Below, in pieces: positions 1 through 64,000 of a stretch of DNA of 64,000 nucleotides. The position numbers were made by a program, and so were the translations under genes. The first letter of the stretch is position 1; each line of letters begins with the position of its first letter. The notes under the pieces are model-generated. The model worked only from the letters and a program-made list of their open reading frames with translations, was not told where the DNA came from and did not search any database. This DNA comes from Stenotrophomonas sp. ZAC14D1_NAIMI4_1 (GTDB lineage Bacteria; Pseudomonadota; Gammaproteobacteria; Xanthomonadales; Xanthomonadaceae): positions 4,492,125 to 4,556,124 of the forward strand of contig NZ_CP026001.1 of NCBI RefSeq assembly GCF_003086775.1. Reading direction: 5' to 3'.

Positions 1-169
1 CGCCCTGAAGGCCTCGATGCTGCGTGACCTGGAAGCCGGCCAGCAGGTGGAAGCGGCGCACATCGTCGGCGACATGCTGGCGCGCGCACGCACGGCCGAC
101 CAGGAGGGCCTGCTGCTGCAGGTCGCCTACAGCAGCCTGCAGGCCTACCAGGCGCAGCGCAGCGCGTGA
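1..169 (+). CDS. 2-dehydropantoate 2-reductase, C-terminal fragment
   Basis: Only the last 55 residues are present; the gene begins before the window, in the frame starting at base 2. The fragment carries the motif SMLRDLEAGQQVEAAHIVGD, typical of the C-terminal substrate-binding domain (ApbA_C) of ketopantoate reductases, where a Ser and an acidic/Glu-rich helix contact ketopantoate. Members reduce 2-dehydropantoate to pantoate with NADPH in pantothenate synthesis. The stop codon TGA shares one base with the next ATG (TGATG), so the following gene is probably translationally coupled. Family membership is fairly safe; whether it is the biosynthetic PanE or a PanE-like paralogue cannot be told from this piece. 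Confidence 0.7.
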   Translation, partial: ALKASMLRDLEAGQQVEAAHIVGDMLARARTADQEGLLLQVAYSSLQAYQAQRSA

Positions 170-1077
170 TGGCCGCCGTGGCGCCCGCGCCCCTGCCGTC
201 GCAGGTGCTGATCCTCGGCATGGGCTGGAGCGGCCGCGTGCTGGCCGCCCGGTTGCAGGCGCGTGGCGTGCAGGTCGCCGGCACGGTGCGCGACCCGGCC
301 GCGGTGGCCGACGATGGGCTGCGGCGGCACCGCCTGCACGCCGATGCCGCGCCATCGCCTGCACTCCTGCAGGACATCGCACAGGCCCAAGCCGTACTCT
401 GCAGCGTGCCGCCCGATGCACAGGGCGACCCTGCGCTGCGCCAGCTGCTGCCCGCCCTGCGGGCAAGCCCCTCGCTGCGCTGGATCGGTTACCTGTCCTC
501 GACCGCGGTCTATGCCGACCGCCGCGGTGGCTGGATCGACGAAAGCAGCGCGGCCGATGCCAGCGAAGCGGCGGGCGTGCAACGTCGCCTGGCCGAGGCG
601 CAGTGGCAGGCACTGGCCAATGAACGCGGCATCGCCTCGGCGGTCTTCCGCCTGCCGGGGCTGTACGGCCCGGGCCGCAATGCCTTGCTGCAGCTGGCTG
701 AAGGGCGCGCCCGCCACGTGGTGCGCCCGGGGCTGGTGTTCAACCGGCTGCACGTGGAGGATCTGGCGGCGGTGGTGATCGCGGCGATGCAGCGGCCCAC
801 GCAGGATGGACTGTACCTGCCCGCCGATGACGAACCGGCACCACCGCAGGAGGTGCTGGCATACGCCGCGAAGCTGGGCGGCTTCACGCTGCCACCGGCG
901 GTGGCCTGGGATGACCCGGCAGTGAGTGCGACGCTGCGGCGGTTCTACCAGAGCAACAAGCGCATCGACAGTCGCGGCACGCGCGAGGCGCTGGGATGGA
1001 CGCCGCAGTTTGCAACGTACCGGGAGGGGCTGGAGGCGCTGGCCGGACATGGTCTGGCCGGACCGCGCGGCGCCTGA
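169..1077 (+). CDS. NAD(P)-dependent SDR/epimerase family protein (YeeZ-like)
   Basis: 302 residues. A Rossmann fold begins at residue 13 with the dinucleotide-binding glycines GMGWSG (17-22). The middle has YLSSTAVYADR near residue 105 and RLPGLYGPGR near 165, both typical of extended SDRs acting on sugar nucleotides or related substrates. The classical YxxxK pair is not obvious, as in the YeeZ-like group, so the reaction is unknown. ATG at 169 is preferred over an upstream in-frame GTG at 166 because it overlaps the stop of the PanE-like gene. A GTAG-type palindrome follows the stop codon. Confidence 0.8.
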   Translation: MAAVAPAPLPSQVLILGMGWSGRVLAARLQARGVQVAGTVRDPAAVADDGLRRHRLHADAAPSPALLQDIAQAQAVLCSVPPDAQGDPALRQLLPALRASPSLRWIGYLSSTAVYADRRGGWIDESSAADASEAAGVQRRLAEAQWQALANERGIASAVFRLPGLYGPGRNALLQLAEGRARHVVRPGLVFNRLHVEDLAAVVIAAMQRPTQDGLYLPADDEPAPPQEVLAYAAKLGGFTLPPAVAWDDPAVSATLRRFYQSNKRIDSRGTREALGWTPQFATYREGLEALAGHGLAGPRGA

Positions 1078-1094
1078 TTCCAACCGCTTCGCTC

Positions 1095-1117
1095 GCCGGG
1101 CGTGGCCCGGCACTACC
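1095..1117. repeat. SMAG-type palindrome
   Basis: A short inverted repeat, GCCGGGC-GTG-GCCCGGC followed by ACTAC, lies between the convergent SDR and tatD genes. The CTAC/GTAG tail next to a GC-rich hairpin is the signature of SMAG (S. maltophilia GTAG) repeats. It may fold in the transcripts of both genes. Confidence 0.75.
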
Positions 1118-1120
1118 GGG

Positions 1121-1918
1121 TCAGGTCGCGTCGGGCAGGCGGAAGAACGTGCGCGTGGCAGCGGTGGCGTTGGCGGCGGTCACTGCCACGTCTTCGCCAC
1201 GGTCGCGGGCCAGTTCCTCGACGATGTGCGAAAGGAACATCGGTTCGTTGCGGCGGTCCTTCGGCATCGGCTTCAGCGTGCGCGGCAGCAGGTACGGCGC
1301 ATCGGTCTCGATCATCAGGCGGTTGGCCGGGATGTTCTTCACCAGCTCGCGCAGGTGCGCGCCACGGCGCTCGTCGCACAGCCAGCCGGTGATGCCGATG
1401 TACCAGTCCTGGTCGAGGTAGTCGAACAGTTCGTCACGTTCGCCGGTGAAGCAGTGCACCACCGCCGGGCCGATGCGCCCTTCGAAGTTCTTCATCTGCG
1501 CCATGAAATCGGCATGCGCATCGCGCTGATGCAGGAACAGCGGCTTGCCAGTGTCTGCAGCCAGCTGCAGCTGGCGCTCGAATGCGCGGTGCTGGGACGG
1601 GCGCGGCGAGAAATCACGGAAGTAATCCAGGCCGCATTCGCCTACCGCCACCACTTCCGGGTGCGCGTGCAGCGCGCGCATCTCGGCATCGCATTCCTCG
1701 GTGTATTCCACCGCATGGTGCGGATGCACGCCGGCCGTGGCGTACAGGAAACCGGGGTGCTGCTGGGCCAGCTGCAGGGCCAGCGGCGAGTGCTCGCGGC
1801 TGGCTCCGGTGATGACCATCTGCACCACGCCGGCCTGCCGCGCGCGGTCCAGGACGGCATCGCGGTCGCGGTCGAAGGAGTCGTGGGTCAGGTTGGCGCC
1901 GATATCGATCAGGTGCAT
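1121..1918 (-). CDS. TatD family deoxyribonuclease/metal-dependent hydrolase
   Basis: 265 residues from the ATG at 1918; an in-frame ATG two codons upstream (1924) is also possible. The N terminus MHLIDIGANLTHDSF is close to TatD itself; TatD enzymes of this superfamily open with metal ligands such as HxH or the related D..N form. Further family marks are GVHPHH, VGECGLDYFRD, a conserved FLHQRDAH and the C-terminal IETDAPYLLPR. TatD proteins are Mg-dependent 3'-5' exonucleases acting on DNA and RNA with a TIM-barrel fold. The gene stands alone on the minus strand, divergent from hrpB by 67 bases. TatD-family membership is secure; the in vivo substrate is not. Confidence 0.9.
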   Translation of the reverse strand: MHLIDIGANLTHDSFDRDRDAVLDRARQAGVVQMVITGASREHSPLALQLAQQHPGFLYATAGVHPHHAVEYTEECDAEMRALHAHPEVVAVGECGLDYFRDFSPRPSQHRAFERQLQLAADTGKPLFLHQRDAHADFMAQMKNFEGRIGPAVVHCFTGERDELFDYLDQDWYIGITGWLCDERRGAHLRELVKNIPANRLMIETDAPYLLPRTLKPMPKDRRNEPMFLSHIVEELARDRGEDVAVTAANATAATRTFFRLPDAT

Positions 1919-1985
1919 GGTCATCGCGGGGGAAAAGTGCCCGCGCATTGTACCCGCGCCGGCCATGGCCCCTTATCCTTTGCAC

Positions 1986-4490
1986 ATGAACGCCCCGCTC
2001 TTCCCGATTTCCCCGCTGCTGCCGCAGATCCAGCAGCACCTGGCCGCGCAGCCGCGCCTGGTGCTGGAAGCACCGCCCGGTGCCGGCAAGACCACCCAGG
2101 TGCCACTGGCCCTGCTCAATGCACCGTGGCTGCAGGACCGGAAGATCATCCTGCTGGAACCGCGCCGGGTGGCCGCGCGCAGTGCCGCGCTGTTCATGGC
2201 GCGGCAGCTGGGCGAGGACGTGGGCGGCACCGTCGGTTACCGCATCCGCTTCGAGAACAAGGTCTCGGCGCGCACGCGGATTGAAGTCGTCACCGAGGGC
2301 ATCCTGACCCGCATGCTGCAGGACGACCCGATGCTGGAAACGGTCGGCGCGATTCTGTTCGATGAATTCCACGAGCGCCATCTCAGCGGCGACCTTGGCC
2401 TGGCCCTGGCGCTGGACGTGCAGGCGCAGCTGCGGGACGACCTGCGCCTGGTGGTGATGTCGGCCACGCTGGATGGCGAGCGGCTGGCGCGTTTCCTCGA
2501 TGCGCCACGCCTCAGCAGCGAAGGGCGCAGTTACCCGGTGGCGATCAGCCATTTCCCGGCACGCCGCGATGAAGCGCTGGAACTGCAGGTGCGCCGCGCC
2601 GTGCAGCAGGCCCTGGCCGAACATCCCGGCGACCTGCTGGTGTTCCTGCCCGGCCAGCGCGAGATTGCGCGGGTGCAGGCGGGCCTGCAGGAATCGCTCG
2701 ATGGCGGTGTCGAAGTGCTGGCGCTGCACGGCGAGCTGCCGGTGGAACAGCAGGCACGCGTGCTGCAGGCCGCCAGCGATGGCCGCCGCCGCGTGGTGCT
2801 GGCCACCAACGTGGCCGAATCTTCGGTGACGTTGCCCGGCGTGCGCGTGGTGATCGACAGCGGCCAGGCGCGCGAGCCGCGCTACGACCCCAACAGTGGC
2901 TTCACCCGGCTGGACGTGGTGGCCATCGCGCAGGCGTCGGCCGACCAGCGCGCTGGACGCGCCGGTCGCGTGGCCGAGGGCGTGGCGTGGCGGCTGTGGC
3001 CGCAGTCGCAGCGGCTGGAGCCACAGCGCCGCGCCGAGATCGACCAGGTGGAACTGGTCGGGCTGGCGCTGGAACTGGCCGCATGGGGCAGCAGCGATCT
3101 GCGTTTCCTCGATCCACCGCCCTCCGGCCCGATGGCTGCCGCACGCGAGCTGCTGCAGCGGCTGGGCGCGCTGTCGGACACCGGCGCGATCACCGCGCTG
3201 GGCCGTCGCGTGCTGGCGCTGGGCACCCACCCGCGCATGGCGGCGATGCTGCTGGCCGCACCCGATGCACGCGCGCAGGCGCTGGCCGCCGATCTGGCCG
3301 CGCTGCTGGAGGCACGCGATCCGCTGCGCCAGGGGGGCGATGCACTGGCGGCGCGTTGGCGTGCGCTGGCCGCCTTCCGCAATGGCCGCGCACCATCCGA
3401 TGCCAACCGCAGCGGGCTGGCCGCCATCGATGCGGCTGCCAGGCAATGGCGCCGACGCCTGCGCTGTGATTCCACGCCACCGGCCAGCATCGAGGCGCAT
3501 GAGCTGGGCGACCTGCTGGCGCACGCCTTCCCCGACCGCATCGCCTTCCAGCACCCCAGCGACCCGCTGCGCTACCTGCTGGCCAATGGCCGCAGCGCGC
3601 GCCTGCACGAACTGAGCGATCTGCGCGGCGAACCCTGGCTGGTGGCCAGCGAGCTGCGCTTCGAGGCACGCGACGCGCTGCTGCTGCGCGCTGCGCCGGT
3701 GGATGAGAATGGCCTGCGCAAGGCGTGGCCGGAGCGCTTCGTGACCGAGGACGCCGTGCGCTGGGACAGCGAACGCCGCGCCCTGGTGGCCCTGCGCGAA
3801 ACCCGCTTTGATCGCATCGTGCTGGACAGCCGCTCGGCCGGCCGGGTCGATCCGCAGCAGGCCGCGCAGGCGTTGACCGATGCGGTAGCCGAGCTGGGCC
3901 TGTCCGCGCTGCCGTGGACGGAGGGCCTGCGCCAGTGGCAGGCCCGGGTGGAATCACTGCGCCGCTGGATGCCCGAGCTGGGCCTGCCCGACTGCAGCGA
4001 AGATGCCCTGCTGGCCACGCGTGCGCAGTGGCTGCAGCCGGCGTTTGCCGGCAAGACGCGGCTGGATGCGCTGGACGAAGCCAGCTTCGGCGAAGCGCTG
4101 AAGTCGCCGCTGGAGTGGTCGCAGCGGCAGCTGGTGGAGCGCCATGCGCCGACCCGCATCACCGTGCCCTCCGGGCTGGAGCGGCCGATCAGCTACGCGC
4201 TGGACAGCGAGAGCGGCGAACCGCTGCCGCCGGTGCTGGCGGTGAAGCTGCAGGAGCTGTTCGGACTGGCCGACACCCCGCGCATCGCCGATGGCCGCGT
4301 GCCGCTCACCCTGCACCTGCTCTCGCCCGGCGGCCGCCCGCTGCAGGTCACCCAGGACCTGCGCAACTTCTGGGAAAACACCTATGCCGAGGTGAAGAAG
4401 GAGATGAAGGGCCGCTACCCGCGCCATCCCTGGCCGGACGACCCGTGGACGGCAACCGCCACGCACCGGGCCAAGCCGCGCGGAACGTGA
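1986..4490 (+). CDS. hrpB: ATP-dependent RNA helicase HrpB
   Basis: 834 residues, the usual length for HrpB (about 800-840). Motif I is APPGAGKTTQ at 29-38, motif II is the DEFH variant in LFDEFHERH near 125, motif III is SAT near 160, and motif VI is QRAGRAGR near 320. These mark a DExH-box helicase with two RecA-like domains, followed by helicase-associated domains and the HrpB C-terminal domain (ending near LSPGGRPLQVTQDLRNFW). Cellular role of HrpB is poorly known; related HrpA acts on stalled ribosomes. ATG 1986 begins the conserved N terminus; longer upstream readings are out of context. Confidence 0.95.
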   Translation: MNAPLFPISPLLPQIQQHLAAQPRLVLEAPPGAGKTTQVPLALLNAPWLQDRKIILLEPRRVAARSAALFMARQLGEDVGGTVGYRIRFENKVSARTRIEVVTEGILTRMLQDDPMLETVGAILFDEFHERHLSGDLGLALALDVQAQLRDDLRLVVMSATLDGERLARFLDAPRLSSEGRSYPVAISHFPARRDEALELQVRRAVQQALAEHPGDLLVFLPGQREIARVQAGLQESLDGGVEVLALHGELPVEQQARVLQAASDGRRRVVLATNVAESSVTLPGVRVVIDSGQAREPRYDPNSGFTRLDVVAIAQASADQRAGRAGRVAEGVAWRLWPQSQRLEPQRRAEIDQVELVGLALELAAWGSSDLRFLDPPPSGPMAAARELLQRLGALSDTGAITALGRRVLALGTHPRMAAMLLAAPDARAQALAADLAALLEARDPLRQGGDALAARWRALAAFRNGRAPSDANRSGLAAIDAAARQWRRRLRCDSTPPASIEAHELGDLLAHAFPDRIAFQHPSDPLRYLLANGRSARLHELSDLRGEPWLVASELRFEARDALLLRAAPVDENGLRKAWPERFVTEDAVRWDSERRALVALRETRFDRIVLDSRSAGRVDPQQAAQALTDAVAELGLSALPWTEGLRQWQARVESLRRWMPELGLPDCSEDALLATRAQWLQPAFAGKTRLDALDEASFGEALKSPLEWSQRQLVERHAPTRITVPSGLERPISYALDSESGEPLPPVLAVKLQELFGLADTPRIADGRVPLTLHLLSPGGRPLQVTQDLRNFWENTYAEVKKEMKGRYPRHPWPDDPWTATATHRAKPRGT

Positions 4491-4493
4491 GGG

Positions 4494-4568
4494 GTAGTGC
4501 CGGCCGCTGGCCGGCAGACGCCGTGTCCCCATGCACCAGGATTTGCCGGCCAGCGGCCGGCACTACCG
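4494..4568. repeat. Paired SMAG elements in inverted orientation
   Basis: GTAGTGCCGGCCGCTGGCCGGC starts at 4495 and its reverse complement ends at about 4567, separated by a short spacer. Each half is itself palindromic, so the dimer could fold as two small hairpins or one long one. It sits just behind the hrpB stop codon. Confidence 0.8.
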
Positions 4569-4692
4569 GCTGCCCACCCTGCCTGATCCTGAATGGCTGG
4601 GGTAGAGTCACCTCATCGACTGCCCTGACTGACATACCGTTTACAGGCAGCAGGACACACTGGACTTCGACCCGAGGCAAAGGACCCCCCGC

Positions 4693-5082
4693 ATGAGCAA
4701 GCTGACCGTAATCACCGACCGCGCCCTGGAGCGCGCCCTGGAACTGGCGCACACCGCCGGCGATGGCCTGAAGAGTGCGGGTGGCAGCCTGCGCCATCTC
4801 GGCCCGCAGGCCAGTGACTGGATCAAGACCGGCGCCGCCGTGGGTGCGGTGAAGACCGGCGGCAAGGTCGCTACCAAGTTCGTGCGCCGCAACCCGGCCG
4901 TGGCCGTGGCTGCTGCAGCCGTGGGCGTGGGCCTGCTGGGCTACGCGCTGTACCGCAAGCAGCAGAAGAAGAAGGCCGGCAACGGCCATGTGGTCAATGG
5001 CCAGGCGCAGCGCATCAACGCGCGTGACCGCCGCAACGACACCGTGGTGGACGAGCACAGCGACATCGGCAGCGACGCGTGA
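4693..5082 (+). CDS. Small membrane-anchored protein of unknown function
   Basis: 129 residues. The first half is an amphipathic helical region (ALERALELAHTAGDGLKSAG). Residues about 64-84 form one hydrophobic, Ala/Gly/Val-rich segment (NPAVAVAAAAVGVGLLGYAL) followed by a Lys/Arg cluster (YRKQQKKK), suggesting a single membrane helix with the positive side in the cytoplasm. The tail is polar and acidic. The layout recalls DUF883/ElaB-like ribosome-associated membrane proteins but I cannot assign it. The start codon is ATG 4693 with GCAAAGGACCCC upstream. A clear intrinsic terminator at 5138-5169 ends the transcript. Confidence 0.75.
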   Translation: MSKLTVITDRALERALELAHTAGDGLKSAGGSLRHLGPQASDWIKTGAAVGAVKTGGKVATKFVRRNPAVAVAAAAVGVGLLGYALYRKQQKKKAGNGHVVNGQAQRINARDRRNDTVVDEHSDIGSDA

Positions 5083-5137
5083 TGTAGGCCTGGGTCGGAT
5101 CCCTTCCGCAGGAAGGGCGCTGATCGGGGACCAGAAG

Positions 5138-5169
5138 GGCCGGACGCCGCAAGGCCTCCGGCCTTTTTT
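5138..5169 (+). terminator. Intrinsic terminator
   Basis: GGCCGGA (5138-5144) pairs with TCCGGCC (5157-5163) and is followed by six T residues. It closes the small membrane protein gene and lies 4 bases from the end of the convergent rluE gene. Confidence 0.85.
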
Positions 5170-5172
5170 GTT

Positions 5173-5712
5173 TCAGCCGATCTGCCGCCACTGCCCCGGC
5201 TGCAGGTCATCCAGGCGGTAGGGGCCCATCGCCACGCGCACCAGGCGCAGGGTGGGCAGGTTCACCGCCGCGGTCATCCGCCGCACCTGGCGGTTGCGGC
5301 CTTCGCGGATCGTGATGGCCAGCCAGCTGTCGGGCACGGTCTTGCGGAAACGCACCGGGGGATCACGCAGCCACAGTTCCGGCGCCGGATCGAGGCGCTC
5401 GATCTTCGCCGGCAGCGTCGGCCCATCGTTCAGCACCACGCCATCGCGCAGCTGCTGCAGCTGTTCATCGCTGGGCGTGCCTTCCACCTGCACCCAGTAG
5501 GTCTTGTCGGCCTTGTGCTTCGGGTCGGTCAGCTTGTGCGCCAGGGTGCCGTTGTCGGTCAGCAGCAGCAGGCCCTCGCTGTCATGGTCCAGCCGGCCCG
5601 CCGCGTACACGCGCGGCGGCAGGCCGAAGCCGGCCAGGGTCGGCCGCGGCGGCACGCTGCGGTCGGTGAACTGGCAGAGCACGTTGAAGGGCTTGTTGAA
5701 GGCAATCAGCAT
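5173..5712 (-). CDS. rluE: 23S rRNA pseudouridine synthase, RluE type
   Basis: 179 residues from ATG 5712 (MLIAFNKPFNVLCQ); an in-frame ATG at 5742 would add ten residues. The catalytic motif GRLDHDSEGLLLLTDNG contains the universally required Asp, and the protein ends with the RsuA/RluB/E/F-type block REGRNRQVRRM. The S4 RNA-binding domain found in RluB and RluF is absent, which fits RluE, the enzyme for pseudouridine 2457 of 23S rRNA in E. coli. Subfamily is inferred from length and architecture. The preceding gene on this strand begins about 100 bases upstream. Confidence 0.85.
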   Translation of the reverse strand: MLIAFNKPFNVLCQFTDRSVPPRPTLAGFGLPPRVYAAGRLDHDSEGLLLLTDNGTLAHKLTDPKHKADKTYWVQVEGTPSDEQLQQLRDGVVLNDGPTLPAKIERLDPAPELWLRDPPVRFRKTVPDSWLAITIREGRNRQVRRMTAAVNLPTLRLVRVAMGPYRLDDLQPGQWRQIG

Positions 5713-5803
5713 TGCGGGTACGGCAGGCAGTGGATGCGGCATTGTCCCACGCCGCGCTGCGCGCCCGGAATGGTAGCGCCGAGCCCACGCTCGGCTGCCT
5801 TCC

Positions 5804-6064
5804 TCAGCCGAAGACCTTCCATTCCAGCAGGAACGAACCCAGCACCAGCGCGATACCGCATGCGGCGATGACATTGGCGCGGCGCCGCAGGCGTGCGAGC
5901 GGCGGGCTGGCCCGGCGCGCCCGTTCTTCCAGCAGCGCGCCGGCGAACACCACCGCAAACCCCACCGTCGCCATCAGATCGTAGGCATGGCCACCGTAAA
6001 ACACGAAATCAAACAGCCGCGCCAGTACCAGCACCGCGACGAAGATGTAGAAGACCTTGTTCAA
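5804..6064 (-). CDS. Small three-helix membrane protein, unknown
   Basis: 86 residues with three hydrophobic segments at about 4-24, 28-47 and 63-86. A basic, arginine-rich loop (EERARRASPPLARLRRRAN) joins the last two, so that loop should be cytoplasmic. No recognisable catalytic motif or named family. The gene lies alone between rluE and the exported methyltransferase gene, with a SMAG palindrome upstream. Called a gene because of typical codon use, a sensible membrane topology and lack of a better overlapping frame. Confidence 0.65.
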   Translation of the reverse strand: MNKVFYIFVAVLVLARLFDFVFYGGHAYDLMATVGFAVVFAGALLEERARRASPPLARLRRRANVIAACGIALVLGSFLLEWKVFG

Positions 6065-6084
6065 CCGTCCACTCCCTTGGGGGC

Positions 6085-6112
6085 AGCGCCGGGCGTGGCC
6101 CGGCGCTACCGG
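6085..6112. repeat. SMAG-type palindrome
   Basis: GCGCCGGGC-GTG-GCCCGGCGC followed by TACC, between the methyltransferase stop (6114) and the small membrane protein start. Same class as the repeats at 1095 and 48470. Confidence 0.8.
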
Positions 6113-6113
6113 C

Positions 6114-6971
6114 TTACGGCTTCACGAAACGCAGGGTCATGCGGTCGCTTTCGCCGATGGCCTGGTACTTCGCATCGTCGGCCTTGTCATGCTGGTTGGT
6201 CGGCGGCAGGGTCCACACGCCGTTCGGGTGATCCTTGGTATCACGCGGGTTGGCATTGACCTCGGTGCGCGCGTCCAGCGTGAAGCCGGCGGCCTCGGCC
6301 ATGGCGATGACCTGCTGCTGGCCGACATAGCCGGTGTCATCGTCGTCGGCGACGTCGGCCTTGGCGCGGTGTTCGACCACGCCCAGCACGCCGCCCGGCT
6401 TGAGCACGTTGAAGAACCCCTGGAACATGCCCTGGGCCTGGCCGGCCTTGCGCCAGTTGTGCACGTTGCGGAAGGTCAGCACCACATCGGCTGAATTGGC
6501 TGGGCCGAACACCGGCTTGGCCGGGTCGTAGCCCACCACGGTGGCTTTGTCGAACTGGGCCGGTGCACCGGCGAACTTCTTTTCCAGGCCATCGCGGCTG
6601 CGCTGCTGGTAATCACGGCCACGGCCTTCGGGCACGGCGGACGGATCGACCACGGCAGCGATGTAATGGCCCTTGTCACGCAGCAGCGGCGCCAGGATTT
6701 CCGAATACCAGCCGTTGCCGGGCGTGATCTCGATGACGGTCTTTTCCGGCGAGACCTTGAAGAAGGCCAGCGACTGCGCCGGATGGCGGTAGTTGTCGCG
6801 CTTGACGTTGGCCGGGTCGCGGGTGGACGCCTTCACCGCCGCGTCGATGGCCGGCGTGACCTGGATCTTCGCCGGTGCCACCGTGGCCGGGGCAGCGAAT
6901 GCGGGGACAGCAACAAGCAGGGCCGAGGCAAGCAGCAGGCGGCAACCACGCAGGGACGAAGCAGCGATCAT
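6114..6971 (-). CDS. Exported class I SAM-dependent methyltransferase-like protein
   Basis: 285 residues from ATG 6971. The first 27 residues are a signal peptide (LLLASALLVAVPAFA, cleavage after AFA). The mature part has methyltransferase motif I as IEITPGNGWYSEILAPLL, then AAVVDPS and DVVLTFRNVHNW, a standard Rossmann-like class I methyltransferase order. Export of a SAM-dependent fold is unusual because SAM is cytoplasmic, although this periplasmic-looking family is widespread in proteobacteria. Substrate unknown. A longer upstream start at 7031 would hide the signal peptide and is less likely. It is divergent from the aldo/keto reductase gene. Confidence 0.8.
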   Translation of the reverse strand: MIAASSLRGCRLLLASALLVAVPAFAAPATVAPAKIQVTPAIDAAVKASTRDPANVKRDNYRHPAQSLAFFKVSPEKTVIEITPGNGWYSEILAPLLRDKGHYIAAVVDPSAVPEGRGRDYQQRSRDGLEKKFAGAPAQFDKATVVGYDPAKPVFGPANSADVVLTFRNVHNWRKAGQAQGMFQGFFNVLKPGGVLGVVEHRAKADVADDDDTGYVGQQQVIAMAEAAGFTLDARTEVNANPRDTKDHPNGVWTLPPTNQHDKADDAKYQAIGESDRMTLRFVKP

Positions 6972-7028
6972 CGGGGCGATTCCAGCGGAAGATGCGGCGA
7001 GACTAGCAGCCGCCGCGCGCAAGGTGTT

Positions 7029-7072
7029 CACAAAACGTTAGCCACGCGCCCGCGACGGAACACTGTTTTGTG
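7029..7072. promoter_or_regulatory. Inverted repeat between divergent genes
   Basis: CACAAAAC (7029-7036) and GTTTTGTG (7065-7072) are exact complements separated by 28 bases, in the 169-bp space between the methyltransferase and aldo/keto reductase starts. It may be a two-half operator for a shared regulator. No regulator gene is adjacent, so this is tentative. Confidence 0.35.
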
Positions 7073-7140
7073 TCCAGCGCCGCAGCGCGGTCACACATCG
7101 CGCTCTATGCTGCAGGACTACCCCCAAGGAGTCCGTGCCC

Positions 7141-8097
7141 ATGACGGCAACCCGCGAACTGGGCCGTTCCGGCCTGCATGTACGTCCGCTCGCCTTCGGT
7201 GGCAACGTGTTTGGCTGGAGCGCCGATGAGAAGGCCAGCTTCGCCCTGCTCGATGCCTTCGTCGATGCCGGCTTCAACCTGGTCGACACCGCCGATGTCT
7301 ATTCGGCCTGGGTGCCGGGCAACCAGGGTGGCGAATCGGAAACGCTGATCGGCAAGTGGTTCGCCCGCAGCGGCAAGCGTGACAAGGTCGTGCTCGCCAC
7401 CAAGGTGGCCAAGTGGGCCGAACGCCCCGGGCTGACGCCGGACAACATCAATGCTGCGGTGGAAGATTCGCTGCGTCGCCTGCAGACCGACGTCATCGAT
7501 CTGTACCAGGCCCACGAGGACGATGAATCGACGCCGCTGGAAGCAACGTTGGCCGCGTTCGGGCGCCTGATCGAAGCGGGCAAGGTACGCGCCATCGGTG
7601 CGTCCAACTACAGCGCCACGCGCCTGGCCGATGCGCTGAAGGTGTCCACCGATTACAAGCTGCCGCGCTATGAAACGCTGCAGCCGGAGTACAACCTGTA
7701 CGACCGCGCCGGTTACGAGAAGGAACTGGAACCGCTGGTGCAGCGCGAGCAGATCGGCGTGATCGGTTACTACGCACTGGCCAGCGGTTTCCTCAGCGGC
7801 AAGTACCGCACCGCGGACGATGCTGCCAAGAGTCCGGCGCGCGGCGAGACGGTGGTCAAGCGCTATCTGAATCCGCGCGGCCTGCGCATCCTGCAGGCGC
7901 TGGATGACGTGGCCAGCAAGCACAGCGCCAGTGCCGCACAGATTGCACTGGCGTGGCAGATCGCACGGCCGTCGATCACCGCGCCGATCGTCAGCGCCAC
8001 CAGCGTCGAACAGCTGCATGACCTGCTCGCGGCCGCCAATGTCGGCCTGAGCGTGCAGGACATCGCACAGCTGGATGCCGCCAGCGTTGAAGGCTGA
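7141..8097 (+). CDS. Aldo/keto reductase
   Basis: 318 residues, the normal size for the AKR superfamily. It has the NADPH-dependent (alpha/beta)8 barrel signatures: DTADVYSAW with catalytic Asp and Tyr, ATKVAKW with catalytic Lys, and DLYQAHEDD with the His. The C-terminal half has the AQIALAWQIARP block used in cofactor binding. ATG 7141 is preceded by AAGGAG at good spacing, which outweighs an in-frame GTG two codons earlier. Similar proteins reduce aldehydes and ketones in detoxification; the substrate is not predictable. Confidence 0.9.
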   Translation: MTATRELGRSGLHVRPLAFGGNVFGWSADEKASFALLDAFVDAGFNLVDTADVYSAWVPGNQGGESETLIGKWFARSGKRDKVVLATKVAKWAERPGLTPDNINAAVEDSLRRLQTDVIDLYQAHEDDESTPLEATLAAFGRLIEAGKVRAIGASNYSATRLADALKVSTDYKLPRYETLQPEYNLYDRAGYEKELEPLVQREQIGVIGYYALASGFLSGKYRTADDAAKSPARGETVVKRYLNPRGLRILQALDDVASKHSASAAQIALAWQIARPSITAPIVSATSVEQLHDLLAAANVGLSVQDIAQLDAASVEG

Positions 8098-8134
8098 GGC
8101 GCGGGAAACCTGCAGACGCCCCAGCGTGAATGGG

Positions 8135-8163
8135 TTGCGCACGCAATGAACGTCGTTTATCGT
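8135..8163 (+). promoter_or_regulatory. Candidate sigma-70 promoter with flanking palindrome
   Basis: TTGCGC (8135-8140) and TATCGT (8158-8163) are separated by exactly 17 bases. The complementary heptamers GCGCACG (8137-8143) and CGTGCGC (8161-8167) straddle the promoter and could be an operator. Transcription would start near 8170 and yield a leader of about 210 bases up to the terminator at 8376. Confidence 0.4.
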
Positions 8164-8199
8164 GCGCGCCACGTTTCAACCCGCAACGGAAGACCTTCC

Positions 8200-8301
8200 T
8201 TGAACACACCCGTCGTCGCCATCGCCAACCTGCTGCCATGCCTGCGCATGGACGTGGCGAAGCGTGCGCCGGGCGAGGAAAGCCTGCTGACAACGGCCTG
8301 A
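8200..8301 (+). CDS. Candidate 33-residue leader peptide
   Basis: TTG at 8200 opens a 33-codon frame (MNTPVVAIANLLPCLRMDVA... ending SLLTTA) with GGAAG 10 bases upstream. It lies after the candidate promoter and stops 12 bases before the first strand of the attenuator-like structure. The position is what one expects of a leader peptide, and it is rich in Leu (five of 33). No homologue is recognised and the TTG start is weak evidence, so it may not be translated. Confidence 0.3.
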   Translation: MNTPVVAIANLLPCLRMDVAKRAPGEESLLTTA

Positions 8302-8313
8302 TGCCCGCCCTGC

Positions 8314-8340
8314 GGAGATCGGCCACCCCGATCTCCGAGG
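8314..8340 (+). promoter_or_regulatory. Pause/anti-antiterminator hairpin of a putative attenuator
   Basis: GGAGATCGG (8314-8322) pairs perfectly with CCGATCTCC (8328-8336). The right arm continues as TCCGAGG (8334-8340), an exact complement of CCTCGGA (8352-8358), which is also the left arm of the terminator. Three mutually exclusive hairpins 1:2, 2:3 and 3:4 are therefore possible, the classical attenuation layout. Confidence 0.5.
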
Positions 8341-8347
8341 ACTGACG

Positions 8348-8379
8348 ACGCCCTCGGACTGCACTTCCGGGGGCGTTTT
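8348..8379 (+). terminator. Intrinsic terminator in the rtcB leader
   Basis: ACGCCCTCGGA (8348-8358) pairs with TCCGGGGGCGT (8366-8376), with one T-G wobble, loop of seven bases and four T residues at the end. It lies 266 bases upstream of the first rtcB, so it either ends a small RNA or conditionally blocks entry into rtcB. Confidence 0.8.
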
Positions 8380-8405
8380 CATCTGCGTCGATACAAGGAC
8401 CCGCG

Positions 8406-8447
8406 ATGCCAGCTCTGCACTCCGCGCGGCACGCCGCCGCACACTGA
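8406..8447 (+). CDS. Candidate 13-residue peptide (MPALHSARHAAAH)
   Basis: ATG 8406 follows AAGGA with six bases between, a better ribosome site than that of the downstream rtcB. The peptide has three His and five Ala in 13 residues. It may be a translated upstream ORF or chance. No family is known. Confidence 0.2.
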   Translation: MPALHSARHAAAH

Positions 8448-8645
8448 TCCGGACACGCCTGCCGTGCCATGGCACGCGCCTGGCACAGGCGGACCGATCT
8501 GCACACTCCAGCAGCGCCCTACCCCACGACGTGTCGTCGAGGCCGGGTGCCTGCACCTTCACTTCCGCAGCGTCCGCGCTGCAACCACGGGCAGACGCCC
8601 ACGGCCGTGCCGTGGTGCCCGCCCGTGCAGGACATTCACTACGAG

Positions 8646-9866
8646 ATGGACATTCAACACAACTATCAATGGCTGCATGCCGAAGGCAGTACGCCGATCA
8701 AGGGCTGGGTGGACGGCGTTCCGCTGGAGGCCGAAGCCCACGCGCAGCTGCGCAACATCGCAGCGATCCCGTTCGTCGGGCCCTGGGTGGCGGTCATGCC
8801 CGACGTGCACCTGGGCAAGGGCGCGACCGTCGGCTCGGTGATCCCCACGCGGGGCGCGATCATTCCCGCGGCCGTGGGCGTGGACATCGGCTGTGGCATG
8901 GCCGCGGTGCGAACCACGCTGCGTGCCAACGACCTGCCCGATGACCTGCGCCAGCTGCGCAGCGGCATCGAGCGCAGCGTGCCGGTGGGCAACGGCCGCA
9001 GCGGGGAGCACCAGCGGCTGCCTGACAGCATCGGCACGCGGCTGGTGCAGTCCGGCCTGGCCGCGGGCCTGGAGCAGATCAAGGAAAAGCACCGGCGGAT
9101 CCGCACCGACAAGCTGGACTGCCAGCTGGGCACGCTGGGCGGCGGCAACCACTTCATCGAACTGTGCCTGGACGAGACCGATGCGGTGTGGGTGATGCTG
9201 CACAGCGGTTCGCGCGGCACCGGCAACCTGATCGGGACCTACTTCATCGAACAGGCGCGGCGCGAACTGGAACGCCGCGTGCTCGGCTTCCATCTGCCGG
9301 ACAAGGACCTGGCGTTCTTCATGGAGGGCGAGCCGCTGTTTGATGATTACGTGCAGGCGGTGTCATGGGCGCAGGACTACGCACGGCAGAACCGCGAGGC
9401 GATGATGGCGCGGGTGCTGGCCGAGATGCGCCAGCGCCTGCCGAAGTTCAAGCTGGCCGCGATGGCGGTGAACTGCCACCACAACTACGTGCAGAAGGAA
9501 ACGCATGCAGGGCAGGAACTGCTGGTGACGCGCAAGGGTGCGGTCAGCGCGCGCGCAGGCGAGCTGGGCATCATTCCCGGCAGCATGGGCACGCGCAGCT
9601 ACATCGTGCGCGGCAAGGGCAGCACCGACAGCTTCCACAGCTGCAGCCACGGCGCCGGCCGGGTGATGAGCCGTGGCGCGGCGCGGCAGCAGATCACCCT
9701 GGCGCAGCACCGCGAGGCCACCGCGCACGTGGAATGCCGCAAGGACAGCGGCGTGCTGGATGAATCACCGGCGGCGTACAAGTCGATCGATGATGTGATG
9801 GCCGCGCAGCGCGACCTGGTGGAGGTGGTGCACACGCTGCGCCAGGTGCTGTGCGTGAAGGGCTGA
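8646..9866 (+). CDS. rtcB: RtcB family RNA ligase (first paralogue)
   Basis: 406 residues from ATG 8646; an in-frame GTG at 8628 could add six. RtcB joins 2',3'-cyclic phosphate or 3'-phosphate RNA ends to 5'-OH ends using GTP and Mn. All key marks are present: MPDVHLGKGATVGSV, GVDIGCGM with the metal-ligand Cys at 83, GGGNHFIEL, the HSGSRGTGN block, VNCHHNYV and the SCSHGAGRVMSR block with the His that is guanylated. It is not next to rtcA or rsr; the second RtcB of this window is. A structured leader precedes it, so it is probably separately controlled. Confidence 0.92.
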   Translation: MDIQHNYQWLHAEGSTPIKGWVDGVPLEAEAHAQLRNIAAIPFVGPWVAVMPDVHLGKGATVGSVIPTRGAIIPAAVGVDIGCGMAAVRTTLRANDLPDDLRQLRSGIERSVPVGNGRSGEHQRLPDSIGTRLVQSGLAAGLEQIKEKHRRIRTDKLDCQLGTLGGGNHFIELCLDETDAVWVMLHSGSRGTGNLIGTYFIEQARRELERRVLGFHLPDKDLAFFMEGEPLFDDYVQAVSWAQDYARQNREAMMARVLAEMRQRLPKFKLAAMAVNCHHNYVQKETHAGQELLVTRKGAVSARAGELGIIPGSMGTRSYIVRGKGSTDSFHSCSHGAGRVMSRGAARQQITLAQHREATAHVECRKDSGVLDESPAAYKSIDDVMAAQRDLVEVVHTLRQVLCVKG

Positions 9867-9873
9867 TGGCTGC

Positions 9874-9896
9874 ATCCACGCATGGCGTGGATCTAC
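9874..9896. repeat. SMAG-type palindrome (ATCCACGC type)
   Basis: ATCCACGCATGGCGTGGAT followed by CTAC lies between the convergent rtcB and oxidoreductase genes. It is the same subtype as the repeats at 21304 and 21340 (GTAGATCCACGCC...). Confidence 0.75.
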
Positions 9897-9923
9897 TGCA
9901 ACAACGCGCCGTGCCCGCGCCAT

Positions 9924-10829
9924 TCAGCGCGGCACGCTGTCCTCGGCCACCAGCGCGTGGTGCACGCCGATGCCTGCACGCACGCCTTCGGCCATTGCCA
10001 GGGTGATGTTGCCGACCGTGGTCGCATCACCGGCGGCATACACGTTCGGCACCGAGGTCTGCTTCATCATGTCGACCTCCACCAGCACGCCCATCGGGCT
10101 TTCCACCAGGGTGCAGCCGAGCTGCTGCACCAGCGGCGTGGCCATCTGCTGCATCGCCGGCACGAACAGGGCGCGCTGGGCGATGCGGCGGCCGTCGGCC
10201 AGTTCCACTTCCAGCCAGGTCGGCTGCTCGCCCTGCACGCCCACCACCGGGAGGGTTTCAACCTGCACGCCGCGCTGCTGCATGGCGGCCTGCTCTTCAT
10301 CGCTGATGGGCAGGCCCTGACTGAAGAAGGTGACATTGCCCCACTCGGCGAACAGCGGCGCCTTCGCGGCCGACATCGGGTGACCGCCAAGCAGGCCAAT
10401 GGCACCGCCGCCGACTTCATAGCCATGGCAGTACGGGCAATGCAGCACGGTGCTGCCCCAGCGTTCGGCCAGGCCCGGCAGATCGGGCAACTGGTCAGCA
10501 ATGCCGGTGGCCAGCAGCAGCTTGCGGGCGGCCAGCACCTGGCCATCGGCAGTGCGCACGTCCACGCCGTCGGCGTTGGCCTGCGCGTGCACCACCTCGC
10601 CCTGCAGCCAGCGCACGGTGGGGTAGTCGAGCAGCTGCTGGCGCGCGTTCTTCAGCAGCTCGGCGCCGCTGATGCCGTCCTGCCCCAGCACGCCGTGCGA
10701 ATGGCTGGCGGCACGATTGCGCGGCAGGCCGCTGTCGATGATGGTGACCGGGCGGCGCGCACGGGCCAGGATCAGGCCGGCGGCGATGCCGGCATAGCTG
10801 CCGCCGACGATGAGGACATCAGGATTCAT
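9924..10829 (-). CDS. Thioredoxin-reductase-like FAD/NAD(P) oxidoreductase
   Basis: 301 residues. The FAD-binding site is VLIVGGSYAGIAAGL at the N terminus and the redox-active pair is CPYC in LHCPYCHGYE near residue 135, with an NADPH-binding glycine motif (GLLGGHPMSA) after it. The C-terminal AAGDATTVGNITLAMAEG closes the FAD site. This matches two-domain pyridine nucleotide-disulfide reductases close to thioredoxin reductase, but with a CPYC rather than the usual CATC, so the partner may not be thioredoxin. The start overlaps the 3' end of the Rrf2 regulator gene by 11 bases, so both are co-expressed. Confidence 0.88.
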   Translation of the reverse strand: MNPDVLIVGGSYAGIAAGLILARARRPVTIIDSGLPRNRAASHSHGVLGQDGISGAELLKNARQQLLDYPTVRWLQGEVVHAQANADGVDVRTADGQVLAARKLLLATGIADQLPDLPGLAERWGSTVLHCPYCHGYEVGGGAIGLLGGHPMSAAKAPLFAEWGNVTFFSQGLPISDEEQAAMQQRGVQVETLPVVGVQGEQPTWLEVELADGRRIAQRALFVPAMQQMATPLVQQLGCTLVESPMGVLVEVDMMKQTSVPNVYAAGDATTVGNITLAMAEGVRAGIGVHHALVAEDSVPR

Positions 10830-11274
10830 GGTGACCTTCCAGGGAACGGTGATGGGCAAGGTGGCGGGCGAAATCGGCGCCCAGCTGGTCCAGGGTGCTG
10901 GCCTGCAGGCGCGCTTCGAGCAGGCGCTGGGCCTTGCGCGCGCCGTCCTGCAGGGCCTGGTTGACCAGCTGCTGGATGGGGCAGCCACCGCCGTTGTCGC
11001 GGTTGCCGACCTGCACCAGTGGCGGCGCGCCGACGGCCAGGTAGATGTCATGCAGGCTGATCTGCGCCGCCTCGCGCGCCAGCTGGCTGCCACCGCCATG
11101 GCCGCGCGTGCTGCGCACCAGGCCGGCCTTGTGCATCTGTGCCAGCAGGCGGCGGATGACCACCGGATGGGTCGGCAGGCAGGCAGCCAGTTGTTCGGAC
11201 GTGCGCGGGCCTTCCTGGCCGACCAGGTGGGCCATCACATGCAGCGCGTCGGAGAGCGGGTTGGCGGATTTCAT
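10819..11274 (-). CDS. Rrf2 family transcriptional regulator
   Basis: 151 residues from ATG 11274. The winged helix-turn-helix spans about residues 1-80 (SDALHVMAHL, then TSEQLAACLPTHPVVIRRLL and the wing STRGHGGGSQLAREA). Rrf2 proteins such as IscR, NsrR and CymR sense Fe-S status, NO or thiols. This one has a single Cys in the sensor region (GGGCPIQQL), not the three needed to hold an Fe-S cluster, so a thiol-switch mode like YwnA-type members is plausible. It is co-transcribed with a disulfide reductase, and its own start codon lies inside a perfect palindrome, indicating autoregulation. Confidence 0.88.
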   Translation of the reverse strand: MKSANPLSDALHVMAHLVGQEGPRTSEQLAACLPTHPVVIRRLLAQMHKAGLVRSTRGHGGGSQLAREAAQISLHDIYLAVGAPPLVQVGNRDNGGGCPIQQLVNQALQDGARKAQRLLEARLQASTLDQLGADFARHLAHHRSLEGHHES

Positions 11275-11293
11275 GTAACTACGATAGTTACAT
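11273..11293. promoter_or_regulatory. Palindromic operator at the Rrf2 gene start
   Basis: ATGTAACTA-CGA-TAGTTACAT is a perfect 9+3+9 palindrome. Its left end contains the complement of the Rrf2 start codon. Rrf2 regulators bind dyads of this size, so autorepression is likely and the oxidoreductase downstream would share it. Confidence 0.75.
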
Positions 11294-11457
11294 TTAAACC
11301 CGCTGTCGAGGGTCCGCTTTCGTTCCATATGGACACATCTGTCCTATGAAACATTTTCTTCACCTCTCTAAACGCAACGGTAATGTGATCGGCTTCGCAC
11401 TTCAGAGGACTCAAGCGCGGTCGATACCGCATCGCCCCCCTTCCGTGAGTCCGCCCC

Positions 11458-13578
11458 ATGAACGCCTCCTCCCGTGCGCCGCGGCTGCAGTCGAAGCTGC
11501 TTGGTGCTGTATCCGTCGGCCTGGCCATCGTCCTGCTGTGCGCCCTCGCGGGCCTGGCATCGGCGTGGCTGAAGCTGTCCACCGAAGTGCCCGCGGAGGT
11601 CGCCCACAGCCGCGCTGCCGAGCACCTGCAGCGTGAGTTTCGCGGGCAGGTGCAGGAATGGAAGAACGTGCTGCTGCGCGGCCACGACGAGGCGCTGCGC
11701 CAGCGCCACCTGCAGGCCTTCGATGACGAAGGCAAGCGTGTGGAGACTTTGGCCAGCGGCCTGGCCACCAGCCCCGATGCGCGCACCCGCGACATGGCGA
11801 AGGCCTTCAGCGCCCTGCACGCGCAGCTGCAGAAGGACTACCACGCTGCCCTGCAGGCCTTTGCCGAAGCCGGCTACGACCCTGCCGCCGGTGACACGCT
11901 GGTACGCGGCAAGGATCGTCCGGTGGCGGCGGCGCTGGATGCGCTGGGCACGCACGCCTCGCAGGTGGCCGAAGCCGCGGTGGCCGCGCGTTCGCAGCAG
12001 GCGCGGCGCACGCTGGTGGTGTGCGCGGTGCTGACCATCACCGCAGCAGTGCTGTTGCTGGCCGGCCTGGGCTGGTGGCTGCGGCGTGCAGTGGTGCAAC
12101 CGGTGCTGGCGGTGGAAGCCGCCGCGCGCGCGGTGGCCGCCGGTGACCTGGACCATGTGGTGCAGGTGCACAGCCGCGATGAGATCGGCCGCCTGGCGCA
12201 GGCCATGCAGGCCGTGCAGGGCACCCTGCGCGACGTGCTTGCCGCACAGGCGGCGATGGCGCAGGCACACGACGCCGGCACCATCAGCCACCGCATGCAG
12301 GCCGCCGCGTTCCCCGGCGCGTACGGGCGCATGGTGGCCGACACCAACGCGCTGGTCGACGCACACATCCAGGTGAAGATGCGCGCGATCGCGGTCATGG
12401 GCCGCTATGCGGTGGGCGACCTCAGCCAGGACATGGAACGCCTGCCGGGCGAGAAGGCGGTGATCACCGAGGCGCTGGATGCGGTCAAGCACAATCTCGG
12501 CGCGATCAACGGCGAGATCCGCCGCCTGGCCGGTGCTGCGGCGGCCGGCGATTTCAGCCAGCGCGGCGACACCGCACGTTTCGAGCATGACTTCCGCGCG
12601 ATGGTCGATGGCCTGAACCAGCTGATGCAGGGAACCGAACAGAACCTGGGCGAGGTATCGGCGATGCTGCGGGCGATTGCCGATGGCCGCCTGGGCGCAC
12701 GCATGCACGGCGATTTCCAGGGCGTGTTCGCGCGCATCGCCAGCGATGCCAACACCACCGCAGCGCAGCTGGCGACCATTGTTACCGACATCAAGCACAC
12801 CTCGGGCAACATCCATTCGGCTGCCGCCGAGATTGCTGCTGGCAACAACGATCTGTCGCGCCGCACCGAACAGCAGGCGGCCAACCTGGAAGAAACGGCT
12901 GCGTCGATGGAGGAACTGACCTCCACCGTGCGCCAGAATGCCGAGCACGCGCGCCAGGCCAACCAGCTCGCGATCGGCGCGCATGGCGTGGCCTCGCAGG
13001 GCGGTGAAGTGGTCGGCCAGGTGGTGGCGACCATGGGCGCGATCGAGACGTCCTCGCGGCAGATCGCGGCGATCATCAGCGTCATCGATGGCATCGCGTT
13101 CCAGACCAACATCCTGGCATTGAACGCAGCCGTGGAAGCGGCGCGTGCCGGCGAACAGGGCCGTGGCTTCGCGGTGGTGGCCAGCGAGGTGCGCACCCTG
13201 GCGCAGCGGTCGGCGGCGGCCGCCAAGGAGATCAAGACCTTGATCGAAGCCTCGGTGGAACAGGTCGGCCACGGCGCCCAGCGCGTACGCCAGGCGGGGG
13301 ACACGATGGCCGAGATCGTGGCGTCGGTGCAGCGCGTGACCGACATCATGGCCGAGATTTCCGCAGCGTCACAGGAACAGAGCGCGGGCATCGAGCAGGT
13401 CAGCCAGACCGTCATCCAGATGGATGGCACCACCCAGCAGAACGCGGCGCTGGTGGAAGAAGCCAGTGCGGCCGCGCGCAGCCTGGAGCAGCAGGCGGAT
13501 CGCTTGATTGAAGCGGTGGATGTATTTGATCTGTCGAGTGCGGCGACGACGCAGGGCGGCTTCGCGCGCGCGGCATGA
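11458..13578 (+). CDS. Methyl-accepting chemotaxis protein
   Basis: 706 residues. TM1 is at about 17-38 and TM2 at about 183-207 ([21 protein letters not shown]), enclosing a roughly 145-residue helical periplasmic sensor of four-helix-bundle type. HAMP follows TM2 ([20 protein letters not shown]), then further HAMP-like segments (about 260-450, with [10 protein letters not shown] and [11 protein letters not shown] repeats). The signalling domain spans about 460-690, with the invariant hairpin tip [20 protein letters not shown]. The C terminus lacks an NWETF-like CheR/CheB tether. Ligand unknown. ATG 11458 is preceded by GTGAG. The gene is divergent from the Rrf2 operon. Confidence 0.92.
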
Positions 13579-13627
13579 CGGTGCCGCACCGGTGCGGTGG
13601 CACGCGTGGCGTGGCGGTGTTGAATGG

Positions 13628-14046
13628 GTAGCGCCCGACCGTTGGTCGGGCGACGGCAGGATCAGTGCGGACCAACGGTCCGCACCCACCGAGGGAGCCG
13701 GTCCACACCCATCAGCCCCACCGGTAGCGCCCGACCGTTGGTCGGGCGACGGCAGGATCAGTGCGGACCAACGGTCCGCACCCACCGAGGGGGCCGGCCC
13801 ACACCCATCAGCCCCACCGGTAGCGCCCGACCGTTGGTCGGGCGACGGCAGGATCAGTGCGGACCAACGGTCCGCACCCACCGAGGGAGCCGGTCCACAT
13901 CCATCAGCCCCACCGGTAGCGCCCGACCGTTGGTCGGGCGACGGCAGGATCAGTGCGGACCAACGGTCCGCACCCACCGAGGGAGCCGGTCCACATCCAT
14001 CAGCCCCACCGGTAGCGCCCGACCGTTGGTCGGGCGATGGCAGGAT
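13628..14046. repeat. Tandem array of 96-bp units built from GTAG palindromes
   Basis: Four complete units start at 13628, 13724, 13820 and 13916, and a fifth, truncated one at 14012 runs into the end of the LysR gene. Each unit begins GTAGCGCCCGACCGTTGGTC and holds two palindromes: GCCCGACC-GTT-GGTCGGGC and TGCGGACC-AAC-GGTCCGCA. Units differ at only a few positions, so the expansion is recent. The 467-base interval between the chemoreceptor and LysR genes holds nothing else. Confidence 0.95.
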
Positions 14047-14948
14047 CAGCGCAGGTAGTCACCCTGCGCCATCACTTCGCCCAGGTGATCCAGGAACGAA
14101 CTGATGCGCGCCGACACCGCGGTGTTGCGGTAATACACCGCGTGGATCGGCTGGTAGACATCCAGCGTCTGCGCGGCCAGCACCGGCACCAGCGTGCCGG
14201 CGGCGCGATCGCGGTCGGTCACGAAGTCTGACAGGCAGGTGATGCCTACGCCTTCCACCGCCAGCCGGCGCAGGGTTTCGCCGCTGGATACGGCGATATC
14301 AGGACGCACCAGCAGCTGCCCGTCGGCATCGCCCGGCAGCGGCCAGCGGTTCAATGATTCCGGTTCGTTGAAACCGAGCAGCGTGTGCTGGCCCAATGCG
14401 GCCACGCTGGACGGTTCGCCGTGCGCGGCAAGATAGGCCGGGCTGGCCACCAGCTGCAGCCGGCAGCGTCCCAGCGCGCGCGCATGCAGGGTCGAGTCGG
14501 CCAGCGGGCCGATGCGGATGGCCAGGTCGGTGCGCCGTTCCAGCAGGTCGATGTAGCGCTCGGAGCTGTTCAATTCCAGCTGCACCTCCGGGTAGCGCGC
14601 GCGATAGCTGGCCACCAGCGGCGCGATCACGTGCAGCACGAAGGGCATGGCCGCATCCACGCGCAGCCGTCCGGCCGGGCGCTCGCGGCGGGCGGCCATC
14701 TGTTCTTCGGCCGATTCCACCGCATCGATGATCGCCCGCGCGTGGCGCAGGTAGGCCTCGCCCTCGGCGGTCAGGTGCAGGCGGCGCGTGGTGCGGGTCA
14801 GCAGGGTGGTGCCCAGCTTTTCCTCCAGCCGGCCCAGCGCGCGGCTGACGCCGGAGGGGGTCTGTCCCAGCTGTTCGGCGGCGGCGCTGATCGAGCCGCT
14901 GTCGATGACGGCCAGGAAGGCCTGCATTTCGTCGAGGGTGGTCTTCAT
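14046..14948 (-). CDS. LysR family transcriptional regulator
   Basis: 300 residues, typical LysR length. The winged helix-turn-helix covers residues 1-60 (SGSISAAAEQLGQTPSGVSR, then ALGRLEEKLG and LTRTTRRLHLT). Residues about 90-295 form the LysR substrate-binding domain (GRLRVDAAMPFVLHVIAPLV). It is transcribed divergently from the MFS transporter gene across 105 bases, so it probably controls that gene and possibly the following dkgB in response to a transported compound. Its last codons (YLR*) lie inside the truncated fifth unit of the 96-bp array, so the array has reached the coding end. Confidence 0.92.
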   Translation of the reverse strand: MKTTLDEMQAFLAVIDSGSISAAAEQLGQTPSGVSRALGRLEEKLGTTLLTRTTRRLHLTAEGEAYLRHARAIIDAVESAEEQMAARRERPAGRLRVDAAMPFVLHVIAPLVASYRARYPEVQLELNSSERYIDLLERRTDLAIRIGPLADSTLHARALGRCRLQLVASPAYLAAHGEPSSVAALGQHTLLGFNEPESLNRWPLPGDADGQLLVRPDIAVSSGETLRRLAVEGVGITCLSDFVTDRDRAAGTLVPVLAAQTLDVYQPIHAVYYRNTAVSARISSFLDHLGEVMAQGDYLR

Positions 14949-15053
14949 GCCGCCATTATTGACCAGCAGGCAAGAGTGATTGGCGTGAAGACCGGTTTTT
15001 CGGCAAAGGTGCGCCGCGCACACTGCGCGCCTTCCTTCCCTTCGGAGCCTGCC

Positions 15054-16268
15054 ATGACCCGTGGCATTCCCCTCGCCCTGCTGGCGCTGACCCTCGGCGC
15101 GTTCGCCATCGGCACCACCGAGTTCGTCATCGTCGGCCTGATCCCCACCATTGCCGCCGACCTCCACGTCAGCCTGCCCTCGGCCGGCCTGCTGGTCTCG
15201 CTGTACGCGCTGGGCGTGGCCATCGGCGCGCCGGTGCTGACCGCGCTGACCGGCCGCGTGCCGCGCAAGCAGCTGCTGGTGGCGCTGATGCTGATGTTCA
15301 CCCTGGGCAACGTCATCGCCTGGATGGCGCCGGGCTACACCTCGCTGATCGTCGCCCGCATCCTCACCGGCCTGGCGCACGGCGTGTTCTTCTCCATCGG
15401 CTCGATCATCGCCACCGCGGTGGTGCCAAAGGAGAAAGCGGCCAGTGCGATCGCCATCATGTTCACCGGCCTGACCGTGGCCCTGGTGACCGGCGTGCCG
15501 CTGGGCACCTTCATTGGCCAGCACCTGGGCTGGCGCGCGACCTTCCTGGCCGTGGCCGGGCTGGGCGTGGTGGCCCTGCTGGGTGCGCTGCTGTTCGTGC
15601 CGCGCAACGTGCCGCAGAGCGCGCCGGCCAGCTTCCGCCAGCAGCTGGGCGTGCTGGCGCAGCCGCGCCTGCTGCTGGTCTATGCGATGACCGCGCTGGG
15701 CTATGGCGGTACGTTCCTGGCCTTCACCTATCTGGCGCCGATCCTGCAGGACGTCACCGGTTTCTCGGCCAACGCGGTCAGCCTGGTGCTGCTGGTGTAC
15801 GGCGTGTCGGTGGCGATCGGCAACCTGTGGGGTGGCCGCCTGGCCGATCGCCTGGGCCCGGTGCCGGCGCTCAAGCGCATCTTCGCGCTGCTGGCCATCG
15901 TGCTGTTCGTGCTCACCTTCACCGCCTACAACACCTGGCTGATGCTGCTGACCGTGCTGGCCCTGGGCGCGGTGGCGTTCGGCAACGTGCCCGGCCTGCA
16001 GGTGTATGTGGTCAAGCAGGCGCAGCGCTATGCGCCGCAGGCCACCGACGTGGCCTCGGGCCTGAACATCGCCGCGTTCAACATCGGCATCGCCCTGGGT
16101 GCCTCGCTGGGTGGCCTGGTGGTGGAGCACATCGGCCTGATGCATACCCCGTGGCTGGGTGCGCTGGTGGTGGTGCTGGCCTATGCGCTGACCGTGCTCA
16201 GCGGCCGCCTGGACCGCCGCGATGGCGTTGACCACCGTGCCGATGGCATCACCGTGGCGGCACATTGA
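15054..16268 (+). CDS. MFS drug/sugar efflux transporter (DHA1, AraJ/YdhP-like)
   Basis: 404 residues with twelve predicted membrane helices. The opening [20 protein letters not shown] is diagnostic of the DHA1 efflux group containing AraJ, YdhP, NepI and SotB. Motif A appears as [12 protein letters not shown] between helices 2 and 3, and the antiporter motif C-like region is [17 protein letters not shown]. Export of sugars, purine nucleosides or drugs by proton antiport is the family role. Position next to a divergent LysR gene suggests substrate-induced expression. ATG 15054 follows GGAGCCTGCC. Confidence 0.88.
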
Positions 16269-16356
16269 GCGGCCGTGCAATGCACCGTTGCCGGCATGCA
16301 TACGGTCCCTGCCCTACCCTTCCCGTTCACTCCTTTTCCCCCCGTTGGAGCTTTCC

Positions 16357-17166
16357 ATGACTGTCCCCGCCTTTGGTCTTGGTACCTTTCGCCTCAAAGA
16401 CCAGACCGTCATCGATTCGGTGCGCAACGCGCTGGACGTCGGCTACCGCGCCATCGACACCGCGCAGATCTACGGCAATGAAGCCGAGGTCGGCCAGGCC
16501 ATCGCCGAGTCCGGCGTGCCGCGCGACGAGATCTACCTGACCACCAAGGTGTGGATCACCGAGTTCAAGCGCGATGCGCTGCTCGCCAGCCTGCGTACCA
16601 GCCTGGAAAAGCTGCGCACCGACCACGTCGACCTGGCCCTGATCCACTGGCCCTCGCCGAATGACAAGGTGGACGTGCCGATGGAGGAATACCTGCCGGC
16701 GCTGGCCGAGGCCAAGGCGCAGGGCCTGACCCGCGAGATCGGCATCTCCAACTTCACCATCGCCCAGACCCGCAAGGCGATCGAGATCCTCGGCGCCGGT
16801 GCCATCGCCACCAACCAGATCGAGATCCACCCGTACCTGCAGAACCGCCTGCTGGTGAAGTTCCTGCAGGACAACGGCATCGCCATCACCGCCTACATGA
16901 GCCTGGCCTACGGCGAAGTGCTGAAGGATCCGGTGATCCAGGCCATTGCCGGCCGCCACCAGGCCACCCCGGCCCAGGTTGCACTGGCCTGGGCGCTGCA
17001 GCAGGGCTTTGCGGTCATCCCGTCGTCGACCAAGCGCGACAACCTGGCCGGCAACCTGGAAGCGGCCGCGATCCACCTGACCGACGAAGACATGGCGCAG
17101 ATCGCCAAGCTCGACCGCGGTCAGCGCCTCGCCAACCCGGAAGGCATCGCCCCGGCCTGGGATTGA
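16357..17166 (+). CDS. dkgB: Aldo/keto reductase DkgB (2,5-diketo-D-gluconate/methylglyoxal reductase)
   Basis: 269 residues, matching DkgB (267 in E. coli). AKR signatures: [21 protein letters not shown] with catalytic Asp and Tyr, TTKVW with Lys, and LIHWPSP with His, then [11 protein letters not shown] and a C-terminal [11 protein letters not shown] phosphate-binding block. DkgB reduces 2,5-diketogluconate and methylglyoxal with NADPH. TTGGAG precedes ATG 16357. The gene follows the MFS gene by 88 bases in the same direction and may share its control. Confidence 0.88.
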
Positions 17167-17172
17167 TCGGAC

Positions 17173-17234
17173 GCCGCCGGGCATCGCCCGGCGCCACCGT
17201 GGGAAACGTCCGCCGGGTCATGCCCGGCGGATCC
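17173..17234. repeat. Two SMAG-like palindromes
   Basis: GCCGCCGGGCATCGCCCGGCGC and CCGCCGGGTCATGCCCGGCGG lie between convergent dkgB and the hydrolase gene. The second abuts the hydrolase stop codon. The GTAG head is degenerate here (CCACC), suggesting old copies. Confidence 0.65.
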
Positions 17235-17235
17235 A

Positions 17236-17937
17236 TCAGCCCTGCAACAACCAGCCGCGCATCGCCGCACTCACGTCGTCCGGCTTTTCCATCGGTGCCA
17301 GATGCCCGCAGTCGGGCACCACCACCAGCTGCGAGTGCGGCACCAGCGCGTGCATTTCCTCGCTCACCGCCAACGGCGTGATGCGATCGTTGGCACCGCA
17401 GACGATCAGCAGCGGGTCGCGGTACGCGGCCAGCACGTCATGGCCGTCGCGCCGTTCCAGCCCGCTCTGGCGCAGGAACACTTCGGCCCCCAGCCGCGCG
17501 GTCATGTCGCGCACGCGCTGTACCAGCACGTAGTCGTCCAGCCGCGACGCATCGATGTAGCTGCGCATCAGCGCATCACCAAAGCCATGGAACTTGCCGG
17601 GCAGGCGCACGCTGGCGCGCTGGCTGCGGCGCTGTTCGGCACGTTCGGGCGAATCGGCATGGATCGAGGTATCGACCAGCGCCAGCTGCAGCACGCGCTC
17701 GGGCGCGATGCGCAGGATCTGCTGGGCGACGAAGCCCCCCAGCGAGAAACCCGCCAGGGCGAAGCGCTCGGGTGCCTGCGCCAGTACGTCCTCGGCCACC
17801 GCCTGCAGCGTCTCGCCACGGGTCTGGTCGCCCACGGTGCAATCGGCGATGTCGGCCAGGTCGGCCAGCTGTGCGCGCCACAGCTCGGCGTCGTTGAGCA
17901 GGCCGGGGAGCAGCAGCAGGGGGATGCGATCGGTCAT
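17236..17937 (-). CDS. Alpha/beta hydrolase
   Basis: 233 residues. The oxyanion region [15 protein letters not shown] is followed by the nucleophile elbow GFSLGG (Ser near residue 88), a catalytic Asp in CGANDRITP and His in [13 protein letters not shown]. The arrangement is a complete alpha/beta-hydrolase triad with a small cap. Similar proteins are esterases or C-C bond hydrolases; the substrate cannot be said. Start chosen at ATG 17937; longer upstream readings run through noncoding sequence. Confidence 0.85.
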
Positions 17938-17994
17938 GGGGGTATTGTCGCGCGGCGGGGCGGGCACGGCCATGCCGCAACGGGCCGTTGGGCT

Positions 17995-18036
17995 GTAGAG
18001 TCGAGCACAGCCAGTCGAGCATGGCTCGACTCTACC
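17995..18036. repeat. SMAG-type inverted repeat (GTAGAGTCGAGC type)
   Basis: GTAGAGTCGAGC and GCTCGACTCTAC are exact complements separated by 18 bases, between the divergent hydrolase and YbjQ-family genes. A third GTCGAGC copy lies in the spacer. Confidence 0.75.
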
Positions 18037-18060
18037 GAAGACACCGACACGGACGCGACC

Positions 18061-18441
18061 ATGGCAGACCCCTACAAAAGTGGCATCCCCTCCCCTCCGG
18101 CCCTGCGCTTCGAGGATTCCCTGGTCACCACCGCCTTCGAGCTGCCGGGCTACCGCGTGGCCCGCAGCCTGGGCGTGGTGCGCGGCATCACCGTGCGTTC
18201 GCGCTCGATCGTCGGCAATTTCCTTGGCGGGATCCAGACACTCTTCGGCGGCAACATCACCATCTACACCGAACTGTGCGAGCAGGCCCGCGAGGAAACC
18301 TACCGCGACATGGTCAAGCACGCGCGGCAGCTGGGCGCCAACGCCATCATCGGCATGCGCTACGACGCCACCGACGTGATGACCGGGCTGACCGAGGTGC
18401 TGTGCTATGGCACGGCGGTGGTGGTGGAACCGCTGCGTTGA
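18061..18441 (+). CDS. YbjQ/UPF0145 family protein
   Basis: 126 residues. The core [20 protein letters not shown] and the C-terminal half ([16 protein letters not shown], then [13 protein letters not shown]) are the hallmark of the UPF0145/YbjQ (heavy-metal-binding-domain) family, which forms pentameric assemblies. No biochemical role is settled. The preceding SMAG repeat lies in its likely 5' UTR, and another palindrome follows the stop. Confidence 0.88.
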
Positions 18442-18452
18442 ATCCGACGTTC

Positions 18453-18475
18453 CGCCGGGCATGGCCCGGCGCTAC
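18453..18475. repeat. SMAG-type palindrome
   Basis: CCGCCGGGC-AT-GGCCCGGCGCTAC between convergent YbjQ-family and Pat genes. Confidence 0.8.
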
Positions 18476-18489
18476 CGATGCGGTGACGG

Positions 18490-21216
18490 TCACGCCACCG
18501 GCGGGGGCGCAGCGACGTCGACCTGCTGCACCGGCAGGGTCACCATCATCACCGTCGGGTCATCCGGATCCAGCCTGGTCTTGAAGCCCAGGCTCTGGCA
18601 CATCGCCAGCATGGTGCTGTTCTCGCGCAGCACCTGGCCTTCCACCACGTCCAGCCCCAGCCACTTCGCGTACTCGATCATGATCGCCATCAGGCGCCAG
18701 CCGATACCGTGACCCTTCAGGTCCGAGCGGATCAGGATGCCGTACTCGCCGCGGTGGTAGTCCGCGTCGGCATGCAGGCGTACGGCGCCCAGCATGTCAC
18801 CGTTGCGCGGGTCGATGGCCACCAGCGCGATCGAGCGCGCGTAGTCGAGCTGGGTCAGGCGCGCGATGAACTCGTGGCTGAAGTGCTTCACTGACTGGAA
18901 GAAGCGCAGGCGCAGGTCCTCGTCGCTGACGCGGGCGAAGAACGCGCGGAACAGCGCATCGTCCTCCGGCCGCACCGGGCGCACGAAGGCACGGCCACCG
19001 TCGGACAGCTCGATGGTGCGCTCCCACTCCTTCGGGTACGGGAACACCGAGAAACGTGGATGGCCACGGCCCTTGTGCAGGATGCGCGAGGGCGCGATGG
19101 CCACGCGCGCATCGAGGGCGAGGATGCCCTTGGCGTCCACCAGCAGCGGGTTGATGTCCAGCGTGCGCACTTCGGGAATGTCGGCGGCCAGCTGCGCCAG
19201 CTTCACCAGTGCCAGCGCCAGCGCGCGCTCGTCGGCAGCCGGCACATCGCCATAGGCCTTGAGGATGCGCGAGGCGCGGGTCTGGCCGATCAGTTCATGG
19301 GCCAGGCGCAGGTCCAGCGGCGGCAGCGCCAGTGCCTTGTCGTTGATCACTTCCACCGCGGTGCCACCGCGGCCGACCACGATGACCGGGCCGAACGTGG
19401 CGTCATCGGCGATGCCGACGATGATCTCGCGCGCCTTCGGGCGGACGATCGTCGGCTGCACCAGCAGGCCGTCGATGCGTGCTTCCGGGCGCAGCTGGCG
19501 CGCGCGTTCGAGGATGGCCGTGGCCGCAGCCTGCACCGCCGGCAGCGTCGCCAGGTTCAGGCGCACGCCGTCCACTTCGGATTTATGCGGAATGTCCGGC
19601 GAGAGGATCTTCAGCGCGACCGTGGCACCGCGCTCCAGCAGCGGCTGCGCCAGGTCCATCGCCTCGTGCGCATCGCGCGCATGCATCACCGGCGCGGAGG
19701 GAATGCCGTAGGCCTTGAGCAGATCGTGGGTGGCCAGCGGATCCAGCCATTGCTGGCCGTTGCTGAGCGCGGCCTCGACCAGCGCACGCGCACGCGCGGT
19801 GTCCACGCTGAAATCCTGCGGCAGGCTGGGCGGCGTTTCCATCAGCGCGTTCTGCGCTTCGCGGTAACGCACCAGGTGCTGGAAGCCGCGCACGGCTTCG
19901 GCTTCTGTGGGATAGGTCGGCACGCGCGCCGCGTTGAGCGTGGCCGTGGCCTGGTCATCGTTGCCCAGCCAGACGGCGAACACCGGCTTGTCGCGGTGGT
20001 GGCGCGGGCGCAGGCCGAGGGTACGGGTCAGCGCCTGCGCGGCATCGGCGGACGAGGTGAACGCGGTGGGCACGTTGACCACCATCACCGCATCGTTCTC
20101 GTTGTCGGCCAGCAGGGCTTCGATGGCGGCCGCGTAGCGATCGCCGTCGGCGTCGACCACGATGTCGACCGGATTGCTGCGCGACCAGCCCTGCGGCAGC
20201 ACCTTGTCCAGCGTTTCCACCGTGCTGTCGGACAGCTGCGCCAGGGTGCCGCGCAGCGCGATCAGCTGGTCCACCGCCAGGCGGCCAACGCCACCGCCAT
20301 TGCTGAGCACGGCCAGGCGGCGGCCGGGGAATGTCCCGAGGCGGCCCAGGGTTTCGGCGGCGGTGAACAACTCGTCCAGTGCGCTCACGCGCAGCAGGCC
20401 GGCGCGGTTGAAGGCTGCGCCGTAGACATCATCGGCGCGCGCCAGCGCCTGCACGTGGGTATCGGCGCTGCCCGGCTGCACGCGCTCGGCGCGGCCGGAT
20501 TTCACCACCACCACGGGCTTGGCACGGGCGGCGGCACGCGCGGCCGACATGAACTTGCGCGCGTCCTTGATGTGTTCGACGTAGAGCAGGATGGCGCGGG
20601 TGCGGTAGTCGGTGGCGAAGTAGTCGAGCAGGTCGCCGAAGTCGACGTCCATCGTGTCGCCCAGCGAGACGACGGCGGAAAAGCCGACCGAGCGGGCCAC
20701 GCCCCACTCCACCAGCGCGGCGGCAATGGCCGAGGATTCGGAGATCAGGGCGAGGTCACCGGCCTGCGGGAAGTGCGCGGCGATGCTGGCGTTGAGCCGC
20801 GCATGCGGCGCGATGACGCCCAGGCAGTGCGGGCCGAGAATGCGCAGGCCGTGCTTGCGCGCCACCGTTTCCACCTGTTCGGACAGCGAGCCCGGGCCCT
20901 CGCCGAGGTGCGCGGTGAGGATGATGGCCGCCTGCACGCCGCGCTCGGCGGCGGTACGCACCACCTGCGGCACGATTGCCGCCGGCGCGGTGATGACCAC
21001 CAGGTCGGGCACCCAATCGAGATCCTTCAGCCGCTTGACCGTGCGGATGCCATCGATCTCGGCGTGGCGCGGGTTGATCCACGCCACCTTGCCGGGAAAG
21101 CCGGTGCCACGCAGGTTGCGCATCACCGCACGGCCGGCGGAGCGCTCGCGCGGACTGCCGCCGATCACCGCGACCGACTGCGGACGGAACACGGACTGCA
21201 GGTGGTAGGTACTCAT
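18490..21216 (-). CDS. Pat-type protein lysine acetyltransferase (acyl-CoA synthetase-like/GNAT fusion)
   Basis: 908 residues from ATG 21216. Residues 1-470 resemble ADP-forming acyl-CoA synthetase: CoA-binding domain (VAVIGGSPRERSAGRAVMRN), then flavodoxin-like domains (SLGDTMDVDFGDLLDYFATD). Residues 480-700 are an ATP-grasp domain (KSEVDGVRLNL, VGRGGTAVEVINDKALALPPL). Residues about 740-890 are a GNAT acetyltransferase (HRGEYGILIRSDLKGHGIGW). This order equals PatZ/YfiQ of enterobacteria, which acetylates and inactivates acetyl-CoA synthetase and other proteins. Whether the ligase half is catalytic is not decided here. Confidence 0.88.
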   Translation of the reverse strand: MSTYHLQSVFRPQSVAVIGGSPRERSAGRAVMRNLRGTGFPGKVAWINPRHAEIDGIRTVKRLKDLDWVPDLVVITAPAAIVPQVVRTAAERGVQAAIILTAHLGEGPGSLSEQVETVARKHGLRILGPHCLGVIAPHARLNASIAAHFPQAGDLALISESSAIAAALVEWGVARSVGFSAVVSLGDTMDVDFGDLLDYFATDYRTRAILLYVEHIKDARKFMSAARAAARAKPVVVVKSGRAERVQPGSADTHVQALARADDVYGAAFNRAGLLRVSALDELFTAAETLGRLGTFPGRRLAVLSNGGGVGRLAVDQLIALRGTLAQLSDSTVETLDKVLPQGWSRSNPVDIVVDADGDRYAAAIEALLADNENDAVMVVNVPTAFTSSADAAQALTRTLGLRPRHHRDKPVFAVWLGNDDQATATLNAARVPTYPTEAEAVRGFQHLVRYREAQNALMETPPSLPQDFSVDTARARALVEAALSNGQQWLDPLATHDLLKAYGIPSAPVMHARDAHEAMDLAQPLLERGATVALKILSPDIPHKSEVDGVRLNLATLPAVQAAATAILERARQLRPEARIDGLLVQPTIVRPKAREIIVGIADDATFGPVIVVGRGGTAVEVINDKALALPPLDLRLAHELIGQTRASRILKAYGDVPAADERALALALVKLAQLAADIPEVRTLDINPLLVDAKGILALDARVAIAPSRILHKGRGHPRFSVFPYPKEWERTIELSDGGRAFVRPVRPEDDALFRAFFARVSDEDLRLRFFQSVKHFSHEFIARLTQLDYARSIALVAIDPRNGDMLGAVRLHADADYHRGEYGILIRSDLKGHGIGWRLMAIMIEYAKWLGLDVVEGQVLRENSTMLAMCQSLGFKTRLDPDDPTVMMVTLPVQQVDVAAPPPVA

Positions 21217-21280
21217 GCGCCTACGGTACACGCACCGGCGCGCCCGGCGCATGATCCAGCGCAACATCGCAGCGTCACCC

Positions 21281-21371
21281 GGCGTGGATGACGCAGCGAT
21301 CCAGTAGATCCACGCCATGCGTGGATGACGTCCCGCTCCAGTAGATCCACGCCATGCGTGGATGACGTCCC
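21281..21371. repeat. Two and a half SMAG repeats of the GTAGATCCACGCC type
   Basis: The 36-base unit starting GTAGATCCACGCCATGCGTG occurs at 21304 and again at 21340. A partial GGCGTGGATGACGCAGCGATC precedes them. They lie between the Pat start and the mgtE stop, so they are in the mgtE 3' region and the Pat upstream region. Confidence 0.85.
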
Positions 21372-21373
21372 TG

Positions 21374-22744
21374 TTACAACAGGGTGCCGTGCAGGATCAT
21401 CGCGGCGATGCTGAAATAGATCACCAGGCCGGTCACGTCCACCAGGGTGGCCACGAACGGGGCCGAGGCGCTGGCCGGGTCGAAGCCCAGGCGCTTGAGG
21501 ATGAAGGGCAGCATCGAGCCGGACAGCGAACCGAAGGTGACGATGCCCACCAGCGCCGCGCCGATGGTGATGGCCAGCAGGATCCAGTGCTCGCCGTAGT
21601 CGTGCAGGCCGCCCAGCTGCCAGATGACGATGCGCACGATGGCCAGGCAGCCGAGGATGGCGCCCAGCACCATGCCGGTGGGCACTTCGCGCAGCGCCAC
21701 CTTCCACCAGTCGCCCAGGCGCAGCTCGCGCAGGGCCAGGCTGCGGATCAGCAGCGAGGTGGCCTGCGAACCGGAGTTGCCGCCCGAGCTCATGATGAGC
21801 GGAATGAACAGGGTCAGCACCACCGCGCGTGCCAGTTCGTCCTCGTAGTGCTGCATCGCGCTGGCAGTGAGCATTTCGCCGAGGAACAGCACGCTCAGCC
21901 AGCCGGCGCGCTTGCGCAGCATCTCGAAGAAGCCGATCTGCATGTAGGGCTTGTCCAGCGCTTCCATGCCGCCGAACTTGTGCGCGTCCTCGGTCGATTC
22001 CTCGATGAGCGCATCGAGCACGTCATCGACGGTGACGATGCCCAGCAAGTGCTGCTGCGCGTCCACCACCGGAATGGCCAGCAGGTCGTGGCGGCGGATC
22101 AGCCGCGCCACTTCTTCCTGGTCCAGCAGCGCATCGACGGTGACCGGCGGGTTGACCTGGGCCACGTCGAGGATCGACTCCTCCGGCAGGCCGGTGATCA
22201 GCCGGCGCATGGTCACCACCTGCTGCAGCTGCTGGCTGGCCGGGTCGAGCACGTAGATGGCGTACACGGTCTCGCGGGTGCGCTCGACCTGGCGGATGTG
22301 CTGCAGGGTCTGGGCGACGGTCCAGGTGGCGGGCACGGCGACGAACTCGGTGGTCATCAACGCGCCGGCGGTGTTGGGCGGGTAGCTCAGCAGCGTCTGG
22401 ATGGCCTGGCGGGCGTCGCTGCCCAGCAGCGGGATCAGCCGCGCACGCTCCTCTTCGTCCAGCTCGTGGACGATGTCGGTGGCACGGTCGTCGGCCATCA
22501 GGCCCAGCAGTGCGGCGGCGCGGGCCGGCGGCAGTGCGGCCACCAGCTCGCCACTGCGGTGCAGTTCCGGCGCTTCGAGCATCTTCACCGCGCGCGGCAG
22601 CGACAGCGCAGCCAGCGTTTCGGCGGCGCGCTGCAGGTCGAGCGTGTTGAGGAACTCCACCGCATCGGCGGTGTTGTAGTTGGCCAGGGGTGCCGCCAGT
22701 GCGGCGGCATCGGCCACCGGGCGCAGCAGTTGCTTCTGGTTCAT
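21374..22744 (-). CDS. mgtE: Magnesium transporter MgtE
   Basis: 456 residues, the usual MgtE length. The N-terminal superhelical domain spans about 20-130 (LDEEERARLIPLLGSDARQA), two CBS domains about 135-255 (MTTEFVAVPATWTVAQTL; DLLAIPVVDAQQHLLGIVTV) and five membrane helices the last 180 residues (LIMSSGGNSGSQATSLLIRS lines the pore). MgtE is a Mg2+-gated channel homodimer. No Mg-box or other riboswitch is visible upstream. The protein is transcribed away from the Kef-type antiporter gene. Confidence 0.95.
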   Translation of the reverse strand: MNQKQLLRPVADAAALAAPLANYNTADAVEFLNTLDLQRAAETLAALSLPRAVKMLEAPELHRSGELVAALPPARAAALLGLMADDRATDIVHELDEEERARLIPLLGSDARQAIQTLLSYPPNTAGALMTTEFVAVPATWTVAQTLQHIRQVERTRETVYAIYVLDPASQQLQQVVTMRRLITGLPEESILDVAQVNPPVTVDALLDQEEVARLIRRHDLLAIPVVDAQQHLLGIVTVDDVLDALIEESTEDAHKFGGMEALDKPYMQIGFFEMLRKRAGWLSVLFLGEMLTASAMQHYEDELARAVVLTLFIPLIMSSGGNSGSQATSLLIRSLALRELRLGDWWKVALREVPTGMVLGAILGCLAIVRIVIWQLGGLHDYGEHWILLAITIGAALVGIVTFGSLSGSMLPFILKRLGFDPASASAPFVATLVDVTGLVIYFSIAAMILHGTLL

Positions 22745-23105
22745 GGGTTTGCCTTGTGGGGTGCGACCTCGCGCAACGCCAACGCAGGCAAACCGTCCCG
22801 ATGTCAGGCGGTGGCCATCGCTGGCGTCGAACGAGGTCGACTTCTACTGTCGCTGGACATGGGTTGGGGACTCCGGATGGGTGTACTGGCGGACACGCCC
22901 CACAGGGGTGGGCCGACAGCGGCAGGCAGTCTGGACCTGCCGGCACGCCCGGTCAACCCTGGCCGGGCCACTGGCCGCCGCCACGTTGCGACCCCGTTGT
23001 CGTTCGTGCACGGGCCGGCGCGCATAATGAAGGGGCGGCCTGCATGGCCGCAGTCCCCCAGCCGAACGAACGCACCCCGGGCCCCCGCGATGACCAGGTA
23101 TTCCC
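22745..23105. other. 361-base divergent intergenic region, mgtE/Kef antiporter
   Basis: No convincing gene. A CATAAT hexamer at 23023-23028 is a possible -10 for the antiporter gene, with no matching -35 that I trust. The sequence is GC-rich with several short dyads but no fold I can assign to a known magnesium riboswitch. Confidence 0.4.
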
Positions 23106-24884
23106 ATGCATAGCGGTGGTCTGGAACTGGCGCTGGTGCTGCTGCTGGCCGCGGTGATCGCGGTGCCGGTGTTCAAGAAGTTCGGCTTCGGTGCGGTGCT
23201 GGGTTACCTCGCCGCCGGCGTGGTGCTGGGCCCGGACGGGCTGGGTTTCGTGCAGGATGCCGACCGCATCCTCGGCGCCGCCGAGATCGGCGTGGTGATG
23301 CTGCTGTTCGTCATCGGCCTGGAGCTGTCGCCGGCGCGCCTGAAGGTGATGCGGCGCTCGGTGTTCGGTGCCGGTGCGGCGCAGGTGGCGCTGTCCGGCC
23401 TGCTGCTGGGTGGCCTGCTGCTGCTCGACCACTTCCAGTGGAAGAGCGCGCTGGTGGTCGGCATCGCACTGGCCCTGTCCTCCACCGCGGTGGGCCTGCA
23501 GCTGCTGTCCGAACACAAGGCGATCAACAGCGACCATGGCCGCCTAGGCTTTGCCATCCTGCTGTTCCAGGACCTGATCGCCATCCCGTTGCTGGCCGCC
23601 ATTCCGCTGCTGGGCGGGGCCAAGAACCAGACCCTGCGCTGGGAAGACGCGGCCGTGGCACTGGGTGCGCTGGCGGTGGTGATCCTGTGCGGGCGCCCGG
23701 TGCTGCGCAAGGTATTCGGCATCATCGCCCGCACCCGCAGCCCCGAGGTGTTCACCGCCACCGCGCTGCTGGTGGTGCTGGGCACCGCCTGGTTCATGCA
23801 GGAAGCCGGCCTCAGCCCCAGCCTGGGCGCATTCCTGGCGGGCGTGCTGCTGTCCGACTCGGAATTCCGCCATGAACTGGAAGCGCAGATCGAGCCGTTC
23901 AAGGGCCTGCTGCTGGGCCTGTTCTTCATTGCCGTGGGCATGGGCATCGACCTGGACCGCATCACCGCCGAGCCATGGCTGATCGCCACCGGCGTGGCCG
24001 TGCTGCTGGTGGTGAAGTTCAGCCTGCTGTACGCCATCGGCCGCATCGCCAGGCTGGATTCGCGGCAGTCACTGCTGCTGGGCAGCGTGCTCTGGCTGGG
24101 TGGCGAGTTCGCCTTCGTGGTGTTCAACGAGGCCCAGCGTGCGCACCTGCTGGGCGATGCCAACCATGACCGGCTGGTGGCCATCGTTGGCCTGTCGATG
24201 GCGATCACGCCGCTGCTGATGCTGGTGCTGCTGAAGCTGCTGGGCCGGGAAAAGCCTGCGCCGCGCGACGCCGCGCCGGCCGACAAGGTCGCGCCGGACA
24301 ACCAGCCCAAGGTGCTGATCGCCGGCATGGGCCGCTTCGGCCAGGTGATCGCGCGCCTGCTGACCGCGCAGAAGGTGCCCTTCGTGGCGCTGGAAGCAAA
24401 CCCGGACACCGTGGCCGACCTGCGCCGCTTCGGCAACCAGCTGTACTACGGCGACCCGACGCGGCCGGAGATGCTGCGCGCGGCGGGGGGCGAGCACATC
24501 GATGTGTTCGTGATCACCGTGGACGACCCGGAAACCAACCTGCGTGCGGTGCGGATGGTGCGCCGCCTGTACCCGGATGCGAAGGTGCTGGCGCGTGCGC
24601 GCAACCGCCAGCATGCCTGGCGCCTGATGGACATGTCAGCCGAACCGTTCCGCGAGGTGTTCGGCACCAGCCTGGAAATGAGCGGGCGCGTGCTGACCGC
24701 GCTGGGCGTGGCGGCGGACGTGGCGCAGCGCCATGTGCAGCGGTTCCGCGAGCATGACGAGCAGCTGCTGCGTGACCAGTACCTGGTCTACGACGATGAG
24801 GCCGCGGTGATCCAGACCTCGCGCGATGCGCGCAATGACCTGATGCACCTGTTCGAGGCCGACGCGGAAAGCGACGAGAAATAG
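23106..24884 (+). CDS. Kef-type monovalent cation:proton antiporter (CPA2) with RCK domain
   Basis: 592 residues. About twelve membrane helices fill residues 5-385 (LGYLAAGVVLGPDGLGF; LLFVIGLELSP; LQDLIAIPLLAAIPLLGG with the CPA2 acidic residue). Residues about 398-520 form a TrkA-N/RCK domain with NAD(H)-binding GMGRFGQVIA, YYGDPTRPEML and ARARNRQHAWRL. This matches KefB/KefC potassium-efflux antiporters, gated by glutathione adducts; no KefF/KefG ancillary oxidoreductase is adjacent. The C-terminal tail is acidic. Start at ATG 23106 gives the conserved short N terminus. Confidence 0.9.
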   Translation: MHSGGLELALVLLLAAVIAVPVFKKFGFGAVLGYLAAGVVLGPDGLGFVQDADRILGAAEIGVVMLLFVIGLELSPARLKVMRRSVFGAGAAQVALSGLLLGGLLLLDHFQWKSALVVGIALALSSTAVGLQLLSEHKAINSDHGRLGFAILLFQDLIAIPLLAAIPLLGGAKNQTLRWEDAAVALGALAVVILCGRPVLRKVFGIIARTRSPEVFTATALLVVLGTAWFMQEAGLSPSLGAFLAGVLLSDSEFRHELEAQIEPFKGLLLGLFFIAVGMGIDLDRITAEPWLIATGVAVLLVVKFSLLYAIGRIARLDSRQSLLLGSVLWLGGEFAFVVFNEAQRAHLLGDANHDRLVAIVGLSMAITPLLMLVLLKLLGREKPAPRDAAPADKVAPDNQPKVLIAGMGRFGQVIARLLTAQKVPFVALEANPDTVADLRRFGNQLYYGDPTRPEMLRAAGGEHIDVFVITVDDPETNLRAVRMVRRLYPDAKVLARARNRQHAWRLMDMSAEPFREVFGTSLEMSGRVLTALGVAADVAQRHVQRFREHDEQLLRDQYLVYDDEAAVIQTSRDARNDLMHLFEADAESDEK

Positions 24885-24886
24885 GC

Positions 24887-25042
24887 GTGCCGACCAACGG
24901 TCGGCACCCACCCAGAATCTCATGCCGACCAACGGTCGGCACCCACCCGGTCGATGGCGGACCCGGTAGTGCCGGCCGCTGGCCGGCAATCTCGAGATCC
25001 CGGAGGTTTCATGAAGTTGCCGGCCAGCGGCCGGCACTACCC
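24887..25042. repeat. Cluster of four SMAG elements
   Basis: Two copies of TGCCGACC-AAC-GGTCGGCA (about 24888 and 24922), then GTAGTGCCGGCCGCTGGCCGGC at 24966 and its inverted partner ending with CACTAC near 25040. They fill the space between the convergent antiporter and ankyrin genes. Confidence 0.85.
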
Positions 25043-25053
25043 TTTTACAGGGA

Positions 25054-28000
25054 TCAGCCGTTGTCGCGCAGGAACCGGGCCATCGAGGATACGCCGGGCA
25101 CGCGCGGTTCGAATTCGCCGGCCACGTCGATGAAGCCGCGCATCACTGCGATCTCGCGCGGGCTGCGGTTGAGGCTGTCGCGCACTTCCGGATCGGCACC
25201 GGCGCGCAGCAGGCGCTGTACCAGCAGCGGCAGGCCGTGCAGGGCGGCCAGGTGCAGCGGGCCGAAGCCGCGCGGGTCACGCACGTCCAGGCTCACGTCC
25301 TCATCCAGCAGGCGCTCCACCGCAGCCATCACCACCTGTTCGTCGCAGGCGGTGCCCGGCTCGGCGCGTGCGCCAAGCAGCAGCAGCAGCGGGGTAACCG
25401 AACCGGCCGCGGCCTGGTCCGGCTCGGCGCCGGCCAGCAGCAGCGTATCCAGCAGGGCCAGCAGGCGCGAACGGTCGCGGGCGCTGAAGCCGTACAGCGC
25501 CGCGCAGTGCAGCGGGCCCAACTGCTGGGCATCGCCGGCATGCACGTCGGCACCGGCGGTGAGCAGGCGCGCAACGATGTCCGGCAGGCCCAGCGCGGAC
25601 GCCAGCATCAGCACGGTCACCCCGCCCGGCAGGCGGTGTTCCAGCTGGGCACCGGCATCGAGCAGGGCCGAGACGATATCCACCTGGCGCATGCTGACCG
25701 CCGCCGACAGCGGGGTCGCGCCACTGGCCGCGCCATGCTGCGGATCGGCGCCACGCGCCAGCAGCAGGTCGACCACCGCCAGGTGGCCACCGCCGGCGGC
25801 GCGCAGCAGTGCGGTGCAACCCTGCGCATCGACGGCGTCGATGGCAAAGCCCAGATCGTTCAAGCGGCGCACGGCATCGACGTCACCAACCATGGCCGCA
25901 GCCGGCAGGTCGCTGTCGCGCAGGGTGCGGCGCGGCAGCGGCCACACCCGCCAATCCAGCCAGTCGGCGAGGTCGCGGCGGCCGATCGACAGCGCCACGC
26001 CCAGCGGCGTCTGGCCATCGGCAGCACGCGCTTCCGGCGAAGCGCCGTGCTGCACCAGCAGCTTCAGGGCGCCTTCGCGGGCCAGCGCGGTCGCCAGGTG
26101 CAGGGCGGTCATGCCGTGGCTGTCGCGGGCTTCGCGGTCGACACCGGCATTGAGCAGGGCCTGCTGCAGGCGCAGCCAGCCCAGCCGCACCGCCAGTGAC
26201 AGCGGCGGATCACCGGCCGGCGAAGCGGCGAACGGATCGGCACCGCGTTCGAGCAGTTCCAGCGCCAGCTGCTCCAGGCCGCGCGCGGCCTGGTCGTGCT
26301 GCGCGCAGGCAGCGAGGAAGCGGGCCAGGCCACCGCGGCCGGCCGGCGACAGGCCACGCTGCAGCATCACCTGCAGCGCCGGCACCGCGTCGATGCCGCG
26401 CGACAGCAGGGCGAACATGGGGGTATCGGCACAGGCGTCGCGCACGTACGGGTCGGCGCCGTGTCCCAGCAGCCAGTCGACCGCGCGCGGTTCCAGTGCC
26501 AGCTCCGGGTCGAGCAGCAGCCCGCCCAGTTCTTCGGGCTGGCACAGCTTGGCCAGCGCGGCCATGCCTTCGGTATTGCCGAAGCCCAGCGCTTCGCGCA
26601 GCAGGGTCAGCGGCGGGCGGTCGGGCAGCAGGCCGCTGGCACTGGCGGCTTCACCGCGTTCGGCCAGGCCATCGCTGACCGCCGCCGGCAGCGGGTAGGA
26701 CGGGTCCAGCAGGGCCACGATCGCCCAGCGGCCGGCCTCGGCGGCGTAGTCCACGGCGCGGCGGCCGAGCGGATCGCTGGCATCGGCGGCGATGCCCAGG
26801 TCGACCAGGCGCTTGACCAGCAGCGGCGAGACATCCTCGGCCATCGCGGCCAGCAGCACGGCATTGCGGCCTTCGCCATCGACAGCGACCAGGTCGGGCT
26901 TGTGCGGCAGCAGGTGTTCGATGGCGGCGGCGCGGCCGGCGCGGGCGGCTTCCAGCCACGGCGTGCGGCCCAGCGCATCGCGCGCTTCCAGGTTCGCCCC
27001 CGCCCCCAGCAGCACGCCGATGATCTCGACATGGCCGGCCAGGGCAGCTTCGTGCAGCGCGCTGCGGCGCTGGCGGTCGCGCGCGTCGGCGCGGGCCTTG
27101 TGCTTGAGCAGCAGCTGCACGCCGGCCGGATCGTCGTCCTCGGTGGCGGCGGCGGCCAGCAGCACCGGCGTGCCATCGCTGGGCTCGCTGCGCGCACCGC
27201 GCTCGAGCAGGAAGCGGGCCAGGCGCCAGTTGCCGACCTGGCAGGCCACGGCCAGCGGCGACCAGCCTTCGGTGTTGAGCGCATCCACTTCGGCGGCGGC
27301 ATCGCGCAGCAGTGCGGCCACGCCCGGGTCGGAACTGCGCGCAGCGTGGTGCAGCGGGGTGTTGCCATCGCTGTCCACCGCGCGCGAATCGGCGCCGTTG
27401 GCCAGCAGGGTCATCACCGCTTCGGGGCGGCCATGCCAGCTGTCGCGGGTCGCGGCCAGCAGCGGGGTCATGCCACGGTGCGGGGCATTCACATCGACGC
27501 CGCGGCCGATCAGCTCGCGCAGCAGGCGCAGGTCGGGCAACACGGCAGCGAGCACGGCCAGGCTGCGCTGGTCGCGCCAGTGCGGGTCCGGCAATGCGTA
27601 CGGATCGGCACCGGCCTGCAGCAGCTGCAGCGCGCGGTCGATGCGGCCGTGGCGAGCCGCCTCGTACAGCGCCGGGGTCAGTTCCTGCGGCGCCATCGCT
27701 TCCAGCGGCGTGCTTTCGGCGGCGGCATTGAACAGGGCCTCGGCATCGCCGCTCGGCAGGTCCTGGGCGCTGCTGCGCAGGCTGACCATCGGCGCCGGTG
27801 CCACCCGCTGCAGCAGGAGGTGCAGGGCCGGCGACAGCAGCAGCGTGGCCAGCGCGGCGGGCCAACCGGCGCCTTCCGGCAACAGGCCGGGCCAGGCCGG
27901 CAGCACGATCAGCGCGGCCAGGGCGATCACGATCACCGCCACCAGCAGGCCGCGCCAGGCGGTCAGGTCACGCCCGGCCAGGGCCTGCCAATGCTGGGCG

Positions 28001-28392
28001 AGGCTGCCATCAAGGCGTTCGACATCGTTCCACAGCGGCCAGGTGCGCCAGGCGGCCAGCAGCCCGGCGCTGACCAGCACACTCAGGCCGAGCACGGCCG
28101 CCAGGCTGCCGCTGTCGCGCAGCGCGGCCAACGGCCATGCCAGCAGCAGCGCCAGGCCGGCCGGGGCAGCAGCCCACAGCACTGCCAGCGCCGGCAGGTC
28201 CTGCCGCGCAATCAGTTGCGGTGGCAGCAGCGAGCGGCTGCGCCGCCACCACGACACGCCCAGCGCGAACGCCGGCTGCGCCAGTGCGGCAAGCACGGCA
28301 CCCGGCAGCCCGCCCACGACCGAGCCCAGCGCCAACACGGCACCGAGGGCGAAGGCGATCGACAGTGCGCGCGGGCGCGACAGCTCAGTCAT
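25054..28392 (-). CDS. Large membrane-anchored ankyrin-repeat protein
   Basis: 1112 residues. The first 190 contain about six hydrophobic segments in pairs ([61 protein letters not shown]), so the N terminus is an integral membrane domain. From about 230 to the end there are more than twenty ankyrin-type repeats with the usual G-TPLH/A-GH-I-LLL-GA pattern ([40 protein letters not shown]). The repeats should face the cytoplasm and bind a protein partner. No enzymatic domain seen. The start overlaps the end of the YcgL gene by eight bases, so the two are co-translated. Confidence 0.9.
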
Positions 28393-28645
28393 AGTGGCGC
28401 CGCATCATGCTGGTCACCGAGGGCGGCACCTGCAGGTAGAAGCCGCGTTCGGCCAGCTCGCTGCGGACCTTGTCCGGGTCGGCCTGGGCCAGCCGGCGCT
28501 GCGCATCCAGGGTCACTTCGAGGACGAACGAAAGCGCACCCAGCGAGGTGACCAGCGCCGCAGGCAGCGCGCTGAAGTCATCACGACGGGCGAGGTAGAC
28601 GTAGGTGTCCGGCTTGAGTTGGCTTTTATAGACGTAGGCGTGCAT
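28385..28645 (-). CDS. YcgL domain-containing protein
   Basis: 86 residues from ATG 28645. [20 protein letters not shown], then [16 protein letters not shown] and the C-terminal [10 protein letters not shown] define the YcgL (DUF709) family, small soluble proteins of gammaproteobacteria with no settled role. Longer upstream starts would add 22 residues not conserved in the family. It precedes the ankyrin gene, overlapping it by eight bases; that pairing is the only functional hint. Confidence 0.9.
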
Positions 28646-28804
28646 GTCCGCGGGACGATAACCCGGGAAGAGCCATGATTGTGTCGGAAAGCCGACACCG
28701 GGGAAAGCCATCGCACGACGATGACGGCGTGATCGACGGCGTTTCCCCGATGGGGTTCAGCAATGTGGCGATGGCGTTCAGGCTGGGCCCGCCATCGGCC
28801 GCGC

Positions 28805-29245
28805 TTACTTCACCTTGGCGTAGGTGCCCTTCAGCGCCACGCCCGCCAGGATCGCGCCGGCGTAGCATTCGTAGTTGTTCGGGCTCTTGAACTCGTTCTT
28901 CTTGTAGTAGCTGACAATGTCGACCACGGCATTGGCGCCGCGCGACTTGGCACCGTCCTGCAGCGCGCGCAGCGCCGACAGGGCCACCCAGCGGCAGGCT
29001 TCCTCGTCGCTCTTGTTGGCGGCGTTGGTCTTCTTGTTGGTCACGTCCTCGCCCAGGCGCTGCTGCACGCTGACCGACTGGCCAGCCAGGTAGAAGCGGA
29101 CGCTGCCATCGATGCCGGCATCCTTGGCGGCCTGCGAGCTGACCAGCTCACGCAGGGACTGCTCGACGCGGGTTTCGCGGGCCGAGGCGGTGGTGGTCAG
29201 GGCCAGCAGTGCGGTGGCCGTGGCGATCATCAGGGTACGACGCAT
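28805..29245 (-). CDS. Secreted protein of unknown function
   Basis: 146 residues with a clear signal peptide (MRRTLMIATATALLALTTTASA, cleavage after ASA). The mature part has two Cys (EEACRW, NYECYAG) that may form a disulfide and a conserved-looking core SRGANAVVDIVSYYKKNEFK. Relatives in Xanthomonadaceae are sometimes labelled excinuclease ATPase subunit, which the sequence does not support: it has no Walker motifs. It follows the last aryl polyene gene by 54 bases on the same strand, so it may be in the same transcript. GGAGAAGTTTCG precedes the ATG. Confidence 0.8.
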   Translation of the reverse strand: MRRTLMIATATALLALTTTASARETRVEQSLRELVSSQAAKDAGIDGSVRFYLAGQSVSVQQRLGEDVTNKKTNAANKSDEEACRWVALSALRALQDGAKSRGANAVVDIVSYYKKNEFKSPNNYECYAGAILAGVALKGTYAKVK

Positions 29246-29299
29246 CGAAACTTCTCCTTGTTCGGGGTGCGGGTTTGGGGTGCGGTGTGGGGCGGTGGT

Positions 29300-30538
29300 T
29301 CATTCGCTCCAGCGGCGGAACACCAGCGAGGTGTTGATGCCGCCGAAGGCGAAATTGTTGCTCATCACGTACTCGGCCTGCAGTTCGCGGCCCTGTCCGG
29401 TGATGAAATCGAGCTGGCCGCAACGCGGGTCGACCTCGCCCAGGTTGAGGGTCGGGGCGAACCAGCCGGCGCGCATCATCTCGATGCTCATCCAGGCTTC
29501 GAACGCGCCACAGGCGCCGAGCATGTGGCCGACGTAGCTTTTCAGCGAGCTGATCGGCATGCGGCTGCCGAAGACCTGGGCGGTGGCCTGGGTCTCGGCG
29601 ATGTCACCGTGGTCGGTGGCAGTGCCGTGGGCGTTCACGTAATCGATCTGCGACGGCTGCAGGCCGGCATCCTCCAGGGCCAGGCGCATGGCCTGGGCCA
29701 TGGTGTCCGCGCTGGGCTGGGTGACGTGCTGGCCGTCGCTGTTGGTGCCGTAGCCGACGATCTCGGCGAGGATCGTCGCGCCGCGTGCCTGCGCGTGTTC
29801 CAGGTCTTCCAGGATCAGCGTGCAGGCGCCCTCGCCCAGCACCAGGCCATCGCGGCCGGCATCGAACGGGCGCGGCGTGGTCTGCGGCGCATCGTTGCGC
29901 GTGCTGGTGGCGAACAGGGTGTCGAACACCGCGGCGGCGGTGGCGTCGAGCTGTTCGGCACCGCCGGCCACCATCACCGTCTGCTTGCCGCTGCGGATCG
30001 CTTCATAGCCGGCGCCCACGCCCTGGCTGCCCGAGGTGCAGGCGCTGGAGGTGGTGTAGACGCGCCCGGACAGGCCGAAGAACACACCGATGTTGACCGG
30101 CGCGGTGTGGCTCATCATCTTCAGGTAGGTGGTGGCGCTGATGCCGTCGGTGGTGAATTCGTGCAGCATGCGGCCGAATTCGCCGGTGGCTTCATGGCTG
30201 CCCGAAGACGAGCCATAGGCCACGCCGGCACGGCCGCTGCGCAGCACCGGGTGCTCGAACAGGCCGGCCTCGCGCAGCGCGACTTCGGTGGCGCGCACCG
30301 ACATGATGGCGACCTTGCCCATCGAACGGGTGGTCTTGCGGTTGTAGTTCGGCGGCAGGTCGTAGTCCTGCGCCGGCGCGGCCAGCTTGGTGTTCAGGCC
30401 GGCATAGACATCCCATTCGGGCATGCTGCGCACCGCATTGCGGCAGCTGCGCAGGTGCGCCTCGATGGTCGGCCAGTCATGGCCAAGCGGACTGATGGCG
30501 GCGGCACCGGTGACCACCACGCGACGATCGGCGGCCAT
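29300..30538 (-). CDS. Beta-ketoacyl-ACP synthase, aryl polyene type (ApeR/FabF-like)
   Basis: 412 residues of the KAS-II fold. The catalytic Cys is in TTSSACTSGSQG, the two His in NAHGTATDHGD and GHMLGACGAFE, and the Lys in SLKSYVGH, so it is an active condensing enzyme. In aryl polyene clusters a stand-alone KS of this kind (ApeR in E. coli nomenclature) works beside the KS/chain-length pair. ATG 30538 shares one base with the ketoreductase stop (TGATG), so it is translated after it. This is the last biosynthetic gene of the operon. Confidence 0.9.
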   Translation of the reverse strand: MAADRRVVVTGAAAISPLGHDWPTIEAHLRSCRNAVRSMPEWDVYAGLNTKLAAPAQDYDLPPNYNRKTTRSMGKVAIMSVRATEVALREAGLFEHPVLRSGRAGVAYGSSSGSHEATGEFGRMLHEFTTDGISATTYLKMMSHTAPVNIGVFFGLSGRVYTTSSACTSGSQGVGAGYEAIRSGKQTVMVAGGAEQLDATAAAVFDTLFATSTRNDAPQTTPRPFDAGRDGLVLGEGACTLILEDLEHAQARGATILAEIVGYGTNSDGQHVTQPSADTMAQAMRLALEDAGLQPSQIDYVNAHGTATDHGDIAETQATAQVFGSRMPISSLKSYVGHMLGACGAFEAWMSIEMMRAGWFAPTLNLGEVDPRCGQLDFITGQGRELQAEYVMSNNFAFGGINTSLVFRRWSE

Positions 30539-31269
30539 CAGATCATGCCCCCGTTCACCGAGATCACCTGGCGGGTGATGTAGCCGGCCGGCTCGGACAG
30601 CAGGAAGGCGACGGTGGCGGCCACTTCCTCCGGGCGGCCGACGCGGCCGGCGGGGATCAGCTTCAGCGCATGGTCGACCACTTCTTCGTTGAGCATGTCG
30701 GTCTCGATCAGGCCGGGGGCCACGCAGTTGACGGTGATCTGGCGGCTGGCCAGTTCCAGCGCCAGCGCCTTGGTGGCACCGATGATGCCGGCCTTGGCGG
30801 CACTGTAGTTGACCTGGCCGCGGTTGCCGGCCACGCCGGACACCGAGGACAGGGTGACGATGCGGCCCGGCTTGCGCCGCCGCACCATCGGCATGATGAG
30901 CGGGTGCAGCACGTTGTAGAAGCCATCCAGGTTGGTGTGGATGACCTGGTCCCAATCGTCCTCGGACAGCGCCGGGAAGGCGCCATCGCGGGCGATGCCG
31001 GCGTTGCAGACCACACCGTAATAGGCGCCGTGCGCGTCCACGTCCGCGTCCAGCGCCGCACGCGCGGCCGCCCGGTCAGCGACGTCGAAGGCCAGCACGC
31101 GGGCCTGCTGGCCCAGTGCCTGGATCTCGGCCGCCACGGCCTGTGCTTCGTCCACGCGGCTGCGGCAATGCACCACCACGTCGAAGCCGTCGCGCGCGAT
31201 GCGCAGCGCGATGGCCCGGCCGATGCCCCGGCTGGCGCCGGTCACCAGCACGCTTCGATTCCCTGTCAT
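30538..31269 (-). CDS. 3-oxoacyl-ACP reductase, aryl polyene type (ApeQ/FabG-like)
   Basis: 243 residues, FabG size. SDR marks: VLVTGASRGIGRAIA at the N terminus for NADPH binding, VVCNAGIARDG, the catalytic Ser in TLSSVSGVAGNRGQ and YSAAKAG with Tyr and Lys, and the C-terminal VISVNGGMI. It reduces each beta-keto intermediate on ACP during polyene extension. Its start ATG overlaps the dehydratase stop as ATGA and its stop overlaps the next KS start. Confidence 0.92.
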   Translation of the reverse strand: MTGNRSVLVTGASRGIGRAIALRIARDGFDVVVHCRSRVDEAQAVAAEIQALGQQARVLAFDVADRAAARAALDADVDAHGAYYGVVCNAGIARDGAFPALSEDDWDQVIHTNLDGFYNVLHPLIMPMVRRRKPGRIVTLSSVSGVAGNRGQVNYSAAKAGIIGATKALALELASRQITVNCVAPGLIETDMLNEEVVDHALKLIPAGRVGRPEEVAATVAFLLSEPAGYITRQVISVNGGMI

Positions 31270-31724
31270 GCCTGTCCACTCTCCAGATATGCCATCGAGT
31301 CGGCCGGTTCGAACACCGACACGTTGGCGACCGCCCATTCTTCATCGCCTGCCAGGATCCGGCAGGCGAACATCCCTAGCCCATTGTCGCCCAACAGCTC
31401 GCAGCGCGCGTGTACGCGCAGCCGGCTGCCGCTGGGGAAGCTGCTGCGCGGGCTGGTATAGCGCCGGCTGCCGAGCAGGAAGCCCAGCTGCGGCGGGTTG
31501 CCTGCTACGCGCGCGCGGCAGCCGGCCCACGCCGCGATGGCCTGCGCCATGTACTCGATGCCGACCCAGGCCGGTACGCCGCCGTCCTCGATGAACAGCC
31601 CCGCGGCGGGCACCACCAGTTCCGCTTCGATGCTGTCCTGGTCCCAGCGCACGATGCGCTCGAGCAGGCACATGTCCTGGCGGTGCGGCACCACGTCTTC
31701 GATCGCGAACAGGGGCAGGCTCAT
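31266..31724 (-). CDS. 3-hydroxyacyl-ACP dehydratase, aryl polyene type (ApeP-like hotdog)
   Basis: 152 residues. The hotdog fold is indicated by VPHRQDMCLLERIVRWD at the N terminus (His in the FabZ-like position) and WVGIEYMAQAIAAWAGCRAR for the central helix. Aryl polyene clusters carry this dehydratase, ApeP-like, to form the conjugated double bonds. Both ends overlap neighbours by ATGA: its ATG with the upstream KS stop and its stop with the ketoreductase start. Confidence 0.88.
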   Translation of the reverse strand: MSLPLFAIEDVVPHRQDMCLLERIVRWDQDSIEAELVVPAAGLFIEDGGVPAWVGIEYMAQAIAAWAGCRARVAGNPPQLGFLLGSRRYTSPRSSFPSGSRLRVHARCELLGDNGLGMFACRILAGDEEWAVANVSVFEPADSMAYLESGQA

Positions 31725-32911
31725 GCGGCCACCCCCTGCAGCGCCAGCACGGCATTGCTGCCGCCGAAAGCGAAGGAATTGCTCAGCACCCGCTGCGGTG
31801 CCCGCGCCAGGCGGGTGCCGGGGGCGACCAGCGGCAGCGGCGGCAGCGCCGGGTCCGCGCTGCCGTCCCACCAGTGCGGCGGCAGCCGGTGGCCCGGGTT
31901 TTCAGCCAGCAGGATCCAGCACACGGCGGCCTCGATGGCCCCCGAGGCGCCGAGCGTATGGCCGGTCAGCGGCTTGGTCGAACTGGCCGGCACCGTGGTG
32001 CCCAGCACCTGGGCCACGGCCACGCTCTCCATCGCATCGTTGTGGCCGGTGGCGGTGCCGTGCAGGTTCACGTAATCCACGTCCTGCGCGTCCCAGCCGG
32101 CACGCTGCAGCGCCTGCTGCAGGGCGTCGATCGCACCCAGGCCCTTCGGGTCGGGCGCGGACATGTGGTGGGCGTCGGCCGATTCGCCCCAGCCGGCCAG
32201 CTGCACCGGACCGGCATCGCGGGTCAGCAGGAACAGGGCAGCACCTTCACCGATGTTGATGCCGCAGCGGTGCTGCGAGAACGGATTGCAGCGCAGCGCC
32301 GACACCGACTCCAGCGCGCTGAAACCGGCCACGGTGAAGCGGCACAGCGAATCGGCGCCACCGGCGATGACCGCATCGACGATGCCGGCGCGCAGCATGC
32401 GTGCGGCCGACATCAGCGCCTTGGCACTGGAGGAACAGGCGGTGGACAGGGTCCAGGCCGGGCCCAGCGCACCGCTGCGCTGGCGCACGAACTGCGCGGC
32501 CGTGCCCATTTCCTGCTGCGCGTAATCGAAGCCCGGCGGCCACTCGCCCGTTTCGGCGCGGGTACGCAGGGCCTGCTCGGATTCACCGATGCCCGAGGTG
32601 CTGGTGCCCAGCACCACCGCCACGCGCGATGCGCCATAACGGGCGATGGCGGCCTGCACCGACGGCGCGATCTGCGCCAGCGCCGCGTCCAGCAGCGCGT
32701 TGTTGCGGCCACGCAGGGCCACCGGCAGGTCGTCCAGCGCGGGCAGCGGCGTGCGCACTTCGCCCAGCGCCAGGGTCTGGCCCGGCAGCAGGGTGTCGTT
32801 GTCGCTGAGCCCGCCCGGTGCATCGGCGAACAACGCCGACGCCACGGCCGCACGGCCCTCGCCCAGCGCACAGACCACGCCCAGGTCGTTCAGGTAAATC
32901 GCTGCGGTCAT
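31721..32911 (-). CDS. Beta-ketoacyl synthase, aryl polyene type (ApeO-like)
   Basis: 396 residues. The active-site Cys is in LSTACSSSAKALMS, His in NLHGTATGHND and GHTLGASG, Lys in SSTKPLTGH: a full Cys-His-His set. It differs from the other KS of the operon in its short N terminus and in the SSAK loop. In E. coli the ApeO ketosynthase pairs with ApeC, a chain-length-type partner; the candidate partner here is the 247-residue protein at the head of this operon. Overlaps the lipoprotein gene and the dehydratase gene by four bases each. Confidence 0.9.
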   Translation of the reverse strand: MTAAIYLNDLGVVCALGEGRAAVASALFADAPGGLSDNDTLLPGQTLALGEVRTPLPALDDLPVALRGRNNALLDAALAQIAPSVQAAIARYGASRVAVVLGTSTSGIGESEQALRTRAETGEWPPGFDYAQQEMGTAAQFVRQRSGALGPAWTLSTACSSSAKALMSAARMLRAGIVDAVIAGGADSLCRFTVAGFSALESVSALRCNPFSQHRCGINIGEGAALFLLTRDAGPVQLAGWGESADAHHMSAPDPKGLGAIDALQQALQRAGWDAQDVDYVNLHGTATGHNDAMESVAVAQVLGTTVPASSTKPLTGHTLGASGAIEAAVCWILLAENPGHRLPPHWWDGSADPALPPLPLVAPGTRLARAPQRVLSNSFAFGGSNAVLALQGVAA

Positions 32912-33465
32912 TTATCCTGCCCGGCCATGTCGATCGATTCGATGCGCAGGGCATAGCCCTCGGCGCGGTTGTCCAGCTGCACGCTGCCATCGTCCAGGCG
33001 CTGCAGCTGCAGCCATACCTGGCCATCGCGCGAAAGGCTGCGCTGCTGGCCATCGTCGGCCACCTGCCAGCCCGCCGGCAGCGCCGCGGCAATCGCGGCG
33101 GTCGGCCACAGCGCGAACTGCAGGTCGTCCAGCACGCGCTCGGCACGCACCTGCGGCGGCAGCCACGGCGCACGCTGCTGGGTCAGCTGCTTGCCGTCCC
33201 ACTGCAGGCGCACGCCGGTCTGGCCCATCGCCTGCACGGCCAGCTGCACCTGCTGCGCGTCCGCTTCCAGCAGCGCATCCAGGTCACGTTCGTGGCTGCC
33301 GAAGCGGAAATGCAGCTGCTGCTGCAGTGCCAGCGGCGCCGGCAGGCTGGCCGGCGACAGGCGCAGCGGCGGCAGTTCAACCAACGGGCGCGGCATGCGG
33401 CTGGCACAGGCGGCCAGCAGCATGCACAGCAGCACCGCGCTGACGCGGACGATCAGGCGCTGCAC
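32908..33465 (-). CDS. DUF3261 lipoprotein of aryl polyene clusters
   Basis: 185 residues. Signal peptide with lipobox LLAAC at residues 16-20, so the mature protein is lipid-anchored at Cys20; no Asp at +2, so outer membrane sorting by Lol is expected. The mature part is rich in beta-strand patterns (GVRLQWDGKQLTQQRAPWLP) and resembles the DUF3261 lipoprotein found in these clusters. It probably helps place the aryl polyene lipid in the outer membrane. Overlaps the FAD oxidoreductase gene by 13 bases. Confidence 0.85.
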   Translation of the reverse strand: MQRLIVRVSAVLLCMLLAACASRMPRPLVELPPLRLSPASLPAPLALQQQLHFRFGSHERDLDALLEADAQQVQLAVQAMGQTGVRLQWDGKQLTQQRAPWLPPQVRAERVLDDLQFALWPTAAIAAALPAGWQVADDGQQRSLSRDGQVWLQLQRLDDGSVQLDNRAEGYALRIESIDMAGQDK

Positions 33466-34721
33466 AGTTCCTCCAGCACGCGCATGCGGCGGCCGTTGGG
33501 GTCGGCCACGTAGGGGTTGTTGGTGTCCCAGGCGTAGCCGGCCAGGATGGAGCTGATCATGTCGCGCACTTCCGGCTGCTGGTCGGGGTGGTAGATGATC
33601 TTCTGGAAGCCGCCTTCGTACCAGCTTTCCACGAAGCGGCGGAAGGTCTTCACACCGGCGCGCAGCGGAATCGAGAACTCGTTTTCCCAGTCGACGGTTT
33701 CACCGGCGTAGCGGCGCTTCAGGCATTCGCTGGCCAGCTGCGCGGACTTGAAGGCGATGGTCACGCCGGAGGAGAACACCGGGTCGAGGAACTCGCCGGC
33801 ATTGCCCAGCAGCGCATAGCCCGGGCCCCACAGCGAGCTGACGTTGGCCGAGTAACCGGTGATGCGGCGCACCGGCAGCACCGCCCATTCGGCGTTGGCC
33901 AGCAGGCCGGTCAGGTTCGGATCCTCGCCGACGATGGCCTGCAGCTTCTGCAGGTCGTCGCCCTCGTAGCGCTCGAAGAACGACGGTTCGGCGACCACGC
34001 CCAGCGAGCAGCAGCCGTTGGAGAACGGGATGGTCCAGTACCAGACGTCGATGTGCTCGGGGTGGGTGGTGATGAGGATCTTGTTGCGGTCGAAATCCGC
34101 TTCGGCCGGAATGTTGTCGCGCACGTGGCAGAAGATCGCGCCGCGCACCGGGAAGTTGGACGGCGATTCCAGGTTCAGCAGGCGCGGCAGCAGGCGCGCG
34201 AAACCGGAGGCATCGAGGATGAAGTCGGCTTCGATGCGGTACTCGCTGCCGTCGGGACGGCGCACGTTCACCGCCGGGTGCTCGCCGGCTTCCACCGCCA
34301 GCACTTCGTCGCCGAAACGCAGGGTGGTGCCCATGCGCTCGGCACCGCGCGCCAGCACGTTGTCGAAGTCGGCGCGCTGCACCTGGTAGGTGGTGCCCCA
34401 GCCCGGCGAGAACTTCCTGCGGAAGTCGAACGCGGTACGCGCCTCGCCATGCACGAAGGCCGCGCCGTTCTTGTGCTGGAAGCCCGCTTCCACGACGTCC
34501 TGCAGCAGGCCGGCGGCCTCGATGTATTCCATGCTCTGCGGCAGCAGGCTCTCGCCGATCGAGAAGCGCGGGAACTGCTGGCGCTCCAGCATCAGCACCT
34601 GGCGGCCCTGCTGGCGCAGCATGGCCGCGGCAACCGAACCGGCCGGGCCCGCGCCGATGATCAGGATTTCAGTACGTTCGACATCGGTCGGATCTGCAGG
34701 AACATCCACGGCAGTAGTCAT
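33453..34721 (-). CDS. Flavin-dependent oxidoreductase/halogenase-like protein
   Basis: 422 residues. The FAD site is IIGAGPAGSVAAAML near residue 22, with FSIGESLLPQSMEYIE and the GxGYALLGNAGEFLDPVFSSG block, a pattern of the geranylgeranyl-reductase/tryptophan-halogenase superfamily. The halogenase motif WxWxIP is present as VWYWTIPFSNG near residue 232. In Xanthomonas pigments are brominated and a halogenase-like gene lies in the cluster; whether this enzyme halogenates or oxidises the head group is open. It follows the MMPL gene by 56 bases. Confidence 0.82.
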   Translation of the reverse strand: MTTAVDVPADPTDVERTEILIIGAGPAGSVAAAMLRQQGRQVLMLERQQFPRFSIGESLLPQSMEYIEAAGLLQDVVEAGFQHKNGAAFVHGEARTAFDFRRKFSPGWGTTYQVQRADFDNVLARGAERMGTTLRFGDEVLAVEAGEHPAVNVRRPDGSEYRIEADFILDASGFARLLPRLLNLESPSNFPVRGAIFCHVRDNIPAEADFDRNKILITTHPEHIDVWYWTIPFSNGCCSLGVVAEPSFFERYEGDDLQKLQAIVGEDPNLTGLLANAEWAVLPVRRITGYSANVSSLWGPGYALLGNAGEFLDPVFSSGVTIAFKSAQLASECLKRRYAGETVDWENEFSIPLRAGVKTFRRFVESWYEGGFQKIIYHPDQQPEVRDMISSILAGYAWDTNNPYVADPNGRRMRVLEELCSA

Positions 34722-34777
34722 CGGTGCGTCCTTGTTGCTCGATCAGGTGGAAAGGAAGGGTGCGCGGTGAAGCGTGG

Positions 34778-37141
34778 TCAGGCCGGCGGCAGGTCGTGCG
34801 GCGGCGGGCGGAACAGCGGCGAGATCAGCCAGACCAGGCCGATGCCGAACAGCAGGGTGAGGCCGAACGCACGCAGCGCCGGGGTCTGTGACAGGCCCAG
34901 CAGGCCGAACGACAGCCAGGTGCTGGCCGCACCCACGCAGACCGCCAGCCACGCGCTGGCATCGCCGCGGTGCTCGATCAGGAAGATGCCGTAGTCGATG
35001 CCCATGCCCAGCAGCAGCATCAGCGCCAGCACGTTGAACAGCTGCAGCGGCTGGCCGAACAGGCCCAGCAGGCCCAGGGTGAGCGCACCGGCGATGAGGG
35101 TGGGCGCGAACACGCGCCAGGCCTGGCGGCGGTAGCGCAGCCACAGCGCGCCGAACACCAGCGCGATGCCGACCAGCAGCAGCCCGCCCATCAGCTTGCG
35201 GTAGTGGCCCAGCAGCGTGGAGAAGTCGGCCGTGCGGTCGACCCAGCGCACGCCGGGCAGGCCCTCGGCCGCGCCCTGCAGGGTGGCCAGTGCATCGGCG
35301 CGCGACAGGTCATCGACCATCACCACGCTGACCATCTGCCCGCCCACCGCGCCCACCCACAGGTGGCGGAACGGCTGCGAGGCCGGCGAGGCCAGGAAGG
35401 CCTCGGCAGTCAGCGGCGAAGCGGCGAAGGCCGGCCGCGGCAGCGGCTCGCCCACGGCTTCGGACACCGCCGCCAACACGCCCGGTTCCACCCTGGCGGT
35501 CAGCGCGGCATCGGCCTGCTGGCGCGCCGGCGATGGCAGCCAGTCACTGATCGCGCGGTAGCCGCCGATGCGCTTGTCGCTGGCCAGTGCGCGCAGGCGC
35601 CCGGTCAGCGCTTCTTCGCGCTCCAGCAGCTGCGCCGCGTCGGCGCCCTGCACCAGGTAGAACTGTGCCGGGCTGGGCATGCCCAGCAGCTGGCTCAGGC
35701 GGATCTGCTCGGCCATCAGTGCCGGCGGCGAGGACTGCAGGCTGCGCAGGTCGTCGTTGCTCTGCAGGCGCACGATGCCGATGGCCGACAGCGCAAGCGC
35801 GGCCACGATGAACACCATGACCGGGCGCGTGCCGTGCAGGCGCGGGAAGCGCTCGAGGGTGTTGCCCAGCCACTGCGAGAAACGGGTCTGGCGGATCTCG
35901 CCACCGTCCAGCCACGGGAACCAGAAGATCACCGTCAGGAAGGCGCCGGCCAGGCCGACCACCGAGAACAGCGCCATCTGCCGCAGGCCGGGGAACGGGG
36001 CCAGGCCCAGTGCCAGGTAGGCCAGCGCACTGGTCACCAGCGCCAGCCACAGGCCGGGCAGCAGGTGCTTGAGCAGTTTCCAGCGGCGGTCAGCCGGCTC
36101 GGCCTGGCGCGAGGCGAACCAGTGGATGCCGTAATCCTCGGCCACGCCCACCAGCGACGCGCCGAACACCAGGGTCAGCACGTGCACCTTGCCGAACACC
36201 AGCACGGTCACCGCCAGTGCCACGCCGCAGCCGATCAGCAGCGAGGCGGCCACCAGCAGGATCGGCCGCAGCGAACGGAAGGCCAGCCACACCAGCAGCA
36301 GCACCGCGGCCAGCGAGCCCCAGCCGATCGTGTTGATTTCCTGGTTGGCCTGCACGGCGGCCGCTTCGGCATGCAGCGGCACGCCGGCATGCAGGATCTC
36401 CAGATCCGCTGCGGCGGCCTTGGCGGCCAGGCCGGCGCGCTCAAGCAGGCCGTCGATATGGCGCTCGCCATCAAGCTGGAAGGCCGAGCCCGGGGTATCG
36501 AACTGCAGCGCGGCCCAGTGCTTGCCCTCGGCTTCGAGCAGGCCATCATCGCCCAGGCGCAGGCCGGAGCCCTGTGCCTGCTGCTGCCACCATTGCGGCC
36601 ACAGCGACAGCGGATCCTGCCGCCAGTCGGTCAGCCGCGGTGCGCCCATCGGGCCGTACAGCGCGCCCAGCGCCTGTTCGGCCAGCGCACCCGGTTCGGC
36701 CTGCTGCAGCTGTTCGCGCTGCGCCGGGGTCAACAGGCGATCGCGATACGGCGCGTAGAACGCGCGCGCTTCATCGAACCAGCCTTCGATCGAGCCACTG
36801 GGCACCAGCAGGCCGCTGTCGGCATCGCTGGCCATCGCCTTGGCGAAGGCGGCCTGCGCGCGCTTGGCGGCGGCGCCATCGGCACTGCCCAGCAGCACCA
36901 CCACCTGCCGCGAGCTGCCATCGGCGATGCGCCGGGTGACATCACTCAGCAGGCGGTCGTGCGCATCCTGCGGCAGCAGGGCGAGGATGTCGGTGTCGAT
37001 CCGCGATTCCTGGCTCCACAGGCGCCATTGCTGCGCGCCCAGCACCAGCAGCACCAGCAGCCAGGCAACGCCCAGCCAGTGCCACCAGCGGCGCAGGCGC
37101 TCCGAGCCCTTGCCTGCAGCCACGTCAGGTACCTCAGTCAA
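34778..37141 (-). CDS. MMPL family exporter of the aryl polyene cluster
   Basis: 787 residues of the RND/MMPL type: helix at about 20-38, a large periplasmic domain to about 250, five helices at about 260-420 (LAAVLLLVWLAFRSLRPILL; GASLVGVAEDYGIHWFASRQ), a second periplasmic domain, and five more helices at the end (LALMLLLGMGIDYGIFLIEH). The Asp/Tyr of GMGIDYG and VAEDYGIH are the proton-relay positions. MMPL pumps in aryl polyene clusters are thought to move the lipid-linked product to the outer membrane together with the LolA-like protein encoded immediately before it (eight-base overlap). Confidence 0.88.
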   Translation of the reverse strand: MTEVPDVAAGKGSERLRRWWHWLGVAWLLVLLVLGAQQWRLWSQESRIDTDILALLPQDAHDRLLSDVTRRIADGSSRQVVVLLGSADGAAAKRAQAAFAKAMASDADSGLLVPSGSIEGWFDEARAFYAPYRDRLLTPAQREQLQQAEPGALAEQALGALYGPMGAPRLTDWRQDPLSLWPQWWQQQAQGSGLRLGDDGLLEAEGKHWAALQFDTPGSAFQLDGERHIDGLLERAGLAAKAAAADLEILHAGVPLHAEAAAVQANQEINTIGWGSLAAVLLLVWLAFRSLRPILLVAASLLIGCGVALAVTVLVFGKVHVLTLVFGASLVGVAEDYGIHWFASRQAEPADRRWKLLKHLLPGLWLALVTSALAYLALGLAPFPGLRQMALFSVVGLAGAFLTVIFWFPWLDGGEIRQTRFSQWLGNTLERFPRLHGTRPVMVFIVAALALSAIGIVRLQSNDDLRSLQSSPPALMAEQIRLSQLLGMPSPAQFYLVQGADAAQLLEREEALTGRLRALASDKRIGGYRAISDWLPSPARQQADAALTARVEPGVLAAVSEAVGEPLPRPAFAASPLTAEAFLASPASQPFRHLWVGAVGGQMVSVVMVDDLSRADALATLQGAAEGLPGVRWVDRTADFSTLLGHYRKLMGGLLLVGIALVFGALWLRYRRQAWRVFAPTLIAGALTLGLLGLFGQPLQLFNVLALMLLLGMGIDYGIFLIEHRGDASAWLAVCVGAASTWLSFGLLGLSQTPALRAFGLTLLFGIGLVWLISPLFRPPPHDLPPA

Positions 37142-37763
37142 AGCGGCGCGCCTCGTCGGCGGACAGGCTGGCCGGCGCTTCGCTCAGCGCGCTGAACTGG
37201 ATCTGCGTGCGGTCCTTGTTGGCCTCCACGATCTCCACCTGGCGCACGTAGCGGTCGCCCTGCAGGGTCAGCGATTCGAAGGCCTTGGCCAGCATCGCCG
37301 ACTTCGGCGTCAGCTTCAGGCGCCAACCCTGCCCCTCGCGGCTGGCCTGCACGTTGAACTGGCTGGACAGTGCCTGCACGTCACCGCTCATCAGCGCGAA
37401 CATGATCGCGTTGACCGAGCGCATTGCCGGCTGCTGCCGCGCGTCCAGTTCGACGCGGGTGCTGCCATCACGCTGGCGGCTGAGGATGCGGTCAGCGGTC
37501 ACCACCACCTCGGAGGGGAACGGCTTGAGCGTGGTCCAGATGACGCCGTGCTGGCGCGCGACCACGAACTGGCCCTGCGAACGCAGCGGGTTCTTGAAGC
37601 CGCTGACCTGCTTTTCCTGGGTGAACTGGCCACGCAGCACGTCCGGCCGCGCCACCGCCTGGGTGATCGCATCGACGTTGGCATCGGCGGCCTGCACCAG
37701 CGGCGCGGCGGACAGCAGCAGCGCGCACAGCAGCACGCGCGGGAAGCGGGTAAAGGGATTCAC
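37134..37763 (-). CDS. LolA-like periplasmic carrier of the aryl polyene cluster
   Basis: 209 residues from a GTG start at 37763 (VNPFTRFPRVLLCALLLSAA). The GTG overlaps the thioesterase stop as GTGA, and GGAG lies ten bases upstream, so it is preferred over far-upstream ATG codons. Signal peptide of 25 residues ends at VQAAD. The mature part has the LolA fold pattern (GQFTQEKQVSGFKNPLRSQG, then FVVARQHGVIWTTLKPFPSE). It likely carries a lipid moiety across the periplasm. Paired with the MMPL pump. Confidence 0.88.
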   Translation of the reverse strand: MNPFTRFPRVLLCALLLSAAPLVQAADANVDAITQAVARPDVLRGQFTQEKQVSGFKNPLRSQGQFVVARQHGVIWTTLKPFPSEVVVTADRILSRQRDGSTRVELDARQQPAMRSVNAIMFALMSGDVQALSSQFNVQASREGQGWRLKLTPKSAMLAKAFESLTLQGDRYVRQVEIVEANKDRTQIQFSALSEAPASLSADEARRFD

Positions 37764-38191
37764 GGGGCAGGCACTCCAAGACGCTGCCACAGCACCGGCG
37801 GGCACTGGTACAGCATTTCCTTGCTGGTCGCGTCCACCGCAACCTGGATGGTCATCGCACGGGTCAGCACCTGGCCGCTTTCCGCATCGAGGATCTCGTA
37901 CTCGATCTTCAGCCGGTTCTCCCATTCGACGATGCGCGACACCACGCGCAGGGCCTGGTTGAACAGCAGCGGCCGCACGTACTTCACCCGCGCATCGACC
38001 ACCGGCCACAGGTAGCCCGATTCGAGCATCTGCGGGTAGTCGTAGTCGTAGTGGCTGAGCAGCGCGCAGCGTGCGATCTCGAAGTACTTGAAGTAGTTGC
38101 CATGCCAGACCACGTTCATCGGGTCGCAGTCATGGAAGGCCGGGGACAGCGAAATCTCGCCGACCAGTTCGATTGCCTCATTCACCGACAT
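37760..38191 (-). CDS. Acyl-CoA/ACP thioesterase, 4-hydroxybenzoyl-CoA type (ApeK-like)
   Basis: 143 residues of hotdog fold. HDCDPMNVVWHGNYFKYFE is the hallmark of the 4-hydroxybenzoyl-CoA thioesterase/YbgC group, with the catalytic Asp in the DPMNVVWHGNY loop. In aryl polyene clusters this enzyme, ApeK-like, probably hydrolyses aberrant or finished thioesters. Start ATG 38191 overlaps the ammonia-lyase gene by 14 bases; the longer reading to 38317 has no support. Confidence 0.88.
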   Translation of the reverse strand: MSVNEAIELVGEISLSPAFHDCDPMNVVWHGNYFKYFEIARCALLSHYDYDYPQMLESGYLWPVVDARVKYVRPLLFNQALRVVSRIVEWENRLKIEYEILDAESGQVLTRAMTIQVAVDATSKEMLYQCPPVLWQRLGVPAP

Positions 38192-39728
38192 ACAGCTCCC
38201 AGCGTTGCGCGCGGATCTCCACCAGCAGTTCCCGCAGTTCGCGATCCAGCGCGCGGTCTTCTTCGACCAGGGCGATGCGCTGCCCCAGGTCGGCGTACAT
38301 GTCGGCCAGACTGCCATGCAGCTGCGCGTTCAGGCCAACCCGCTCGCGCAGGGCCAGGCCCTGGCGCGCGGCGATCAGCATCGCGGCCACCACCTGTTCC
38401 GTCAGTTCGATCACGCGCAGGCAGTCGCGCGCGGCGATGGTGCCCATGCTGACCTTGTCCTGGTTGTGGCATTCGGTCGAACGCGAGAACACGCTGGCCG
38501 GCATGGTCTGCTTCAGCGCTTCGGCGGTCCATGCCGAGACGCTGATCTGCAGCGCCTTCAGGCCGTGGTTGATGGCCGCGCGCGGGCCGGTGGCCGCCGA
38601 CAGGTTGGCCGGCAGGCCGTGGTTGTAGCGGGCATCGACCACCAGCGCCAGCTGCCGGTCGAGCAGGTCGGCGACGTTGGCCACAGTGTTCTTCAGCGTG
38701 TCCATCGCCAGCGCGATGTGGCCGCCGTAGAAGTGGCCGCCGTGCAGGATGCGCTCGCCGTCGGCATCAATCAGCGGGTTGTCGTTGGCGCTGTTCAGCT
38801 CGGTTTCGATCAGCTGGCGCAGGAACGGCAGGCTGTCTTCCAGCACGCCGATGACGTGCGGCGCGCAGCGCAGCGAGTAACGATCCTGCAGGCGCTGTTC
38901 GTTGCGCGGCGGGCGTTCGCTGTGCAGGTCGCTGCGCAGGCGCGCGGCGATGCGGCCCTGGCCCGGGTGCGGCTTGGCGGCGAACAGGGTTTCGTCGAAG
39001 TGGTGCGCGTTGCCATCGCTGGACAGCACGTTGAACGCGGTCAGGCGGGTGGCCATGCGCGCCAGGTAATCGGCGCGCTGCCAGGCCAGGCAGGCCAGGC
39101 CGGTCATCACCGCCGTGCCGTTCATGATCGCCAGGCCTTCCTTCGGCCGCAGCTTCAACGGGACCATGCCGATCTTCGCCAGCACCGGGCCGGCCGGCTG
39201 CACCTGGCCTTCGAACAGCACCTCGCGCTCGCCACACAGCACGGCGGCGACGTAGGACAGCGGGGTGAGGTCACCGCTGGCACCGACCGAGCCTTCGGCC
39301 GGGATCAACGGCAGCACGTCGTGCTGCAGCAGGGTGGCCAGGCCTTCCAGCAGCGGCACGCTGACGCCGGACATGCCGCGCACCAGCGAGGCCAGGCGCG
39401 CGGCCAGCACCGCGCGGGTTTCGGCCGGGTCCAGGTAACGGCCCAGGCCGCAGCCATGGTAGGTGTACAGGTGGTGCGGCAGTTCGGCCACCAGCGCCGG
39501 CGGAATGTTCACCGTGCACGAATCGCCGTAGCCGGTGGTCACGCCATAGATCACCCCGTCCTCGCGCAGCAGGCGGTCAAGGAAATCGGCGCCGCGCTGG
39601 ATATGCGCGCGGAAGGCCGGCGCCTCGCTCAGGGCGGCATCGCACTGGCGCTGGGCCAGGGCAACCACGTCTTCGATGGTCAGCGGTGCATCGCCGAAAC
39701 GGCACACGGGTACGGCGTCAATCGTCAT
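38178..39728 (-). CDS. Aromatic amino acid ammonia-lyase (HAL/PAL/TAL family)
   Basis: 516 residues, standard length. The Ala-Ser-Gly that cyclises to the MIO cofactor is in GSVGASGDLTPLSY near residue 157. YGVTTGYGDSC near 62 holds the active-site Tyr and the Arg/Asn set recurs in NSANDNPL and QDRYSLRCAP. The loop is TPLSY rather than the APLSH usual in true HutH, which argues against simple histidine degradation, and no hut genes are near. Within an aryl polyene cluster it may deaminate tyrosine or histidine-like precursors to supply a head group or starter. Substrate not decidable here. Confidence 0.88.
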   Translation of the reverse strand: MTIDAVPVCRFGDAPLTIEDVVALAQRQCDAALSEAPAFRAHIQRGADFLDRLLREDGVIYGVTTGYGDSCTVNIPPALVAELPHHLYTYHGCGLGRYLDPAETRAVLAARLASLVRGMSGVSVPLLEGLATLLQHDVLPLIPAEGSVGASGDLTPLSYVAAVLCGEREVLFEGQVQPAGPVLAKIGMVPLKLRPKEGLAIMNGTAVMTGLACLAWQRADYLARMATRLTAFNVLSSDGNAHHFDETLFAAKPHPGQGRIAARLRSDLHSERPPRNEQRLQDRYSLRCAPHVIGVLEDSLPFLRQLIETELNSANDNPLIDADGERILHGGHFYGGHIALAMDTLKNTVANVADLLDRQLALVVDARYNHGLPANLSAATGPRAAINHGLKALQISVSAWTAEALKQTMPASVFSRSTECHNQDKVSMGTIAARDCLRVIELTEQVVAAMLIAARQGLALRERVGLNAQLHGSLADMYADLGQRIALVEEDRALDRELRELLVEIRAQRWELYVGE

Positions 39729-40659
39729 GAGGAGCCTGATCCCAGAAGGGGAAGAAATTGAACCAGTCCAGCGGGGACTGGATGACCTGGAGTTCCAGCC
39801 AGCGCGCGAAGCGCTGCACCTGTTCGGCCAGTGCGGCATCACGCGACCCGCGCGGCAGCACCACGCGGTCGGCAAAGTGTTCGAAGGCCACGCGATAGCC
39901 ATCGCCTTCGTGCAGGCAGGACATCGTGTAGACCGGGCACGCCAGCGCGGAAGCCAGCACATAGGCACCGATCGGGAACGGTGCACGGTGGCCGAGGAAA
40001 TCGGCCATCACGCTGCGCCCGCCCTGTACCGGCACGCGGTCGCCGACGATGGCCACGAAGCCACCGGAGGCCACTTTTTCGGCCAGCATCACTGCCGTTG
40101 CCGGGCCCATTTCGGTCACCTGCACCAGCTCCACTGCGGCCAGCGGATCCAGCCGCTGCAGCAGTCGATTGAAGCGCTGCGCATGCGCGGTGTGCACCAG
40201 CACGGTGATGCGGAAGCCCGGCACCTGCTCGGCCAGCACCTGGCACAGCTCGAGGCAGCCGATGTGCGCGGTGAGGATCAGCCCGCCTTCGCGGCGCGCG
40301 ATCTTGTCCAGCACCAGGTCGCGCTGCAGGTGGATGCGCTCGGGGGGATAGCGGCCGCCGAGCCCGAGGATCTTGTCCAGCATCGTGTCGGCAAAGCTGA
40401 AGAAATGGCGCAGGCTGTCGCGCCAGCCCGGCGCATGGCCGAGCGCGCCGGTGTGCGCCTGCAGCCGCTGCAGGTACTGCAGCGAGGCGCGGCGGCCCAC
40501 CCGGTTGCCCAGCCAGTGGCACAGCACCACCGGCCACACGCACAGGCGGAACGGCCAGCGCCCGAACCAGCGGTGCACCCAGCACAGGAACAGCACGCCG
40601 GCCACGGACGTGGATTCGCCGATGTCGGCCCAGTGCGGTGCGTCGTGCGCGCGGCTCAT
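39718..40659 (-). CDS. LpxL/HtrB-like acyltransferase of the aryl polyene cluster
   Basis: 313 residues. One hydrophobic region (VWPVVLCHWLGNRVG) and the acyltransferase motif LILTAHIGCLELCQ (HxxxxE in place of HxxxxD, as in LpxL/LpxM). Later GDRVPVQGG and FPIGAYVLASALACPVYTM are typical of this group. Related genes in aryl polyene loci attach the polyene or fatty acids to the lipid anchor in the inner membrane. Start ATG 40659 follows the glycosyltransferase stop by one base (TGAGATG). Confidence 0.88.
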   Translation of the reverse strand: MSRAHDAPHWADIGESTSVAGVLFLCWVHRWFGRWPFRLCVWPVVLCHWLGNRVGRRASLQYLQRLQAHTGALGHAPGWRDSLRHFFSFADTMLDKILGLGGRYPPERIHLQRDLVLDKIARREGGLILTAHIGCLELCQVLAEQVPGFRITVLVHTAHAQRFNRLLQRLDPLAAVELVQVTEMGPATAVMLAEKVASGGFVAIVGDRVPVQGGRSVMADFLGHRAPFPIGAYVLASALACPVYTMSCLHEGDGYRVAFEHFADRVVLPRGSRDAALAEQVQRFARWLELQVIQSPLDWFNFFPFWDQAPHDD

Positions 40660-40660
40660 C

Positions 40661-41431
40661 TCAGCCCTGCCCCTGCAGGCGGCGCCACAGCAGGCGCGGG
40701 GCGCGCGGCAGCATGCCGAAGAACAGGCGGGTGTGCATGCGGCTGATGCGCACGTTGTCACGCCATACGTCGAAGTGCGAAACGCCATCGGCCGGATAGG
40801 TCACGCGGGTGGACAGGTGGTCCACCGGTACCTGCCGCCAGTACAGGCGCACCATCACTTCGGTATCGAAATCCATGCGCCGGCCGATGGTTTCCTCGCC
40901 CATCAGGCGCAGCACCGGTGGCAGCGGGTAGACCCGGAAGCCGCACATCGTGTCGCGCAGATGCAGCGACAGCGTGTTGATCCACACCCAGATGTGGGTG
41001 GCGTAGCGGCCGTACAGCCGAGCCTTGGGCACACTGGCATCGTAGGCGGGAATGCCGCAGATGACCGCGTCCGGCCGCGCCTGCGCGGCGGCGATGAAGC
41101 GCGGCAGGTCGCCGGTGTCGTGCTGGCCGTCGGCATCGATCTGCAGCACGTGGCTGTAGCCGCGGCGCGCGGCCTCGGCAAAACCGGCCAGCATCGCCCC
41201 ACCCTTGCCCTGGTTCACGTCCAGCCGCAGAAGGTCGACGCCGTCCTGCTGAGCCAGCGCCTGCAGCACCTCGGCGCACGATGCGCGTGAGCCATCGTCC
41301 ACCAGCAGGCACGGCAGGCCGGCGGCCTGCACGCCATCGACCACGGCGCCGATGGCATGCTCGTGGTCGTACACGGGAATGACCACCAGCGGCGCGAAGG
41401 CGCCACCGGCCACCACAGCGTCAGTGCGCAT
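40661..41431 (-). CDS. Glycosyltransferase family 2 protein
   Basis: 256 residues. The GT-A fold is shown by PLVVIPVYDHEHAIGAVVDG, LLVDDGSRASC and the metal-binding DxD within LQIDADGQHD near residue 120, with RMDFDTEVMVRLYWR later. No C-terminal membrane helices beyond a short segment, so it is cytoplasmic or peripheral. In aryl polyene clusters a GT2 enzyme probably adds a sugar to the lipid-linked head group. Overlaps the AMP-ligase gene by 11 bases. Confidence 0.88.
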   Translation of the reverse strand: MRTDAVVAGGAFAPLVVIPVYDHEHAIGAVVDGVQAAGLPCLLVDDGSRASCAEVLQALAQQDGVDLLRLDVNQGKGGAMLAGFAEAARRGYSHVLQIDADGQHDTGDLPRFIAAAQARPDAVICGIPAYDASVPKARLYGRYATHIWVWINTLSLHLRDTMCGFRVYPLPPVLRLMGEETIGRRMDFDTEVMVRLYWRQVPVDHLSTRVTYPADGVSHFDVWRDNVRISRMHTRLFFGMLPRAPRLLWRRLQGQG

Positions 41432-43112
41432 CGGTCAGGACCACCTTGCCGCTGGCGTGCGTGCCATGCAGGGAGGTGTAGCGGAACGTCAGTACGCCAC
41501 GCCCGGCATCCCAGTCCAGCTGCAGGGTCAACTCGTCGCCGGGGCGGGCCACGTGCTGGAACTTCACTGCCTCCATCCGCACGAAGCCGCACGGAAGGTC
41601 GAAGGCCTGGCGTGCGAAACGCACCGCCCAGTCCAGCTGGGCCACGCCGGGCAGGATCGCTGCCTGCGGGAAGTGACCCTGGAAGGCGCGCAGCGATGCA
41701 TCCAGCGTCATCCGCAGGGTCGCCGACGTGGCCGCGCGGTGGTCCCACTGCGGCACCGGCATCAGCGGCTGGAACAGTGCGGCCAGCGCGGCCTGGGTGA
41801 CCTTGCCCTGCGCATTGATCGGCAGCGCATCGACCAGCCGCCAGCGGCGCGGGCGGGTGACCGCGTCGTGGCCCTGCGCCAGGCGCGCGCCAAGGCGCAG
41901 GCCGAAGGCACGGCGCGCGGCGTCGCCGGCTGTCACCAGCGCTGGATCCGCCGGCACCACCACCGCGGCCAGCTGCTCGCGCTGGCCGGACAGCACCAGC
42001 ACGCGCACATCCTCTACTTCCGGGTCGTCACGCAGCGCGCGTTCCAGCGCATCCAGCGAGACCCGGCGTTCTTCGATCTTGACGATGCGGTCGGCGCGGC
42101 CAAGCAGGCGGAAGCGACCGTCGGCCAGCGCTTCCACGCGGTCCTGGGTACGCCACCACTCGGCGCTGTCCAGGTGCGCCGACGCCACGGCCAGGCAACC
42201 CTCCTCGATGCGCCACTGCACGCCCGGCAGCGGCTGCCACGGCGGCATGTCGGTGTCCCAGCGGCGCCAGGCGATGCCGCCGGTCTCGCTGCTGCCGTAC
42301 ACCTCGGTGGGCGCCACGCCCAGCCACTGCCGCACCTGCCGCGCCGCTTCTTCCGGCAGCGGGCCGCCGGAGGAAAAGACCGCACGCAGGCGGCCGTGCA
42401 GGCTGGCCCAGTCCAGTTGTTCAGGCAGGCGCTTGAGGTGCGCCGGGGTTGCCACCAGCACGCTGTCGGCGGCGGCCAGGGTGCCGACCAGGTCTTCATG
42501 GAAGAAACGCCGCGGCTGGATCTGGCGGCCCGCGGCCAACGGCCACAGCACGCGGAACAGCAGGCCATAGATGTGCTGGTGGGACACCGTGCCGTGCACC
42601 TGCACGCCGTCGAGCTGGGCGCCGAAGGCGGCCTGCAGCGCATCGACTTCGCGTGCCAGCTGGTCCATGCGCTTGCTGATCGCGCTGGGCTGGCCGGTGC
42701 TGCCGGAGGTGAACACGCACAGTTCGCAGGCACGTTCGTCCAGCGCCTGCAGCGCGCGGTCGGACGCCACGGCGGCGGGCAGCAACGGGCGATAGTCGGC
42801 CGACACATCGCCAGCGAAGCCACTGACCTGCGGCTGCAGCGCCTGCAGCGTGGCCGGCAGGTTGTCGGCGGCCAGGAACACGCGCTTGCCGGCATGCCAG
42901 GCGCCGAACAGGGCCGCGGCAAAGGCGATGGCATCGTCGAAATACAGCGCCCAGTCGCGGCCTTCGGCAGCGGCGAACGCATCGCGCCAGGCCAGCGCGC
43001 GCAGGCGCAGTGCGCTGTGGTCCAGGGCGACACCTTCACAGATACCGATGTCGCGGCCAGGCCGCGCAGTGACCAGCAACCGGTCCAGGGCGATCCAGTC
43101 AGCCATGGGCAT
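41421..43112 (-). CDS. Acyl-AMP ligase fused to a hotdog dehydratase
   Basis: 563 residues from ATG 43112 (an alternative ATG lies at 43106). Residues 1-430 are an ANL adenylating enzyme: FTSGSTGQPSAISK (P-loop), YGSSETGGIAWR, DGRFRLLGRADRIVK and the catalytic Lys in LPINAQGKVTQ. Residues about 455-560 are a FabA/FabZ-like hotdog with FQGHFPQAAILPGVAQLDW. Elsewhere these are separate ApeH-like ligase and ApeI-like dehydratase proteins; here one polypeptide would load the aryl starter onto ACP and dehydrate intermediates. The reading frame is uninterrupted, so the fusion is real. Confidence 0.88.
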   Translation of the reverse strand: MPMADWIALDRLLVTARPGRDIGICEGVALDHSALRLRALAWRDAFAAAEGRDWALYFDDAIAFAAALFGAWHAGKRVFLAADNLPATLQALQPQVSGFAGDVSADYRPLLPAAVASDRALQALDERACELCVFTSGSTGQPSAISKRMDQLAREVDALQAAFGAQLDGVQVHGTVSHQHIYGLLFRVLWPLAAGRQIQPRRFFHEDLVGTLAAADSVLVATPAHLKRLPEQLDWASLHGRLRAVFSSGGPLPEEAARQVRQWLGVAPTEVYGSSETGGIAWRRWDTDMPPWQPLPGVQWRIEEGCLAVASAHLDSAEWWRTQDRVEALADGRFRLLGRADRIVKIEERRVSLDALERALRDDPEVEDVRVLVLSGQREQLAAVVVPADPALVTAGDAARRAFGLRLGARLAQGHDAVTRPRRWRLVDALPINAQGKVTQAALAALFQPLMPVPQWDHRAATSATLRMTLDASLRAFQGHFPQAAILPGVAQLDWAVRFARQAFDLPCGFVRMEAVKFQHVARPGDELTLQLDWDAGRGVLTFRYTSLHGTHASGKVVLTDAH

Positions 43113-43650
43113 GGGCCGCCTTCACCCGACGCCGCACCAGCCACTCGCCTGCGAACAACACTCCCATCATCACGTACGCCAACAATCCGTTGTAGAGCAT
43201 CCAGACCCGGTCCGACGCGTACAGCGCGGTGAACAGGGCCAGGCCACCGTTGAGAACAAAAAAGCCGCACCACACCTGGGTGACGCGACGGGTATAGGCC
43301 ACCGCGAAGGCGGGCAGGTCCGGCTCCTGCAGGCGCGCCAGGCGCTCCACCAGCGGCGGGCCGAAGCGCAGGCTGGTGGCGAACACCGACAGCATCACCA
43401 CGTTCACCAGCGCCGGGTACAGCTTCAGCGGCAAGGCCTGGTTGAGCACGGTGGCCAGGCCGGCCAGCAGGCCGGCACCGGCCGCGGCGGCCCACCACAG
43501 CGGCTGCCGGGTGCTCAGCGCACGCAGCAGGGCCAGGCCGAACAGCAGCAGCGACAGCCAGCGCGGCTCGAAGCGGCCCATGGCCACGTAGACCAGCACC
43601 GGATAGGCGAGCGAAAGCGCTGCCACCACGACCATGCGTGCCCGTGCCAT
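43099..43650 (-). CDS. Aryl polyene cluster integral membrane protein
   Basis: 183 residues with about five hydrophobic segments (VVVAALSLAYPVLVYVAMG; WLSLLLFGLALLRAL; WWAAAAGAGLLAGLATVL; CGFFVLNGGLALFTALY; LLAYVMMGVLFAGEWLV). A protein of this kind, COG4648-like, is regularly encoded between the ACP genes and the AMP-ligase gene in these clusters. Role unknown, perhaps anchoring the biosynthetic complex. ATG 43650 is preferred; an internal ATG at 43635 is possible. Confidence 0.8.
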   Translation of the reverse strand: MARARMVVVAALSLAYPVLVYVAMGRFEPRWLSLLLFGLALLRALSTRQPLWWAAAAGAGLLAGLATVLNQALPLKLYPALVNVVMLSVFATSLRFGPPLVERLARLQEPDLPAFAVAYTRRVTQVWCGFFVLNGGLALFTALYASDRVWMLYNGLLAYVMMGVLFAGEWLVRRRVKAAHAHG

Positions 43651-43672
43651 GGTCGCGGTGCCCGGCCTGCGG

Positions 43673-43930
43673 TCAGGCGGCAGCCTGGCCCGGCAGCAGA
43701 CCGTGCACGACATCAACGATGTCCTGCACGGTGCGCACGGCCTTGAAGGCTTCCGGCTGCAGGTTGCGGCCGAGCAGCGGCTTGAGCTGCACGATCAGGT
43801 CGACCGCATCGATGCTGTCGATGTCCAGGTCGTCATACAGGCGCGATTCCGGGCTGATCCGGGCAGGTTCGATCTCGAAGCTGTCGGTCAGGATGCGGAC
43901 GATGCGCTCGAACAGTTCATTCTTGGTCAT
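43673..43930 (-). CDS. Acyl carrier protein (second of two)
   Basis: 85 residues. The phosphopantetheine-attachment Ser is in LDIDSIDAVDLI near residue 39. The pI is acidic and the four-helix pattern normal. It pairs with the upstream ACP; in aryl polyene biosynthesis two ACPs (ApeE and ApeF in E. coli) divide starter loading and chain extension. Lies 16 bases after the first ACP gene. Confidence 0.93.
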   Translation of the reverse strand: MTKNELFERIVRILTDSFEIEPARISPESRLYDDLDIDSIDAVDLIVQLKPLLGRNLQPEAFKAVRTVQDIVDVVHGLLPGQAAA

Positions 43931-43946
43931 GGCAGTTCCTGGCGCC

Positions 43947-44204
43947 TTACGACTGGCGGGCGGCGACGAACTCGCCGAGCGCGCGCACGCTGGAAAAATG
44001 GCGACGGGTTTCTTCCGAGTCGGCCGAGAGGCTGACACCGTACTTCTTCTGCAGGGCAAGGCCCAGCTCCAGGGCGTCGATCGAATCGAGGCCAAGGCCT
44101 TCCACGAACAGCGGCGCGGTCGGATCGATGTCCTCCGGCGTGATGTCCTCCAGTGAAAGCGAGGAAATGATCAATTCCTTGATCTCGTGCTCAAGTGCTT
44201 GCAC
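43947..44204 (-). CDS. Acyl carrier protein (first of two)
   Basis: 85 residues from GTG 44204. GGAGAC eight bases upstream and the length match to the other ACP choose this start over the ATG at 44366. The attachment Ser is in LGLDSIDALELG near residue 40; the sequence ends VRALGEFVAARQS. Overlaps the preceding acyltransferase gene by 14 bases. The start is unusual for an ACP, so translation probably depends on coupling to the acyltransferase. Confidence 0.9.
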   Translation of the reverse strand: MQALEHEIKELIISSLSLEDITPEDIDPTAPLFVEGLGLDSIDALELGLALQKKYGVSLSADSEETRRHFSSVRALGEFVAARQS

Positions 44205-44988
44205 GGGTCGGGTCTCCAGACAGGTCGAAATAACGAGTGAGGTGGTCGGTGACGCGACGGGCCGCCAAGGCATCCCCCCTTGACGCGTCATCTTCGGCCA
44301 GGAAGGGTGCGATGGCGATATCTTCGCCGATCTGCAGCCGAACGTGAAAACGACGTGAGGGCACACGATACCACTTCTGGCCCTTCGTCAACGTGGCGGG
44401 CGTGCAGCTGATACGCACCGGCGTGATGTCCAGCCGCCCGCGCACGGCGATGTTGGCAGCGCCCCGCTGCAGGCGCGGCGGCTGCCCCGGCACGGTGCGG
44501 GTTCCTTCCGGGAAAATGACCAGGGTGCCGCCGGCATGCACGGCGGCCACGCAGTCATCGACCAGGCCGGCGCCATCGTCATTGGCGATGTAGCCGGCGG
44601 CGCGGACCGGGCCGCGCATGAACGGGTTGCAGGCCACTGCGCGCTTGACCACGCAGTCAGCGTTGGGCAGCAGCGCGATCAGGCACACCACGTCGATCAG
44701 GGTCGGGTGGTTGGCCAGCACCAGCAGGCCATCGCGATGCAGGCGCTCGCGGCCCTCCACCTGCAGCGTCATCAGGCCCAGCCGGCACATCAGCCACACA
44801 TGGCTGGCAAACGCCCCCTGCACCAGCCGCCGCGCCCGCCGCTGGCGCGCGACCGGGTCGCGCATCAACAGCAGCAGCGGCATCACGAACACGCCCAGCA
44901 GCAGCCCGCCCACGCCGAACGCGGCGAAGCTCAGGCCGGTGCCAACAACCCGCCAGGCGTGGTCGAGACGGCGAAGGGCTTCAGCCAT
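44191..44988 (-). CDS. PlsC-like 1-acyl-glycerol-phosphate acyltransferase of the aryl polyene cluster
   Basis: 265 residues. One N-terminal membrane helix (GLSFAAFGVGGLLLGVFVMP), then HX4D as NHPTLIDVV near 92 and the phosphate-binding FPEGTR near 160, plus ITPVRISC. This is the classical PlsC pattern. In the cluster it may acylate the glycerol or lipid anchor to which the polyene is attached. Overlaps the ApeC-like gene by eight bases at its start and the ACP gene by 14 at its end. Confidence 0.9.
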   Translation of the reverse strand: MAEALRRLDHAWRVVGTGLSFAAFGVGGLLLGVFVMPLLLLMRDPVARQRRARRLVQGAFASHVWLMCRLGLMTLQVEGRERLHRDGLLVLANHPTLIDVVCLIALLPNADCVVKRAVACNPFMRGPVRAAGYIANDDGAGLVDDCVAAVHAGGTLVIFPEGTRTVPGQPPRLQRGAANIAVRGRLDITPVRISCTPATLTKGQKWYRVPSRRFHVRLQIGEDIAIAPFLAEDDASRGDALAARRVTDHLTRYFDLSGDPTRAST

Positions 44989-45724
44989 GGCGGCTCCAGC
45001 GCCAGCGCTGGCCCTGGGTCACATGGTCGAGGGTGGGTGCAGCCGAGAGCAGGAACCGGTGCAGGTCCAGCGCGTGCGGCAGCAGGCCGGGCGCGGTATC
45101 GGCCGCATCGGCGGCCGGTTCCCAGGCCAGGCGCAGGCCGGTGCCGGCCGTGCCGGACGGCGCGAGGCGCCAGCACCAGGCGAAGAACGGGTCGGGTTCG
45201 TCGGCGAATTCGGCGTAAACGTCGGGCAACGACGATTCATAGACCACCACCCGCACCTCCCGCGCACCGTCGGCCAGCAGGCCGGCGGCTTCCAGGCAGG
45301 CGGTTTCCACGGTGGACTGGCCAGCGGCCAGCGCCAGGTAGTTGCCCCGGTGGCCACGGGCGATGGAATACAGGGCGGCGATCGCGTTGTGCACCGACAG
45401 GCCGAAGCCGGTGGGCGACAGCGGCTCGGCGGCGGCCAGCGAGCCCAGCAGGTCCATCGAACGGGCCACGTCACCATGGCGGCTGGCAAACACCAGCGGC
45501 ACTTCACTGTCGGCGCCCTGCGCGTCTTCGCACCAGCACGCAGCCTGGATGGCCATGCGGCCCAGGCGCTCGATGCGGCGGCGCTGCATGGCCGGCACTT
45601 CCGCCAACGACGGCGTGCCCTCGCCCTGCGGCAGGAACGGCGCGTCGGCCCAGCCCATCCATTGGCTACGTTCTGTCAGTCCAGGCGCCCAGGCGGCCCA
45701 GTCGACAACGGAAAATTCGATCAT
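44981..45724 (-). CDS. Beta-ketoacyl synthase-like chain-length factor (ApeC-like)
   Basis: 247 residues from ATG 45724, first gene of the aryl polyene operon. It is a shortened KS-type protein (ketoacyl-synt_2 domain): SLAEVPAMQRRRIERLGRMA and VFASRHGDVARSMDLLGSLA, then SPTGFGLSVHNAIAALYS. The nucleophile region reads AAGQSTVETACLEAA with no Cys in the catalytic position, so it cannot condense alone and should pair with the ApeO-like KS. This size is normal for ApeC homologues, so it is not a broken gene. The promoter should lie in the 218 bases upstream. Confidence 0.85.
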   Translation of the reverse strand: MIEFSVVDWAAWAPGLTERSQWMGWADAPFLPQGEGTPSLAEVPAMQRRRIERLGRMAIQAACWCEDAQGADSEVPLVFASRHGDVARSMDLLGSLAAAEPLSPTGFGLSVHNAIAALYSIARGHRGNYLALAAGQSTVETACLEAAGLLADGAREVRVVVYESSLPDVYAEFADEPDPFFAWCWRLAPSGTAGTGLRLAWEPAADAADTAPGLLPHALDLHRFLLSAAPTLDHVTQGQRWRWSRHG

Positions 45725-45901
45725 TACCGGTGATGTTTGGATGGGCGGAAGACAGGCACGGGCCAACAGCATGGCGACGCGCGGCGGCCCCCCATTCCTG
45801 CAGCCGTGCGTCCGTCCAGGACGTCGCCGGCAGCCCCCCTGGCGGCCGGAAAGGTGCGAACGCTAGCACGTCCCGCGCAGGGAATACATGTTTCACAAAC
45901 C

Positions 45902-45933
45902 GAAACGGGGAGCGGTCACCGGCCGCTCCCCGT
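45902..45933 (-). terminator. Candidate terminator behind cydB
   Basis: ACGGGGAGCGG (45905-45915) and CCGCTCCCCGT (45923-45933) form an 11-bp perfect stem. On the minus strand a weak T-containing stretch follows (TTCGGTTTG), 10 bases past the cydB stop. The U-tract is poor, so it may rely on Rho or act as a stabilising hairpin. Confidence 0.55.
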
Positions 45934-45942
45934 TCACATCCT

Positions 45943-46956
45943 TCAGTGGTAACCGGCGTCGGCGCGTACCTTGCCGCGGAACACCCGGTAGGACCAGGCC
46001 GTGTAGCCCAGGATGACCGGCAGCAGCACCACCAGCCCGACCAGGGTGAAGCCCAGCGAGGAGGCCGGCGCGGCGGCCTGCCACAGCGTCATCGACGGCG
46101 GCAGCAGGTAGGGCCACATGCCCAGCACCAGCCCGGCGAAACCGAGCACGAACAGGGCCAGGCTGAGCAGGAACGGCGGCAGGTCGCGGCGCGGATGGGT
46201 GGCGCTGCGCCACAGCGCGGCGGCCACCGCCAGGGTCAGCAACGGCACCGGCGACAGCCACCAGAAATTGCCATCACTGAACCAGCGATCCATCAACCGC
46301 GAATCGAGGAACGGCAGCCAGCTGCTGACCAGGCCCATCGCCGCGATCACCGCCACCACCAGCGGCCGGGTCATCTGCCGCGCCAGTGCCTGTACGCGGC
46401 CCTCGGTCTTCAGGATGAGCCAGGTGCTGCCCAGCAGCGCGTAGCCGGCCACCAGCGCGGCACCGGTCAGCATCGCGAACGGGCTGAACCAGGTGAACGC
46501 GCCGCCCTGGTAGACCCCGTCCACCAGCGGAATGCCCTGCACCAGGGTGCCCAGGATCACGCCCTGGGCGAAGGTCGCCAGCAGCGAACCCAGGCCGAAG
46601 GCCACGCTCCACAGCCGCCGCGAACGGTGCGCCTTGAAGCGGAACTCGAAGGCCACGCCACGGAACACCAGCGCCACCACCAGCAGCAGCACCGGCAGGT
46701 ACAGCGCCGACAGCAGCACCGCGTAGGCCTTGGGGAAGGCCGCCAGCAGGCCGGCACCGCCCAGCACCAGCCAGGTCTCGTTGCCGTCCCAGATCGGCGC
46801 GGCGGTGTTCATCATCAGGTCCAGCTGTTCCTCATCCTCGGCGAACGGGGCGAGGATGCCGATGCCGAGCACGAAGCCGTCCAGCACCACGTACATCAGC
46901 ACGCCGAAGCCGATCACCGCGAACCATGCCACCGGCAGCCAGGTCATCAGGTCCAT
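45943..46956 (-). CDS. cydB: Cytochrome bd/CIO quinol oxidase subunit II
   Basis: 337 residues with about nine membrane helices (WFAVIGFGVLMYVVLDGFVL; LLSALYLPVLLLVVALVFRG). Hallmarks: APIWDGNETWLVLGG and GVAFEFRFK. Subunit II pairs with CydA in a terminal quinol oxidase that reduces oxygen without pumping protons, with high O2 affinity or cyanide resistance. ATG 46956 overlaps nothing; it follows the cydA stop by one base. The next gene downstream is the divergent-in-function aryl polyene operon, separated by a hairpin. Confidence 0.94.
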   Translation of the reverse strand: MDLMTWLPVAWFAVIGFGVLMYVVLDGFVLGIGILAPFAEDEEQLDLMMNTAAPIWDGNETWLVLGGAGLLAAFPKAYAVLLSALYLPVLLLVVALVFRGVAFEFRFKAHRSRRLWSVAFGLGSLLATFAQGVILGTLVQGIPLVDGVYQGGAFTWFSPFAMLTGAALVAGYALLGSTWLILKTEGRVQALARQMTRPLVVAVIAAMGLVSSWLPFLDSRLMDRWFSDGNFWWLSPVPLLTLAVAAALWRSATHPRRDLPPFLLSLALFVLGFAGLVLGMWPYLLPPSMTLWQAAAPASSLGFTLVGLVVLLPVILGYTAWSYRVFRGKVRADAGYH

Positions 46957-46957
46957 G

Positions 46958-48355
46958 TCAGCGCTCCTCCAGCGGTTCGTCGGCGGCCGACAGCGGGCGC
47001 GCCGGCGTGTGGCTGCCGTGGTCCAGCGAGGGGCCGTCCACATACGGCTGCGGGCCGTGCCGCAGGATCTTCACCAGGTACCAGATGCCCCAGCCGAACA
47101 CGAAGGCGTAGCCGACCACGTACACCGCCAGCGACAGCGCGGTCATCCACGCACTCTGCGGGCCCACCGCATCGGCGGTGCGCAGCACGCCGTAGACCAC
47201 CCACGGCTGGCGCCCCATCTCGGTGACGAACCAGCCGGACACCAGCGCGATGAACCCGCTGGGCAGCATCCAGTTCCAGCCACGCAGCAGCCACGGCGAA
47301 TCGAGCAGCTTCTTCCGCCACAGCTGGAACGCCGAGACCCAGGCCAGCAGCAGCATCAGCGTGCCCAGCCCGACCATGATGCGGAAGGCGAAGAACACCG
47401 GCGTCACCGGCGGCCGTTCGCTGGCCGGCACCGAGGTCAGCGGATCGAACGTCCCGTCCAGCGAATGGGTCAGGATCACGCTGCCCAGCTTCGGAATGGC
47501 CACTTCGAAATCGTTGCGCTGCTCCTTCTCGTTGGGCAGCGCGAACACCACCAGCGGCACGCCCTCGCCTGCCTTGCTTTCGTGCCAGTGCGCTTCCATC
47601 GCCGCGATCTTCATCGGCTGGTGCTTGAGCGTGTTCAGGCCATGCATGTCGCCGACGAAGATCTGCACCGGCACGGTCAGCGCAGCAAACGCCACCGCCG
47701 CGACCAACATGCGGCGGCCTGCTTCGACGTGCGTGCCCTTGCGCAGGTACCACGCGCCCACGCCACCGATCACGAAACAGGTGGTGATGAACGAGCCCAG
47801 CGCCATGTGCGCCAGGCGGTACGGGAAGGACGGGTTGAACACCACCTGCCACCAGTCCACCGGGTGCACGATGCCGTTGATCATTTCGTAGCCGGCCGGC
47901 GTGTGCAGCCAGCTGTTGGACGACAGGATCCAGAACGTGGAGAACAGCGTGCCCAGCGCCACCATGCAGGTGGACAGGAAATGCAGGCGCGGCGATACGC
48001 GGCCCCAGCCGAACATCATCACGCCGAGGAAGCTGGCTTCCAGGAAGAACGCGGTCAGCACTTCATAGGTCAGCAGCGGGCCGATGACCGTGCCGGCCAC
48101 TTCGCTCAGCCGCGGCCAGTTGGTACCGAACTGGAAGGCCATGACGATGCCGCTGACCACGCCCATGCCGAAGGACACGGCGAAGATCTTCTGCCAGAAG
48201 AAATACAGGTCGCGCCAGACGGGCAATTTCGTGCGCAGCCAGCGCCATTCGATGAAGGCCAGCCAGCTGGCCGTACCGATGGTGAAGGCGGGGAACAGCA
48301 CGTGGAAACTGATGACGAATCCGAACTGGATCCGCGACAACAACAACGCGTCCAA
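46958..48355 (-). CDS. cydA: Cytochrome bd/CIO quinol oxidase subunit I, TTG start
   Basis: 465 residues. The start is TTG at 48355 (reads MDALLLSRIQFGFVISFHVL), chosen because the family begins exactly here and AGGAGG lies six bases upstream (48362-48367). Haem ligands and marks: FHVLFPAFTIG (His19 equivalent), YEVLTAFFLEASFLGVMMFG, GWGRVSPRLHFLST and GDMHGLNTLKHQPMKIAAME. The protein is 465 residues, shorter than E. coli CydA (522), and has the short Q-loop of the CIO (cyanide-insensitive oxidase) group. So CioA is an equally good name. No cydX-like ORF is seen. Confidence 0.93.
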   Translation of the reverse strand: MDALLLSRIQFGFVISFHVLFPAFTIGTASWLAFIEWRWLRTKLPVWRDLYFFWQKIFAVSFGMGVVSGIVMAFQFGTNWPRLSEVAGTVIGPLLTYEVLTAFFLEASFLGVMMFGWGRVSPRLHFLSTCMVALGTLFSTFWILSSNSWLHTPAGYEMINGIVHPVDWWQVVFNPSFPYRLAHMALGSFITTCFVIGGVGAWYLRKGTHVEAGRRMLVAAVAFAALTVPVQIFVGDMHGLNTLKHQPMKIAAMEAHWHESKAGEGVPLVVFALPNEKEQRNDFEVAIPKLGSVILTHSLDGTFDPLTSVPASERPPVTPVFFAFRIMVGLGTLMLLLAWVSAFQLWRKKLLDSPWLLRGWNWMLPSGFIALVSGWFVTEMGRQPWVVYGVLRTADAVGPQSAWMTALSLAVYVVGYAFVFGWGIWYLVKILRHGPQPYVDGPSLDHGSHTPARPLSAADEPLEER

Positions 48356-48469
48356 GGGACGCCTCCTGCCGGGTACGGGTGGGATACCGGACCACTTTAG
48401 GAGGATTTGGTTAAGCCGGGATGCGACCGGGTGACGCGCTGCTTCACTATGTCGCAGGGGCGGTGAAGC

Positions 48470-48535
48470 GCCGCCGGGCATGGCCCGGCGCTACCTGGAT
48501 CTCCACCGGTAGCGCCGGGCCATGCCCGGCGGGGG
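48470..48535. repeat. Inverted pair of SMAG elements
   Basis: GCCGCCGGGCATGGCCCGGCGCTACC followed after a short spacer by its inverted copy beginning GGTAGCGCCGGGCCATGCCC. They lie between the cydA start and the small membrane protein stop. Confidence 0.82.
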
Positions 48536-48538
48536 CTG

Positions 48539-48754
48539 TCAGTGCCAGAAATACCAGGCCGCTGCAGCCAGCAGCGCCCCGAACAACAGCACCTGCACCG
48601 CCACGTACAGCACACCGCTGTCGCGCGTTTCCGCCTGCAGCCGCTGCTGCAGCGCCTCGTTCACATCGGGCACGGCGTGCCGTTGTTCCTGCTCGCGCAG
48701 CGCCTGCGACAGCGCGCGCGCATCGGCATCGCGGGGGTCGTTGGCTTCGCTCAC
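48539..48754 (-). CDS. Small membrane protein coupled to an ECF sigma factor gene
   Basis: 71 residues. The N-terminal 45 residues are polar with many Asp/Arg/Gln (ARALSQALREQEQRHAVPDV); residues about 49-69 are one membrane helix (YVAVQVLLFGALLAAAAWYF). Its ATG overlaps the sigma factor stop as ATGA. A cytoplasmic polar arm with a membrane helix is what a minimal anti-sigma factor would look like, but no anti-sigma motif such as HxxxCxxC is present, so the role is a guess from position. Confidence 0.75.
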   Translation of the reverse strand: MSEANDPRDADARALSQALREQEQRHAVPDVNEALQQRLQAETRDSGVLYVAVQVLLFGALLAAAAWYFWH

Positions 48755-49395
48755 AGCAGTTCTCCGGCGGTGGCGCGTCGCGTCAACTCCTGCTTCAGGG
48801 TCTGCCGCGCGCGGTACAGGTGGCTCTTGATGGTACCGCGCGCCATCCCGGTCACCTGTTCAATCTCGGCCAGGTCGAAATCCTCCAGGTAATGCAGGCC
48901 CACGATCAGCCGCTGCGGCGGGGTCAGCCGCTCCAGCGCCGCGCCCAGCTGCCGGCCGGCCTGCAGCGCCTCGCTCAGCTCCGCCGGGCCAGGGCCCTCG
49001 TCGCCGATCCCCAGCTCCTCGGGCACCTCCACCGCCATCATCCACTGCATCTCCAGCCGGCGGCGGCGCAGGTGCTGCAGCGCCGTCGTGTAGGCCACCC
49101 GTGAAACCCAGGTCCGCAGCGAGGATTCAAAACGGAACCGGTGCAGCTGGCGGAACACCGCCAGGAAGGTTTCCTGCAGCAGGTCAGCCACCTGGTCGCG
49201 ATCGCCAACCATGCGCCCGATCACGTGTGCACAGGTACGTTGATGGGCCTGCACCAGCTGCGCGAACGCTGCCTGCGAACCGTCGATGATGGCGACCACC
49301 AGCGCGCGGTCGTCTTCCCACGCAGCCGGTTCCTCGGCGGCGGCGTCGCGACGCCGCCCGCGCAATGCAGCCAAAGCGCCGCCCAGCAGGCTCAT
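48751..49395 (-). CDS. ECF-type RNA polymerase sigma factor
   Basis: 214 residues. Sigma region 2 spans about 40-110 (FAQLVQAHQRTCAHVIGRMV, DLLQETFLAVFRQLHRFRFE with the conserved Asp-Leu-Leu-Gln-Glu-Thr, and SLRTWVSRVAYTTALQHLRR). Region 4 spans about 150-205 (LTPPQRLIVGLHYLEDFDLA, GMARGTIKSHLYRARQTLKQ). The N terminus has an extra 35 residues rich in Ala and Arg. ATG 49395 is the only good start. Its regulon is unknown; the coupled 71-residue membrane protein may control it. Confidence 0.9.
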   Translation of the reverse strand: MSLLGGALAALRGRRRDAAAEEPAAWEDDRALVVAIIDGSQAAFAQLVQAHQRTCAHVIGRMVGDRDQVADLLQETFLAVFRQLHRFRFESSLRTWVSRVAYTTALQHLRRRRLEMQWMMAVEVPEELGIGDEGPGPAELSEALQAGRQLGAALERLTPPQRLIVGLHYLEDFDLAEIEQVTGMARGTIKSHLYRARQTLKQELTRRATAGELL

Positions 49396-49431
49396 GCGTT
49401 GGCCGCTCGCTGTGCCCGTGGCATGCGCCGG

Positions 49432-49761
49432 TCAGCCCTTGCGCACGGCGGGGCGGGTGATGAACCACGCCACCAGCTGGCCCACGCCGGCACTGCCGGC
49501 CAGCGCAGCGGCGGCGCCGAAGGTCAGCTCGCGCGCACCCATGGCTTCCAGCAGGGCCAGGGCCACGGCCAGGCTGACCAGGCTGATGCCCCAGCGCAGC
49601 GCGCCCTGGCGGCGGCGCTCTTCTTCCAGCACCGCCAGCGAGCGGATCACTTCCTCCGGCACGTGCGGGGCGACCAGCTTGCTGCGCGCCCGCGCATCGG
49701 CAATGGCATGGATCGCGTAGGCGATGCAGAGGAAGAGGGTGATCGGGATGAGTTCCTGCAT
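49432..49761 (-). CDS. Conserved membrane protein of unknown function
   Basis: 109 residues with three hydrophobic segments (LIPITLFLCIAYAIHAIADA; LRWGISLVSLAVALALLEAM; FGAAAALAGSAGVGQLVAWF), the first two joined by a charged 25-residue stretch (VLEEERRRQGALR). ATG 49761 follows GGAGCACGACC. It lies 37 bases before the sigma factor start, so it is likely in the same operon. No named family recognised. Confidence 0.75.
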   Translation of the reverse strand: MQELIPITLFLCIAYAIHAIADARARSKLVAPHVPEEVIRSLAVLEEERRRQGALRWGISLVSLAVALALLEAMGARELTFGAAAALAGSAGVGQLVAWFITRPAVRKG

Positions 49762-49840
49762 GGTCGTGCTCCTGTCCGGTGAATGATGCGGGTTCAGGAG
49801 ATTGGATGCGCAGGCCCGGCGACCGGTTGCAGTGGATGTT

Positions 49841-50281
49841 TCAGGCTTCGTCGTCGTCGGTCTCGACCGGTGCATCCGGAAAACAGGTTTCCAGATGGAA
49901 GCCCAGCCGCAGGTCGGCCATCAGCCGCACCAGTGCAGAATCCAGTTCAAAACCCGCCCATGCCCGCTTGCCAAAAACGGCGATACGCAGGCCGACGTCG
50001 GCGCCCTCCTGGTTCAATGCCTGGATCACCTCCACCCGTGCCTGCAGGATTTCGACCACCTGCGGCCAGGCGTCCATCAGCCAGCCATCCTTCCCAGCGG
50101 CCAGTTCAAAGCTCACCCGGGTGAAGCCATGTACCCGGATCAAGCGGCCATCACCGCCACGCAGGTCGGTGCCTGCATCACGGAAGAACCTCCGTTCCAG
50201 CCCCAGCCGGGCGGAGATGTCGGCGCTGGAGACCGCAGGGTGCTGCACCCCCAGGGAAATGCGGTAGTCGTAGGGGTACAT
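49841..50281 (-). CDS. DUF4279 domain-containing protein
   Basis: 146 residues. The pattern DYRISLGVQHPAVSSADISA, LERRFFRDAG, ALNQEGADVGLRIAVFGKRA and LMADLRLGFHLETCFPD is that of DUF4279, which is often found beside immunity or toxin-like loci but has no established role. No nearby toxin is seen. AAGGAGCCGACC precedes ATG 50281, a good site. It is divergent from the peptidase gene, and the tail is acidic (DDDEA). Confidence 0.78.
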   Translation of the reverse strand: MYPYDYRISLGVQHPAVSSADISARLGLERRFFRDAGTDLRGGDGRLIRVHGFTRVSFELAAGKDGWLMDAWPQVVEILQARVEVIQALNQEGADVGLRIAVFGKRAWAGFELDSALVRLMADLRLGFHLETCFPDAPVETDDDEA

Positions 50282-50431
50282 GGTCGGCTCCTTCCGGCTC
50301 AGTCGCCCATCATGCGCCACGCAAGGCCCCGCCGGGCCTTTGCCCAAGCGGTCTGCATGACCTGTGGCCCCCTCCCCCGGCCCGGGCGGCTGCTACCCTT
50401 GCCCGGTTTCCTCATCTGGTGCTGTCCGCCC

Positions 50432-52798
50432 ATGTCCCGAGTGCTGCCCCTGTCCCTCCTGCTGTCGGCCGTGCTGGCCGCACCGGCCGCGCATGCCGCG
50501 CCGACGCCGATCACCATCGAACAGGCCATGGCCGACCCGGACTGGATCGGTCCGCCGGTCGAGAAGGCCTGGTGGTCCTGGAACAGCCAGCAGGTGGAGT
50601 ACCAGCTCAAGCGCAACGGCAGCCCGGTGCGCGACACCTTCCGCCAGCCGCTGGCCGGTGGCGCCGCCGCACAGGTGGCCGATGACCAGCGCGGCACCCT
50701 GGACGTGGCCGAGCCGGTCTACGACCGCAGCCGCAGCCGCAGCGCCTTCGTCCGCAATGGCGATGTGTTCGTGCGCGACCTGCGCAGCGGCGCGCTGACC
50801 CAGCTGACCCGCAGCAACGAGCGCGCGGCCGGGGTCAACTTCGCCGCCGACAATGGCGTGATCTGGCGCGTGGGCCAGGAATGGTTCCACTGGACCGCCG
50901 CCGCTGGCGTGCAGCAGGTGGCCAGCCTGAAGGCCGACAAGGACCCGGCCAGCAAGCCCAAGGACGACCTGCTTCGCGACCAGCAGCTGCGCACCCTGGA
51001 AACCCTGCGCCGCGACCGCGACCAGCGTGAAGCGCTGAAGGACCAGGACCAGCGCTGGCGCCAGGCCGACCCGACCCGTGCCGCAGCCCCGATCTACCTG
51101 GGCGCCGACGTGGAGATCGCCGACAGCCTGCTGTCGCCGGACCTGGGCCACCTGATCGTGGTGACCAAGCCGAAGGATTTCGATGACGGCCGCACCAGCA
51201 AGATGCCGCTGTACGTGACCGAATCGGGCTACGAGGAAACCGAGGACACCCGCACCCGCGTCGGCCGCAACGGCTTCGAGCCGCACACCCTGTGGTACGT
51301 CGATGTGCGCACCGGCAAGGCCGAGAAGCTCTCGCTGTCGGGCCTGCCGGGCATCGGCACCGACCCGCTGGCCGAGCTGCGCCGCAAGGCCGGCAAGGAC
51401 CCGCTGAAGGGCGACCGCAGCGTGCAGGTGATGAGCGACTTCATGGGCGGCGGCATGCGCTGGAGCGCCGATGGCCAGCAGGCCGCGGTGATGCTGCGCG
51501 CCAACGACAACAAGGACCGCTGGATCGTCAGCATCGGCAACGATGGCCGCGTGCAGAACCGCCACCGCTTGACCGACAACGCCTGGATCAACTGGGGCTT
51601 CAACGATTTCGGCTGGATGGCCGATGGCCGCACCCTGTGGCTGCTGTCCGAGGAATCGGGCTTCTCGCACCTCTACACCCAGGCCGGCACGGCCAAGCCG
51701 CAGGCGCTGACCAGCGGCAAGTGGGAAACCTCCGCGCCGGTGCTGTCGGCCGACGGCAAGGGCTTCTACTTCCTGTGCAACCAGCAGGCGCCGCACGACT
51801 ATGAAGTCTGCGCGGTCGACACCGGCAACCGCCAGGTGCGCGAGCTGACCAGCCTCAACGGCGTGGAAGATTTCTCGCTGTCGCCCGATGGCCAGCAGCT
51901 GCTGGTGCGCTATTCGGCCGCCTACCTGCCGACCCAGCTGGCCGTGGTGCCGAGCGCCGGTGGCCAGGCGCGCGTGCTGACCGACACCCGCACCGCCGAG
52001 TACAAGGCCCGCGAGTGGGTCCAGCCGAAGCTGGTGGCGGTGCCGTCCAAGCATGGCGCCGGCGTGGTCTGGGCCAAGTACTACGAGCCCGAGCACAAGG
52101 AACCGGGCAGGAAGTACCCGATCGTGATGTTCGTGCACGGTGCCGGCTACCTGCAGAACGTGCACCAGCGCTACCCGGCCTACTTCCGCGAGCAGATGTT
52201 CCACAACCTGCTGGTGGAGAAGGGCTACATCGTGCTGGACATGGATTACCGCGGCAGCGAGGGCTACGGCCGCGACTGGCGCACGGCGATCTACCGCAAC
52301 ATGGGCCACCCGGAACTGGAAGACTACAAGGACGGCCTGGACTGGCTGGTCGACACCCAGCAGGGTGACCGCGACCACGCCGGCATCTACGGCGGTTCCT
52401 ACGGCGGCTTCATGACCTTCATGGCGCTGTTCCGCTCGCCGGGCACGTTCAAGGCCGGCGCCGCGCTTCGCCCGGTGCTGGATTGGCAGAACTACAACCA
52501 CGCCTACACCAGCAACATCCTCAACACCCCGGACATCGACCCGGAGGCGTACCGCACGTCCTCGCCCATCGAGTACGCGCAGAACCTGCAGGACAACCTG
52601 CTGATCGCCCACGGCATGATGGATGACAACGTGTTCTTCCAGGACTCGGTGCACCTGACCCAGCGCCTGATCGAACTGCACAAGGACAACTGGTCGATCG
52701 CCCCGTACCCGCTGGAACGCCACGGCTACATCCGTGCCGATTCCTGGCTGGACCAGTACAAGCGCATCCTCAAGCTGTTCGAGCAGAACCTGAAGTGA
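50432..52798 (+). CDS. S9 family prolyl oligopeptidase (dipeptidyl-peptidase IV-like), exported
   Basis: 788 residues. Signal peptide VLPLSLLLSAVLAAPAAHA (about 24 residues). Residues about 100-520 form the beta-propeller (repeats near LWLLSEESGFSHLYTQAG). The C-terminal alpha/beta-hydrolase holds the triad: Ser in GIYGGSYGGF near 657, Asp in HGMMDDNVFF near 732, His in LERHGY near 764. S9 enzymes of this type cut after Pro/Ala in peptides in the periplasm or outside. A cytosolic start further upstream is excluded by the signal peptide. The Nudix gene follows closely (10 bases). Confidence 0.92.
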   Translation: MSRVLPLSLLLSAVLAAPAAHAAPTPITIEQAMADPDWIGPPVEKAWWSWNSQQVEYQLKRNGSPVRDTFRQPLAGGAAAQVADDQRGTLDVAEPVYDRSRSRSAFVRNGDVFVRDLRSGALTQLTRSNERAAGVNFAADNGVIWRVGQEWFHWTAAAGVQQVASLKADKDPASKPKDDLLRDQQLRTLETLRRDRDQREALKDQDQRWRQADPTRAAAPIYLGADVEIADSLLSPDLGHLIVVTKPKDFDDGRTSKMPLYVTESGYEETEDTRTRVGRNGFEPHTLWYVDVRTGKAEKLSLSGLPGIGTDPLAELRRKAGKDPLKGDRSVQVMSDFMGGGMRWSADGQQAAVMLRANDNKDRWIVSIGNDGRVQNRHRLTDNAWINWGFNDFGWMADGRTLWLLSEESGFSHLYTQAGTAKPQALTSGKWETSAPVLSADGKGFYFLCNQQAPHDYEVCAVDTGNRQVRELTSLNGVEDFSLSPDGQQLLVRYSAAYLPTQLAVVPSAGGQARVLTDTRTAEYKAREWVQPKLVAVPSKHGAGVVWAKYYEPEHKEPGRKYPIVMFVHGAGYLQNVHQRYPAYFREQMFHNLLVEKGYIVLDMDYRGSEGYGRDWRTAIYRNMGHPELEDYKDGLDWLVDTQQGDRDHAGIYGGSYGGFMTFMALFRSPGTFKAGAALRPVLDWQNYNHAYTSNILNTPDIDPEAYRTSSPIEYAQNLQDNLLIAHGMMDDNVFFQDSVHLTQRLIELHKDNWSIAPYPLERHGYIRADSWLDQYKRILKLFEQNLK

Positions 52799-52808
52799 GC
52801 CGGCTGGC

Positions 52809-53228
52809 ATGAGCCGCGACGCGGCCACGATCCACATCGTGGCCGCGGTCATCGTGGATGACCGCGGACGCGCGCTGGTGGTGCGCAAGCACGGCGCCGA
52901 CCGTTTCATCCAGCCTGGCGGCAAGCCCGAAGCGGGTGAAGCGCCGCTGCAGGCATTGGCCCGCGAGCTGGACGAAGAACTCGGCGTGCAGCTGCGCGCC
53001 GGGACCGCCATCGCACTGGGCACGTTCGAGGACTGGGCGGTGAACGAGCCCGGCCACCGCGTACAGGCCCAGGCCTGGTGGGTGCAGGTGCTGGGCACGC
53101 CAGCCGCACGCGCGGAAATCGCCGAACTGGCCTGGGTTCCGCTGCGGCCGCCGCACGGCCTGCGCTTGGCACCCCTGAGCGAACACCATATCCTGCCGGC
53201 GGTCGCCGCCCTGGCGACGCCCCACTGA
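52809..53228 (+). CDS. Nudix hydrolase
   Basis: 139 residues. The Nudix box is complete: GGKPEAGEAPLQALAREL then DEELGV, matching GX5EX7REUXEEXGU, so it binds Mg and hydrolyses nucleoside diphosphate-X compounds. The N-terminal VAAVIVDDRGRALVVRKHGA is the usual beta-strand with arginine. Substrate unpredictable. It follows the peptidase stop by ten bases and precedes a membrane protein gene by 30. Confidence 0.88.
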   Translation: MSRDAATIHIVAAVIVDDRGRALVVRKHGADRFIQPGGKPEAGEAPLQALARELDEELGVQLRAGTAIALGTFEDWAVNEPGHRVQAQAWWVQVLGTPAARAEIAELAWVPLRPPHGLRLAPLSEHHILPAVAALATPH

Positions 53229-53258
53229 AGACGCGGGCCCTGCCTGCAAGGACAACGG

Positions 53259-54796
<1,538 letters not shown>

Positions 54797-54849
54797 TCTC
54801 CGCGCGGCACCGTGCGGTGCTGCGCAGTTCCCCATTCAAGGATGATCCG

Positions 54850-55722
54850 ATGTTCCTGACCCTCCCAACGCGCCGCCTGCGGGGCGCGCGCACGGTACTG
54901 CTGTTCCTGCTGGCGGCCGCTGCGATGCCCGCTGCCGCGCAGTCGATGCAGTGCGGCACCTTCAAGGACGCCAGCGGCGATACCGTGCTGCGCATCGACA
55001 GTGCCGTTGATGCGCAGCGCCAGCGCGCCGGGCATGCGCCCGAGCCGTTCCACCTGGACCAGGCCGGCGCGGACATCACCGCCATCAGCCTGGCGAGCAC
55101 CGGATCCTCGACATGGACGCTCAGCGCGGACGGCCACACGCTGGATGATGGCGATGACCACTATGTGCGTGACAGCGAGGCCGCCTGCCGGGTGGTGCCG
55201 CCCTTCGCACCCAACAGCTGTCGCGCGGATATCGCCGGCTGCATGGGCAGGATGGTGTGGGCAGGCGCGGACAGCTGGCACCTGTGGTGCCGCGAAGGCA
55301 TCGAAGCGGCCTGCAACCGCCTGATCGAGGATTACCGCACCGATGCCCGCAACAACTGGGTGATCGACCGGGTCATGGCCGATCCTTCGGTACCTTCCAG
55401 CGTCGCGGCGGTGTGCCAGGAGGATGATCCGGCGTTCGACGCCGAAGCCTGCCGGCGCAATGACGACCAGGAGCGCGTGGCGGCGGTGGGCACGGCATTT
55501 TCGCTGGCCAGCCAGATACCGGACAACCTGCCGTTGCCGGATGAGCAGCTGCAGGAACTGGCAGAGATGTGCGCGGCCCATCCCAGCGAACGCTTCTGCA
55601 TGGCGGTGGCCGATGCGCTGCAGACCGCAGGCCAGGCCGAGCTGGCGCAGCGTGTGCTGCTGCTGGCCTGCAGATCCGGCAACGCGCCGCAGGCCTGCGC
55701 GAAGGCTACTTCTTCGGAATGA
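54850..55722 (+). CDS. Exported cysteine-rich protein of unknown function
   Basis: 290 residues from ATG 54850, with AAGGATG upstream. Signal peptide TVLLFLLAAAAMPAAAQ ends near residue 31. The mature protein has about ten Cys (MQCGTF, EAACRV, NSCRADIAGCM, LWCREGIEAACNRL), many in pairs, as expected of a periplasmic, disulfide-bonded protein. The C-terminal half has short helical repeats with Sel1/TPR-like spacing (LAEMCAAHPSERFCMAVADA; AQRVLLLACRSGNAPQACAK). No family recognised. Its stop region overlaps the convergent DUF421 gene by 17 bases. Confidence 0.75.
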   Translation: MFLTLPTRRLRGARTVLLFLLAAAAMPAAAQSMQCGTFKDASGDTVLRIDSAVDAQRQRAGHAPEPFHLDQAGADITAISLASTGSSTWTLSADGHTLDDGDDHYVRDSEAACRVVPPFAPNSCRADIAGCMGRMVWAGADSWHLWCREGIEAACNRLIEDYRTDARNNWVIDRVMADPSVPSSVAAVCQEDDPAFDAEACRRNDDQERVAAVGTAFSLASQIPDNLPLPDEQLQELAEMCAAHPSERFCMAVADALQTAGQAELAQRVLLLACRSGNAPQACAKATSSE

Positions 55723-56179
55723 TGGTGATGTGGCCGGTGGTTTCCAGCAGCGCCAGCTCGACATCCTCCACGCGCAGGCAGCCCTGCTGGCGCAGTGCGG
55801 CTTCGAAATCGGCCGTGCTGACCAGCTCGCGCCGCAGCACGGCCTCCAGCAGGCGCCCGTCGCGCGCGATCACCACCGGCTCGCCTTCGATCAGCCGTTC
55901 CATGCGCCGGTTGCGCGTGGTCAGCCAACCCACGCCATAGTTCAGCAGGATCAGCGTGGCCGCCAGCAGCAGGCCGCCGCCCAGCGACGTGTCGGTGCCC
56001 AGCAGCGCGTTCTGCACGGCATTGCCCAGCAGCACGATCAGCAGCACATCGAACGGGGTGATCTGCCCCAGCGCGCGCTTGCCGCTGAGCCGGACCATGC
56101 CCAGCACGACGGCATAGACCACCACCGCGCGCAGGACGAATTCCCACCACGGCATCGCCAGTGCGAACAGATCGGGCAT
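55706..56179 (-). CDS. DUF421 (YetF-like) membrane protein
   Basis: 157 residues. Three N-terminal helices (WEFVLRAVVVYAVVLGMVRL; ITPFDVLLIVLLGNAVQNAL; LGGGLLLAATLILLNYGVGW) with RLSGKRALGQITPFD between the first two, then a cytoplasmic domain with IEGEPVVIARDGRLLEAVLR. This is the YetF/DUF421 arrangement. Function unsettled, with some members implicated in spore coat or stress. ATG 56179. Confidence 0.88.
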   Translation of the reverse strand: MPDLFALAMPWWEFVLRAVVVYAVVLGMVRLSGKRALGQITPFDVLLIVLLGNAVQNALLGTDTSLGGGLLLAATLILLNYGVGWLTTRNRRMERLIEGEPVVIARDGRLLEAVLRRELVSTADFEAALRQQGCLRVEDVELALLETTGHITIIPKK

Positions 56180-56231
56180 TGCGGCTTCCCCTGCGGAGCG
56201 ATGGCCCAGCGTGGCCCAGCGGCGCACAAAT

Positions 56232-56267
56232 AAAAAGCCCCGCTGACCAGGGGGAGGTCAACGGGGC
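56232..56267 (-). terminator. Intrinsic terminator of the sX13-like RNA
   Basis: GCCCCGTTGACC and GGTCAGCGGGGC pair over 12 bp with a single wobble, and TTTTT follows on the minus strand (56232-56236). It may also end readthrough from polA. Confidence 0.88.
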
Positions 56268-56353
56268 CGGGGAACGGGCGCTTGGGGAGGAGCCCCCGTT
56301 CCGAGATCTGCTCCAGGGGATGGGAGAGATCCACGACAGGCGTTGCGCCTGTC
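56232..56353 (-). ncRNA. sX13: sX13-like small regulatory RNA
   Basis: Reading on the minus strand, TATAAC (56358-56363) is a good -10 and transcription should start near 56353. The RNA has four hairpins: GACAGGC-GCAAC-GCCTGTC at the 5' end, GATCT...AGATC with loop CUCCCAUCCCC, GGAACGGG...CCCGTTCC with CUCCUCCCC in the loop, and a terminator hairpin GCCCCGTTGACC/GGTCAGCGGGGC with UCCCCCU and then TTTTT. C-rich loops able to pair with ribosome-binding sites, plus location directly behind polA, match sX13 of Xanthomonas, an Hfq-independent virulence regulator. The 5' end is inferred, not proven. Confidence 0.7.
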
Positions 56354-56493
56354 GAGAGTTATAGAAACACCCCGAACACTAACGGTTCGTGAAGGGGCCC
56401 AATTTATTGTAGGCCCCTACCCAAAACATTCATCTTCGAGTCAGATAAATCGTACAAATGAACCATTCATGGCGTTTTTAGCCTGAATGCGAA

Positions 56494-59268
56494 TCAGTGC
56501 GCCTCGTCCCAGTTAACCCCAACACCGGTATCGACGACCAGCGGCACCCGCAATTGCGCCGCTTGCGACATGCGCTCGATCACGTTTTTACGCAGTTCCT
56601 CGGTGAAACCGGCCTCGCTTTCGAATACCAGTTCATCGTGCACCTGCAGGATCATCCGCGCCGGGGCGCCACTGTCGTGCAGCCACTGGTCCACCGACAC
56701 CATCGCCCGCTTGATGATGTCCGCGGCGGTGCCCTGCATCGGCGCGTTGATCGCCGCGCGTTCGGCGCCGGCACGCAGGCCCTGGTTGCGGGCATGAATG
56801 TCATTCAGGTACAGGCGGCGGCCGAACAGGGTTTCCACATACCCCTGGTCACGCGCCTGCTGGCGCATCCGCTCCATGAAGTCACGCACGCCCGGATAGC
56901 GGCTGAAGTACAGCGCCACATAATCCTGCGCCTGGCCACGGTCGATGCCCAGGTTGCGGGCCAGGCCAAAGGCGCTCATGCCGTACATCAGGCCGAAGTT
57001 GATGGCCTTGGCGGCGCGGCGCTCGTTGGGTGTCACCTCTTCCAGCGTGCGCCCGAACACCTCGGCGGCGGTGGCACGGTGGACGTCGGCGCCCTGCTCG
57101 AAGGCACGCACCAGGCCCGGGTCCTCGGACAGGTGGGCCATGATCCGCAGCTCGATCTGCGAATAGTCGGCTGCCAGCAGCTGGAAGCCCTCCGGCGCGA
57201 CGAAGGCACGGCGGATGCGGCGGCCATCCTCGGTGCGGATCGGAATGTTCTGCAGGTTCGGGTCCGACGAGGACAGGCGGCCGGTGGCGGCGCCGGACTG
57301 GTGATAGCTGGTGTGCACCCGGCCGGTGTCCGGGTTGACCATCTCCGGCAGCTTGTCGGTGTAGGTACTGCGCAGCTTGGCCAGGCCGCGGTATTCCAGG
57401 ATCACCCGCGGCAGCTCGTGCTGGTCGGCAATCGCCTCCAGCGCTTCCTCGTTGGTGCTGGGCTGGCCCTTCGGGGTCTTCACCACCGCCGGCAGCTTCA
57501 GCTCGTCGAACAGCACCGCCTGCAGCTGCTTGGGCGAATCCAGGTTGAAGCTGCGCCCGGCCAGCTCGGTGGCCTTCTGCTGCGCGGCCAGCATGCGCGA
57601 GGACAGGTCGTGGCTCTGCCGGCGCAGCTCATCGGTATCGATGCGCACGCCGTTGGCTTCGATGCTGGCCAGCACCGGCACCAGCGGCATCTCGATGTCG
57701 CGGTACACGCTGTCCAGCGCCGGTTCGGCCAGCAGCTGCGGCTGCAGCGCATGGTGCAGGCGCAGGGTGATGTCGGCGTCCTCGGCCGCATAGCGGCTGG
57801 CTTCGTCGATGCCCACCTGCGAGAACGGGATCTGCTTGGCGCCCTTGCCGGCCACGTCCTCGAACTTGATGGTGTTGTAGCCCAGGTAACGCAGGGCCAG
57901 CGAATCCATGTCGTGGCGGGTGGCCGTGGAATTGAGCACGAAGCTCTCGAGCATGGTGTCGTCGTGGTAGCCCTGCACGTCCACGCCGTGGCGGCGCAGC
58001 ACGTGCAGGTCGTACTTGCCGTGCTGGCCCAGCTTCTGCTTCGCCGGGTCCTGCAGCACCGGGCGCAGCGCATCCAGCACCTGCTGCAACGGCAGCTGGG
58101 CCGGCGCACCCGGATAGTCGTGGCCGACCGGAATGTAGGCGGCCTTGCCCGGCTCGACCGCCAGGCTGATGCCGACCAGGCGCGCGCGCATGGCATCCAG
58201 CGCATCGGTTTCGGTGTCGAAGCTGATCAGCGTGGCCTGCTGCACGCGCTCCACCCAGGCCTGCAGCTGTTCGGCCGTCAGTACCGTTTCGTACTCACCG
58301 GGCGCGGACAGCGCCGGGTCGATCCCGGCGGCCGGCGGCGCTTCGGCGCTGCCCCGGGCGAAGCCGGCGGCGGTGCCGCGCAGGCTCGGGGTGGCTTCAC
58401 TGGCGGCGGCCGGTGCCGGCAGCGGGCCGCCCAGCTCCTTCAGCGCCTGGGTGAAGCCATAGCGGGCATACAGCTCGGTCAGCACCGGAACGTCCTGCTC
58501 GCGCAGGGCCAGGGTGGCCGGCGAAGCGTCCAGCTCGACGTCGGTGCGGATGGTCACCAGCTCGCGGTTCAGCGGCAGGCGCTCCAGCGCGGCGCGCAGG
58601 TTCTCGCCGATCTTGCCCTTCATGGTCGGCGCGGCAGCGATGACGCCGTCCAGGTGCTGGTACTCGGCCAGCCACTTGGCGGCGGTCTTCGGGCCGCACT
58701 TCTCCACGCCGGGCACGTTGTCCACGGTGTCGCCCATCAGCGCCAGCAGGTCGATGATCTGGTCGGCGCGCACGCCGAACTTGTCCATCACCGCCGCGTC
58801 CGAATCCATGCGGCTGCCGGTCATGGTGTTGACCAGTTCGATGCCCGGCCGCACCAGCTGGGCAAAGTCCTTGTCACCGGTGGAAATGGTCACCTTCAGG
58901 TCCTGCGCCACGCCCTGCAGGGCCAGCGTGCCGATCACATCGTCGGCTTCCACGCCGGGGATGCGCAGGATGCTGATGCCCAGCGCTTCGACGATGCGGC
59001 ACATCGGCTCGACCTGGCTGCGCAGTTCATCGGGCATGGGCGGGCGGTTGGCCTTGTACTGGTCGTACAGGTCGTCGCGGAAGGTCTTGCCCGGGGCATC
59101 GACCACGAAGGCGACGTAGGCCGGGCGCTCCTTCAGCGTCGAGCGCAGCATGTTGACCACGCCGAACAGCGCGCCGGTGGGCTCGCCCTGTGCATTGGAC
59201 AGGGGCGGCAGCGCGTGGAACGCGCGGTACAGGTAACTGGACCCGTCGATCAGGACTAATCTGCTCAT
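56494..59268 (-). CDS. polA: DNA polymerase I
   Basis: 924 residues, E. coli PolI length 928. Three domains: 5'-3' exonuclease 1-290 (VDAPGKTFRDDLYDQYKANR, GVEADDVIGTLA), 3'-5' exonuclease about 320-515 with intact residues DTET near 352, DDTMLES and YAAEDADITL, and the family A polymerase with DYSQIELRIMAHLSED, the O-helix RRAAKAINFGLMYGMSAFG and QVHDELVFES. Functions in Okazaki fragment processing and repair. ATG 59268 is divergent from the DUF2782 lipoprotein gene. Confidence 0.97.
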   Translation of the reverse strand: MSRLVLIDGSSYLYRAFHALPPLSNAQGEPTGALFGVVNMLRSTLKERPAYVAFVVDAPGKTFRDDLYDQYKANRPPMPDELRSQVEPMCRIVEALGISILRIPGVEADDVIGTLALQGVAQDLKVTISTGDKDFAQLVRPGIELVNTMTGSRMDSDAAVMDKFGVRADQIIDLLALMGDTVDNVPGVEKCGPKTAAKWLAEYQHLDGVIAAAPTMKGKIGENLRAALERLPLNRELVTIRTDVELDASPATLALREQDVPVLTELYARYGFTQALKELGGPLPAPAAASEATPSLRGTAAGFARGSAEAPPAAGIDPALSAPGEYETVLTAEQLQAWVERVQQATLISFDTETDALDAMRARLVGISLAVEPGKAAYIPVGHDYPGAPAQLPLQQVLDALRPVLQDPAKQKLGQHGKYDLHVLRRHGVDVQGYHDDTMLESFVLNSTATRHDMDSLALRYLGYNTIKFEDVAGKGAKQIPFSQVGIDEASRYAAEDADITLRLHHALQPQLLAEPALDSVYRDIEMPLVPVLASIEANGVRIDTDELRRQSHDLSSRMLAAQQKATELAGRSFNLDSPKQLQAVLFDELKLPAVVKTPKGQPSTNEEALEAIADQHELPRVILEYRGLAKLRSTYTDKLPEMVNPDTGRVHTSYHQSGAATGRLSSSDPNLQNIPIRTEDGRRIRRAFVAPEGFQLLAADYSQIELRIMAHLSEDPGLVRAFEQGADVHRATAAEVFGRTLEEVTPNERRAAKAINFGLMYGMSAFGLARNLGIDRGQAQDYVALYFSRYPGVRDFMERMRQQARDQGYVETLFGRRLYLNDIHARNQGLRAGAERAAINAPMQGTAADIIKRAMVSVDQWLHDSGAPARMILQVHDELVFESEAGFTEELRKNVIERMSQAAQLRVPLVVDTGVGVNWDEAH

Positions 59269-59365
59269 GCGACGATTCTACGCGCCCGTGCCTGCACCGC
59301 GGCGACACGGCCGCGACGCGTCGATGGGGCATAATCAAGGTCCGATCGATGCGAAGGCCCTGCCG

Positions 59366-59650
59366 ATGAAGACCCTGATGCTGGCTTCCCTGCTGCTGCT
59401 TGCTGGCTGCGCCAGCATGGGCGGTGCAGGCGCTCCCCCGGTGGACGTGAAGGGCGCCGATGTATCCAGCCGCACCATGGGCAACGGCGATGTCATCGAG
59501 GAGTACCGCGTGTCCGGCCAGCTGCGCATGGTCAAGGTCACCCCGTCGCGCGGCGCACCGTTCTACATGTACGACAAGAACGGCGATGGCCGCATGGACA
59601 ACGACAAGGACGGCGTCTCGCCGGTGTACTGGAAGCTGTACAGCTGGTGA
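59366..59650 (+). CDS. DUF2782 lipoprotein
   Basis: 94 residues. Signal sequence with lipobox LLAGC (Cys15). The mature domain has VIEEYRVSGQLRMVKVTPSR and the C-terminal YDKNGDGRMDNDKDG, which resembles an EF-hand loop and might bind Ca. DUF2782 proteins are commonly next to polA in Xanthomonadaceae and Pseudomonas. +2 residue is Ala, so outer membrane destination. Role unknown. ATG 59366 preceded by AAGGCCCTGCCG. Confidence 0.85.
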   Translation: MKTLMLASLLLLAGCASMGGAGAPPVDVKGADVSSRTMGNGDVIEEYRVSGQLRMVKVTPSRGAPFYMYDKNGDGRMDNDKDGVSPVYWKLYSW

Positions 59651-59759
59651 TGCATCCGCGGCCGGCTCCGGCACCGCAGCCGGTCGATTGATAGGTTCCC
59701 GACGCATCTGCCGGTTGATCCCATGACAGGCCCCGGAGGTGGGCCGGGATCACGCTGCC

Positions 59760-60203
59760 ATGAACCTGCAACAGGCCACCCCTTCGGTGGTTGCATCACT
59801 TGCCGCCGACCTGCGCCGCAGCAGCGCACGCCAGCGCGTCACCTGCGGCGGCACGGCCGACCCGCGCCTGCTGCGCATCGTCGATTACATCGATGCCCAC
59901 CTGGGCGACTGCGAGCTGGGCGAGCAGATGATCTGCGACGCGTTCGCGATGTCCCGCTCCACGGTCTACCGGCTGTTCCAGGCCCACGGCGGGGTGGCGC
60001 GCTACATCCGTGAATGCCGGGCCTGGCTGGCGCACCGCCACCTGGCCCGGGAGCCGGGCTGCCGCCTGACCTGGCTGCTCTATGAAGTCGGCTTCGCGTC
60101 CGAGCGCCAGTTCCAGCGCGCGTTCCTGGCGCAGTTCGGCATGTCGCCGGCCGACTGGCGGCAGGCCTGCCGGCAGCGCGCACGGGGCTCGCTGCTGTCC
60201 TGA
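59760..60203 (+). CDS. AraC-type helix-turn-helix regulator (stand-alone DNA-binding domain)
   Basis: 147 residues, only the C-terminal AraC-type domain with a short leader. First HTH is near 50-75 (LGEQMICDAFAMSRSTVYRL), second near 100-125 (LTWLLYEVGFASERQFQRAF), ending AQFGMSPADWRQACRQRARG. There is no ligand-binding domain, so it resembles MarA/SoxS/Rob-type regulators. GTG 59739 is an alternative start but ATG 59760 seems better. No adjacent target gene is evident. Confidence 0.82.
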   Translation: MNLQQATPSVVASLAADLRRSSARQRVTCGGTADPRLLRIVDYIDAHLGDCELGEQMICDAFAMSRSTVYRLFQAHGGVARYIRECRAWLAHRHLAREPGCRLTWLLYEVGFASERQFQRAFLAQFGMSPADWRQACRQRARGSLLS

Positions 60204-60305
60204 GCGGACCCGCTGGGACGGCCTGGAGGAAGTGGGTGCCGGCACGCATCCTGCGTACCGGCACCAGGTCCCCTCCCCGGGAACGCGCGGATCAGTGGAT
60301 GTTGA

Positions 60306-60752
60306 TCAGCGGATGACCAGTACCGGCAGGGTGCTGCGTGCCAGCACTTCGGCCGTCTGGCTGCCCAGCAGCACGCGGGTCACCCCGCGGCGACCATGCG
60401 AGGTCATCACGATCAGGTCGCTGTTGCGCTCGCCGGCCGTCTCGATGATGCCGTCGGCGGCGTAGCGGTCCAGCACATGGATGGGGTTGGCGCGGATGCC
60501 CTGCTCGGCGGCCTTGGCCAGCGCCGGCTGCAGCACCTTCTGCGCACCTTCCTCGCGGTCGGCCTTGTATTCGGGGCTGTTCATGTAGCCCACGCTCCAG
60601 CCCATGGCGTCGTACATGCCCACCGCCCACGGCTCGGAGACCGTCACGATATCGACCTCGGCGTTGAGATCCTTCGCCAGTTCCAGGCCCTTGGCCAGGC
60701 CCTTGTCGGACAGCTCGGAGCCGTCGGTGGCGATCAGGATGCGGGTGTACAT
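60306..60752 (-). CDS. Universal stress protein (UspA family, ATP-binding type)
   Basis: 148 residues. The first strand RILIATDGSELSDKGLAKGL has the conserved Asp, and the ATP-binding signature G-2X-G-9X-G(S/T) is present as SHGRRGVTRVLLGSQT near residue 125, so it probably binds ATP. Usp proteins accumulate under stasis and oxidative stress. ATG 60752 follows GGAGGCCC. The next gene downstream on the same strand is separated by the 60.2-60.3 kb spacer. Confidence 0.9.
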   Translation of the reverse strand: MYTRILIATDGSELSDKGLAKGLELAKDLNAEVDIVTVSEPWAVGMYDAMGWSVGYMNSPEYKADREEGAQKVLQPALAKAAEQGIRANPIHVLDRYAADGIIETAGERNSDLIVMTSHGRRGVTRVLLGSQTAEVLARSTLPVLVIR

Positions 60753-60870
60753 GGTGGGCCTCCTTGGCGGGGTGCCAGTTGGGAACATCACCATTGCACA
60801 CCGGATGTGCACGCCGCGCCTTGAGCAGGATCAATCCTGGCGCGGGATTGATGCCCGTGCCCATCGGCAG

Positions 60871-60890
60871 CGCCGGGCCATGCCCGGCGG
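60871..60890. repeat. SMAG-type palindrome
   Basis: CGCCGGGCC-ATG-CCCGGCGG lies a few bases beyond the rtcA stop, so it can fold at the 3' end of the rsr-rtcBA transcript. The GTAG head is degenerate (GGCAG). Confidence 0.7.
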
Positions 60891-60895
60891 CGTGT

Positions 60896-61912
60896 TCAGG
60901 CCTCGACGGTGACCCGCCAGCCCCCTGCATGCGGCTGCCAGTCGAATTCCACCGGCAGGAATTTCTCGATCAGGCGCGCGTTGCTGGCCAGGTGGTCGCT
61001 GATGACGTGGGTGGTGAAGCTGCCGCCCCCGGCCAGGGCCATCGGCAACAGCAGCTGGTCGGACAGGTACTCGCCGACCCATGCGCCACCGCTGAGGTAG
61101 GTGCGTACCTGGCCAGCCAGGCGTGCGCCCACCTGCTCGGCCGACACACCGCGCTCGCCGTGGCCATCGAACACTTCCACGTGGTCGCCGTGGCGCACGC
61201 GCACCATCGCCACGTTGCCCGGGCCCAGTGCCGGCCGCACCGACTGCACGTGGCGCGGGTGCGCGTCGACGCCGAGCTCATCGGCCAGCACCTGCAGTTC
61301 GCGCAGGCCGATGCTGCTGGACAGGCCGGACATCACCACCTGCGCCTGCATCGAATCCAGTGCCGGGCGCTGCTCCATGCACGGCACCTGCAACGTCCCG
61401 CACGGCTGCACCTGCAGCTCGATCACGCCGCCGCCGGCCGGGTGGAAGCCGTGCTGCAGCAGCTGCATCGAGGCCTGCACGCCCATCCGCGCCAGTGACG
61501 GCAGGTAGCTGTCGGCGATGAAATCTGCGCTGGGCGCCAGCGGATTGTGGGTGCCGCCTTCCAGGCGCAGCCGCGACGGCCCCTGCGCGCGCCACAGCGC
61601 CGGCAGCACGGTCTGAAGGACCAGGGTGGCCGAGCCGGCACTGCCGGTGGCGAAGTGATACTCGCCAGCGCTCACCACGCCCGGCTCGAAGCGCAGCGAG
61701 GTCGCGCCCAGCGTGGCACCGTGCGTGCAGGCGTTGCCGACCCGCGCGGCGGCATTCACCGCGGTCAGGTGCTGGCGCATCAGCCCGGGCTTGCGGCGGA
61801 TCGCGCGGATGTTCTGCAGGGTGAAGCCGATGCCGGTGCACAGGCTCAGGGTCAGGGCCGAGCGCAGCAGCTGTCCGCCGCCGTGCCCGCCATCAAGTTC
61901 GATCATGTCCAT
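60896..61912 (-). CDS. rtcA: RNA 3'-terminal phosphate cyclase
   Basis: 338 residues from ATG 61912, with GGAGG 10 bases upstream. Signature: IELDGGHGGGQLLRSALTLS at the N terminus, then RAIRRKPGLMRQHLTAV and HGATLGATSLRFEP; the C-terminal SFTTHVISDHLASN holds the candidate adenylated His. RtcA converts RNA 3'-phosphate to a 2',3'-cyclic phosphate with ATP, which is the substrate form for RtcB. It follows rtcB by 83 bases. The spacer contains two copies of the palindrome GCCGCGCGCGGC (61958-61969 and 61979-61990). Confidence 0.94.
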   Translation of the reverse strand: MDMIELDGGHGGGQLLRSALTLSLCTGIGFTLQNIRAIRRKPGLMRQHLTAVNAAARVGNACTHGATLGATSLRFEPGVVSAGEYHFATGSAGSATLVLQTVLPALWRAQGPSRLRLEGGTHNPLAPSADFIADSYLPSLARMGVQASMQLLQHGFHPAGGGVIELQVQPCGTLQVPCMEQRPALDSMQAQVVMSGLSSSIGLRELQVLADELGVDAHPRHVQSVRPALGPGNVAMVRVRHGDHVEVFDGHGERGVSAEQVGARLAGQVRTYLSGGAWVGEYLSDQLLLPMALAGGGSFTTHVISDHLASNARLIEKFLPVEFDWQPHAGGWRVTVEA

Positions 61913-61957
61913 CTGTTCTGTTCCTCCATGCCTGCGGTTTCGTCTGCAGGCCGTCCT

Positions 61958-61990
61958 GCCGCGCGCGGCGCAGTGTACGCCGCGCGCGGC
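61958..61990 (-). repeat. Direct repeat/hairpin in the rtcB-rtcA spacer
   Basis: GCCGCGCGCGGC occurs at 61958-61969 and 61979-61990, nine bases apart. Each 12-mer is self-complementary, so the two can pair with each other as a stem or fold alone. It may set the stoichiometry of RtcB and RtcA, since the mRNA must pass through it. Confidence 0.6.
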
Positions 61991-61995
61991 CCGCT

Positions 61996-63222
61996 TCATC
62001 CCTTCACGCACACCACCTGGCGCAGCGTGTGCACGATCTCGACCAGATCGCGCTGGGCCTCCATCACCGCCTCGATCGGCTTGTAGGCCGCCGGCGATTC
62101 ATCCACCACCTCCGCATCCTTGCGGCATTCCACGTGCGCGGTGGCCTTGGCGTGCTCATCCACGGTGATCAGCTTGCGCGCCTGGGTGCGGCTCATCACG
62201 CGCCCGGCACCGTGGCTGCAGCTGTGGAAGCTGTCCTCGTTGCCCAGCCCGCGCACGATGAAGCTCTTGGCACCCATGCTGCCCGGGATGATGCCCAGCT
62301 CGCCCTTGCGCGCACTCACCGCGCCCTTGCGGGTCAGCATCACTTCCTTGCCGAAGTGCACTTCGCGGTTGACGTAGTTGTGGTGGCAGTTCACCGCCTC
62401 GGCCTGGGCCTCGAACGGCTTGCTGATGACCGTACGCACGGCCGCCACCACGTTGCGCATCATCACCTCGCGGTTCATGCGTGCGAAGCGCTGCGCCCAT
62501 TCCACCGCGAACACATAGTCACCGTAGTGCTGGCTGCCCTCGGGCAGGTACGCCAGGTCCTGGTCGGGCAGGTTGATCATCCAGCGGCGCATTTCCTGCT
62601 TGGCCAGTTCGATGAAGTAGGTGCCGATGGCATTGCCCACGCCACGCGAACCGGAGTGCAGCATGAACCACACGCGCTGGTCCTGGTCCAGGCACACTTC
62701 GACGAAGTGGTTGCCGGTGCCGAGGGTGCCCAGGTGCTTGAGGTTGTTGGTGTTCTTCAGGCGCGGGTGGCGCTCGCAGATCAGCGCGAAGTCATCGACC
62801 AGCTGCTTCCAGCCTTCGATGGCCAGCTCCGGCGGCGTGTCCCAGCTGCCCTTGTCACGGCCGCCACGGGTCACGCTGCGGCCATGCGGCACGGCCCGCT
62901 CGATCGCGCTGCGCACCGTCGACAGGTTGTCCGGCAGGTCGCTGGCATCCAGCGTGGTGCGCACGGCCATCATGCCGCAGCCGATGTCCACGCCCACCGC
63001 AGCCGGAATGATGGCGCCGACGGTCGGCACCACCGAGCCCACGGTTGCCCCCTTGCCCAGGTGCACGTCGGGCATCACCGCGATCCACTTATGGATGAAC
63101 GGCAGCCTGGCGATGTTCTGCAGCTGCTCGCGTGCCTGGTCTTCCAGCGGCACGCCGCGCGTCCACAGCTTGATGGGTGCAGCGCCCGGCTGCTGGATCA
63201 CGTCACGGTTCAAGGTGGTCAT
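61996..63222 (-). CDS. rtcB: RtcB family RNA ligase (second paralogue, Ro/Y RNA operon)
   Basis: 408 residues from ATG 63222, chosen because AAAGGAAA precedes it and the family begins near here; the longer frame upstream runs through the Y-RNA region. Motifs match the other RtcB: MPDVHLGKGATVGSVVPT, GVDIGCGM with the metal-binding Cys82, GTGNHFVEV, HSGSRGVGN, VNCHHNYVNREV and SCSHGAGRVMSR with the guanylated His near 335. The gene is followed by rtcA and preceded by rsr and the Y-RNA array, the layout known from Salmonella rsr-yrl-rtcBA. It is therefore the repair ligase linked to Ro/Y RNA. Confidence 0.94.
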   Translation of the reverse strand: MTTLNRDVIQQPGAAPIKLWTRGVPLEDQAREQLQNIARLPFIHKWIAVMPDVHLGKGATVGSVVPTVGAIIPAAVGVDIGCGMMAVRTTLDASDLPDNLSTVRSAIERAVPHGRSVTRGGRDKGSWDTPPELAIEGWKQLVDDFALICERHPRLKNTNNLKHLGTLGTGNHFVEVCLDQDQRVWFMLHSGSRGVGNAIGTYFIELAKQEMRRWMINLPDQDLAYLPEGSQHYGDYVFAVEWAQRFARMNREVMMRNVVAAVRTVISKPFEAQAEAVNCHHNYVNREVHFGKEVMLTRKGAVSARKGELGIIPGSMGAKSFIVRGLGNEDSFHSCSHGAGRVMSRTQARKLITVDEHAKATAHVECRKDAEVVDESPAAYKPIEAVMEAQRDLVEIVHTLRQVVCVKG

Positions 63223-63262
63223 GGTGATGTTTCCTTTCATCCAATACAAAAACAAAGAAGGT

Positions 63263-63345
63263 GCGGTGACAAAGATGGCCGAACATTCCGGGACTTGAAC
63301 CCGACCCTGAAGGGCTACCGATGTAGTTCGGCCTGCATTCCCCGC
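63263..63345 (-). ncRNA. Y-RNA-like element C (minimal copy, nearest rtcB)
   Basis: 83 bases on the minus strand. Inner stem: GGCCGAAC (63326-63333) with GTTCGGCC (63277-63284). Outer stem: GCGGGGA (63339-63345) with TCACCGC (63263-63269), one G-A mismatch. Inside is a short anticodon-like hairpin CCCTTCAGGG (63305-63314) and a T-arm CGGG-TTCAAGT-CCCG (63289-63303). It lacks D arm and acceptor. Internal loop AATGCA opposite ATCTTTG and the 3' tail GCACCT are shared with copy A. It is likely a reduced Ro-binding RNA. Confidence 0.8.
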
Positions 63346-63362
63346 GCAACGAAAGCGAAGGT

Positions 63363-63499
63363 GCCGGCAGCACGACGAGGGGTGGAGGAACATCCTGCTC
63401 TACCACTGAGCTACCGCTGTGTTGCCACAGCGGGCGGGGCTCGAACCCGCGACCCGGAGCTTAGAAGGCTGTAGTTCCTCCGGCATTCGCAGTGCCGGC
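63363..63499 (-). ncRNA. Y-RNA-like element B with a circularly permuted, near-complete tRNA core
   Basis: 137 bases on the minus strand. Inner stem GGAGGAAC (63474-63481) with GTTCCTCC (63384-63391); outer stem GCCGGCA (63493-63499) with TGCCGGC (63363-63369), although CCGGCA-CTGCGAA-TGCCGG can also fold locally. The core, in order: anticodon-like arm AGC-CTTCTAA-GCT, variable CCGGGTC, T-arm GCGGG-TTCGAGC-CCCGC (63434-63450), acceptor 3' strand CCGCTGTG, tetraloop GCAA, acceptor 5' strand CACAGCGG (63414-63433), D-arm GCTC-AGTGGTA-GAGC (63397-63411). Acceptor and T-arm abut as in tRNA. This is a tRNA permuted between D arm and anticodon arm, as in YrlA-type Y RNAs. Confidence 0.85.
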
Positions 63500-63511
63500 G
63501 TTGAAACAGGT

Positions 63512-63620
63512 GCGGTGACAAAGAGGGGTGGAACATCGTCTCCCCACAACCGGCAGGACACGCGGGATTCGAACCCGACCCCGAAGGGACAACCCATGTA
63601 GTTCCACCAGCATTCACCGC
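63512..63620 (-). ncRNA. Y-RNA-like element A (nearest rsr)
   Basis: 109 bases on the minus strand. Outer stem GCGGTGA (63614-63620) with TCACCGC (63512-63518), perfect. Inner stem GGTGGAAC (63601-63608) with GTTCCACC (63527-63534), perfect. Core: anticodon-like hairpin CCCTTCGGGG (63579-63588), T-arm CGGG-TTCGAAT-CCCG (63563-63577) and next to it an imperfect acceptor-like arm (63537-63562). No D arm. The internal loop TCTTTG between the two stems and the tail GCACCT are shared with element C. Confidence 0.8.
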
Positions 63621-63643
63621 GAAAAACGTGAATTCCCGGTCCT

Positions 63644-63671
63644 GCCCGGCTGGCCCCATTGCCAGCCGGGC
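63644..63671 (-). other. Perfect hairpin between rsr and the Y-RNA array
   Basis: GCCCGGCTGGC and GCCAGCCGGGC pair over 11 bp around AATGGG. There is no T-run, so it is not an intrinsic terminator. It could be a processing site or an insulator that separates the rsr mRNA from element A. An alternative pairing joins GGCAGGAC here with GTCCTGCC in element A. Confidence 0.65.
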
Positions 63672-63710
63672 GGTCCCTGGCGACATCCTTGCCGCCGTCC
63701 AACATCGTGT

Positions 63711-64000
63711 TTACAGCGGCATGTCCTCGATGCGCTCGACCCAGCCGCTGCCATCGCCCGGCGCCTGCGCGAACTGCGCCAGCAGGTCGAACACCGCATC
63801 GCTGAAGCCGCCGATATGCAGCACGTCCTCGCGCTGCACGGTCTGGCTGCTGGCTACCGGCTGCAGGTCGATGCACACCAGCCGTGCCTGCGGGCAACGC
63901 TGCTTCAGCGCATCCCAGGCCTGCATCGTGGCCGTCGCGCCGCCCCTGCGGGTGTCACGCCAGCTTTCGTTGTCCGACACCAGCACCACCAGGTCGACCT
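63711..64000 (-). CDS. rsr: Ro60/Rsr TROVE-domain protein, C-terminal fragment
   Basis: The last 96 residues are present; the gene starts beyond the window. They form the end of a von Willebrand A domain: VDLVVLVSDNESWRDTRRGG (strand with DxS-like MIDAS region), then AWDALKQRCPQARLVCIDLQ and VQREDVLHIGGFSDAVFDLL. This pattern is that of Ro60 homologues (Rsr), whose vWA domain closes the HEAT-repeat ring that holds Y RNA and the 3' ends of misfolded RNA. The stop codon TAA is followed by the hairpin and the Y-RNA elements. The TROVE ring part is not visible here, so the assignment rests on the vWA tail and on context. Confidence 0.82.
   Translation of the reverse strand, partial: VDLVVLVSDNESWRDTRRGGATATMQAWDALKQRCPQARLVCIDLQPVASSQTVQREDVLHIGGFSDAVFDLLAQFAQAPGDGSGWVERIEDMPL

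Follow-up and report, generated by a model that had tools for sequence, protein, structure and literature searches.

What is encoded in the 488-base spacer between rsr and rtcB of Stenotrophomonas sp. ZAC14D1_NAIMI4_1, and why should an RNA repair operon carry several unlike RNA elements side by side? We analysed a stretch of 64,000 nucleotides from this genome (hereafter, the window). The spacer occupies positions 63223-63710 on the minus strand and contains three elements, A, B and C (Table 1). The organism's own locus beyond the window (L009) holds the entire rsr and a divergent rtcR. A sigma-54 type site, TGGCAC-N5-TTGC (1 exact), lies upstream of rsr at L009 5434-5448, outside the window; when up to two mismatches are allowed, the scan is at chance level overall (17 versus 17.8). 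The divergent rtcR, the sigma-54 type promoter, rtcB and rtcA mark the locus as an RtcR-controlled RNA repair operon. The nearest source-named relatives of Rsr are from Stenotrophomonas. The window also holds a GC-rich hairpin (60235-60265) like the stem of Rfam BTH_s1 (21.8 bits against a cut-off of 74); it is probably an intergenic terminator. According to passages of a report on Salmonella (PMC7790460), the operon there is written rsr-yrlBA-rtcBA, it is induced upon tRNA cuts in the anticodon loop, and the CARF domain of RtcR binds 5′ tRNA halves with a cyclic phosphate. For the role of Y RNA in RNA-repair operons, the same passages list several possibilities (PMC7790460).

Table 1. Positions of the genes and RNA elements in the window (strand, minus throughout).
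Feature	Position	Strand	Remarks
rtcA, RNA 3′-terminal phosphate cyclase	60896..61909	-	Pfam PF01137
rtcB, RNA ligase	61996..63222	-	Pfam PF01139
Element C	63263..63345	-	adjoins rtcB; Y stem plus a variable-arm-like hairpin and a T arm; D arm absent
T arm of element C	63289..63303	-	
Element B	63363..63499	-	Y stem bearing a circularly permuted tRNA (predicted) that includes an anticodon arm
Inner Y stem of B, 3′ strand GUUCCUCC	63384..63391	-	5′ strand GGAGGAAC at 63474-63481
GG of B (tRNA positions 27-28)	63394..63395	-	partner CC at 63456-63457 (positions 42-43)
D arm of B with U8 and A9, UAGCUCAGUGGUAGAGC	63397..63413	-	
Acceptor stem of B	63414..63433	-	closed by GCAA loop
T arm of B	63434..63450	-	
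Anticodon hairpin of B, AGC-CUUCUAA-GCU	63458..63470	-	triplet UCU at 63463-63465
Element A	63512..63620	-	adjoins rsr; Y stem plus a variable-arm-like hairpin, a T arm and a short acceptor-like hairpin; D arm absent
T arm of element A	63563..63577	-	
rsr, 3′ part, Ro60-like	63711..64000	-	TROVE and vWA_Ro60 domains; cut off at window end

An earlier note on this DNA had described three Y-RNA-like elements on the rsr/rtcB strand, and this description is borne out. YrlA is the top Rfam match of all three elements by cmscan (B, 61.2 bits, E 1.2e-12; A, 36.6 bits, E 1.5e-5; C, 26.4 bits, E 0.013). None of the three in the window reaches the YrlA gathering score of 69 bits in this search. Because A and C score below it, we class them as Y-RNA-like and not as YrlA. 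All three have a two-part Y stem with an internal loop. The inner stems proposed in the note are present (A, GGUGGAAC/GUUCCACC; B, GGAGGAAC/GUUCCUCC; C, GGCCGAAC/GUUCGGCC), as are the CUAC and AUG junctions, the GCACCU tails and one T arm per element. For the outer stems, the covarying two-part form holds but the details were inexact: C has a G.A mismatch, and B can pair in more than one register. The note was right that the display modules differ, but it had overlooked the D arm, which among the window elements only B possesses, together with the closed acceptor stem and the anticodon arm of B. The folding energies of the single sequences are only mildly better than those of shuffled sequences (z = -1.86, -2.60 and -1.42 for A, B and C, respectively). 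Therefore, our case rests on comparison.

Relative to the Rfam YrlA consensus, B has a 13-nt insertion directly after CUAC, exactly at the anticodon hairpin. The anticodon arm of B has a 5-bp stem, the 7-nt loop CUUCUAA and a 5-nt variable loop. The CC after the hairpin can pair with the GG that follows A26 on the D-arm side. The Y stem branches off between positions 28 and 29, on the 5′ side of the anticodon stem, and the natural tRNA ends are joined by the closing loop. By a strict test, B and 84 further elements have the full tRNA secondary structure in permuted order. The reading of element B as a display of a circularly permuted tRNA that retains its anticodon arm is well supported by these sequence comparisons. 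It should be mentioned that the minimum-energy fold of B alone differs from the tRNA fold (-63.8 versus -53.1 kcal/mol, the latter computed for a tRNA-like fold that omits part of the outer stem). Single-sequence folding was therefore dropped as proof of the tRNA fold.

For the comparison, we sampled 41 rsr loci of the genus and family and the best 80 of 420 relatives in a named collection; rsr was present in 29 family genomes outside the genus, 25 of which were kept as loci. A structural scan of the 121 rsr-downstream regions for the two-part Y stem gave 374 elements; the opposite strand gave 38 and shuffled sequence gave 49, which means that false positives occur. With identical elements counted once, 311 were distinct at a score of at least 12. 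Text patterns divided these into 134 with T and D arms, 98 with a T arm and no recognised D arm, and 79 with neither, the 98 being an overcount because some 'T arm only' elements show a variant D arm (e.g. L034, L038, L045 and L050). B falls into the first class, and A and C fall into the second.

An alignment of 42 elements (A2) had 98.0% of its cells paired, and 18 of its pairs vary on both sides. Its covariation score was 0.396, versus 0.145 for shuffled and 0.05-0.09 for slid pairing. The earlier note had staked its reading on stems conserved by covariation in related genomes, and for the B type they stand far above both the shuffled and the slid controls. RNAalifold, run unaided, predicted two of the three hairpin pairs; pairs 27-43 and 28-42 were not predicted. 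Because the hairpin was among the criteria by which the rows of A2 were chosen, its three hairpin pairs are biased. Therefore, the test was redone on elements chosen by spacing alone, that is, on full-type elements with exactly 20 nt from CUAC to the T stem, with the hairpin not required (79 of 134). Every one of these 79 elements forms the five pairs of the anticodon stem. When the hairpin partner was slid along the same elements, 14-39% were paired. When the 3′ letters were redealt, a mean of 182 of 237 cells were paired (maximum, 197), as against the observed 237. Position 27-43 is G-C in 44 elements and C-G in 35, and the three hairpin pairs appear in five combinations. The most variable positions of the arm are 34 (1.79 bits) and 36 (1.62 bits), followed by 38 (1.24 bits) and 35 (1.19 bits); the least variable are 32 (0.64 bits), 33 (0.57 bits) and 37 (0.52 bits). 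C32, U33 and A37 are kept in 69, 71 and 72 of the 79 elements, respectively, and 21 different triplets occur among them. At loci with two arm elements, the loops are unlike in 12 of 13 cases, sister genomes counted.

We found the arm in members of Xanthomonadales, Burkholderiales and Neisseriales, as well as at single loci labelled Verrucomicrobia (L095) and Phycisphaeraceae (L126). Variovorax paradoxus is among the bearers, with such elements at L081 and L113. The strict test did not find it at 23 of the 95 loci with a full-type element, among them the sole enterobacterial locus (L101); a few of these 23, for example L129, show a shifted form of the arm. Full-type elements of several relatives pass the Rfam cut-off (e.g. 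L022, 74.4; L026, 72.1), and no element of L011 or L013 passes it. At L021-L025, the second element (154-156 nt) bears the arm, and an additional hairpin separates its D arm from the 3′ strand of its Y stem.

Are these elements tied to rsr? A model built from alignment A2 (R1) scored above 60 bits in 16 of 16 rsr-bearing genomes of the genus and in none of the other 75 (91 in total), in which the best score was 54.4 bits. Weak R1 matches in the organism's own genome, near 1057441-1057677, overlie tRNA genes. In the family sample of 395 genomes, R1 at E 1e-19 matched 33 of the 34 genomes with rsr and 0 of the 361 others. The elements lie beside rsr, as is usual for Y RNA, and R1 matches track rsr in both samples. 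It should be added that rsr itself is patchy in the genus sample (16 of the 91 genomes G000-G090); therefore, the operon seems to be often lost or gained.

The one exception among the rsr-bearing family genomes is G231 (L037), whose spacer holds a mini element and a T-arm element and no full tRNA-like element detectable by R1. The mini element of L037 retains an anticodon-type hairpin, ACC-CUGUCAC-GGU. Such a hairpin turns up in 14 of 43 distinct mini elements, as against a mean of 0.2 and never more than 3 in 200 rounds of shuffling. Five of these 14 elements are close kin (L033, L034, L035, L038 and L045), and a few of the mini elements were parsed wrongly (L027). In the other groups of elements, the hairpin was seen in 3 of 30, 0 of 9 and 1 of 75, with shuffled means of 0.3, 0.1 and 0.7. 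That mini elements keep the hairpin alone suggests that it is worth keeping on its own. The first element of L100 (4120-4196) is a mini Y RNA with the hairpin CGA-CUGUAAA-UCG and a second hairpin around CUGCAAA; its loops resemble those of tRNA-Tyr and tRNA-Cys.

How closely do the arms follow real tRNAs? Un-permuted B scores 33.5 against the organism's own tRNA-Gly(CCC); the own tRNAs compared with tRNAs of other amino acids score 30.25 at the median (18.5-37). B is thus roughly as similar to the own tRNAs as these are among themselves. The loop of B is that of the own tRNA-Arg(UCU), a tRNA that ranks only tenth in overall similarity. Against the tRNAs of the own genome and partial sets of others, 47 of 85 loops (14 of 39 distinct ones) are identical to a real tRNA loop, and 6 of 24 triplets correspond to no anticodon. 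The association between triplet and flanks exceeds permutation when all loops are taken (2 of 2000 permutations reached it); when only distinct loops are taken, it is borderline (49 of 2000). By these comparisons of overall similarity, loops and triplets, the mimicry is real but loose. Exact copying of host tRNA loops is only partly supported, given that 25 of the 39 distinct loops have no match in the sets compared. ARAGORN accepted 84 of 85 un-permuted arm elements and 0 of 134 elements as they stand. Because it also accepted 202 of 255 controls in which the anticodon segment had been shuffled, and 18 of 48 armless elements, we gave it little weight and discarded it as proof of tRNA identity.

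What might such RNAs do? The comparison supports the view that the three elements share the two-part Y stem and that their tips are exchangeable displays made of tRNA parts. We think it probable, with a good deal of room for doubt, that they act as Rsr-bound mimics that serve as a nuclease tether, as an anticodon-nuclease decoy, or as both. In this reading, the spacer gives rise to three Y RNAs belonging to a repair operon, rsr-yrl-rtcB-rtcA, from which rtcR diverges. Broken tRNAs would turn the operon on via RtcR, a step demonstrated in Salmonella. Rsr would bind and retain the Y stems, so that the tRNA parts at the tips would be visible to tRNA-handling enzymes. Tether and decoy seem to be the most likely uses of the displayed parts. 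As a tether, the RNA would tie Rsr to the exonuclease PNPase, and tRNA-like debris would be degraded. The modules may tether Rsr to different partners, a hypothesis that the earlier note had put forward. As a decoy, the anticodon arm would occupy anticodon-loop nucleases while RtcA and RtcB mend the real tRNAs, and it would make B a better look-alike for such nucleases than an armless form.

Passages on Salmonella bear on the decoy use. In them, most 5′ fragments of the Trp, Tyr, Cys and Phe tRNAs stop at position 36, between adenines (PMC7790460). YrlA itself is described as uncut by the nuclease, and the authors propose that YrlA may inhibit it; as an alternative, they propose that Rsr and Y RNAs may aid tRNA decay (PMC7790460). 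In our arms A36, the letter before the Salmonella cut site, occurs in only 6 of 79, a count uncorrected for kinship. Its rarity would fit an uncut decoy. In a bolder form of the idea, Rsr Y RNAs would be modular tRNA decoys (full tRNA, T arm only or anticodon hairpin only) with fast-changing anticodons as baits in an arms race with anticodon-loop nucleases. We regard this form as unlikely. If it were true, the operon that makes the baits would also be the one that detects and repairs the cuts.

The main rival to mimics with exchangeable tips, which we find conceivable though somewhat unlikely, is that the module is simply a handle and gate for PNPase (the RYPER complex), in which the arm is a structural brace and the triplet drifts unread. 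Such a role is known for Deinococcus from passages of two reports (PMC4726728, PMC8394870). It agrees with the 23 of 95 loci at which the full-type elements are armless and with the distinct loops that match no real tRNA loop of the sets compared. It does not sit well, however, with the conservation of loop positions 32, 33 and 37 described above, or with the 14 mini elements that hold the hairpin without the rest of the tRNA.

The earlier note knew of few operons with three different modules in one spacer, and the counts contradict it. Over 107 loci (repeated element sets dropped; best 80 of 420 named relatives included), five elements occur in 6, four in 26, three in 46, two in 20, one in 4 and none in 5. 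At least three elements are present in 78 of the 107 loci and at least two in 98. Three in one spacer are therefore ordinary, and we ruled out that the three copies are exceptional. These loci are not independent, since several of L010-L050 and of L051-L068 are the same or sister genomes. Of the five loci without an element at threshold, L020 and L052 stop just after rsr, L118 and L123 have elements upstream of rsr instead, and L071 has one element below threshold. Upstream of rsr, L099 carries a tRNA gene cluster (725-2822, with 16 Rfam tRNA matches), and L107 and L129 carry tRNA-like runs as well; rtcR was not found in its usual divergent position beside rsr at these three loci.

In six close relatives (L012-L017) the three elements occur in the same order. 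In the closest relative (L011) A is absent and C is longer, and our C has no acceptor-like hairpin, which L011-L013 have at the same place. These differences, together with the low Rfam scores, would suit the view that A and C are decaying copies without function and that B alone matters. We consider this improbable. T-arm elements adjacent to rtcB recur across Xanthomonadaceae with conserved stems, even though their acceptor-like hairpins differ. That A and C display a T arm and a variable-arm-like hairpin is supported by this comparison.

It is very improbable that the chief role of the spacer is that of an rtcB leader or attenuator in which the last element is a terminator or a site of processing. 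At Xanthomonadaceae loci, T makes up 6.6 of the 16 bases after the last element (n = 40) versus 4.8 (n = 87), but this excess is mild, and we rejected a terminator after the last element of the array. Moreover, a terminator needs neither one to five varied modules per spacer nor the letters of D and T arms.

The weakest alternative is a permuted tRNA gene, in which RtcB would ligate the ends left once the Y stem is excised, and opening of the acceptor would yield a working tRNA; the gene order fits, RtcB is encoded adjacently and the un-permuted elements are tRNA-like, but we find it scarcely credible, because the acceptor of B is closed by a loop, CCA follows the 7-nt strand in only 4 of 85 elements, acceptors vary between 1 and 19 contiguous pairs in length and are most often closed by GCAA (18) or GAAA (13), and triplets that differ between close relatives on a similar body would lead to codon misreading. 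B is accordingly an unlikely source of working tRNA.

Passages of the literature already describe operons with multiple Y RNAs, tRNA mimicry and circular permutation. An anticodon arm in a Y RNA is not described in the literature passages covered, and it may already be in print. Because arm-bearing elements of other species pass the Rfam cut-off, these RNAs are known as members and the arm is perhaps undescribed. The arrays suggest that Y RNAs are assembled from exchangeable tRNA arms, which could explain why several unlike Y RNAs occur in one operon. The apparent tRNA fold of B suggests that such cells use tRNA look-alikes where broken tRNAs are sensed, repaired or destroyed. With an arm whose frame is kept while its triplet changes, in an operon that is induced by cuts in Salmonella, the nuclease-decoy idea is sharply testable.

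In the permuted tRNA genes of red algae and archaea, the 3′ half is encoded ahead of the 5′ half. The same order is seen in B; unlike in those genes, the new ends here form a Y stem, CCA is rarely encoded and a role in translation is unlikely. By our comparison and by passages on it, YrlA (RF02553; Salmonella domain, PDB 6CU1) shares with B the two-part Y stem, the T arm, the D arm, the closed acceptor stem, the permuted order and the position beside rsr (PMC11472068, PMC8394870). B differs from it in the anticodon arm, which is an insertion against the Rfam consensus and is absent from the enterobacterial L101. The Deinococcus complex of Rsr, Y RNA and PNPase (RYPER), in which Y RNA tethers Rsr to PNPase, likewise has a Y stem for Rsr and an end displayed to a partner, according to passages on the published model (PMC4726728); our elements, likened to it by sequence, differ in that several different displays lie in one spacer. 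Finally, the Salmonella repair operon as given in the cited passages has the same parts, namely a divergent rtcR, rsr, Y RNAs, rtcB and rtcA, with two Y elements there and three here (PMC7790460).
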